Positions 1-33,995 of a stretch of DNA of 33,995 nt are shown piece after piece. The position numbers and the translations under genes are program-made. The stretch spans positions 1 through 33,995 of the forward strand of contig JANXUL010000308.1 of assembly GCA_025356235.1 (NCBI GenBank). Reading direction: 5' to 3'. Below the pieces are notes generated by a model. That model did not search any database, was not told the origin of the DNA, and was given only the letters and a program-made list of their open reading frames with translations. This stretch comes from Bacteroidota bacterium. Its GTDB lineage: Bacteria > Bacteroidota > Bacteroidia > Chitinophagales > Chitinophagaceae. Position 1 is the stretch's first letter; each line of letters opens with the position of its first letter.

Positions 1-548
1 CGTTAGCACAACTGTATATAAATACAAATCAACCCGAAAAAGCAGAAGCAGAATATAAAGCCATATTAGCGTCGAGGCCCAGCTATGCATTTGCAATGGC
101 AGGACTTGCTAAAATTGCGAATAAACGTAAAGATTACAAAACTGCGTTGATGTTATTGGACTCTGCTGCGGCAATCATGCCCGAATTTTCTTTCCATGAA
201 CAAATGGCCGATATCTATGCTGAACAAGGCATGAAAGATAAGGCGGCTGCAAAATATGAAGAAGTGAAAAAGATGCTCGAGAAAGATGCCGCATCCGGGC
301 ACTCTGTTTCACTGGAAATGTGCAAGCTCATGATAAAAATGGACAGACTGGAAGAAGCAAAAAAATATGCAATGGAAGAATATAATGTCAGGCCTGCCAA
401 CATAGATGTAAATAAAGAGCTGGCATGGATCGCTTACAAACAGAATGATGCAAAAAAAGCAGCTGAATATTTACATACAGCTCTGAGAACAAATTCTAAA
501 GACCCGGAATTATTAAGACGGGCCGCTGAAATAAATAAGACATTATAA
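1..548 (+). CDS. TPR-repeat protein, 3' end only
   Basis: The frame is open from the left edge (first full codon at 3) and stops at TAA 546-548, so only the last ~180 residues are present. The sequence is a string of amphipathic helix pairs with tetratricopeptide spacing, for example the helices around AFAMAGLAKIANKRKDY, EFSFHEQMADIYAEQGMKDK and IDVNKELAWIAYKQNDAKKA, ending LLRRAAEINKTL. TPR arrays are protein-interaction scaffolds; no enzymatic domain is visible in this part. The internal ATG at 96 is not the true start, because the TPR pattern continues upstream of it. The N-terminal part, which would show whether this is secreted or part of a kinase, lies outside the window. Confidence 0.85.
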   Translation, partial: LAQLYINTNQPEKAEAEYKAILASRPSYAFAMAGLAKIANKRKDYKTALMLLDSAAAIMPEFSFHEQMADIYAEQGMKDKAAAKYEEVKKMLEKDAASGHSVSLEMCKLMIKMDRLEEAKKYAMEEYNVRPANIDVNKELAWIAYKQNDAKKAAEYLHTALRTNSKDPELLRRAAEINKTL

Positions 549-1010
549 TATAAGCAGGTGTCTATTAATGGTGAGTTGTGAATGGCGAGTTGTGAGTAGG
601 TTATATTGTGATAACCCGTATTTAAGCAGCATTCACAAATGAGCTATAGAATAAGTATAACATAACAGTTATAAGATGCGCATTTGTAAAAATGCTGAAA
701 AAATAATAAGTATACCCCTTATATAATTAGTATACAACTACCTGTTTTAATAGCAGAAATAGGGTTTACACGAACGGCCATAGCAATATGGCCGTTTATT
801 TTTTTGCCGGCATAACCTATTCCTATCCTCTCTAATCAAATAATAACCAGATTTAAAAAAGTAGCTTCAAAAATCAGCGTGTAGACATTTTACTATATAA
901 CGGCAGGAAAAATGTATATGTATATTTAATATATATGCCAATAGATATTGCAACCTGTTTTTCTTTCTTTTACATGAATAGGTTCCCTATTTTAATTAAA
1001 TCGCTGGAAA
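549..1010. other. Gene-free stretch with an orphan terminator
   Basis: No convincing ORF. It holds a short imperfect tandem direct repeat near 570-597 (two copies of a GAGTTGTGA-type unit), a small GGTTAT/ATAACC hairpin at 599-616, two AGTATAC copies near 708-735, and a strong intrinsic terminator at 773-806. The terminator lies about 225 bases after the TPR gene stop, so either the TPR transcript has a long 3' tail or a short untranslated RNA ends here. No tRNA cloverleaf was recognised. Confidence 0.5.
773..806 (+). terminator. Intrinsic terminator
   Basis: A 10-bp perfect stem (AACGGCCATA, 773-782, with TATGGCCGTT, 787-796) closes a GCAA tetraloop and is followed by a T-rich run (797-806). 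The T tract is only on the plus-strand side, so it terminates rightward transcription. Confidence 0.8.
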
Positions 1011-1452
1011 TTGAAAAAAATTAATAACGCGTTGCTGATAGACGATGATGCTTTGTTTAATGTACTGCATACAAAACTGATTGAAGGTAGTAAGGTTGCT
1101 ACAAATGTGAATGTGGTAACCAAGGCTACAGAAGCATTGGGAATACTAAAAAACTAGCCACATCGAACCTCCCTGAATTTCCAGAGATTATTTTTTAGAT
1201 ATTGACATGCCCGTAATGAATGCCTGGCAATTTCTAAAAGAGGTTGAAAAAATCCCACAAGAGGTGCTTAACAAATGCAGAATTATTCTGTTAGGATCAT
1301 CTTTTGACCTTTTTCAGATTAAAAAAGCAAAAGCAAATAATATGGTTAATGATTATGTAACAAAACCGCTTACAGCGAAGACCTTGCAAATGCTTAGATC
1401 AGCAAAGTATAAGCCTTTTAGTATTTGTCACATGTCACTGCAGGAAATATAA
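1011..1452 (+). pseudogene. Single-domain response regulator with two frameshifts
   Basis: Conceptual repair gives a ~147-residue CheY-like receiver. The N-terminus reads MKKINNALLIDDD (TTG at 1011; the acidic pair follows beta-1), then FLDIDMPVMNAW (phospho-acceptor Asp), IILLGSS (the usual Thr/Ser switch position) and YVTKPL (conserved Lys). The frame is lost twice. After KN at ~1154 it reads into TAG; adding one A to the A6 run at 1148-1153 restores LKKLATSNLPEFPEIIF. A second break at the T6 run 1191-1196 is restored by one T to give IIFLDIDMP. Without repair only fragments can be made; the downstream part from ATG 1207 lacks the first half of the receiver. The start is also weak (TTG, no ATG in frame). 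Either a decaying gene or two homopolymer base-calling errors. Confidence 0.8.
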
Positions 1453-1503
1453 AACCAGGCTTTGCATTATTCCGAAAATACCAGTTGACTCTTTTCGTGT
1501 GTA

Positions 1504-1740
1504 ATGCAAACCATCATCCCGAACAGTATGATAGATCAAACGAATTATATCTTTTTTAAAAATCTCCCCACCAGGCTTGGCCAATTGGTAATGCTTATTG
1601 CAGCTTCAGAACTTGTGGGTTGGGTATTGGATATTTCGGTACTGAAACGGATACTGCCCGATTTTAAGTTAAAAAACAATTTTGTATTCAATTCAGGTAT
1701 AAATATCTATACGGTAAAAATAAAAAGCTATTCTTGGTAA
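1504..1740 (+). CDS. Small hypothetical protein (78 aa)
   Basis: ATG at 1504, 51 bases after the end of the broken receiver gene. The product is not recognised. It has a central hydrophobic patch (LGQLVMLIAASELVGWVLDISVL) that is too interrupted to be a clear membrane helix, and a basic/aromatic C-terminus. The last codons and the stop run into the ascending arm of a good terminator (1722-1756), which supports a real transcript ending here but not necessarily translation. It could be a fragment of a longer gene or a chance ORF. Confidence 0.35.
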   Translation: MQTIIPNSMIDQTNYIFFKNLPTRLGQLVMLIAASELVGWVLDISVLKRILPDFKLKNNFVFNSGINIYTVKIKSYSW

Positions 1741-1756
1741 AAAGGAATAGCTTTTT
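1722..1756. terminator. Bidirectional intrinsic terminator
   Basis: A 12-bp perfect stem (AAAAAGCTATTC 1722-1733, GAATAGCTTTTT 1745-1756) with an 11-base loop. A-rich flank on one side and T-rich on the other mean it can serve both the plus-strand ORF ending at 1740 and the minus-strand CHRD gene ending at 1778. Confidence 0.85.
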
Positions 1757-1777
1757 ATTCAATAAGAGAATTTGTAA

Positions 1778-2590
1778 CTACCGAATCTGTCCTCGGATAA
1801 GTCCCGATCCACGTGCAGTAGAATGCGCATTCACATATAACATGTCGTTTAATAAAGAATTATAAAAAGTATTGTCGGCGGTTAAAACCTTCAATGTGCC
1901 AAAATCTGCTGCTGCAGAATAAAAGCCCAGCACAACCGGGCCGCTTACTGTTGAGGAGCCGGAGTGAATATGTGCAAAGGTCATCACATCACCTGCTTCT
2001 AAATTAATAACCGACACTTTTATGTATAATTTTTTGTTTTCAGTCATGCGTATAATAGCCAGCCCGGTAGCCGTAGTAGTAACCGACGGTACTTCATTGG
2101 TTCCATTCAGGGCAATATCAGCAGCGAATACCACTTTGCTGTCAATTTGTCCCCGAACCAAGCCACCACCAGCCTGGGTGGTATGTACATTTACATAAGC
2201 TTCCTGGTTTTTGAGGGTATCAGCCTGACCGGCTGTTAGCTGAACGGTACCGGTAACAGTGGAGCCGGAAATAGTTCCGTTAAAAGGTATATAAACTGCA
2301 CCACTTACCCCTGCGTTTCCCAGGTGAATATGTGCGGCCGTAATGGCATCGCCAGCTGTAAGGTTATTAACCAGAATGGAATACTTGAGGGTATTATCGC
2401 TTAATATCTGGAGATCTGCCGTAGCGGTTTCATTTTTGCCGGCAGGTGCAGGCACTTCAAATTTGGCGCTCATAGCCACGGTGGCCGACCAGGTAACGGT
2501 AGCTGCGGGTGTTGCGGTATTGCTTTTACTGCAACCCATAAATTGTGTGGCACAAACTGCCAGTGCAAGGATGAGGAGGATTTTTTTCAT
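1778..2590 (-). CDS. CHRD-domain lipoprotein (two CHRD domains)
   Basis: 270 residues starting at ATG 2590. An N-terminal lipoprotein signal is clear: MKK, a hydrophobic stretch, then QFMGC with the lipid-modified Cys at residue 20, so the mature protein should be membrane-anchored and outside the cytoplasm. Two tandem CHRD (chordin-type) domains follow, roughly residues 34-151 and 152-270. Each carries the family pattern of an EVP segment, an AHIH motif followed by a Gly/Ser-rich VSGPV-type loop, and a closing YVN(V/A)H...G.(V/I)RGQI strand. The function of bacterial CHRD domains is not established; they are generally extracellular. It sits alone, facing the plus-strand ORF across a shared terminator. 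The assignment is firm from motifs; the role is unknown. Confidence 0.93.
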   Translation of the reverse strand: MKKILLILALAVCATQFMGCSKSNTATPAATVTWSATVAMSAKFEVPAPAGKNETATADLQILSDNTLKYSILVNNLTAGDAITAAHIHLGNAGVSGAVYIPFNGTISGSTVTGTVQLTAGQADTLKNQEAYVNVHTTQAGGGLVRGQIDSKVVFAADIALNGTNEVPSVTTTATGLAIIRMTENKKLYIKVSVINLEAGDVMTFAHIHSGSSTVSGPVVLGFYSAAADFGTLKVLTADNTFYNSLLNDMLYVNAHSTARGSGLIRGQIR

Positions 2591-3223
2591 AAAATGTTAA
2601 TTTTAGTAGCATGTACGAACCATTTTACTAATTGGTTGGCTATCTGCTGAAAAAAATGAGAAATAAGGAACTGTTTCTGCAGGAGCACATCTTGGTAGTA
2701 AATTAAAACAAACCTAAGCGGTAAAAATATGCAGGCTGCCTCATGCCGAATCCTTATCCGACTGAGAGGGCCTGTGAATGTGTAGAACATCTTTTTAGTC
2801 AAAATCAACCTCTTCCAGCTATCATAATGCTACTCATCTTCTTTCTATGATCGGTGATAAGGTTAAATTTTGATAGCTTGCGGAACATCAAGGTAAGGCG
2901 GAACGAGGTGATTGGCGGTCGCCCGGGTAGAGGCTAACCACCCGCACCGGGTTAAGCACTTGACTAATATCTACAAGGTTGTTGCAGGCAGCACTAAGGG
3001 ATGAATGAAAGGATTTTTTGTGCCATAGTAATGTATGTAATAGCGAATAAATAATAGCCCATACTATAAAACGCCAGGTGATTGTAACGGAATTTTCCTT
3101 GTTTTTTCGGATGGGAAATTTCAGGATGATCCGAAGGGAAAGAATGCCGTAGCATACATTTTTATTCTACTTTTTTTCGATATCTTGTTAGTTATATACC
3201 TGATATGAATAATTTTCTCAATT
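2591..3223. other. Gene-free stretch at left edge of accessory island
   Basis: No supported ORF on either strand. It contains the promoter regions of the CHRD gene (minus) and of the MazG-helicase pair (plus), but no clear Bacteroidota -33/-7 pair was identified. A conspicuously GC-rich patch (about 2881-2960) sits in otherwise AT-rich DNA; its minus-strand reading gives a short peptide-like stretch that was not recognised. This may be a remnant of an earlier mobile element or gene. Confidence 0.35.
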
Positions 3224-3553
3224 ATGAGTGACACCAAGGACATAATGAATGCGCTAATTGAGTTTCGAAACGAAAGGGATTGGGAACAATTTCATAATCC
3301 AAAAGATTTGGCCATAGCCATTTCTGCCGAGGCCGGGGAGCTACTTGAGTTATTTCTGTGGAAAAAACATGATGAAGCAGATAAGGATAAAGTAAAAGAG
3401 GAGCTTGCTGATATTTTTTCATTTGCTTTTTTATTAGCAGATAAATATCAGTTTGATATAAAAGAAATTATTCTGGACAAGATTAAAATAAACAAAAAAA
3501 AATACCCCATAGAAAAGGCAAAAGGGTCAGCAAAAAAATATAATGAACTATGA
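3224..3553 (+). CDS. MazG-like nucleotide pyrophosphohydrolase
   Basis: 109 residues from ATG 3224. The all-alpha NTP-PPase (MazG/dCTPase-like) signature is present: AISAEAGELLE (residues 32-42, two metal-binding Glu in ExxE spacing) and EELADIFSF (59-67, ExxxD), preceded by an RNERDWEQFHNPKDLA segment typical of the small dCTP-pyrophosphatase-like branch. Such enzymes hydrolyse (d)NTPs to the monophosphate plus pyrophosphate; the substrate here cannot be told from sequence. The length fits the single-domain family. The stop overlaps the start of the next gene by 4 bases (ATGA at 3550), so the two are translationally coupled. Its association with a nuclease-helicase suggests a defence or nucleotide-pool role rather than housekeeping, which is inference. 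Confidence 0.92.
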   Translation: MSDTKDIMNALIEFRNERDWEQFHNPKDLAIAISAEAGELLELFLWKKHDEADKDKVKEELADIFSFAFLLADKYQFDIKEIILDKIKINKKKYPIEKAKGSAKKYNEL

Positions 3554-5409
3554 TTGTTTACCAATCGAACAAGGGTAAGTTTTTAGACGACGTTTTAACT
3601 AATGATATTGAGAATATTGTTTTAAATAATATCAAAACAAAACTTAATAGGGGCGTAAGTGTGTCTGAAATTAAATCTTGGGCAGTCTCGCTTTCATTTA
3701 TGGATCGTATTATGCGCGATCCCGAAATTCCAGAAGGTTGTGGAATAGCCATAGAGTACCAGATACCTCAAACCGGAAAGCGGATAGATTTTATAATTAC
3801 TGGACAAGGAGAAAAGAGAAACGATTGCGCTATCCTCATTGAACTTAAACAATGGTCAGAGGCTAAGCTGACTTCTAAAGATTCTATCGTAGAAACATAT
3901 GTTGGGGGTAGAATGGGTGAACACCCTCACCCTTCGTATCAGGCATGGTCTTATGCAACATTACTGCAAGGCTTTAATGAAGTTGTCTATACAGAAAATA
4001 TTGAACTGCACCCATGCGCGTACTTACACAATTATGTTGATGATGATGTTATAAAAAACGAGTTTTATTCAGAGTATATCATTAAGGCCCCCATCTTTTT
4101 AAAAAGTGATGCAGTTAAATTACGAGATTTTATTAAAAAATATGTGAAATATGGTGATGGTACCAACATTGTTTACCGAATAGAGAATGGCAAAATAAGG
4201 CCTTCTAAAATGCTTGCCGATAGTATTGGAAAAATGATTAAAGGCAATGATGAATTTGTAATGATTGATGACCAAAAAGTGGTATTCGAAAATGCAAAAG
4301 CCCTAGCCAAACAAGCCAGCCAGGGCAACAAGCAGGTATTAATTGTACAGGGTGGACCGGGAACTGGCAAGTCTGTGGTTGCGGTTAATCTTTTAGTAGC
4401 CTTAACAAAACTGGGACTTCTCGTACAATATGTTTCCAAGAATGCAGCTCCTCGGGCTGTGTATGAGGCGCGATTAACAGGAAGTATTAAACCGTCGGTA
4501 GTAAGAAATTTATTTAAAGGATCAGGATCATTTATTGACATAAATAAAAACGAATTTGATGCTTTGATTGTTGATGAAGCGCACAGATTAAATAAGTTTA
4601 GCGGCCTTTTTGGAAACCTAGGTGAGAATCAGGTTAAGGAAATTATTAACGCGGCCAAGTTCAGCGTTTTTTTTCTTGATGAAGACCAACGGGTAACACT
4701 GAAAGATATTGGACAAAAAAACGAGATTGAACATTGGGCTGATATTGCCGGAGCTACGGTTACAGAACTGGACCTTACTTCACAGTTTCGTTGCAATGGA
4801 TCAGACGGCTATCTTGCCTGGTTAGATAATATACTGCAGATAAGGCAGACTGAAAATGATGATTTAGATAATATTAATTATGAATTTACAGTAGTTGATA
4901 CACCGGCAGAATTACGAAATATTATTGTCGATAAAAATAAAACAAATAATCGTTCACGCATAGTAGCTGGGTATTGCTGGACGTGGCCAAGTAGAAAAAA
5001 CCCCAATGCATATGACATAGAATTTCCGGAATTTGATTTCAAAATGAAATGGAACCTTACAGAAGACAGCAGTACCTGGATAATAGCCCCCAATTCTGTA
5101 AATGAAATTGGCTGCATACATACTTGTCAGGGATTAGAAGTAGATTATATTGGTGTCATTGTTGGAGAAGATTTAATTGTAAGAAATGGGATGGTATTTA
5201 CTGATGAGTCGAAAAGAGCCAGTTCGGATAGCTCAGTAAAGGGCTATAAGCAGCTATTAAAAGTAGATCCGGTGAACACAAAAAAACAACTTGATTTAAT
5301 TATTAAAAATACTTACAGGACATTAATGACAAGAGGAATGAAGGGGTGTTATGTATATTTTGTAGATAAAGAAACTGCAACTTTTTTCAAATCACTAATT
5401 GGAAAATAA
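3550..5409 (+). CDS. Nuclease-helicase: PD-(D/E)xK-like domain plus DUF2075/Schlafen-group-3 helicase
   Basis: 619 residues. The N-terminal ~200 residues carry a candidate PD-(D/E)xK nuclease core: Glu69 (AIEYQ), Asp80 in RIDFII, then IELKQW with Glu98 and Lys100, and a conserved-looking HPSYQAWSY helix (127-135). An SF1-type ATPase follows: Walker A GGPGTGKS (268-275), Walker B LIVDEAHR (339-346), FFLDEDQR (motif III region), SQFRCNG, IHTCQGLEVDYIG (motif V region) and NTYRTLMTRGMKG (arginine-finger motif VI region). This matches DUF2075 proteins, whose helicase resembles that of group 3 Schlafens. The gene overlaps the MazG-like gene by 4 nt. The nuclease call is from motif spacing alone; the helicase call is firm. 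A two-gene anti-phage module is a plausible reading. Confidence 0.9.
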   Translation: MIVYQSNKGKFLDDVLTNDIENIVLNNIKTKLNRGVSVSEIKSWAVSLSFMDRIMRDPEIPEGCGIAIEYQIPQTGKRIDFIITGQGEKRNDCAILIELKQWSEAKLTSKDSIVETYVGGRMGEHPHPSYQAWSYATLLQGFNEVVYTENIELHPCAYLHNYVDDDVIKNEFYSEYIIKAPIFLKSDAVKLRDFIKKYVKYGDGTNIVYRIENGKIRPSKMLADSIGKMIKGNDEFVMIDDQKVVFENAKALAKQASQGNKQVLIVQGGPGTGKSVVAVNLLVALTKLGLLVQYVSKNAAPRAVYEARLTGSIKPSVVRNLFKGSGSFIDINKNEFDALIVDEAHRLNKFSGLFGNLGENQVKEIINAAKFSVFFLDEDQRVTLKDIGQKNEIEHWADIAGATVTELDLTSQFRCNGSDGYLAWLDNILQIRQTENDDLDNINYEFTVVDTPAELRNIIVDKNKTNNRSRIVAGYCWTWPSRKNPNAYDIEFPEFDFKMKWNLTEDSSTWIIAPNSVNEIGCIHTCQGLEVDYIGVIVGEDLIVRNGMVFTDESKRASSDSSVKGYKQLLKVDPVNTKKQLDLIIKNTYRTLMTRGMKGCYVYFVDKETATFFKSLIGK

Positions 5410-5473
5410 GCGAAACGCATACTTGGCTTAAAAATTACTATTATCAATACTAGCTACTATCGAAAACTAATCA

Positions 5474-6490
5474 ATGGACAAGCCCACTAGCGAAATACTT
5501 ATTTATCAAAACTCCAAAGGTAAGATAAAAATAGATGTTCGGCTGGAGGATGAAACTGTTTGGCTCACGCAAGCACAACTATGTGATTTATTTCAAAAAT
5601 CAAAAGCTACTATTAGCGAACACATAAAAATATTTTCGAAGAAGGCGAATTGCAGAAAAAAGTGGTTGTTCGGAATTTCCGAACAACCACTCAACATGGC
5701 GCAATGGCAGGTAAAACGCAAGAGTCGGAAGTAAATGGCTACAACCTTGATGTAATTATTTCGGTAGGCTACAGAGTAAAATCCCCTCAAGGAACACAGT
5801 TTTGTATTTGGGCCACACAAAGATTAAAAGAGTACATTATCAAGGGGTTTGTGCTTAACGACGACCGGTTTAAGTCGGGCAGTTCCATGAACTATTTCAA
5901 TGAACTGCAGGATCGGATTCGTGAAATACGTTTATCGGAGCGGGTCTTCTACCAAAAAATAAAAGACATCTACACTACCAGCATAGATTACGAACCCAAA
6001 GACGAAAAAACCATTGCTTTTTTTAAAGTGGTGCAAAACAAATTGCTTTGGGCTATTAGCCAGCAAACGGCAGCCGAATTGGTATACCGTCGCGTAAATG
6101 CAAGCTTACCGCTACTGGGTATGTTATCGCTGGAGAAAAAACATACAAACCATTAACAACTCAGATATAAGGATTGCTAAAAATCATTTGAAAGAAGATG
6201 AAATTAAATTGTTGGGTTTATTGGTAGAACAATACCTGGCTTTTGCCGAAACGATGGCGCAACAGCCCACCCCAATGTACATGGTAGACTGGATAAACAG
6301 GCTTGATCGTATTTTGCAATTGAACGGAAGAGATCTTTTAACACATGCAGGGAAAATAAGCCACGAAATGGCATTGCAAAAATCAAATGAAGCCTTTGAA
6401 AAATATAAAATAGAGATGCAAAAAATAGAAAAAGACAACAGCCTGAAAGAGATAGAGGAGGATATAGAGAAACTTAAAAAAAGGGGATAA
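5474..6490 (+). pseudogene. RhuM-family protein, interrupted by two frameshifts
   Basis: Begins at ATG 5474 with the RhuM N-terminus (SEILIYQNSKGKIKIDV, then DETVWLTQAQLCDLF and a helix-turn-helix-like KSKATISEHIK). The frame then shifts at A5 5626-5630; one added A restores HIKNIFEEGEL and leads into VVVRNFRTT, YNLDVIISVGYRVKS, WATQRLKEYIIKGF and FYQKIKDIYTTSIDY. A second shift at A6 6136-6141 is likewise repaired by one A, rejoining SDIRIAKNHLKEDE, MYMVDWINRLD and LTHAGKISHEMAL. All three pieces line up over the full family length of about 339 residues, with a Lys/Glu-rich coiled tail. RhuM was named from a Salmonella pathogenicity island; its biochemical role is not established, and it often lies beside restriction or mobile genes. 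As read, no full protein is made. Confidence 0.88.
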
Positions 6491-6558
6491 ATGTTAATGA
6501 AACAAATAGACTATTAACTAAAGAACAGTTTAGTAAGCCATTCGATTTATTAATAATG

Positions 6559-6614
6559 GCCTCAAAACAGAACCCCTTATACATATTAATGTATAAGGGG
6601 TTCTGTTTTGAGGC
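6559..6614. repeat. 26-bp perfect inverted repeat, probable bidirectional terminator
   Basis: Arms 6559-6584 and 6589-6614 are perfectly complementary with a 4-base loop (ATTA). It lies between the convergent RhuM pseudogene and the alpha/beta hydrolase gene. The outer arms contain CAAAACAG/CTGTTTTG, so a U-rich stretch lies within the stem, but no separate U tail follows. Position favours transcription termination in both directions; an element end or protein-binding palindrome is an alternative. Confidence 0.75.
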
Positions 6615-6651
6615 ATTACCGGTAAAATAAAATATGAGCTCCGTTTACCTT

Positions 6652-7557
6652 TTATACCTCTGTATCAAGATAAACGCCGTCTGTCACATTCTCTTCGCGC
6701 GACGACATAAGGGTTTGAAAATGATTGTCTGAACTCTTACCTATGAAATTGATAAGATCTTCATTCAACTTATCTTTTTCGGTAATAAAAAGACCATGTG
6801 GCGCACCTTCGTAAATGATAAGCTGAGCGTCTTTAATAAGTGTTACCGCTTTTTTTGCGGAAATATCTATCGGCACAGTTTTATCATCGTCCCCATGAAT
6901 CAGTAAAGTAGGGATATCTATATCGGTACAATCATTTCTGAAGTCCGTTTCTGAGAATGCGCGTACACAATCAATAGTAGACTTTTGAATAGCCTGTAAG
7001 GTAAGCCCATGTGCCCACTGCAGTATTTCATCGCTAACAGGCTGGCTCATCATACCAACACTAAAAAAAGATTTGCCAAAACCGGTTAAGAATTGTGGGC
7101 GGTCTTCACGGATCTTTTCTACCATATCATCAAACATTTCCTGTGGCACACCGTCTTCGTTATCGGGGGTTTTCAGCATAAAAGGTGTTACCGAACTCAC
7201 CAATACTGCTTTGCTAATTCTTGCTGAACCGTAATTGGCCAGGTACCTGGCCAATTCTCCACCACCCATCGAAAAACCAACCAGTGTTACATCACTAAGA
7301 TCAAGTGTGTCAATGATAGATTTGAGATCTGCGGCAAGCGTATCATAATCATAACCGGTCCATGGCTTGTCCGAGAGGCCGAATCCTCTCCGGTCGTAGG
7401 CTATGCAGCGGTAATGTTTAGAAAGTTCACCCACCTGGTACTCCCACATCTCATGTGTTGAAGGCCATCCGTGAATAAATAAAACAGGCTTCCCTTGTCC
7501 GAGATCCTGGTAAAATAATTGAACTGGATTTTCATCCATGGTTTGAATATAAGGCAT
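6652..7557 (-). CDS. Alpha/beta hydrolase (non-haem chloroperoxidase/arylesterase-like)
   Basis: 301 residues from ATG 7557. This start is preferred because MPYIQT is where the family normally begins; the open frame extends ~31 codons upstream but without family similarity. The alpha/beta-hydrolase core is complete: oxyanion loop HGWPST (29-34), YDRRGFGLSD (54-63), nucleophile elbow GFSMGGG with Ser96, acid in HGDDDKTVP (Asp225), and catalytic His254 in GAPHGLF. No signal peptide, so cytoplasmic. Members hydrolyse esters, and some perform perhydrolysis or halide oxidation without cofactor; the physiological substrate is unknown. The C-terminal ~25 residues extend past the usual family end. 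It lies 168 bases downstream of the PiT gene on the same strand. Confidence 0.92.
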   Translation of the reverse strand: MPYIQTMDENPVQLFYQDLGQGKPVLFIHGWPSTHEMWEYQVGELSKHYRCIAYDRRGFGLSDKPWTGYDYDTLAADLKSIIDTLDLSDVTLVGFSMGGGELARYLANYGSARISKAVLVSSVTPFMLKTPDNEDGVPQEMFDDMVEKIREDRPQFLTGFGKSFFSVGMMSQPVSDEILQWAHGLTLQAIQKSTIDCVRAFSETDFRNDCTDIDIPTLLIHGDDDKTVPIDISAKKAVTLIKDAQLIIYEGAPHGLFITEKDKLNEDLINFIGKSSDNHFQTLMSSREENVTDGVYLDTEV

Positions 7558-7725
7558 ACAATATGGTTTTACAGGTAAGTAAAAATGTAATGCCGGGGGT
7601 ACAAATGATGGCATAGACAAAAAAAAGGGGGCATGGGCAAGCGAATACACACTATGGTTTGTTACAATGGCAACAATGGGATTTTTTATTCCACGTACCG
7701 TCTTGTTGCGAATACCAGTTTTGCC

Positions 7726-8676
7726 TTATCCCACGAATTGCCGGACGGATAAAAAAACCAGGGCCGCAAAGATTGCCGATATAGGTAAGGTAAGTAACCA
7801 GGATAAACCTATTTTACCAATTTCCTTTGAATTGGCTTCGCCACTGATCAATCCTATTCCATAAATGCTACCAACAGATACATGCGTGGTGGAAACTGGC
7901 AGTCCGCACAGGCTGGCAACAATAACCAGGACACCCGTAATTAAATTTGCACTGAAACCCTGGGCATGCGTAAGTTTAGTGATCTTATTGCTCATGGTAT
8001 TGGCCACTCTTTTTGCATTCATCCATCCACCAATTGCAATGGTGACAGACAACAGGAGAAAATTAACGGGTAATGAGAATAAATTGCATACCAGCAAAAG
8101 TGAAACCAGTTTTGGCGTATCGTTCAATCCTCTAGCAAAACTTACAATGCCTGCGGTAACACAATGGGCCAAAGTAAGCAGGCGCGAATTATTTACAAGC
8201 CGATTACGGAAGAAAAGCCAGGCCAGCATACTAATACCAATGGCCAGAACGGGGCTTAATATGAGTGGAAGAAAAAAAGCCTTACCCAACTTTTCAAAAT
8301 TAACCTGGTTGCCCGATGCAATCAGGCCCGCACCAACAAGCGCACCTACCAGGCTATGTGTTGTGGATATCGGAAACCCTGTTTTGGTGGCAAGTAAAAC
8401 GGTTAGTCCCGCTGCAAGTGCCACAGCAAAAGCAAAGCGGATTGAACCGGCTATATCATCAGCAACCAATCCCTTGCCTGAAAAATTTTTCACCAGTGAT
8501 GCCGCGAAAAAAAACGAACAAACAGAGCCCGCAAAAGTAGCAATGGTTGCCAGCGTTAATGATTGCCTGTAATTAAGCGTACCACTGCCCCATAGGGTTG
8601 CCACCCCTTTAAAATTATCGTTTCCGCCGTTGGAATAAGTTACCAATAAAACCGCCATTAGCAGTATGGCTATCAT
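7726..8676 (-). CDS. PiT-family inorganic phosphate permease
   Basis: 316 residues from ATG 8676, four bases after the TonB receptor stop codon; a longer frame would overlap the receptor and lacks family similarity. The two inverted PiT halves are visible: NGGNDNFKG (about 16-24) with FPISTTHSLVGALVGAG in the first, and ARGLNDTPK with LPVSTTHVSVGSI in the second. About ten hydrophobic segments give an inner-membrane symporter that takes up phosphate (often as a metal-phosphate complex) with protons or sodium. The protein is at the short end for the family. Unlike many Bacteroidota PiT loci, no DUF47/PhoU-like regulator is adjacent; instead the gene is coupled to an outer-membrane receptor, suggesting a joint uptake route. 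Confidence 0.94.
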   Translation of the reverse strand: MIAILLMAVLLVTYSNGGNDNFKGVATLWGSGTLNYRQSLTLATIATFAGSVCSFFFAASLVKNFSGKGLVADDIAGSIRFAFAVALAAGLTVLLATKTGFPISTTHSLVGALVGAGLIASGNQVNFEKLGKAFFLPLILSPVLAIGISMLAWLFFRNRLVNNSRLLTLAHCVTAGIVSFARGLNDTPKLVSLLLVCNLFSLPVNFLLLSVTIAIGGWMNAKRVANTMSNKITKLTHAQGFSANLITGVLVIVASLCGLPVSTTHVSVGSIYGIGLISGEANSKEIGKIGLSWLLTLPISAIFAALVFLSVRQFVG

Positions 8677-8680
8677 ACGT

Positions 8681-11600
8681 TTAAAAATTATAGCGTAAAG
8701 TAAGTTGCCCCTGAGCCCTTGAAGTAATCGGATCAACCTGCCAGGGCGTGGATGATGGATTGTTAAAATTTAATAAAGGTTTGTTTGCCGCATTGATACT
8801 TTGTAAACTGAGTAATTGGTAATTACCGTTTAACAGGTTGGGTACAAAATATTGTTTACCCCAATTGCGCGAAATCAGGTTCGACAGGTTAAATACATCC
8901 AGTGACAGCTGGATACTCCGGGCTTTATTATGCAAAGGGAAACTATGGCTTAGTTTCATATCTAGCTCCTGGTTCCAGGGTGTTCTGGCACCATTGCGTT
9001 CGGCATAAGCGCCAATTCGTTTCTGAAGGTATTTGTCGTTCTGAATGTAGGCAGATAAATCAGCCCATTGCTGTGCGGCGCTTACGGTGATATTCCCGTT
9101 TGCATCTTTTATATCGGTGAGGTTGGCATCTGATTGAGAAACGGGAATATAAATCAGGTCATTGTTGGGCGACCCATCGCGATTGATATCACCAATGTAT
9201 ACATACGAATAGGGGCTGCCCGATTGAAGGGTATATACAAGTGCGAGTGAGGTTTGTCCCCCCTTTTTCCAGGTAATTTGTTTCTGGATAAAACTTAGCA
9301 GGCGGTGCCTGAGGTCTGCATTGGCGTAAGTTAGTTTGGGATCATTGGGAAGGATTGTCTGGTTAAATTCCCAATTCGCCTGTGGCGAGTTGCGTGCACC
9401 ATTAGCGATATCTTTTGATAATCCATAGGTATATGAAACGCAGAAGCTCAAATTATTTTTGAATGCTTTTGATACCGTACCCGAAAACTGGTATTTGTAT
9501 CCCTGCGAAGTATTGGTAAGCAGGAAAACATTGGTAAACCCGGTACCGATTTTCTGCTGGTTACCCGTTCCGAGATATACAGGTCTGTTATCGCCGCTGC
9601 CACTGAGTGTGGCAGTAGAATCCTTCAGGTTAATGGTTTTATATAATACATCCTGGATGGTTTTTGTATAGATGCCTTCCAGTGTGAAGGTCCAGTTATC
9701 GGCTGTTTTATAATCAATACCCAGGCTGGTACGGAATACCTGTGGTAATGTAAAGTTATTATCAAGCAGGTTGATCTCGGTAAGATTGGGCTGGTAAGCG
9801 GCTGCCACCTGCGACAGGTCGCTGATAAGTGGAACGGTAGCTCCACCCGGCCGGTAATCTACGTTTCCATATTTTTTTCCATCATTATAGTAGGGGTATG
9901 CCAGCCAGTTAAAAGGTAAACGGCCATTGAATATACCGGCACCACCACGCAATTGTAAATTTCTGTTACCCAGCAGGTCCCAGTTAAAACCAATCCTGGG
10001 TGCCACTTGTGGTTGTGAATTTGTTTTATTCTGGTATCCGGCAAAAGCAGGAATACCGGTTACTTTTGCATTGGGTTGCTCCACATCCGGCTGAACGGTG
10101 ATGTCGAAACGGATTCCGGCGGTTAAATTAAAATTCTTGCTCACCGCCCATTCGTCCTGCAGGTATTGGCTCAAAAGAAGCACATGAAACTTTGCAGAAG
10201 AAGCATTTCTATTGTAGTCATACGTATTATCACCTAAATTATATACCCCTCTTATCCTGGAAGGTTTTGATGCAAAAAAATTGGCCGGGCTGCTATACGC
10301 CCAACGGCCATTCCAGGCAGTTAGAAACCGGTAGTCAATTGCATAGATTTCGTTATGCGTGCCGAGGGTGATGGTATGTTTGTTGCGGTAAAAAACAAGG
10401 TTATCTGTAAGTTCGGTTGTTTTAAGGGTAAGGCCATAAATAGCTGCTTCGCGGTAGGCGCCGGCGAAAATGGTATTAGCGGTATTATAGGTGATTTCAA
10501 TATGCGGAAACAAATCTCCCCGTATATCCCGGCGGTCGTTTACGGTTGTATAGCCAATGATCAGGTTATTGGAAAGCTTATTGGAAAAATTACTTTTTAA
10601 TTCCAGTACCGTACTATTGGTTTTACTGATATGCCGGTACCCCTGGCTTTCAAAATTAAGTGCATTGGCGCCCCTTTCAAGGTAGTCGCCAAAAGCAGCC
10701 ACATAATTGTTGCGAAGCTGCAGCTTATGTTTTTCATTAATGTTCCAGTCTATCCTTGCAAAAAATTTATTGCTATGTGTTTCAATAGAAACATCACTAT
10801 ACGAGCCACTCTTGTAGCCATATCTTGATAGCAAGGTATCTGAAATGGCTTTAGCTATGTCAAAAGGAACAGCTGCCTCTTTAGTTCCGGGAGCAAATAA
10901 TACAGGTTCTTTCCGTCGGCCCAGTTCTGCCGAAACAAAATAAAATAACCGGTTCTTTTTTAATGCGCCGCCAATACGGAGGCCCGACTGGTAATCATAA
11001 AAGTTTTCAATCGGTGTTCGTGCCGCATCGGCACTTCTGCCGGTTAAAGACTGGTTGCGGCCGCTAAAGAAAACAGATCCCTGTGTTTCATTTGTACCAC
11101 TTCTGGTAACGGCATTAATACTTCCTCCGGTAAAATTACCTGCTGTTACATTAAAAGGAGAAATGGCTACCTGTACTTCCTGCACACTTTCAAGGCTGAT
11201 GGGTTGCGTACGTGCCAGGCTACCCGGCGTACCGGAGGCCTGTGAACCTCCCGCCCCGCTTGCCGGTTCGGTAAAACCGAATGCATCATTTAAGGCGGCC
11301 CCATCAATACTCAGGTTGTTATACCGGTAATTGGTACCTGCAAAACTATTGCCACTTGCCTGCGGGGAGAGCCGCGTGAAATCCTGTAAACTTCTTGAGA
11401 TAGATGGTAATTGTGCAAGCTGCTCTTTAGTAATATTACTGGCGGCACCATTTCTTTTTCGGTTAAAAAGGCTGCTGCGTTTTCCATTTACGGTTACCTC
11501 TTCTATTCGTTTGGATACTGACAGTATTTCGAAATCATGCACATAAAAATTACCCAGAGACAGATAAATATTCCGGAGGGTATCATTTCCAAAGCCGGTG

Positions 11601-11854
11601 AAGGAACAGGTAATAGTATAAGGCCCGCCGCTTTTCATATTGGGCAGAATATAATTACCATTGTTTTGTGTTACGGTCCGGTACCGCTCGCCGGTAAGTT
11701 CATGAACAGCAGAAATAATAGCACCTGATAGCTTTTCCCCGCCAGGTACAACCACATAGCCTTTGATGCTCGAACTGGTAACCTGGCTAAAAGAAAATAC
11801 AGGTAGCAATAAAAAGATCACCCACGCAATGCGCATGTATTTGATACAAATCAT
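8681..11854 (-). CDS. Oar-like TonB-dependent outer-membrane receptor
   Basis: 1057 residues. Start at ATG 11854; an ATG at 11836 (MRIAWVIFLLLP) is equally possible and gives a tidier signal peptide ending SFSQ. Residues ~25-110 form a carboxypeptidase-regulatory-like beta-sandwich (SIKGYVV...GAIISAVHELTGERYRTVTQNNGNY). The plug follows (EEVTVNG, QLAQLPSISRSLQDFTRLSPQ, NLSIDGAALNDAFGF, then SVQEVQVAISPFNVTAGNFTGGSINAV read across ~225-250). The rest is a 22-strand barrel pattern ending in LTLRYNF with a terminal Phe. The architecture matches Oar/SusC-like receptors that import large ligands using TonB energy. No SusD partner is next to it. The PiT gene begins 4 nt after it and DUF2064 ends 49 nt before it, so the three may be cotranscribed. 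Confidence 0.93.
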   Translation of the reverse strand: MICIKYMRIAWVIFLLLPVFSFSQVTSSSIKGYVVVPGGEKLSGAIISAVHELTGERYRTVTQNNGNYILPNMKSGGPYTITCSFTGFGNDTLRNIYLSLGNFYVHDFEILSVSKRIEEVTVNGKRSSLFNRKRNGAASNITKEQLAQLPSISRSLQDFTRLSPQASGNSFAGTNYRYNNLSIDGAALNDAFGFTEPASGAGGSQASGTPGSLARTQPISLESVQEVQVAISPFNVTAGNFTGGSINAVTRSGTNETQGSVFFSGRNQSLTGRSADAARTPIENFYDYQSGLRIGGALKKNRLFYFVSAELGRRKEPVLFAPGTKEAAVPFDIAKAISDTLLSRYGYKSGSYSDVSIETHSNKFFARIDWNINEKHKLQLRNNYVAAFGDYLERGANALNFESQGYRHISKTNSTVLELKSNFSNKLSNNLIIGYTTVNDRRDIRGDLFPHIEITYNTANTIFAGAYREAAIYGLTLKTTELTDNLVFYRNKHTITLGTHNEIYAIDYRFLTAWNGRWAYSSPANFFASKPSRIRGVYNLGDNTYDYNRNASSAKFHVLLLSQYLQDEWAVSKNFNLTAGIRFDITVQPDVEQPNAKVTGIPAFAGYQNKTNSQPQVAPRIGFNWDLLGNRNLQLRGGAGIFNGRLPFNWLAYPYYNDGKKYGNVDYRPGGATVPLISDLSQVAAAYQPNLTEINLLDNNFTLPQVFRTSLGIDYKTADNWTFTLEGIYTKTIQDVLYKTINLKDSTATLSGSGDNRPVYLGTGNQQKIGTGFTNVFLLTNTSQGYKYQFSGTVSKAFKNNLSFCVSYTYGLSKDIANGARNSPQANWEFNQTILPNDPKLTYANADLRHRLLSFIQKQITWKKGGQTSLALVYTLQSGSPYSYVYIGDINRDGSPNNDLIYIPVSQSDANLTDIKDANGNITVSAAQQWADLSAYIQNDKYLQKRIGAYAERNGARTPWNQELDMKLSHSFPLHNKARSIQLSLDVFNLSNLISRNWGKQYFVPNLLNGNYQLLSLQSINAANKPLLNFNNPSSTPWQVDPITSRAQGQLTLRYNF

Positions 11855-11903
11855 AAATTAAGATTAGGTCGGGATTATTCAGTAATAGTTAGTAGCCGGT
11901 TTT

Positions 11904-12599
11904 CTACCAGGCGAAAAAAAACAGGGCAGGCGGCCCCCTGAATAAAAGCTGTAGGCTGAAGGAGGAGCGAATGAAAGAGGGTTTACGTATGGGTAACTTC
12001 TTTATAAAACGAAACAGTAATTGTTTCAGTATCTGCCACAAAGAATGGTGAATAGATGTGCTCTTTAATAAATTATGCAGATCTCCGTTATGATTGATAT
12101 CAGTGTAAGTGGAAATGGTTTGGTATGCTACGCCGGCTTTACTGAGCCGGTTGATCAATGGCGGCAGCACGAGCGCTGTATTCCAAGTAATGGTATCCAG
12201 GATACCGGTTTCGAAAAAGTTTTTTGAAATACCAATCAGGTGCACGCCGCCATGGGTATCGGGACCAAGACAAAAAACACCCCGTTCAACCAGTTGCCTG
12301 CTGTGCAGGAGGTCCTGTGTGGTACGCTGCGGGCAATCTGCACCCACAGCAATTACATTGGAGTACCCCAGGTCAAATACCTGCCGGATGGCGTTATTAA
12401 AACGTTCGCCGAATGTGGTGCCTTTTTGTTGGGATTCATCTATCGGGTAAAAAGGAATACCTGAGGCCTTAACACAATTAAGGGTTTGTTGGTACAGGAA
12501 CCTGTGTATAGCCTGCTCACCGGGCCTATCCAGTTTTTTATGGAGCTGCTCAGCCCTTACACTTCTGGCAAAAACAAGTATGGCGGTAGTATGGGGCAA
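11904..12599 (-). CDS. DUF2064 / TIGR04282-type glycosyltransferase-fold protein
   Basis: 231 residues. There is no ATG in the frame upstream of the domain, so the likely start is TTG 12599 (MPHTTAILVFARSV). The GT-A/nucleotidyltransferase-like fold of DUF2064 is recognisable: AILVFARS at the N-terminus, GTTFGERFNNAI, AVGADCPQ (metal/nucleotide-binding DxD-like acidic site) and LGPDTHGGVHLIGIS, with an acidic ...TYTDINHNGDLHNLL segment near residue 170. The basic, aromatic tail after ~185 is beyond the domain and looks poorly conserved. Members occur with radical-SAM and lipid/sugar genes, but no defined reaction is established. It is the first gene of a minus-strand group with the TonB receptor and PiT permease. 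Confidence 0.85.
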   Translation of the reverse strand: MPHTTAILVFARSVRAEQLHKKLDRPGEQAIHRFLYQQTLNCVKASGIPFYPIDESQQKGTTFGERFNNAIRQVFDLGYSNVIAVGADCPQRTTQDLLHSRQLVERGVFCLGPDTHGGVHLIGISKNFFETGILDTITWNTALVLPPLINRLSKAGVAYQTISTYTDINHNGDLHNLLKSTSIHHSLWQILKQLLFRFIKKLPIRKPSFIRSSFSLQLLFRGPPALFFFAW

Positions 12600-12971
12600 A
12601 TTTAGTTTTGATAACGAGGTTAACTTAAAAATAATCCATTCTTTACTTACAGCCTTAGCTTATATACAAAAGAAACAAGCCTTTGTTGGTAAATACGGGT
12701 AAAATAGTTGAAAAGTTTTATGCCGAGGTTATTTTCTACCAAGTTGTAAAAGGGTTATCCGGTTAGGCCTTATACAAGTGAGAGAATGTTTCGGTTTTAA
12801 GGGGCACATAAATGAACAAGGGAAATGCCTATCAAAAAAGGTGGGAATTATGTAATTATTTTAAAAATACCTGTAATGATTTGTGTTTGGTTTATATCAA
12901 CCTTTACTTATACTCACCAATTTAAATAAACCGGCAACCACCACTTGGAGTGGAAGCCACAAATTTTTTAC
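12600..12971. other. Divergent intergenic region, nothing recognised
   Basis: Separates the minus-strand DUF2064 gene from the plus-strand DUF6799 gene, so it should hold both promoters. A TTTG-type element lies near 12884-12893, but no convincing -7 TAnnTTTG partner was found. No ORF, RNA or strong hairpin seen. Confidence 0.4.
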
Positions 12972-13295
12972 ATGAAAAAAATACTGATTTTAGCAATTGC
13001 CTTTTCACTAAGTGCCGGGGCATTTGCGCAGGATAAGATGGACAAGATGGACAAAAAAATGGATCACAAGATGGGCATGAAGAAAAACTGTGTGATGATG
13101 GAAGATGGCAAGATGATGGTGATGAAAGGTGGCAAATCAATGATGATGAGCAAAGACATGAAAATGACTAATGGTACTATGGTTATGACAAATGGCTCAG
13201 TAAAAATGAAAAACGGTAAAACCATGATGATGAAAAATGGTGATTGTATGTACATGAACGGAAAGATGGATAAGATGATGCCACACAAAATGTAA
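12972..13295 (+). CDS. Secreted Met/Lys-rich DUF6799 protein
   Basis: 107 residues from ATG 12972; the frame reaches back to a TTG at 12945, but MKKILILAIAFSLSAGAFAQ is an obvious signal peptide with cleavage after AFAQ. The mature part is extraordinarily rich in Met, Lys, Asp and Gly, built of short repeats of the type DGKMM(V/M)MK, NGTMVM, NGSVKMKNGKTMMMKNG, with two Cys (NCVMM and GDCMYM). This matches DUF6799, a family common in Bacteroidota. Met-rich extracytoplasmic repeats often bind Cu(I) or other soft metals, which is an inference here; no classical copper-chaperone motif is present. A strong terminator follows 56 bases after the stop. Confidence 0.88.
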   Translation: MKKILILAIAFSLSAGAFAQDKMDKMDKKMDHKMGMKKNCVMMEDGKMMVMKGGKSMMMSKDMKMTNGTMVMTNGSVKMKNGKTMMMKNGDCMYMNGKMDKMMPHKM

Positions 13296-13351
13296 TGCTT
13301 GCAATAATTGCGAAGAACAGTATTTAAAACCTGCTATCAAAAACAGGTTGT

Positions 13352-13393
13352 AAAAAGCGGCACTCCTAAAAAACAGGTAAGTGCCGCTTTTTT
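13352..13393 (+). terminator. Intrinsic terminator of the DUF6799 gene
   Basis: A 13-bp stem (AAAAAGCGGCACT 13352-13364 with AGTGCCGCTTTTT 13380-13392) around a 15-base loop, with Ts at the 3' side. The A-rich left arm means it may also work leftward. Confidence 0.85.
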
Positions 13394-13415
13394 AAAGAAG
13401 GGAGATGATACCGCT

Positions 13416-13443
13416 GTTTAATTTCTACGAGCAGAAATTAAAC
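13416..13443. repeat. 11-bp AT-rich perfect hairpin
   Basis: GTTTAATTTCT (13416-13426) and AGAAATTAAAC (13433-13443) flank a 6-base loop (ACGAGC). There is no T tract after it on either strand, so a terminator role for the minus-strand regulator gene is possible but not compelling. Confidence 0.5.
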
Positions 13444-13623
13444 TTATCCTTTTCCTGGAAAGTCTTCTTATAAAAAAGCGGTTGATAATACGATCAATCT
13501 GCTTTAGCGAATAAACGGTAATTTGCTATGGCTACTTCGTAATACATGTGGCAACCTGCTATATTAACTCAAATGAGTAAGTGCAGTTATGATTTCTAAA
13601 ACAGAAGTATTGAGGGGTATTTT

Positions 13624-14040
13624 TTAAGCATGGGTGCCAATGTTAAATAGGGAACCGATATTTTCAAAGGTTTCTTTAATGCCGGTAAATGAAATGGATT
13701 TTTTGTAAAACCGTAATACTTGTAACTCCTGGGCATGCGATACTTCTATTTCGGTTCTTGATGTAGAAAATAGTAAGAACGGGATGTCTTTTACGATAGC
13801 CCCGGCGTTAAGCAATTTATCACGTAATTGAAAACCGGTTAGTTTAGGCATATTAACATCCGAAATAATAAAAAGGGGGGTTATACCGGATTCCAGTAAA
13901 AAAACAAGGGCTGCCTCTGGCTTATTAAATGTAATGATTTGGTTAGGAAAGCACAATTCAATAGCCATCTCTTTCATCAACTCGAGGTCCTCGGTGTCGT
14001 CGTCTATGAAGACGATGGGGTTACTTCTCAGGGAATCCAT
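13624..14040 (-). CDS. Single-domain response regulator (receiver only)
   Basis: 138 residues from ATG 14040 (the frame extends to a TTG at 14070, but the ATG is next to the domain start). The receiver hallmarks are all present: FIDDD (acidic cluster at 13-15), FIISDVNMP with phospho-acceptor Asp61, LLFSTS (Ser/Thr switch near 92-94) and RFYKKS (conserved Lys near 113). There is no output domain, so it likely acts as a phosphotransfer shuttle or by protein contact. Similar stand-alone receivers are abundant in Chitinophagaceae. No kinase is adjacent on this side; the kinases at 17956-20772 are the nearest candidates. Confidence 0.92.
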   Translation of the reverse strand: MDSLRSNPIVFIDDDTEDLELMKEMAIELCFPNQIITFNKPEAALVFLLESGITPLFIISDVNMPKLTGFQLRDKLLNAGAIVKDIPFLLFSTSRTEIEVSHAQELQVLRFYKKSISFTGIKETFENIGSLFNIGTHA

Positions 14041-14418
14041 AACAAGGTGTTTTAGATCTTTAATAAGCAATTACTACACAAAGATCTAGTACACAACCTG
14101 TTTAACGTTTACACATATAGGGCAAAAATTTACAAAAATCACATATTTTTTGGGTTGATGCTACAACTTTGCTTATTAGCAAATGAGCGGAAGAAGACTG
14201 TTTCTTAACAGTTGAATACATGTAACACGATACTACCCGGGCATACTACACTTGATCACCCCAAAAACAATCCCCTCATTATTTTTACGACTATTTAAAC
14301 AGGGGTTCTATAAATAATTTAGACATATGGATTTTCTGTATACTCAGGCCGGTCATTTTGAAAAAAGCGGCAGGCATATCAGAATTAATTTTGAAAAAAC
14401 AATAAAGTTGTGTAAGAA
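14041..14418. other. Gene-free stretch upstream of the receiver gene
   Basis: AT-rich region between two minus-strand genes (SET protein and receiver). A weak CCCC/GGGG hairpin with a T-rich side lies near 14255-14290 in the minus orientation and could end the SET transcript. No ORF or RNA gene recognised. Confidence 0.35.
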
Positions 14419-14838
14419 TTATTTGTAACCATCCAGCCCCTCAACAAGCTTCCCATAATCAACCAGTAATTCTTCCCCGGTGGCAATATCCCTGGTGGTT
14501 TCAAAATATTCTCCATCCAACACAGATATGATATTTGGGGTATTGGAATGGTTGAGGTAATTAACCATATCCATCACTTTACAACCATGATCGGGAATAA
14601 AATAATGCGCTTCATCATACAGATAATAAGTTTCAATGAACTCTTTGGCATGCGCAGGCAATTGCTCAGCTTCTGCTATGCTGAGTTTTATCCATCTTCC
14701 GGTATCTTTTGAAAAAACCGTTTTGCACCCTTTTGGAATATCGCAAACAGCAAAAACACCTATGCCATGTATGGGCGATGATTTGAGTGCGGCAAAAGTT
14801 TCGTTTTTTAATTCGTGAAGCAGTTCTTCTTTTGTCAT
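14419..14838 (-). CDS. Stand-alone SET-domain protein (putative protein lysine methyltransferase)
   Basis: 139 residues from ATG 14838. The three SET signatures are in order: SPIHGIGVFA (21-30; the SAM-binding GxG region), NYLNHSN (93-99; the pseudoknot NHxxxPN-type motif, with N101-P following) and GEELLVDYG (121-129; catalytic Tyr128). The length equals a bare SET domain with no pre- or post-SET zinc clusters. Eukaryotic SET enzymes methylate lysines; small bacterial versions are scattered and their substrates are mostly unknown. It has no signal peptide, so it acts in the cytoplasm. It is followed 378 bases later by the receiver gene and preceded by the GH63-like gene, with no obvious functional partner. 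Confidence 0.88.
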   Translation of the reverse strand: MTKEELLHELKNETFAALKSSPIHGIGVFAVCDIPKGCKTVFSKDTGRWIKLSIAEAEQLPAHAKEFIETYYLYDEAHYFIPDHGCKVMDMVNYLNHSNTPNIISVLDGEYFETTRDIATGEELLVDYGKLVEGLDGYK

Positions 14839-14961
14839 TGGCGGGTCTTTTATACAAACAAAATATGTATGGGCCGTGAAAACAATAAATCTATTAAACA
14901 GTAGCCTCTTAACCGTTGCGTTGCAGGCTAAAATATTTTTTCACAATGGCTGATGAAAGGT

Positions 14962-17583
14962 TTATTGCGTGGTTGTGTTTTCGGTAATTAACTGGGCGAT
15001 CAAACTAGTCCAGCCGCTTTGGTGACTGGCACCGAGCCCCGAACCGGTGTCTCCATGAAAATATTCATAAAATAAAACCAGGTCTTTGTTTTCGGGCCTG
15101 CTGTAAAACCAGTTTTCATCGCCGTGTAGTTTGCGGTTATTTTTTTCATCCAGCTCAAACAAACTGATTACGCGTTTGGATAATTCGCGGGATACTTCGT
15201 CAAGCCCCATAAAAATACCCGAGCCTGTTGGGTATTCGATACTGAGTGTGCCATCATAAAACTCGCCAAATTTTTTAATGCTTTTAATAATCAGGTAATT
15301 GATGGGCATCCATACAGGGCCGCGCCAATTACTGTTGCCGCCAAAAAAATCAGAAGTAGAGTCGCCCGGATCATATTGAATAGTATATACATGGCCTTCA
15401 AGCGTTACCGAATAGGGATGCGCCTCATGGTATTTGGATAATGCCCGGATACCACCATCAGATAAAAATTCCGTTTCACTTAACAAACGTTTTAATAAAG
15501 CGATCAATTTGTTTTTAGGAATTAATGAGATAAGCATTTTTTCTTCGTCGGCTATTTCTTCATTAGGCCAGAATTTTTTGTTTTTAATCCGATATTGCTC
15601 AAACCAGTTGATGCGTTTGGTAAAATCCTTCAGCTTGTTAAATACTTTTTTATCAATAATAGACACGGCAAAAAGCGAGGTGAGACCCACAATGGATTGA
15701 ATACGCAATTGAAGGGTGGTATTATCTGGCAGGCCCAGGGTATCGTAAAAAAAACCGTCTTCTTCATTCCACATACCCAATTGGTTAAGGGCTTCGGCAA
15801 TCAATACAAAGTGTTCAAAAAATTTGGTGGCACTGTCTTCAAAAGCCTCGTCTTCCATGGCAATTTCAATGGCAATATCCATCAGGTTCAAAGCATACAT
15901 GCCCATCCAGCTGGTACCATCGGCCTGCTCCAATTTGGCTTCGCTGTGTAATTGTATGCTGCGATTGAATACGCCGATATTATCGAGCCCGAGAAAACCG
16001 CCTTCAAAAATATTATTGCCATTCGGATCTTTCCGGTTGATCCACCAGGTAAAATTGATCATGAGCTTGTGAAATACTTTTTTCAAAAAAGTAATATCGC
16101 CTTTGCCTGTTTTATCTTTCTCCATCTGGTAAACCTGTAATGCCGACCATGCCTGTACCGGCGGGTTTACATCACTGAAGTTCCATTCATAAGCCGGCAG
16201 CTGCCCATCGGGCTTCATATACCATTCGCGCATGATGAGCAGGATCTGGTGCTTGGCAAAATTAGGATCAATCATGGCCATAGGTACACAATGAAAAGCA
16301 AGGTCCCATGCAGCATACCAGGGATACTCCCATTTATCGGGCATTAAAATAATATCCTGGTTTTTGAGGTGTTGCCAGTCGCTGTTACGGCCTTTGGCAC
16401 GCTGCTGACTTATATTGGCAATACCATCCGACTCGGTTAACCAGCGTTCAATATCATAATAATAATATTGCTTACTCCAAAGCAGTCCGGCCAATGCCTG
16501 CCGCTGAATATTTTTCAGGTCTTTTGAAATAGCAGAAGGTAAAATGGCATTATAAAAATCTTCTGCTTCCAACCGGCGCTGTTCAAAAATATCGGTAAAG
16601 CCTTTGGTAAAAGGCGATTCCATCAATACATCACTAATACGCAGGTACACGGTTTTCGAGGCCCCGCCTTCAATAGAGTATTTATACACGGGGGCGAACT
16701 TGGTTCCGCTTTTTTTATCGCGGAGCGCTTCCGTGTTTTTATCGTGGATGATGGCATCATGAAAAGCGTCTTTTACAAATACCGATTCATTTTTTTTGCC
16801 GAATAATTTTTCGGTATTGGTTTCATTCTCTGTAAAAAAAATATCGTCGGGCTTTTGATAATATAAATAATGCGCCCCCAACCTTTCATGTACCGCTTTT
16901 ACCAGACAATCCTTATTGATGGCTTTAATGCTTGGTTTTTTGTCGGGTCCGCGTGATTGCCAGCGATTAAAAAACCATAGCGTGGGAAGCAGGGTAACAG
17001 GCGCGGTTGTTTTGCCCCGGTTACTGATCTCTATTTTTATACCGATATCTTTTTTATTGATTTTGGCATAGGTGATATATACATCGAAATAGGCATTGTC
17101 ATCAAAAATGCCGGTATCTAAAATTTCGTATTCGGGTTCGTTTTTACTCCTTCTTCTGTTTTCATTAATCAGGTCCTGGTATGGAAACTCTTTTTGCGGA
17201 TACTTGTACAGCATCTGCATATAATAATGAGAGGGCAGGTTATCTAAATAATAATAGAGTTCTTTTACATCTTCGCCATGGTTACCTTCTTTGTTGCCCA
17301 GTCCGAATAAACGTTCTTTTAAAATAGCATCTTTTCCGTTCCATAAGGATATGGCAAAACAGAGGTTGCCGAAAAAATCAGAGATGCCGCCCAAACCATC
17401 TTCGCCCCAGCGGTAGGTGCGGGAATGTGATTGGTTGAAAGGGATATAATTCCACGCATCACCATTTTCGCTGAAGTCTTCCCTAACAGTACCCCATTGT
17501 CTCTCCGACAGGTAAGGCCCCCATTGTTCCAGCGGTATATTTTTAGAAGCGTTTACTTTTAACCTTTGTTCTTCGGCGGTCAT
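14962..17583 (-). CDS. GH63-like glucosidase (MGH1-type, (alpha/alpha)6 barrel)
   Basis: 873 residues from ATG 17583 (MTAEEQRLK), the usual family start. The N-terminal part carries the diagnostic blocks WGPYLSERQWGTVREDFS, YRWGEDGLGGISDF, LWNGKDAILKERLFGL and NEGNHGEDVKE-like (here NKEGNHGEDVKELYYYLD), then YEILDTGIFDD and a beta-sandwich. The C-terminal half is an (alpha/alpha)6 barrel with EYPWYAAWDLAFHCVP, PAYEWNFSDVNPP, FEGGFLGLDNIG, EQADGTSWMGMYALN, NSNWRGPVWMPINY and EYFHGDTGSGLGASHQSGWTSL. These match the MGH1-like/GH63 clan-G glucosidases acting on alpha-glucosyl linkages or glucosylglycerate-type compatible solutes; substrate undetermined. No signal peptide from the chosen start, so cytoplasmic. 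Confidence 0.9.
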   Translation of the reverse strand: MTAEEQRLKVNASKNIPLEQWGPYLSERQWGTVREDFSENGDAWNYIPFNQSHSRTYRWGEDGLGGISDFFGNLCFAISLWNGKDAILKERLFGLGNKEGNHGEDVKELYYYLDNLPSHYYMQMLYKYPQKEFPYQDLINENRRRSKNEPEYEILDTGIFDDNAYFDVYITYAKINKKDIGIKIEISNRGKTTAPVTLLPTLWFFNRWQSRGPDKKPSIKAINKDCLVKAVHERLGAHYLYYQKPDDIFFTENETNTEKLFGKKNESVFVKDAFHDAIIHDKNTEALRDKKSGTKFAPVYKYSIEGGASKTVYLRISDVLMESPFTKGFTDIFEQRRLEAEDFYNAILPSAISKDLKNIQRQALAGLLWSKQYYYYDIERWLTESDGIANISQQRAKGRNSDWQHLKNQDIILMPDKWEYPWYAAWDLAFHCVPMAMIDPNFAKHQILLIMREWYMKPDGQLPAYEWNFSDVNPPVQAWSALQVYQMEKDKTGKGDITFLKKVFHKLMINFTWWINRKDPNGNNIFEGGFLGLDNIGVFNRSIQLHSEAKLEQADGTSWMGMYALNLMDIAIEIAMEDEAFEDSATKFFEHFVLIAEALNQLGMWNEEDGFFYDTLGLPDNTTLQLRIQSIVGLTSLFAVSIIDKKVFNKLKDFTKRINWFEQYRIKNKKFWPNEEIADEEKMLISLIPKNKLIALLKRLLSETEFLSDGGIRALSKYHEAHPYSVTLEGHVYTIQYDPGDSTSDFFGGNSNWRGPVWMPINYLIIKSIKKFGEFYDGTLSIEYPTGSGIFMGLDEVSRELSKRVISLFELDEKNNRKLHGDENWFYSRPENKDLVLFYEYFHGDTGSGLGASHQSGWTSLIAQLITENTTTQ

Positions 17584-17955
17584 AATTACCGCTAAAATAA
17601 CCCAGCAAAGAAGAAAAATAGAAAGAAATATACTTATACGGGAAACGGGTATAAATAAAAATCCGTTTACGGGCATGGGGCAACAATAAGGCACTTGTTG
17701 AATACTGTATGTTTGTTTTCCAACGTTTTCTTCCCGATTGCCTTTGCCGTCGTGTGCTCAAAAGTATGGTTCCTCCCAGGGTGAACCCGGTGATATGAGG
17801 GAATAAGCATGGGCTGGTCGAAAAACTCGGTCTTGCACCGGTTAAGTTCCGGTCACTAATATTAATAGAGAAATCATCAAAAAAACTACTTACCAAACCG
17901 GGTAATAATTTCTGAGAATAACGGGGTCATGTTTCACCTGCTGCTATAACCTGTG
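17584..17955. other. Gene-free stretch between kinase operon and glucosidase
   Basis: Both flanking genes read leftward, so this should contain the end of the kinase operon and the glucosidase promoter. A TATATTTC near the start codon resembles a -7 box with one mismatch, without a clear -33 element. Short open frames here have no recognisable similarity. Confidence 0.35.
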
Positions 17956-19530
17956 TTAAGCTGAAGGAATGATTATATTGAAAACAGCACCTTGGTTGTT
18001 GTGAACGTTGATGCTGCCGCCATGTGCCAATACAAATTGTTTTACTATGGCCAGGCCTAAACCGGTTCCACCCTGTTTATCTTTTGTAACAAAAGGGTCG
18101 AAGAGGGTCTTAAACAAGGTATCGGGGATACCAGGCCCATTATCCTTTATTGTTAATTCAATGCTTCCATCCTGCTCTTCAGCAGAAATGCGGATAAGCG
18201 GATTTGCTATCTTATTGTCGCGCAATGCTTCGGCTGCATTACTCAGGAGGTTGATGATGATTCTTTTAAATTTACTTTTATCGCCCCAAATGGAAAGCTG
18301 GTTGGGTATATCTGTCTGGACCTGTAATAAACTAAAATCCCTGATGGATGCAGAAAGGGCAATACTATCTGTAACGATTTCTTTCAAAGAAAGTTTTTGT
18401 GTTTTAACGGGCACTTCTCGAATAAAATCAAGAAAGTCATCAAATATTTCTGATGCCTGCTCCCCGCATTGATCAAGCATATCAAGCAATTCATTTTGTA
18501 TACCTTCTCCACGTAGCAGGCCAGTTAATACGGGGATATTTTTTATAGGAGACCTTAAGTCGTGCAGTAGCATACTGAGTGCGCCCCCTACGGCAGATAA
18601 TTTTTCCTTTTCAAGTAGTTTAGCCTGTAGCTCAGCATTACGGATAACCTTGGCGGCACTTTGTACAAAAAGTTTTAGCAGGTAAAGTTTTTCTGTTTTT
18701 AACCGGATATTTTTTTTCAGCGCGGTAAATACAACATAATTTTCCATTTTTGCAAACACAAGTTCATCTACCTGGATGATTTCTTCAGATGAGTTGCGAC
18801 TGGCAGTTTCGATAATAGTTGCCAGTTGTTCCTGGTTAAGTTTTTCTTCGCCCACTCCAATGGAAAAGATCTTTTCATAACTGCCATCTTTATGCAGCTT
18901 TCCCAATAAGGCCATATCTGTTTGCGTATAGCCTGCAATCTGGTCAAGGATGTTTTTTAGCAATGAGTTAAGATGGTGTTCGGCCAGATTTATATTGGAA
19001 ATAGCAAAGAGAAGGTGTTCCAAGTTACGCAGTTTGTTGTAATCGTCAACGGCTTTGGTAGCCAGTTGTATAATCTCATCGGCTGCATAGGGTTTACAAT
19101 GGTAGCCTACGTTTTGTCCGGCTTTGGCAACAATATCTTCAATACTTGTATCACTGTATGCTGTTATAAATATAATCTCTGCTTTGGTATCTGCCTCCCT
19201 GATGTGCGTGGCGGTTTCCAATCCATCCCATCCGGGCATCCGCATGTCAAGAAAAATAACGGCGTAGGGCCCGTTGGCGGTAATGGATTGTTTTACTTTT
19301 TCAAACCCCTCTTTTCCATTCGCAGCTTTATCAACGGTGAATTTGGGTATATAGCTGTTCCTGGACCCTAATAAAGGCCTCTCTGCTTCTTCACCAAAAA
19401 GGATACTTGAAGCCTGTTTTACCTGTTCATTTGTTTTGATTGGCGGGATGAGGATTTCCTCAATATTATCCCGCACCATTTCCTCATCATCAATGACCAA
19501 TACCCGGGTATTTATGTTTTCTGTTTGCAT
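17956..19530 (-). CDS. Hybrid receiver-histidine kinase
   Basis: 524 residues from ATG 19530. Order: receiver (1-155) with VLVIDDEE, phospho-acceptor Asp95 in FLDMRMPG, Thr123 in FITAYS and Lys146 in HCKPY; an unidentified GAF-like middle region (~165-300); a HisKA-like helix with LLHDLRSPIK (His323); and a HATPase with INLLSNAAEAL (N-box), DNGPGIP (463-469), FDPFVTKDKQGGTGLGLAIV (G2). The receiver has an extra ~30-residue segment between its first two strands (around 28-62). No membrane segments, so it is cytoplasmic. The receiver at the N-terminus means it takes phosphate or a signal from an upstream kinase, most simply the product of the preceding gene, whose stop is 3 bases away. It has no DNA-binding output of its own. 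Confidence 0.93.
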   Translation of the reverse strand: MQTENINTRVLVIDDEEMVRDNIEEILIPPIKTNEQVKQASSILFGEEAERPLLGSRNSYIPKFTVDKAANGKEGFEKVKQSITANGPYAVIFLDMRMPGWDGLETATHIREADTKAEIIFITAYSDTSIEDIVAKAGQNVGYHCKPYAADEIIQLATKAVDDYNKLRNLEHLLFAISNINLAEHHLNSLLKNILDQIAGYTQTDMALLGKLHKDGSYEKIFSIGVGEEKLNQEQLATIIETASRNSSEEIIQVDELVFAKMENYVVFTALKKNIRLKTEKLYLLKLFVQSAAKVIRNAELQAKLLEKEKLSAVGGALSMLLHDLRSPIKNIPVLTGLLRGEGIQNELLDMLDQCGEQASEIFDDFLDFIREVPVKTQKLSLKEIVTDSIALSASIRDFSLLQVQTDIPNQLSIWGDKSKFKRIIINLLSNAAEALRDNKIANPLIRISAEEQDGSIELTIKDNGPGIPDTLFKTLFDPFVTKDKQGGTGLGLAIVKQFVLAHGGSINVHNNQGAVFNIIIPSA

Positions 19531-19533
19531 AGG

Positions 19534-20772
19534 TTATATTTTAAAATGTGCAATGGCTTCGGCCCCCATTCCGGTACCCCCACTTTTTAAAATCAAACGG
19601 CCATCATGGCTTTCAATAATAGAGCGGCAGTTAGCCAGCCCCAAACCATTACCTTCTGTTTTGGTGGTAACACCCCGAGTAAAAAGTTTTGGCAGAACAT
19701 CCGGGTCAATGCCAGCCCCCGTATCTTTAATAATAACTTCCAGCTCATCGTTTTCTACCCTTGCCACAATATCAATCTGCCTGGTATGGCTTTCGCCAAT
19801 GACAATACTTTCCGCAGCATTTTTCAGGAGGTTCAAAAATACCTGCATTAAGCGTGTTTTATCGCCAATAATTAATGGCAGGTCAACAGGGATATTACTT
19901 TGAACTATAATATTCCTTTTATGAAGGGTTGGCATAAGCATGGAGAAACAATCGTTTACGATATTGCGAATACTCACTTTATCCCTGATGGTGCTTTCCT
20001 GTCCCCTGATATACTGTCGTTGTATGTTTAGTATTTCGGAAATATGTGTAACAATATTCATCTGCTCCCCCAATGATTTATTTAATTCTTCCTTACTTTT
20101 TTTTTGATTCAATATTAATCCATCAAGCAGGTCAAGCAAAGCCTGTGTTTTCGTTTCCCCAAAAATGGGGATAAGCTGCGGCTGCTGTTTGCGAAAAAAA
20201 TTTTCAAGGTTTATAAGTGTATCATGGTCATATTCTAATAGATGTCTTTTAACCCGCGTAAGGTATGAGCCAAACCCTACCACTGCATTGCCAATATCGT
20301 GCAGTATGTTGGATGCCATTTCAAACTTACTTTTCTCAACTGCCTGGTCGTGCAGTACCTGGTTTATTTTTCTTTCCCGTTCGTAAAATTCTGTAATATC
20401 ATCAAACATAAAACTGAGGGAGTTGGCGTCAATTTTATTTACGGTGAAAAAAAAATGCCTTGTGTCGCGGGAGTCTTTTTTTCTCAGGTCTATTCCATAA
20501 TTTTCTTGCAGTACTATGTTGCCGGATTCTTTATTAAATGCCCTAACCACAGCGGCAAACCCGGGTAACATTTTATCAAGCAGAGATAGTATGTTATTGG
20601 CATCGGCTAACTCATAATGCATAAAAAAGGGCATTAATAACTGTACCCCTTTTGCATTTATTTGTGTAATGGCACCGGATAAATCCGACTCAACCAAACC
20701 CACAGGTATCTGATGGATGATACTGAGCATTTTCTGTACCTGCTTTTGCATGGCGGCCGTATCGTTCATCAT
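19534..20772 (-). CDS. PAS-domain histidine kinase
   Basis: 412 residues from ATG 20772 (two tandem ATGs). An N-terminal PAS domain (about 10-130; IIHQIPVGLVESDLSGAITQINAKG through FMFDDITEFYERE) leads through a coiled linker to an atypical dimerisation helix with SNILHDIGNAV (His158) in place of the common H-E-x-R-x-P. The HATPase is complete: FLNLLKNAAESI (N-box), DTGAGIDPDVL (G1) and TEGNGLGLANCRSI (G2), ending HFKI. There is no membrane segment, so the input is cytoplasmic. It starts 4 bases after the PYP-like gene and ends 3 bases before the hybrid kinase gene, so the three are almost certainly one transcript. Its own PAS domain could pair with the stand-alone PYP domain. Confidence 0.93.
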   Translation of the reverse strand: MMNDTAAMQKQVQKMLSIIHQIPVGLVESDLSGAITQINAKGVQLLMPFFMHYELADANNILSLLDKMLPGFAAVVRAFNKESGNIVLQENYGIDLRKKDSRDTRHFFFTVNKIDANSLSFMFDDITEFYERERKINQVLHDQAVEKSKFEMASNILHDIGNAVVGFGSYLTRVKRHLLEYDHDTLINLENFFRKQQPQLIPIFGETKTQALLDLLDGLILNQKKSKEELNKSLGEQMNIVTHISEILNIQRQYIRGQESTIRDKVSIRNIVNDCFSMLMPTLHKRNIIVQSNIPVDLPLIIGDKTRLMQVFLNLLKNAAESIVIGESHTRQIDIVARVENDELEVIIKDTGAGIDPDVLPKLFTRGVTTKTEGNGLGLANCRSIIESHDGRLILKSGGTGMGAEAIAHFKI

Positions 20773-20776
20773 TTTT

Positions 20777-21139
20777 TCAGCGTTTTTTAACCAAGAGGTA
20801 CTGATGGGAATGCCCCACTGATTTAAGCAGGCGTAACCTCACTTTTGTTGGTTGGGTAACATACGTAAACATGTAATCCATCTCTTCATCCACATCCGGC
20901 GAGTTGTATTTTTCTGCCACCATAAAATTATTAGTACATGGCGCTACTCCTGTAAAAAAATGTTTGCCAATTGCATTTTCGGTAGCAACGCCTGCAATGT
21001 CAGACTCGGCTTTATTATAGGCAACGATGATACCGTCTGTGGTCATTTTTACCAAACCAAATGGGAGGCTGTTATAGACCTGGTCACCTTGTTCTTCAAG
21101 CCAGGCAATTATGTTAACAGAAGAAAATTCGGGAGACAT
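20777..21139 (-). CDS. Photoactive yellow protein homologue (PYP-type PAS domain)
   Basis: 120 residues from ATG 21139, the same size as the classical 125-residue PYP. Aligning by eye to Halorhodospira PYP gives LPFGLVKMTTDG for LAFGAIQLDGDG, AYNKAESDIAG for QYNAAEGDITG, IGKHFFTGVAPCTN for IGKNFFKDVAPCTD, and MFTYVTQPTKVRL for TFDYQMTPTKVKV, ending in VKKR. The chromophore triad is kept at a constant offset of one: Tyr41 (PYP Tyr42), Glu45 (Glu46) and Cys68 (Cys69, thioester to p-coumarate). Thr50 and Arg52 are replaced by Ala and Val, and there is a 4-residue gap after the Cys loop. It heads an operon with two kinases and likely provides their sensory input. Whether it binds chromophore cannot be read from sequence. 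Confidence 0.92.
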   Translation of the reverse strand: MSPEFSSVNIIAWLEEQGDQVYNSLPFGLVKMTTDGIIVAYNKAESDIAGVATENAIGKHFFTGVAPCTNNFMVAEKYNSPDVDEEMDYMFTYVTQPTKVRLRLLKSVGHSHQYLLVKKR

Positions 21140-21394
21140 ATATTTTTTTTAAAGGTAAATGAGTTATATGTATAACAGCGTAAGGAAAGCGGTTTTGAAA
21201 GCCGGAAAAAGTTAAAACCATGGGGATACTTTCTGCCACTTTCTTAACAAGATAGTAGCGTATGGTTTACACTTTACCGCCCTCTTGTAAAATAGCTCGA
21301 TTGCTCTCAACAGCAGGTTTCAAGTATTAGCCCAAGGGGCTTGTTACGCATTTGCTTACACAAGATGTAAATTACATTATCAAACCGCTATTTC

Positions 21395-22102
21395 ATGAAA
21401 AAAATCACCGCCCCGCTATTCCTCGTCATTTTGCTCGCTTATACGCCTGCCCGAAAGAAAACGGTTATTGTTTGGCAGCCATCACATCAAACCAATACCG
21501 GTAAAGATTTTAGTGAAGCGGCCGTAAGTAATGCCATAGCAGAAGCTGCAATGGCAACCAAACCAAACTTCAGGGAATACAAAGTGTGGAGTTTTGGCAG
21601 AAAGGATGTACACAATGCCGATAGCGGAAGCAATACGATGATCGCGCACACCTCTGCTGTTGTAGATGGCAGGCTTTCAGGATATACATGGGAGTTGCAG
21701 CAGGCCAACCGGCACAAACCGGATGTATTTGTTGCGCTGCACAATAATGGCGGCACAAAACGCCATGCAGTATGGGGCTATATACATTATGGGGATGCGC
21801 ATGAAGCAGAGAACCGCGAACTGGCCGCACAATTAATAGCCGCAATCGCTTCTGCCACAACACTGGAAAACCGCGGCGTATTGCTCGACAGTACCACGGG
21901 CCGCAACGATTACTGTTGTACCACTACAGGTAAACTTTCTTTTTATAGTTTGGATGAACATGTGAATAGTTCGCCTATCCGGGTTCTATTGGAAATAGGG
22001 GACAATGCAGCGAGCCACGATTTTTTGAAGGACCCTGTTAATCAGCAGAAGATCGGGGGAGCTATAAAAGCAGCTTTAGTGAAATGGATGGGGCGGAGAT
22101 AA
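21395..22102 (+). CDS. Secreted N-acetylmuramoyl-L-alanine amidase-like protein (Amidase_3 fold)
   Basis: 235 residues from ATG 21395, 255 bases from the divergent PYP operon. An N-terminal hydrophobic segment (MKKITAPLFLVILLAYTPA) acts as signal peptide or anchor. The zinc-amidase layout is visible: His31 in WQPSHQ, Glu100 in GYTWELQQAN before HKPDVFVALHNNGG (His116; the S-I-H-A-N-type strand), and a late Glu200 in VLLEIGDNAAS, the position of the catalytic Glu. Two adjacent Cys (174-175) are unusual. Amidases of this fold cut the amide between MurNAc and the stem peptide in peptidoglycan. Motifs diverge from the canonical HGG..., so a related zinc hydrolase with another substrate remains possible. 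Confidence 0.75.
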   Translation: MKKITAPLFLVILLAYTPARKKTVIVWQPSHQTNTGKDFSEAAVSNAIAEAAMATKPNFREYKVWSFGRKDVHNADSGSNTMIAHTSAVVDGRLSGYTWELQQANRHKPDVFVALHNNGGTKRHAVWGYIHYGDAHEAENRELAAQLIAAIASATTLENRGVLLDSTTGRNDYCCTTTGKLSFYSLDEHVNSSPIRVLLEIGDNAASHDFLKDPVNQQKIGGAIKAALVKWMGRR

Positions 22103-22154
22103 TGGGTGGTTGATTATTTGATTTAAAAATATGATTTTACCTTACGGGAGCCGG

Positions 22155-22697
22155 TTACTGTTCAAATATTTGTTTGGTCTCGTAAAGTGCTTTTATCGTC
22201 AGGAAATAGGCCTGGTCATCCAGCAGTAGAACAGGCTGTGAAATTAGCTCACCTGTTTTCCGGTTTGTGAAAGATATTTTTTTAATGGTTGAGGAAAACA
22301 AGATTTTGAAATCTTCGGGACTTACTTTATACCAACCTGAAATATTATCTTCACATAATTCGGGATTTGCAGATACCAGCGTCAGCTTTTTTCCATCCAT
22401 CAATGCTATTGTCAGGGTATCTTTAAAAAAACACTTACCCAGGCCTACGGTAGAAAGATTAAATCCTGAAAAACCATTGATTTCCCCTGTACTGTCGTTG
22501 TTTGAGAAGGTAGGCGACAATTTTAAACCTTTTAGCTCTCCGTCTTTTACTATCAGCGGAATGGTTACGTGGTAAAAGAAATGTTTTCCATCAGGCACAT
22601 TTTTTTTAATAATGGCCTGGCCCGTTTGTGTATAAGCCCAATTACAGGAAAGGAGCAGAAAAAATATTCCATAGAGGATGAGGAGCCTTATCTTCAT
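22155..22697 (-). CDS. Hypothetical lipoprotein (180 aa)
   Basis: Start chosen at ATG 22697 because MKIRLLILYGIFFLLLSC is a good lipoprotein signal with the lipobox Cys at 18; the frame extends 13 codons further without a better signal. The mature part is beta-rich and not recognised: it has HFFYHVTIPLIVKDGELKGLKLSPTF, a GFSGFNLSTVGLGKCFF segment, GWYKVSPEDFKILFSSTIKKI, and a KTGELISQPVLLLDDQAYFLT strand pair. No catalytic motif seen. It converges with the amidase-like gene and is divergent from the CRTAC1 gene (109 bases between starts). Confidence 0.75.
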   Translation of the reverse strand: MKIRLLILYGIFFLLLSCNWAYTQTGQAIIKKNVPDGKHFFYHVTIPLIVKDGELKGLKLSPTFSNNDSTGEINGFSGFNLSTVGLGKCFFKDTLTIALMDGKKLTLVSANPELCEDNISGWYKVSPEDFKILFSSTIKKISFTNRKTGELISQPVLLLDDQAYFLTIKALYETKQIFEQ

Positions 22698-22806
22698 TTT
22701 TATATTTTCAGATTGTGAATAAACGAATATATACACAAGTAAAGAATATTTTCTACATTGCCCGGATGTTATTTACTCAAAACCGAAGCGTATTAATTTT
22801 ATTTTA

Positions 22807-25800
22807 ATGAAAGCAACAGGGTTCATTTTCTTATTGTGTATAGTTTTTCCCGCATTCTCACAACAACAGCATCAATTTAAAAACATATCCCCGGATCAAT
22901 CTGCCATAACCTTTGTTAATAAACTTGAAGTTAACGACAGCAAGTTTTTTGATTATAATGACTATGGAAACAGCAGCGGCGTGGGGGTAGGTGATTTTAA
23001 TAATGATGGGTTGACCGATATTTTCTTTAGCGGTAACAGGGTTCCTTTTAAACTATACCTGAATGAAGGCGATTTCCATTTCAAGGATGTAACCAGCCAG
23101 GCGGGAGTTGCTGGAAATGGCAACTGGGGTACCGGGGTTAGTATTGTAGATATTAACGGCGACGGGCTGCTTGATATTTATGTTTCGCATTCCGGTAATT
23201 ATAGCTTTGCCGATTCCAATAAACTTTGTAATGAATTATTTATCAATCAGGGAAACGATGCCGGCGGAGTGCCTCATTTTAAAGAAATGGCCAAAACCTA
23301 TGGGTTGGATTTACCGGGCTCGCAAACAACACAGGTCGTTTTTTTTGATTATGACCATGACGGCGACCTGGATGCCTTTGTTCTCAACCATGCGAAAAAT
23401 ACATATATCGTATTATATGATGCCGCCTATTTTCAAAAGAACCCCAACAAAAATTATGCAAACAGGCTGCTTCGCAATGATGGTGGCCATTTTACAGATG
23501 TAAGCAGGCAGTCAGGTATTCTTAGCTCAAACATCAACTTTGGGCTGGGTGTTATCGTTAGTGATATCAATAATGATGGATGGCCCGACCTTTACTGCAC
23601 ATCCGATTTTGAAGAGCGGGATTATCTTTATATCAACCAGCATGATGGAACATTTAAAGAAAGCCTTGCCTCCAGCATGGGCCATATTTCGAATTTTTCA
23701 ATGGGCGTTGATATTGCCGATATTAATAATGACGGACTTTTGGACCTGATGACGGTAGACATGAAACCCCCATCCAATTACCGGCAAAAAGTAATTGCCA
23801 CACAAGACAATGATGATAAATTCCGAAACCTGGTTAAACTTGGCTTTTATGCACAATATCCCAGGAATATGCTGCAGCTTAACCAGGGAATAGATATAAA
23901 CGGGATCCCCCATTTTTCTGAAATAGGACAGATGGCCGGCGTGGCAGCAACAGACTGGAGCTGGTCACCACTTTTCGCAGATTTTGATAATGACGGCTGG
24001 AAGGACCTTTTTATCTCCTGCGGTTATGCAAACAATGATAACCTGGATGTAAAAAACAGGTATAGAACGGCCAAAGAGCTTCCTGGTCAATCCCTACCAC
24101 TTACCTCACAGTTTTTTAAAAACCGGGAAGGGCAGGGATTTGTAAACGTAAGCAATCAATGGAAAGAAAAAGAAGAAAGCCTGTCGTATGGAGCGGTATA
24201 TGCCGACTTTGATAATGATGGTGCATTAGATCTGGTGATAGCCAATATTAATGATGTTCCGCTTGTTTTAAAAAACACCGGTGGTGGCGGTAATTATCTT
24301 TCGATAAAATTAAATGGAACAGGGCTCAATCGTTTTGCCATAGGCGCAAAAGTAGTTGTACAGAACGCTGCGCAGCAACAGGTACAGGAGCTTCAGCCGG
24401 TAAGGGGTTATGAATCTTCGCAGGATTATATACTTCATTTCGGATTGGGTAAACAAACCACAGCAAACATCAGGGTAACCTGGCCTGATGGAACAGTTAG
24501 TGAGATAAAAGACCAGGCGTGTAACCGGCTGGTTGAACTGCAACAGGTAACCGCAGCGGCACCCGCTCCGGCTGAAAAAAAACCTGCCGCACTTTATAGG
24601 CAAATCAACCTGCCGGAAGCCGGTACATTTATTTCTAAACAAAATGACCACCCTGATTTTAAATACCAGTTTACTTTACCCTATAAGGTGTCAGATGCGG
24701 GACAGGTAGTTGCCATGGGGGATATTAACGGGGATGGGTTGATGGATTATTATATTGGTGGTGAAGCGGGCAGCGAAAAGTTTTTTATGCTGGGTACCAA
24801 AGAAGGGCTTTTCACAAAATTTGATCCGGGTTGTTTTGAAGCAACTGATGATAATATGTCAGCAGTGATTACAGATATTGATAAAGACGGAAACCCGGAT
24901 CTGATCATTGTAAGCCGCAAAGGAAGTAATACACAACCGCAGGTATATAATAAGGATACCATCTATGTTAGCCGCGTATATCAAAATACAGGGAAGGGAA
25001 AATTTTTAGAAATTCCAGGTGCATTAAGCGGCATATCTTCTCCGGTGCGAACCATTGCAGCGGGTGATATAGATAAAGATGGCGACACCGATATATTTAT
25101 TGGCGGCTATACCACACCCATGACCTTCGGCCGCGGGGGGGCAAGCTTTGTTTTCAGGAATGATTCGAAACGGGGTAAAATTTCATTTACGAATATTACC
25201 GCCAACGTATTGCCTTCTCCTTACCTGGGCATGGTTACATCCGCCGAATGGAAAGATATGGATCAGGATGGTTTTCCGGAACTGATGATCGCAGGCGAGT
25301 GGATGAGTTGCCGGTTATTGAAAAATAAAAATGGCCGGCTATCGGATATTTCAAAACAGGCAGGTCTTTCAAAATATAATGGCCTATGGTCCTTTATATC
25401 AGCCATTGATGTAAATGGAGACGGGCTCCTGGATATAGTTGCGGGTAATGTGGGACTTAATAACCCTTTCAATGCAGACAGTACGCATCTTATGAAACTG
25501 CACCTGCTGAATGTTGGAAATGATGTTACACAAGGTGTACCCGTAGTGAGTTGCTATTATAATGATAACAAAGAATACCCCGTATACTACCGTGACGAAT
25601 TACTGGCAGCTATTCAACCCTTGCGAAAAGTTTTTGTTGATTATGATTTATATGCAAAAACCACCATGCCCGATTTAATAAAATTATCGGCAGCAACTGA
25701 AGACACTTTACTTACCTGCAATACATTGGTATCGGGTGTTTTTTTAAATGATGGCCACGATCACTTTAATTTTTTACCTTTCCCGACGCGCGGCCAGGAA

Positions 25801-26079
25801 AGCAGGATCAATGCAGTAACACAAACCGAAATAAACGGGCTGGTGGCAGGAGGAAACTTCTTCGGTTACAGAACGCAGTTCGGAATGGAAGATGCGATGC
25901 CATTGATTTTGCTAAAAAATACGAATAGGCAATGGGAAGCTATGGACCCATCGGTTACGGGCCTTTTTACTACAGGACAGGTGTCGCGGCTTATTTTTTA
26001 TACGTTCAACAATAAAGAGAGGATACTTGTTTTCCGAAAAAATGAAAGCCCACAAATATTTGAAAGTAACCATCCTTAA
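22807..26079 (+). CDS. CRTAC1-type FG-GAP/VCBS repeat protein with ASPIC/UnbV domain
   Basis: 1090 residues from ATG 22807, with a signal peptide (ATGFIFLLCIVFPAFSQQ). At least twelve calcium-binding FG-GAP/VCBS blades are visible as D-x-(N/D)-x-D-G-x-x-D motifs: seven before residue ~480 (DFNNDGLTDIFF, DINGDGLLDIYV, DYDHDGDLDAFV, DINNDGWPDLYC, DINNDGLLDLMT, DFDNDGWKDLFI, DFDNDGALDLVI) and five after residue ~640. Between them lies the ASPIC/UnbV domain (~495-575; GNYLSIKLNGTGLNRFAIGAKVVV, then QPVRGYESSQ and LHFGLG, IRVTWPDG). Two beta-propellers joined by an ASPIC domain is the CRTAC1 layout, an exported protein of unknown ligand. The next gene overlaps its 3' end, so the pair are coupled. 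Confidence 0.93.
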   Translation: MKATGFIFLLCIVFPAFSQQQHQFKNISPDQSAITFVNKLEVNDSKFFDYNDYGNSSGVGVGDFNNDGLTDIFFSGNRVPFKLYLNEGDFHFKDVTSQAGVAGNGNWGTGVSIVDINGDGLLDIYVSHSGNYSFADSNKLCNELFINQGNDAGGVPHFKEMAKTYGLDLPGSQTTQVVFFDYDHDGDLDAFVLNHAKNTYIVLYDAAYFQKNPNKNYANRLLRNDGGHFTDVSRQSGILSSNINFGLGVIVSDINNDGWPDLYCTSDFEERDYLYINQHDGTFKESLASSMGHISNFSMGVDIADINNDGLLDLMTVDMKPPSNYRQKVIATQDNDDKFRNLVKLGFYAQYPRNMLQLNQGIDINGIPHFSEIGQMAGVAATDWSWSPLFADFDNDGWKDLFISCGYANNDNLDVKNRYRTAKELPGQSLPLTSQFFKNREGQGFVNVSNQWKEKEESLSYGAVYADFDNDGALDLVIANINDVPLVLKNTGGGGNYLSIKLNGTGLNRFAIGAKVVVQNAAQQQVQELQPVRGYESSQDYILHFGLGKQTTANIRVTWPDGTVSEIKDQACNRLVELQQVTAAAPAPAEKKPAALYRQINLPEAGTFISKQNDHPDFKYQFTLPYKVSDAGQVVAMGDINGDGLMDYYIGGEAGSEKFFMLGTKEGLFTKFDPGCFEATDDNMSAVITDIDKDGNPDLIIVSRKGSNTQPQVYNKDTIYVSRVYQNTGKGKFLEIPGALSGISSPVRTIAAGDIDKDGDTDIFIGGYTTPMTFGRGGASFVFRNDSKRGKISFTNITANVLPSPYLGMVTSAEWKDMDQDGFPELMIAGEWMSCRLLKNKNGRLSDISKQAGLSKYNGLWSFISAIDVNGDGLLDIVAGNVGLNNPFNADSTHLMKLHLLNVGNDVTQGVPVVSCYYNDNKEYPVYYRDELLAAIQPLRKVFVDYDLYAKTTMPDLIKLSAATEDTLLTCNTLVSGVFLNDGHDHFNFLPFPTRGQESRINAVTQTEINGLVAGGNFFGYRTQFGMEDAMPLILLKNTNRQWEAMDPSVTGLFTTGQVSRLIFYTFNNKERILVFRKNESPQIFESNHP

Positions 26080-27382
26080 TATATTTATTATACTTGGTAT
26101 CATCTTTTCTTCAGCGGGAAACAGTAGGGCTGTATTTCAAAAAGAAGATGATCCATATCCTTTATTTTTCTTACAGAAGAACCTGACTGCAATACTGATT
26201 AATGATAATATTTCCCCGCCTGCTGCAGCAAGGGATTATGTATACCCGCAATTGGCAGCCTATTATATTCTTTCCCTGCAGGTTTCCGGAAAAAAAATAT
26301 ACGATAGCATCCGCCATTTTCCACATATCCGTTTAGGGGATAAAGAGGTGTATTCAAGGTCGCTTGCGGCTGCCTACGCTTTTTATGAAGTAGCAAGAAA
26401 AATAATTTATACGGAACAGCCCTTTGTTGATTCATTCCCTGTTTTATTGGACTGGTATACAAAGAAGGGGTTAACCCCTTCACTTTTTGCGCCCTCAAAA
26501 AAAATGGGGGAAGCCGTTGCCGAACAGATTATCCAATGGATGAATGGAGATGGATTTATTGAAACCAGGCGTATGAATAAATACGTTTTGCAGACTGCGC
26601 CCGGTAAGTGGCAGCCCACCGCCCCGGGTTACTTTGCCGCAGTAGAACCGCATTGGGGTGAAATTAGACCTTTATTTATAAGTACTATGAATGGCCTGCA
26701 ACGCTTTTCCCCGAAACTTTTTGATACTGCCGTACAAAGCAAATATTACCAGGAAGCAAAAAAGGTATATGACATCGCATCCAACCTTACAAATGAGCAA
26801 AAGCAAATTGCGGCATTCTGGGATTGTAACCCATTTGCACTTCGTACTTCGGGCCATGTGCAGCAATTTGTAAAAAAAATGTCGCCGGGTGCCCATTGGT
26901 TACATATTGCCGAGATTGCCTGTAAGAAAAAGCAACTCGGTATTAAGGAAGCAAGCCGGGTATTAGCCCTCACAGCGGCCACCATTTTCGATGCATTTAT
27001 TCAAACCTGGGGCATGAAATACGAATTTAGTAGTATAAGGCCGGAAACTTTTATTCAACAATCAGGTATGGATGCGGGATGGCAGCCATTTATACAGTGC
27101 CCCCCCTTTCCCGAATTTCCGAGCGGCCATGCGGTTATATCCAGTGCTTCGGCCAGCGTACTTACTAATTTTTTTGGAGCAGGGTTTCAATACACAGATG
27201 ATACCGAAACCTTTTTTGGGCTGCCAATAAGAAATTTCCGGTCTTTTAAAGAAGCTGCCGCCGAGGCAAGTATCAGCAGGGTATATGGTGGTATACATTA
27301 CCCTTCTTCCTGCATTACCGGGGAACGGATAGGCGAAAAGGTTGCGTATTTGATCCTACAAAAAACCACCCTAAAAAAATAA
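26042..27382 (+). CDS. Vanadium-dependent haloperoxidase-like / PAP2-superfamily protein
   Basis: 446 residues from ATG 26042, overlapping the CRTAC1 gene by 38 bases; a TTG at 26027 would be longer but is a poorer start. An N-terminal hydrophobic segment (TILNIFIILGIIFSSA) exports or anchors it. The vanadate/phosphate-binding site of the family is complete and in order: Lys326 and Arg333 (KYEFSSIRP), PSGH (360-363, His363), then Arg413 in SRVYGGIHYP with the axial His419. This pattern belongs to bacterial vanadium chloroperoxidase-like proteins, which share their fold with PAP2 acid phosphatases. Oxidation of halide and simple phosphatase action cannot be told apart from sequence. A weak ACCCGC/GCGGGT hairpin lies just after the stop (27382-27410). 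Confidence 0.9.
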   Translation: MKAHKYLKVTILNIFIILGIIFSSAGNSRAVFQKEDDPYPLFFLQKNLTAILINDNISPPAAARDYVYPQLAAYYILSLQVSGKKIYDSIRHFPHIRLGDKEVYSRSLAAAYAFYEVARKIIYTEQPFVDSFPVLLDWYTKKGLTPSLFAPSKKMGEAVAEQIIQWMNGDGFIETRRMNKYVLQTAPGKWQPTAPGYFAAVEPHWGEIRPLFISTMNGLQRFSPKLFDTAVQSKYYQEAKKVYDIASNLTNEQKQIAAFWDCNPFALRTSGHVQQFVKKMSPGAHWLHIAEIACKKKQLGIKEASRVLALTAATIFDAFIQTWGMKYEFSSIRPETFIQQSGMDAGWQPFIQCPPFPEFPSGHAVISSASASVLTNFFGAGFQYTDDTETFFGLPIRNFRSFKEAAAEASISRVYGGIHYPSSCITGERIGEKVAYLILQKTTLKK

Positions 27383-27601
27383 CCCGCCCCTGCCCAGCTG
27401 AATAGCGGGTATTGGTTTGTCTATTGAAATATAATCGATTAGACTGCCGCGATTCTTGAAAATTAATGCCTCTTTTTTGTTAAATCTAAACAGATTAAAC
27501 AAATCAAAAAAACACCTCCTGATTTTTTACATCTACTTTTTCCGCCACTGTCGTCTACTAATTAACCCTGTATATCAAATATATTCCTACGCTAGTTTGT
27601 C

Positions 27602-27630
27602 ATACACTACTTTAACATTTCGTAGTGTAT
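27602..27630. promoter_or_regulatory. 9-bp dyad in the adhesin leader
   Basis: ATACACTAC (27602-27610) and GTAGTGTAT (27622-27630) are perfect inverted copies around 11 bases, 30 bases upstream of the adhesin ATG. A TAGTTTG close to a Bacteroidota -7 box lies just before it (27592-27598). The dyad could be an operator just downstream of the promoter or a leader hairpin controlling translation. Confidence 0.5.
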
Positions 27631-27660
27631 CTACTACATTGTTGCAATCAAAACTAAATT

Positions 27661-30600
27661 ATGCGTATTAACTCTACCCTAAAGGCATTATCTGTAAAAA
27701 GTACTGCCATTTTTATTTTGTTTTTTGCCCTTGTTTCATTTCAGTCAAATGGACAGAGTGTAAGCAACCCAATACTTAACTCGGGTGCTAACCCCCAGTG
27801 TGTTCCTAGTGGCCAGGGTACCACAATTATGGTAAACTATAGCAGTAATACCGGATCCTCCGATTATTATGCTACCGGGCAGGCTTATTATACCTGGCAG
27901 TATGCATCAAGTGAGTTTGGTAGTTATTCTAATCTATATAACCAATACGGAAATTCCAACTATTATTACGTAGCTCCGGGGCAGGGTGGTTGGTACCGGT
28001 GCCAGATCAGCCAGCAGTTTAACCACCAGGTTGCGTATAGTTGCGGAACCTTTGGTAATTCAACCTGCTACAATAATTATCCGTATAGTAGTGGTGCTAC
28101 TTCAGGGGGATACCAGGTAGTTTCCAATAATCCTTATTTATACAGCGGCAATATAACAGGGAGTACTAATATTAATTGTATAGCACAAGGTGCTTTTGTT
28201 GATGTGACGTATTCGGCTGATTATAATACCAGCACAGCAACCGGTGTTAACTGGTCTGTTCCCAGCTGGATGAGTATTTTGCAAATTAATACAAATGGTT
28301 ATACCAGTTACATGACAGCCAGGGTATTTCAAACAGCTGTTGGTGGTGGAACAAATGGTATAATTACTGCTACACCCGTGAATAATGGCTGTAGCGGGAG
28401 TTCTATTAGTTTGAGCGTAACTGCCACAGTACAATCTCCTATCAGTCCGATAGTGGGAAGTGCTGCTATCTGTAAAGGTTTAACATCTCAGTTAACTGAT
28501 GCAACTGCCGGTGGTACCTGGAGCAGCAGCAATACTGCTACAGCTACCGTAAGTTCCACAGGCCTGGTAACAGGTGTCGCAAATGGAACCGCTACCATAT
28601 CTTATACAACCAACAACGGCTGTGCATCTGTTGTAACATTGCCTGTAACGATATCATCGACAACGGTGGCAGGAATAACAGGTATACTGAGTGTTTGTGC
28701 GCTTGCTACCACTCCATTAAGCGATGCTACGGCCGGTGGCACCTGGAGCAGCAGCAATACTTCTCTTTTCACTGTTAACGGCACTGGCCTGCTAACGGCA
28801 AAGGCAATAGCAGGTACAAGCACCGTAACCTATTCCGTTACAACAAATGGCTGTACAACAGCAGAGACAGCTTTGGTAACAGTAAATCCATTACCAGCAG
28901 TAACAGCATCAAAAGTTGATGTGGCTTGTGCCGGTGGCAACACAGGAAGTATTACCATTAGTGCTACAAACGGCACTGCACCTTACCAGTATTCAATAAA
29001 TGGCGGTGCTGGTTACCAGAGCAGTAATGTATTTTCAGGATTAGCAGCAGGAACATATACTATATTAGTTAAGAGCGCAGGGGCCTCAGGTTGTACATCA
29101 ACCAGCCAGGCGGTTACCATAGCTACTGTAACAGATGTAACCAAACCTGTTCCGGATGTTACCAACTTATCCGTGATAAATGGCGAGTGTTCTGCAACCG
29201 TTACTTCTGCACCTACAGCAACAGATAATTGTGCAGGCCACATAACGGGTACCACAACAGATGCTACTACCTATTCTGCACAGGGTACCTATACGATTAA
29301 CTGGAAATATAATGATGGTAATGGAAACATTGCTACACAAACACAAACGGTGATCGTGAAAGATGATATTAAACCGGTTATCACCTGCGCGCCGCCTATT
29401 ACCGTTATGAATGATGCGGGCCTTTGCACTGCCAAGGTTACCGTTACGCCCCCAACGGTAACAGATAACTGCCAGAACCCTCCGGGAAATGCTTTGGACT
29501 TTGATGGTATTAATGATTATGTATCTGTGGCTAACGGACTCCCATCCATGAATGAAATGACTATTGAAACATGGTTAAATCCAAGAAACATCAGTAACTG
29601 GGATGTAATCATGAATTACAATTCGTTCAGCACAGGAGATGTACACTTTCAGTTCTTCCCTAATGGAACACTTGAATTCTCTGTGGCAGGAAACTCACCA
29701 ACAGACCAGTTTACAACAGCTTCTTTCAATAATAATCAATGGTATCATTTTGCGGCAGTGTATTCGGCTGTTGGTAAATACGTTAAATTCTATCTTAACG
29801 GACAATTGATCGATACCCGTACATACACAACGGCTATTGCTACCTCCTCCAATGTGCCTTATGGTATTGGCGGATGGCAGGGACAAAGATATTTTGATGG
29901 CAGTCTTGATGACCTGCGCATCTGGAATGTTGCCCGTACACAATCACAAATCCAGGTGAGTATGAATAATACTTTGTTGGGTAATGAAGCCGGATTATTG
30001 GCCTATTATAATTTTAACCAGGGTAATGCCTGTGCCGATAATACGGGTGTGAATACAGTACCGGACCTGGCAGCAGGCGGAGCGCATTCAGGTATATTGC
30101 AGAATTTCGCATTGGATGGCAGCCAGGAATGTACCTCTAACTGGACAAATGGCGCGCCAACTACAGGTATCAGCCTTACAAATAATATAACGAATACAGC
30201 GGATGCTTCAGGTATTTATCAGGTAGGCACAACCAATGTGATCTGGACCGCGACCGATGCGGCAGGCAATAGTTCAACCTGTACGCAGGTAATAACTGTA
30301 ACGGCCCCTGAAATAGATATTACCGGAAATAGCGTTTCCATTGTAAAAGGAACGACAACAACTTCTGCAACAGATAATACAGACTTCGGTAACGTAAATG
30401 CCGGAACACCGGTTAGTAAAAACTTTACCATACAAAATACAGGCTCATCACCATTAACCGTTTCTTCTATTAATGTAAACGGAACGGATGCTTCTGAATT
30501 TGTTGTAAGCGGTATCAGTTTCCCGGCTACCATTGCGGCCAATAGTACTGCCAGTTTTGATGTAACATTCCAATCAAATCGTACCGGTACAGCAACAGCA

Positions 30601-33600
30601 ACCATTACTATCAATAATGATGATTGTAATGAAGCGTCGTATGATTTTGTTGTTAAGGCACAAAGCACCTGTATCGCACCATCTTTTGGTAATATCAACG
30701 TATACATACAAAGTTCTACCGGCGCAAGCAGTTGTACGGCGGTAGTAACCTATCCATTATCAACGGGTGGCGTACCTGCACCGGCAGTTACTTATGTATT
30801 TTCTGGGGCAACCACAGGAACCGGAACCGGAACAGGTAGTGGACAGGTTTTCAATAAAGGAATAACACATGTTGTGGTAACAGCTACCAACCCATGTGGT
30901 GCCCCATCAACCGCGTTTGATGTAACTGTAGTGGATGATGTGAAACCTGTAGTAATCACAAAAAATAATACAATCTATCTTGATGCAACAGGCCATGCAA
31001 CAATTACCGCTTCCGCTATTGATAACGGAAGCCATGATAATTGCGGTACGGTAACGTTGTTAACAAATAGCAGTGGTATCATCTGTGGCACAGCTGCAGA
31101 AGGAAGCTCGCTTACCTTAATAGCACCCGCCGGTAAGGTGATCACTGGTATTAATTTCGCCAGTTATGGTACACCAACAGGCTCATGTGGAAGTTTTGTG
31201 TTGGGCGGTTGCAATGCAAGTAACAGCATGAGTATTGTTTCAGGCATGGCAATCGGACAAAACACCGTTACTATCGCTGCATCGAACGGCGTATTTGGTG
31301 ACCCATGTGGTGGCACAGTAAAAAGATTGTATGTAGAAGCGGCCTATGCAAGCACGGGCACATCTAATACGTTGGATTGTAGTAAACTGGGTAATAACCA
31401 GGTTACCCTCATTGTAACCGATGCTGATGGTAATTCTGAATCCGGTACAGCCACATTAACAGTTGTGGATAGTACAAGACCGGCTGTTCGTACAAAAAAT
31501 ATCACACTTTGTCTAGATGCAAACGGCAACGCAGTGATTACACCGGCCATGATAGAAAACGGCTCTACTGATAATTGCAGTATTGCTTCTTATACACTTG
31601 ATAAAACAACTTTCAACAGCAGCAATGTTGGTGCCAATACAGTTACATTGAGTGTAACCGATGGTAGCGGCAATATCGGCACTGCCACAGCTATTGTAAC
31701 CATTAACGCCTTACCGGTTCAGTATACTGTAACAGGAGGAGGTGCTTATTGTACAGGTTCGGCAGGTGTAGCTGTTGGATTAAGTAATTCACAAACAGGT
31801 ATAAACTACCAGTTGAAGAAGGGAGGCGTTAATGTAGGATCTGTGATAGCCGGTACGGGTTCGGCATTGACTTTTGGTATTCAAACTGCTGCCGGTACTT
31901 ATACTGTTGCGGCAACCAATGCTTCAACCGGATGTGCTGATGTTATGAATGGAAATGCGGTAGTAGTGGTGAATACATCTCCTGCTGTGGTAGTTACCCC
32001 GGCAACATCGGTTATTTGTGCAGGCAATTCTGTTACATTAACTGCATCACAAAATGTATCGCAAACAAGAACGTATAGCATTCCTCTGGCCAATCTGGTA
32101 AATCTGCCCAGCAGTTGTGTGGGTGGTAATTATGGTGGCAACAACGGAGGATTTAAATGGACAGATATTGGTACTGGTACAGTAACCAATGTGCGCATAC
32201 AGTTATCTATAGGGATTGAATGTAATATATCAACCTATTCACATATTGGTTCACTTAACGGATTGGGAACGACTGCAGCATTCTCAGTAGCCACAGCAAA
32301 CTGCGCCTGTGCTGTACGTGCAACTCCGGCCCTCTTTACTTTAAATTTTGTTCCCTCAAATTATGTTGTAGGAGGCTTAAATACGTTTACACTTAGCAGC
32401 GCAAATACTTTCGGACTAATCTCTGCTGCTTCGTTAAGTAATGCTTATGCAATTGTTACGGTAACCTATGGCGGCGGTGGCAACACAGTTACCAATTGGT
32501 CATGGACACCTGGAGGTGCAACTACCCAAAGTATTACTGTATCACCATCAGCCACTACTTCTTATTCCGTTACAGGTACAGATGCCAATGGTTGTTCAGG
32601 AACGGCTACCTCTGCTGTAACGGTTAACCCATTACCAACTGTTTACAATGTAACGGGTGGTGGTATTGCTTGTGGAACGGGCGTAACAGTAGGTCTTGCC
32701 GGCTCACAAAGCGGAATCAAATACCAATTAAAAAATGGTGCAACGAATGTGGGTACTGCGGTTAATGGTACTGGTGCAGCCATCACCTTTGGCAACCAGT
32801 CTTCAGCAGGAAACTATACAGTTGTTGCAACCAACAATACAACCAGCTGTTCAGTTTCAATGAATGGATCAGCAATAGTAACTACAGGCTCTGCTCCGGT
32901 ATTTGCCAATACAAATAGTTCTATTCAGGCATTTACCTCTGGTACTTCATGTGATGCTGCAGTTACGTATTCCTTAAGTATAAGTGGCGCACCGTCACCT
33001 GCTGTTTCTTATGTGCTAACCGGAACAACTACCGGAAGCGGTGCAGGAACAGGTAGTGGATTAACCTTCAACAGGGGGGTAACACATGTAGCGGTAACTG
33101 CCAGCAATGGTTGTGGTACCGTGGTGAATAATTTTGATGTAACCGTAACCGATAATATACCTCCAACCATTACAGCGCCTGCTGCTATAACAGTAAATAA
33201 TGATCCAGGTGTATGCGGTGCAGTGGTAACCCTGGGCAACGCGGTAACTGCAGATAACTGCGGGGTTGCAAGCGTAACCAATGACGGTGCATCGTTTGCC
33301 ACTGAAGGATTGTATCCTGTAGGTACAACAACGGTTACCTGGACAGTAACAGACAATAATGGCCTCACAGCCACGGCAACACAAATAGTAATCGTATCCG
33401 ATAATGAAAAACCTGTTCCGGTAATAGCAACATTACCAACAGTAACTGGGGAGTGCTCGGCCACTGTTAATGCACCAACGGCCACGGATAATTGTGCAGG
33501 TACAATTACTGCAACTACCAATGATGCATTAACATACAATACTCAGGGAATCTATACCATACATTGGAGTTACGATGACGGACATACCAATATATATACA

Positions 33601-33995
33601 CAAACACAAACGGTAATTGTAAAGGATGTTACCGCCCCTGTATTAGCGGGTGTTCCGGTAAATATAACAGTTGAATGCGCCGCTGTTCCTTTACCGGCTA
33701 ACGTTACAGCTACTGATAATTGCGATGCATCACCTGTTGTTAGTTTTGTTCAGGCAAGTACGCAGGATGCTGATGTTAATAATGTAGCTCATTACAACTA
33801 TACCATTACAAGAACATGGACAGCAACAGATGCCTATAGTAATGCATCCAGCAAAACACAAACGATAGCCGTACAGGATGTAACCAATCCTTTGATCACT
33901 GTACCTGCTGATAAAATGCTGAACTGTCAGGATAACACGTCTACAACAGCAAATGGTGTTGCCACAGGAACAGATAATTGCGGACCTGTATCTAT
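27661..33995 (+). CDS. Giant modular secreted adhesin (SprB/HYR/Ig-like repeats with LamG and SUEL lectin domains), 3' end missing
   Basis: One uninterrupted frame from ATG 27661 to the right edge (over 2,110 codons). A signal peptide (hydrophobic core AIFILFFALVSF, cleavage near SNGQ) is followed by a Tyr/Asn-rich region with Cys pairs (to ~160). Next come two Big_2-like repeats (~260-330, 334-400; both with DATAGGTWSSSNT), a SprB-like repeat (~420-478; GSITISATNGTAPYQYSINGG...SGLAAGTYTI), a HYR repeat (~495-570), a HYR split by a LamG-like domain (~609-830), a choice-of-anchor-D/ASH-like domain (~883-1000), Ig-like repeats, one split by a SUEL-type lectin domain (~1141-1232), another split by a beta-rich insert (~1471-1604), and more HYR repeats. 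Such proteins are usually exported by type IX secretion and act in adhesion or gliding; the sorting domain would lie beyond the window. Confidence 0.93.
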   Translation, partial: MRINSTLKALSVKSTAIFILFFALVSFQSNGQSVSNPILNSGANPQCVPSGQGTTIMVNYSSNTGSSDYYATGQAYYTWQYASSEFGSYSNLYNQYGNSNYYYVAPGQGGWYRCQISQQFNHQVAYSCGTFGNSTCYNNYPYSSGATSGGYQVVSNNPYLYSGNITGSTNINCIAQGAFVDVTYSADYNTSTATGVNWSVPSWMSILQINTNGYTSYMTARVFQTAVGGGTNGIITATPVNNGCSGSSISLSVTATVQSPISPIVGSAAICKGLTSQLTDATAGGTWSSSNTATATVSSTGLVTGVANGTATISYTTNNGCASVVTLPVTISSTTVAGITGILSVCALATTPLSDATAGGTWSSSNTSLFTVNGTGLLTAKAIAGTSTVTYSVTTNGCTTAETALVTVNPLPAVTASKVDVACAGGNTGSITISATNGTAPYQYSINGGAGYQSSNVFSGLAAGTYTILVKSAGASGCTSTSQAVTIATVTDVTKPVPDVTNLSVINGECSATVTSAPTATDNCAGHITGTTTDATTYSAQGTYTINWKYNDGNGNIATQTQTVIVKDDIKPVITCAPPITVMNDAGLCTAKVTVTPPTVTDNCQNPPGNALDFDGINDYVSVANGLPSMNEMTIETWLNPRNISNWDVIMNYNSFSTGDVHFQFFPNGTLEFSVAGNSPTDQFTTASFNNNQWYHFAAVYSAVGKYVKFYLNGQLIDTRTYTTAIATSSNVPYGIGGWQGQRYFDGSLDDLRIWNVARTQSQIQVSMNNTLLGNEAGLLAYYNFNQGNACADNTGVNTVPDLAAGGAHSGILQNFALDGSQECTSNWTNGAPTTGISLTNNITNTADASGIYQVGTTNVIWTATDAAGNSSTCTQVITVTAPEIDITGNSVSIVKGTTTTSATDNTDFGNVNAGTPVSKNFTIQNTGSSPLTVSSINVNGTDASEFVVSGISFPATIAANSTASFDVTFQSNRTGTATATITINNDDCNEASYDFVVKAQSTCIAPSFGNINVYIQSSTGASSCTAVVTYPLSTGGVPAPAVTYVFSGATTGTGTGTGSGQVFNKGITHVVVTATNPCGAPSTAFDVTVVDDVKPVVITKNNTIYLDATGHATITASAIDNGSHDNCGTVTLLTNSSGIICGTAAEGSSLTLIAPAGKVITGINFASYGTPTGSCGSFVLGGCNASNSMSIVSGMAIGQNTVTIAASNGVFGDPCGGTVKRLYVEAAYASTGTSNTLDCSKLGNNQVTLIVTDADGNSESGTATLTVVDSTRPAVRTKNITLCLDANGNAVITPAMIENGSTDNCSIASYTLDKTTFNSSNVGANTVTLSVTDGSGNIGTATAIVTINALPVQYTVTGGGAYCTGSAGVAVGLSNSQTGINYQLKKGGVNVGSVIAGTGSALTFGIQTAAGTYTVAATNASTGCADVMNGNAVVVVNTSPAVVVTPATSVICAGNSVTLTASQNVSQTRTYSIPLANLVNLPSSCVGGNYGGNNGGFKWTDIGTGTVTNVRIQLSIGIECNISTYSHIGSLNGLGTTAAFSVATANCACAVRATPALFTLNFVPSNYVVGGLNTFTLSSANTFGLISAASLSNAYAIVTVTYGGGGNTVTNWSWTPGGATTQSITVSPSATTSYSVTGTDANGCSGTATSAVTVNPLPTVYNVTGGGIACGTGVTVGLAGSQSGIKYQLKNGATNVGTAVNGTGAAITFGNQSSAGNYTVVATNNTTSCSVSMNGSAIVTTGSAPVFANTNSSIQAFTSGTSCDAAVTYSLSISGAPSPAVSYVLTGTTTGSGAGTGSGLTFNRGVTHVAVTASNGCGTVVNNFDVTVTDNIPPTITAPAAITVNNDPGVCGAVVTLGNAVTADNCGVASVTNDGASFATEGLYPVGTTTVTWTVTDNNGLTATATQIVIVSDNEKPVPVIATLPTVTGECSATVNAPTATDNCAGTITATTNDALTYNTQGIYTIHWSYDDGHTNIYTQTQTVIVKDVTAPVLAGVPVNITVECAAVPLPANVTATDNCDASPVVSFVQASTQDADVNNVAHYNYTITRTWTATDAYSNASSKTQTIAVQDVTNPLITVPADKMLNCQDNTSTTANGVATGTDNCGPVS
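29143..29365 (+). repeat. HYR repeat copy A
   Basis: Encodes residues from ~495: KPVPDVTNLSVINGECSATV, then TDNCAG, TYTINWKYNDGNGNIATQ and TQTVIVKD. It is a close copy of the unit at 33409-33627, more similar to it than to any HYR unit lying between, which points to duplication or recombination within the gene. Confidence 0.75.
33409..33627 (+). repeat. HYR repeat copy B
   Basis: Encodes residues from ~1917: KPVPVIATLPTVTGECSATV, TDNCAG, YTIHWSYDDGHTNIYTQ and TQTVIVKD. Close relative of copy A at 29143-29365, some 4.2 kb away in the same frame. Confidence 0.75.

Follow-up and report, generated by a model that had tools for sequence, protein, structure and literature searches.

A PAS module recurring beside photoactive yellow proteins suggests how free-standing PYPs may relay a light signal

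Described PYP systems and the operon of the window

Photoactive yellow protein (PYP) is a model photoreceptor. The way in which single-domain PYPs transmit their signal is called unknown in passages of Xing et al. 2022 (PMC9664959) and an important gap in passages of PMC12826048, which also give 432-465 nm as the range over which known PYPs absorb. The PYP of Halorhodospira halophila is a single domain with a Tyr/Glu/Cys pocket and a thioester-bound chromophore, and its operon, in the account of PMC12826048, has the order pyp-pCL-TAL, with no PAS partner directly after pyp. In Ppr of Rhodospirillum centenum, a fusion of PYP, phytochrome and kinase, the PYP domain controls a histidine kinase, according to the same account (PMC12826048). 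Clade C PYPs, described by Xing et al. as mostly from Proteobacteria, especially Burkholderiales, lie beside GGDEF/EAL genes, and it has already been proposed as possible that PYP modulates the adjacent GGDEF protein; the passages of that paper on these PYPs make no reference to a PAS domain in common (PMC9664959).

We analysed a stretch of 33,995 nucleotides from a Chitinophagaceae bacterium of the Bacteroidota (the window), in which three minus-strand ORFs of 120, 412 and 524 amino acids follow one another at gaps of 4 nt and then 3 nt. By profile and predicted fold, the first of them (20777..21139) encodes a PYP-type protein. It scores 82.2 bits with the TIGR02373 (photo_yellow) model and 16.9 bits with a generic PAS model, and a phmmer search of the PDB returns 33 sequences, all of which are PYPs, PYP domains of Ppr or PYP-derived tags (best E-value 4.4e-16). 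When an AF2 model of the protein (pLDDT 89.6) is submitted to Foldseek, ranks 1-40 are likewise all PYP, Ppr-PYP or PYP-derived. Sequence and predicted fold both set the protein closer to PYP than to PAS domains of other kinds, and it lies outside the narrow TIGR02373 model, whose equivalog cut-off of 143.05 bits it does not reach. The pocket residues Tyr42, Glu46 and Cys69 of PYP align with Tyr41 (codon TAT, 21017..21019, minus strand), Glu45 (GAG, 21005..21007, minus strand) and Cys68 (TGT, 20936..20938, minus strand), the last being the position of the chromophore thioester; defined as a homologue with Cys69 (in PMC9664959), a PYP family member is what the window encodes. Among 25 close relatives Tyr and Cys are invariant, and Glu is found in 23 and Gln in 2; in the 10 proteobacterial rows that fall in its half of the family, Cys is likewise kept throughout, with 8 Tyr and 2 Phe at the Tyr42 position. 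The earlier note's description of a 120-residue PYP-type protein with Tyr, Glu and Cys at PYP spacing is upheld by these results, and two of the checks it proposed, a profile search and the conservation of Cys68, both came out on the side of PYP; of its refuting conditions, none that was put to a test went against its reading. The loss of Thr50 and Arg52 to which it pointed is ordinary: the window protein has Ala and Val at these positions, and the family consensus reported in PMC12826048 is Ala50 and Leu52.

The second ORF (19534..20772, minus strand) encodes a histidine kinase, HK1, with an N-terminal PAS domain, a DHp region containing LHDIGNAV and an ATPase domain (HATPase_c, E-value 3.4e-20; kinases are also recovered from the PDB with its AF2 model). 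Its predicted phospho-acceptor, His158 (20299..20301, minus strand), is invariant in all 11 HK1 sequences, and Pfam HisKA finds no match in HK1 at an E-value of 0.1. The earlier note had called this a PAS kinase. The AF2 model bears this out with a PAS-like succession of strands and helices predicted ahead of the kinase core, but no Pfam PAS match exceeds the cut-off (best E-value 0.18, residues 1-135). The structural alignments listed for HK1 span mainly residues 145-412 and carry little information on the PAS domain. LOV histidine kinases (4gcz, SB2F1) come first by E-value for the HK1 model, with which they appear to have a PAS-helix-kinase layout in common; the sensor proposed for HK1, in contrast, is a separate PYP.

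The third ORF (17956..19530, minus strand) encodes HK2, in which an N-terminal receiver (Response_reg, 56.5 bits, residues 63-156) is followed by a middle region, a HisKA domain (26.4 bits, slightly below the cut-off of 26.9) and an HATPase_c domain (83 bits, residues 416-522 of 524). The predicted receiver phospho-site Asp95 (19246..19248, minus strand) is invariant in 4 of 4 sequences, as are D14, D15, T123 and K146 and the predicted phospho-acceptor His323 (18562..18564, minus strand). Both HK1 and HK2 are histidine kinases in that they combine a predicted phospho-acceptor His with an HATPase_c domain. The two kinases and their spacing are as first described, except that HK2 is not a classical hybrid kinase: its receiver is N-terminal and precedes the kinase core instead of following it.

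The order PYP, PAS kinase, receiver/kinase, whose conservation the earlier note had suggested examining, is kept in 6 Bacteroidota genomes or loci, with 2 to 10 nt between PYP and HK1, which rules out a chance operon. HK1-HK2 pairs also occur without PYP, in 5 genomes, and the PAS domain that heads them there has diverged. In midpoint-rooted trees of HK1 and of HK2, the latter without L154, where HK2 is split, the PYP-linked kinases form no single group apart from the PYP-free ones. The GC content of the cassette does not depart from that of its surroundings, and recent transfer is unsupported by composition.

The window PYP resembles that of Halorhodospira in fold, pocket and single-domain build, and presumably in its thioester chromophore. 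The two operons differ, that of the window having kinases and neither pCL nor TAL. Whereas clade C PYPs have GGDEF/EAL neighbours, the window PYP has two kinases as its putative output; whereas Ppr joins PYP to its kinase, the window has a separate PYP, and a PAS domain on the kinase. Control of a histidine kinase by PYP, as in Ppr, is what we propose for the window.

A PAS domain beside one half of the PYP family

The new point is that the N-terminal PAS domain of HK1 (residues 1-135; 20368..20772, minus strand) appears to be a PYP-linked module. A profile HMM of this domain matches HK1 at residues 5-139 with an E-value of 2.6e-52, the window itself being a row of the profile, and has matches adjoining pyp elsewhere. 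Three settings are seen: on HK1, free-standing directly after pyp, and, on proteobacterial plasmids, on a diguanylate cyclase directly after pyp. Among the 17 type II loci, the domain stands free directly after pyp in 9; in the window, single-sequence tblastn places the domain directly 3' of pyp. When 72,556 plasmid records, to which the proteobacterial survey was confined, were searched by tblastn with three different partner domains, 11, 6 and 9 records were matched, all within the 13 that bear pyp. The 6 records are those matched by the window's HK1 PAS, and a fourth query, the partner domain of Caballeronia, matched the same 11 plasmid records as the first. As controls, two generic PAS domains of the window's own genome were used: one matched 652 records, of which 12 were listed, and the other matched 5, with no pyp-bearing record among those 5. 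A search for the partner PAS in phages gave no match. Compared with the PYP profile, the HK1 PAS gives a match of 26 columns only, with a probability of 68, on which we base no claim of kinship between the two domains.

Fisher tests of co-occurrence (p = 4e-12 and 3e-10) were discarded as circular, the ten strongest matches being exactly 10 of the profile's own 14 input rows. Q44 and F123 were also dropped as marks of the PYP-linked PAS: they separate 15 of 15 from 0 of 5 domains in Bacteroidota, but among 9 proteobacterial domains, counted by eye from the alignment, Q44 is found in 4 and F123 in 1.

In the PYP tree, a partner lies directly 3' of the given pyp, which is how rows were labelled, in 29 of the 35 rows of one half (including three with remnants only, which count as having a partner) and in none of the 15 of the other, the half of the Halorhodospira PYP; 6 of the 35 have no partner. 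The remnants were recognised by eye in L131 and by HMM in L139 and L143, and an HMM scan confirmed the label of L171. The two tandem pyp copies at L132, and likewise those at L133, were labelled by locus. In Indioceanicola, the first pyp is labelled as without partner, a second pyp with a partner lying three genes further on. The trees took 10 of the 13 PYP ORFs from 11 classic-type regions of the phylum (L075-L085, to which two further genomes, G534 and G585, do not contribute), without one of the three ORFs of L075, those of L077 and L082, and the C-terminal PYP-like domains of larger ORFs.

At the chromophore cysteine, the pattern CxNNxx[VI]A occurs in 35 of 35 rows of the half that we propose to call PAS-linked and in 0 of 15 of the other. 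The window has CTNNFMVA, of which NNFMVA (20915..20932, minus strand) is a candidate contact surface. PYPs that neighbour cyclases on plasmids fall together with that of the window (tree support 100/99) and, judged by the neighbours described in PMC9664959, we infer that they are clade C.

Chromophore supply

The genome of the window has a flexirubin-type cluster in which FlxA (818.9 bits, cut-off 700) and FlxY (648.4 bits, cut-off 520) exceed their cut-offs, which answers favourably the earlier note's question about p-coumarate genes. The Chitinophaga counterparts are, as reported in PMC3992019, a proven TAL and a proven 4-coumarate-CoA ligase that make p-coumaroyl-CoA; their known role is in pigment synthesis, and in the window genome they may also serve PYP.

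Twenty of the 23 loci have a ligase among the genes that run together with pyp, and the window operon lacks one. It follows in the other five of the six PYP-HK1-HK2 loci, in two of them together with an aromatic lyase. Neither a search with one protein nor a five-row profile found this type of ligase in the window genome; in each of the five other genomes searched, the profile did pick up full-length copies, which are its own rows. Because G753 and G1103, which have both PYP and ligase, gave no match to an aromatic lyase, the source of the chromophore is not a general one.

For the three pyp-run ligases tested, the best model is TIGR02372, 4-coumarate--CoA ligase, whose alignment begins at residue 36-40. 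All 20 ligases carry [GN]x[DN]S close to their N-terminus, 15 of them recognised by pattern and 5 by reading; among five tested with PF00550, two are over the cut-off, two below it and one lacks a match. An ACP fusion peculiar to this group was rejected, given the point at which the alignment of the known TIGR02372 model starts and a similar motif in 5 of 5 proteobacterial pyp ligases examined.

A proposed PYP-PAS pathway and its alternatives

We think it reasonably probable that the operon is a blue-light two-kinase pathway, in which PYP would act via the HK1 PAS domain and then the HK2 receiver. From what is known of the family, PYP, probably loaded on Cys68 with p-coumarate supplied by FlxA and FlxY, would absorb blue light and change shape. 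The changed PYP would act on the N-terminal PAS of HK1, a putative dedicated receiver domain in view of its strong linkage to pyp, and so set autophosphorylation at His158. Judging by the anatomy of the two kinases, phosphate may then pass from HK1 to Asp95 of the HK2 receiver, tuning HK2 and a response regulator. The earlier note's reading, that a blue-light signal goes from PYP to the adjacent kinases, is supported; we infer the loading, the light response, the PYP-PAS contact and the phosphorelay. Its guess of PAS-PAS pairing gains independent comparative support because the HK1 PAS is a module that recurs alongside the PAS-linked half of the PYPs, though linkage of genes is not proof of contact. 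Against the pathway stand the ligase missing from the window, the PYP-free HK1-HK2 pairs with the grouping in the kinase trees, and the rows of this half that have no partner or only a remnant of one.

Alternatively, PYP and the PAS domain might be separate inputs, for light and for a ligand, that share an operon without contact, PYP possibly acting elsewhere. The HK1-HK2 pairs without PYP, whose PAS domains are presumably used otherwise, and the partnerless PYPs of the PAS-linked half fit such an arrangement. We nevertheless regard it as unlikely: the domain is joined to differing outputs yet stays beside pyp, its plasmid relatives all lie in pyp-bearing records, and in 9 loci a PAS without any output follows pyp directly. 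A PYP-shaped protein that is non-photoactive in this strain, either chromophore-free or responding to another ligand or a redox signal, seems somewhat less likely still. The missing ligase, both beside pyp and by profile in the genome, and the TIGR02373 score of 82 set against a cut-off of 143 speak for it; the retention of Tyr, Glu and Cys and the presence of FlxA and FlxY speak against it, and TIGR02373 is reported to capture only 20% of BLAST-found PYP homologues (PMC9664959).

It is quite improbable that the PAS domain handles the chromophore, carrying p-coumarate or delivering it to PYP. In type II loci it does lie between pyp and ligase: of the 9 that have a free PAS, 8 show the order pyp-PAS-ligase, and the pyp and PAS genes overlap by 1 or 4 nt. 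Yet the domain occupies the usual N-terminal input position of kinases and cyclases, and the Halorhodospira operon described in PMC12826048 has no PAS domain. An ordinary PAS protein with a chance likeness to PYP, at which the weak generic PAS matches below the cut-off might hint, has a probability close to nil: it is ruled out by the PDB search, the higher score with TIGR02373 than with generic PAS and the Foldseek ranks, and contradicted by the conserved Tyr, Glu and Cys.

For the PAS-linked half of the family as a whole, we lean towards signalling through one dedicated PAS receiver encoded 3' of pyp, whether joined to histidine kinases or diguanylate cyclases or acting as a free adaptor, and not by diffusing freely towards a variety of partners. 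Since relatives have this receiver domain on its own or on a cyclase, one PYP-PAS switch would serve several outputs. PYP and its PAS would then form a blue-light switch of natural origin, in two pieces and exchangeable, with CxNNxx[VI]A as part of the contact. The recurrence of the module beside such PYPs in distant bacteria suggests how free-standing PYPs may relay a light signal. A candidate receiver common to kinases, cyclases and free adaptors turns the question of PYP signalling into a simple test of binding and output. If true, the proposal would account for PYPs beside such different outputs, put a two-piece optogenetic switch on offer and tie the loading of PYP to flexirubin pigment synthesis in Bacteroidota.

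Identity of the PYP and order of the genes around it

The 120-residue protein (20777-21139, minus strand) is a PYP rather than a generic PAS protein by phmmer against the PDB, by the TIGR02373 model and by Foldseek. All 33 sequences recovered from the PDB are PYP, Ppr-PYP or PYP-derived tags, and TIGR02373 scores 82.2 bits versus 16.9 bits for the generic PAS model. The former value lies under the TIGR02373 cut-off of 143; according to section 4 of PMC9664959, this model reportedly matches only 20% of BLAST-found PYP homologues. Queried with the AlphaFold2 model (pLDDT 89.6), Foldseek fills ranks 1-40 with structures of PYP, Ppr-PYP or PYP derivatives, the first at TM-score 0.89, and then gives other PAS domains with TM-scores of about 0.6. 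The three ORFs with their 4 and 3 nt spacing, and the Tyr/Glu/Cys register, are as the earlier note had described them.

A contig scan confirmed three relatives of this PYP, in Mucilaginibacter flavus (L040), a Bacteroidia MAG (L041) and a Winogradskyella MAG (L042). In searches of genomes, whose counts include the own or the query genome, matches at E 0.001 came from 42 of the 395 phylum genomes, 29 of them weak and 13 with E <1e-20 (the own genome, genome G753 and 11 classic-type ones), and matches at E 1e-8 from 3 of 395 in the class. The family of G753 has 20 copies in 16 of 222 genomes, that of M. flavus has PYP in 2 of 251, and in the own family TIGR02373 matches 26 of 394 genomes, with a best E of 1e-5 besides the own copy. 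Close copies total 25 in 21 genomes, the contig-scan relatives included. The check on the chromophore Cys bears out the earlier reading: the Cys69 and Tyr42 equivalents are present in 25/25 copies. Glu46 is found in 23 and Gln in two; at position 50 the window has Ala, 20 copies have Thr and four have Ser. Both PYPs with natural Gln (L040:6001-6360 and L147:7136-7495) adjoin kinases; the same substitution, E46Q, has been studied as a mutant of Halorhodospira PYP (section 4 of PMC9664959).

The three-gene order, whose conservation the earlier note had proposed to check, recurs in six loci (window, L040, L041, L042, L144 and L147), in which pyp is followed by the PAS kinase HK1 (window 19534-20772, minus strand) after 2 to 10 nt and by the receiver-kinase HK2 (17956-19530, minus strand). 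A ligase gene continues the run in five of these six type I loci; L041 and L042 encode in addition an aromatic lyase bearing a YHLATGVG motif. The best PDB match of the L041 lyase is 2o6y, named there putative histidine ammonia-lyase, which we take to be the Rhodobacter tyrosine lyase. The type II loci number 17, with 19 PYP copies, all from the family of G753, and 15 have the ligase within the gene run. Directly after pyp, nine encode an intact small PAS protein, whose gene overlaps pyp by 1 or 4 nt, three have remnants of it (L131, L139 and L143), and in five no small PAS protein was seen after pyp. Since the three remnants are decayed partner copies beside pyp, pyp can persist while its partner is lost.

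PMC12826048 counts 984 PYPs; of its 113 operons, 17 contain HisKA/HATPase genes and 29 contain GGDEF genes. Its HisKA/HATPase genes reportedly lie for the most part upstream of pyp, from which the window kinases differ; the window operon, with its kinases, adds a new variant to the pyp operons already known.

A candidate partner PAS domain in Bacteroidota and on plasmids

The first 135 residues of HK1 are homologous to the small PAS protein of the type II loci. The profile of this partner PAS domain, A6, matches 15 of the 222 genomes of G753's family at E 1e-6. Its ten strongest matches (E <1e-40) adjoin PYP and come from nine of the 16 genomes with PYP; all ten are A6's own rows, and beyond these no further strong match was found in the 222 genomes. 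The remaining matches are remnants beside PYP, in G1295 and at a third locus of G1307, together with five weaker ones (E 1e-16 to 1e-22) in PYP-free genomes, which are the N-termini of HK1-HK2 pairs. The kinase pair therefore also occurs without PYP, its PAS domain having diverged. These pairs are L153-L157 (G1163, G1185, G1204, G1197 and G1294); L154 has its HK2 divided between two ORFs (3163-3525 and 3549-4718). In midpoint-rooted HK1 and HK2 trees, where L041 and L042 form a far branch, PYP-free pairs intermingle with PYP-linked ones, which argues that PYP was either lost or gained more than once. A search of 100 genomes close to that of the window gave one partner PAS match, the own copy, itself a profile row.

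Plasmids provide an independent test of the linkage; A6 was built solely from Bacteroidota. Relatives of the window PYP occur in 13 of 72,556 plasmid records. A diguanylate cyclase gene, mostly annotated 'sensor domain-containing diguanylate cyclase', directly follows pyp in 11 of the 13, and its N-terminal domain is the partner PAS (A6 matches at E 1.6e-18 to 8e-24; 1517 ORFs, 46 loci). P, G, N, P, P and D are invariant in all 23 aligned partner domains. A sharper view comes from tblastn with single sequences against all plasmid records. The Sphingomonas partner domain matches 11 records at 13 places, the Caballeronia domain the same 11 records, the window HK1 domain six records at seven places and a free PAS nine records at ten places (the latter two at E up to 0.01). 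All matched records fall among the 13 that bear pyp. By coordinates, 12 of the 13 places lie directly after pyp, that on the second Rhizobium tumorigenes plasmid being set from PYP- and PAS-search coordinates alone and the second place of Caballeronia SBC2 being taken from the Caballeronia-domain search; for the second place of Caballeronia M1242, the profile sets a second partner domain on the gene that follows in this operon. Of two generic PAS controls from the own genome, one matched 652 records (12 of these listed) and the other five, none of them among the 13 with pyp. The partner domain is absent from two of the 13 records, Niveispirillum and a Comamonadaceae plasmid.

In the M1242 operon (L166:5688-7574), the diguanylate cyclase and the cyclase/phosphodiesterase encoded after it each bear a copy of the partner PAS. 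Caballeronia SBC1 and SBC2 (L163, L170 and L171) and Indioceanicola (L162) have both PYP types on one plasmid stretch, one pyp being classic and adjoining a ligase, the other partner-linked and accompanied by a cyclase.

Two halves of the PYP tree

The midpoint-rooted tree of 50 PYP rows divides into two halves (support 100/99), its bootstrap being incompletely settled and some long branches meeting. The first, of 15 rows, comprises Halorhodospira, the classic plasmid PYPs and other PYPs of the phylum (families f36, perhaps Salinibacter-like, f48 and f51). A partner directly follows pyp in none of these 15, the Halorhodospira neighbours being taken from section 8 of PMC12826048 rather than from a scan. 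The second half, to which the window PYP and the plasmid PYPs with cyclases belong, has a partner in 29 of 35 rows, three remnants counted. At the chromophore Cys, 35/35 rows of the partner-linked half show the motif CxNNxx[VI]A, versus 0/15 of the other. The proteobacterial rows of the partner-linked half keep Glu46 and Cys69 in 10/10, with Tyr42 in eight and Phe in two. Judging from the neighbours described in PMC9664959, this half probably includes its clade C, called poorly characterised there. Because the type I rows are not part of the type II group of 19 rows (support 100/99), the free PAS may derive from a shortened HK1, although the root of the tree is insecure.

In f36 genomes, some with several pyp copies, pyp has as its neighbour a gene for a larger protein with a PYP-like domain at the C-terminus (L075:14267-17629, L075:5780-7624, L076:3809-5458, L077:3033-6092, L078:6199-9408 and L079:6229-7920). 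A kinase bearing a C-terminal PYP is mentioned in section 6 of PMC12826048.

Probable chromophore supply and proposed signal path

The best model for the ligases of the relatives' pyp runs is TIGR02372 4-coumarate--CoA ligase (169-208 bits in three tested, under the cut-off of 334.7); this gene is absent from the window operon and, by profile search, from the own genome. What the own genome does have, on contig C192 (L086), is a flexirubin-type cluster with one FlxA lyase match (818.9 bits, cut-off 700) and a FlxY ligase match (648.4 bits, cut-off 520), whose neighbours resemble, by eye, ketosynthases, a ketoreductase and dehydratases. As FlxA and FlxY of Chitinophaga pinensis are by assay a tyrosine ammonia-lyase and a 4-coumarate-CoA ligase (PMC3992019, section 4), p-coumaroyl-CoA is probably available in the organism, and we infer that PYP uses it. 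Against the generality of such a supply, G753 and G1103 have PYP and ligase without any match to this lyase family.

HK1 has a full ATPase and a histidine, His158 in LHDIGNAV, that is His in 11/11 HK1 sequences. Its model shows a PAS-like fold ahead of a long helix, with LOV kinases at the top Foldseek rank, the domain arrangement being unsure at pLDDT 78.7 and pTM 0.41. The N-terminal receiver of HK2 has D14, D15, D95, T123 and K146 invariant in 4/4, and His323 is also present. From this anatomy, a path is likely in which light would act through PYP on the PAS domain of HK1, which would pass the signal via His158 to Asp95 of HK2 and, through the HK2 kinase core, to a regulator. The facts of the earlier note were right, and its idea that PYP signals to the kinases is probably so, each transfer being inferred. 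Past a glycosidase gene downstream of HK2, a single-domain receiver-like protein and a SET-domain protein are encoded at 13624-14070 and 14419-14838 (both minus strand). The former (27.8 bits, under the Pfam cut-off) could be a target of HK2; its distance disfavours one operon with HK2.

The main texts of PMC12826048 and PMC9664959 contain, by word search, no Spirosoma, Mucilaginibacter, Sphingobacteri- or Flavobacteri-, and in their available parts we found no mention of a shared PAS domain beside pyp; Spirosoma appears in a table of PYP species in PMC6273459. Titles and abstracts likewise yielded no such domain, a search whose coverage ends before supplements and most subscription journals, so that an earlier description is possible. 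For clade C, PMC9664959 describes GGDEF neighbours and suggests modulation of the adjoining GGDEF protein by PYP, and PMC12826048 names the PYP signal chain an important gap. The dedicated partner PAS domain is the part of the finding that is worth testing.
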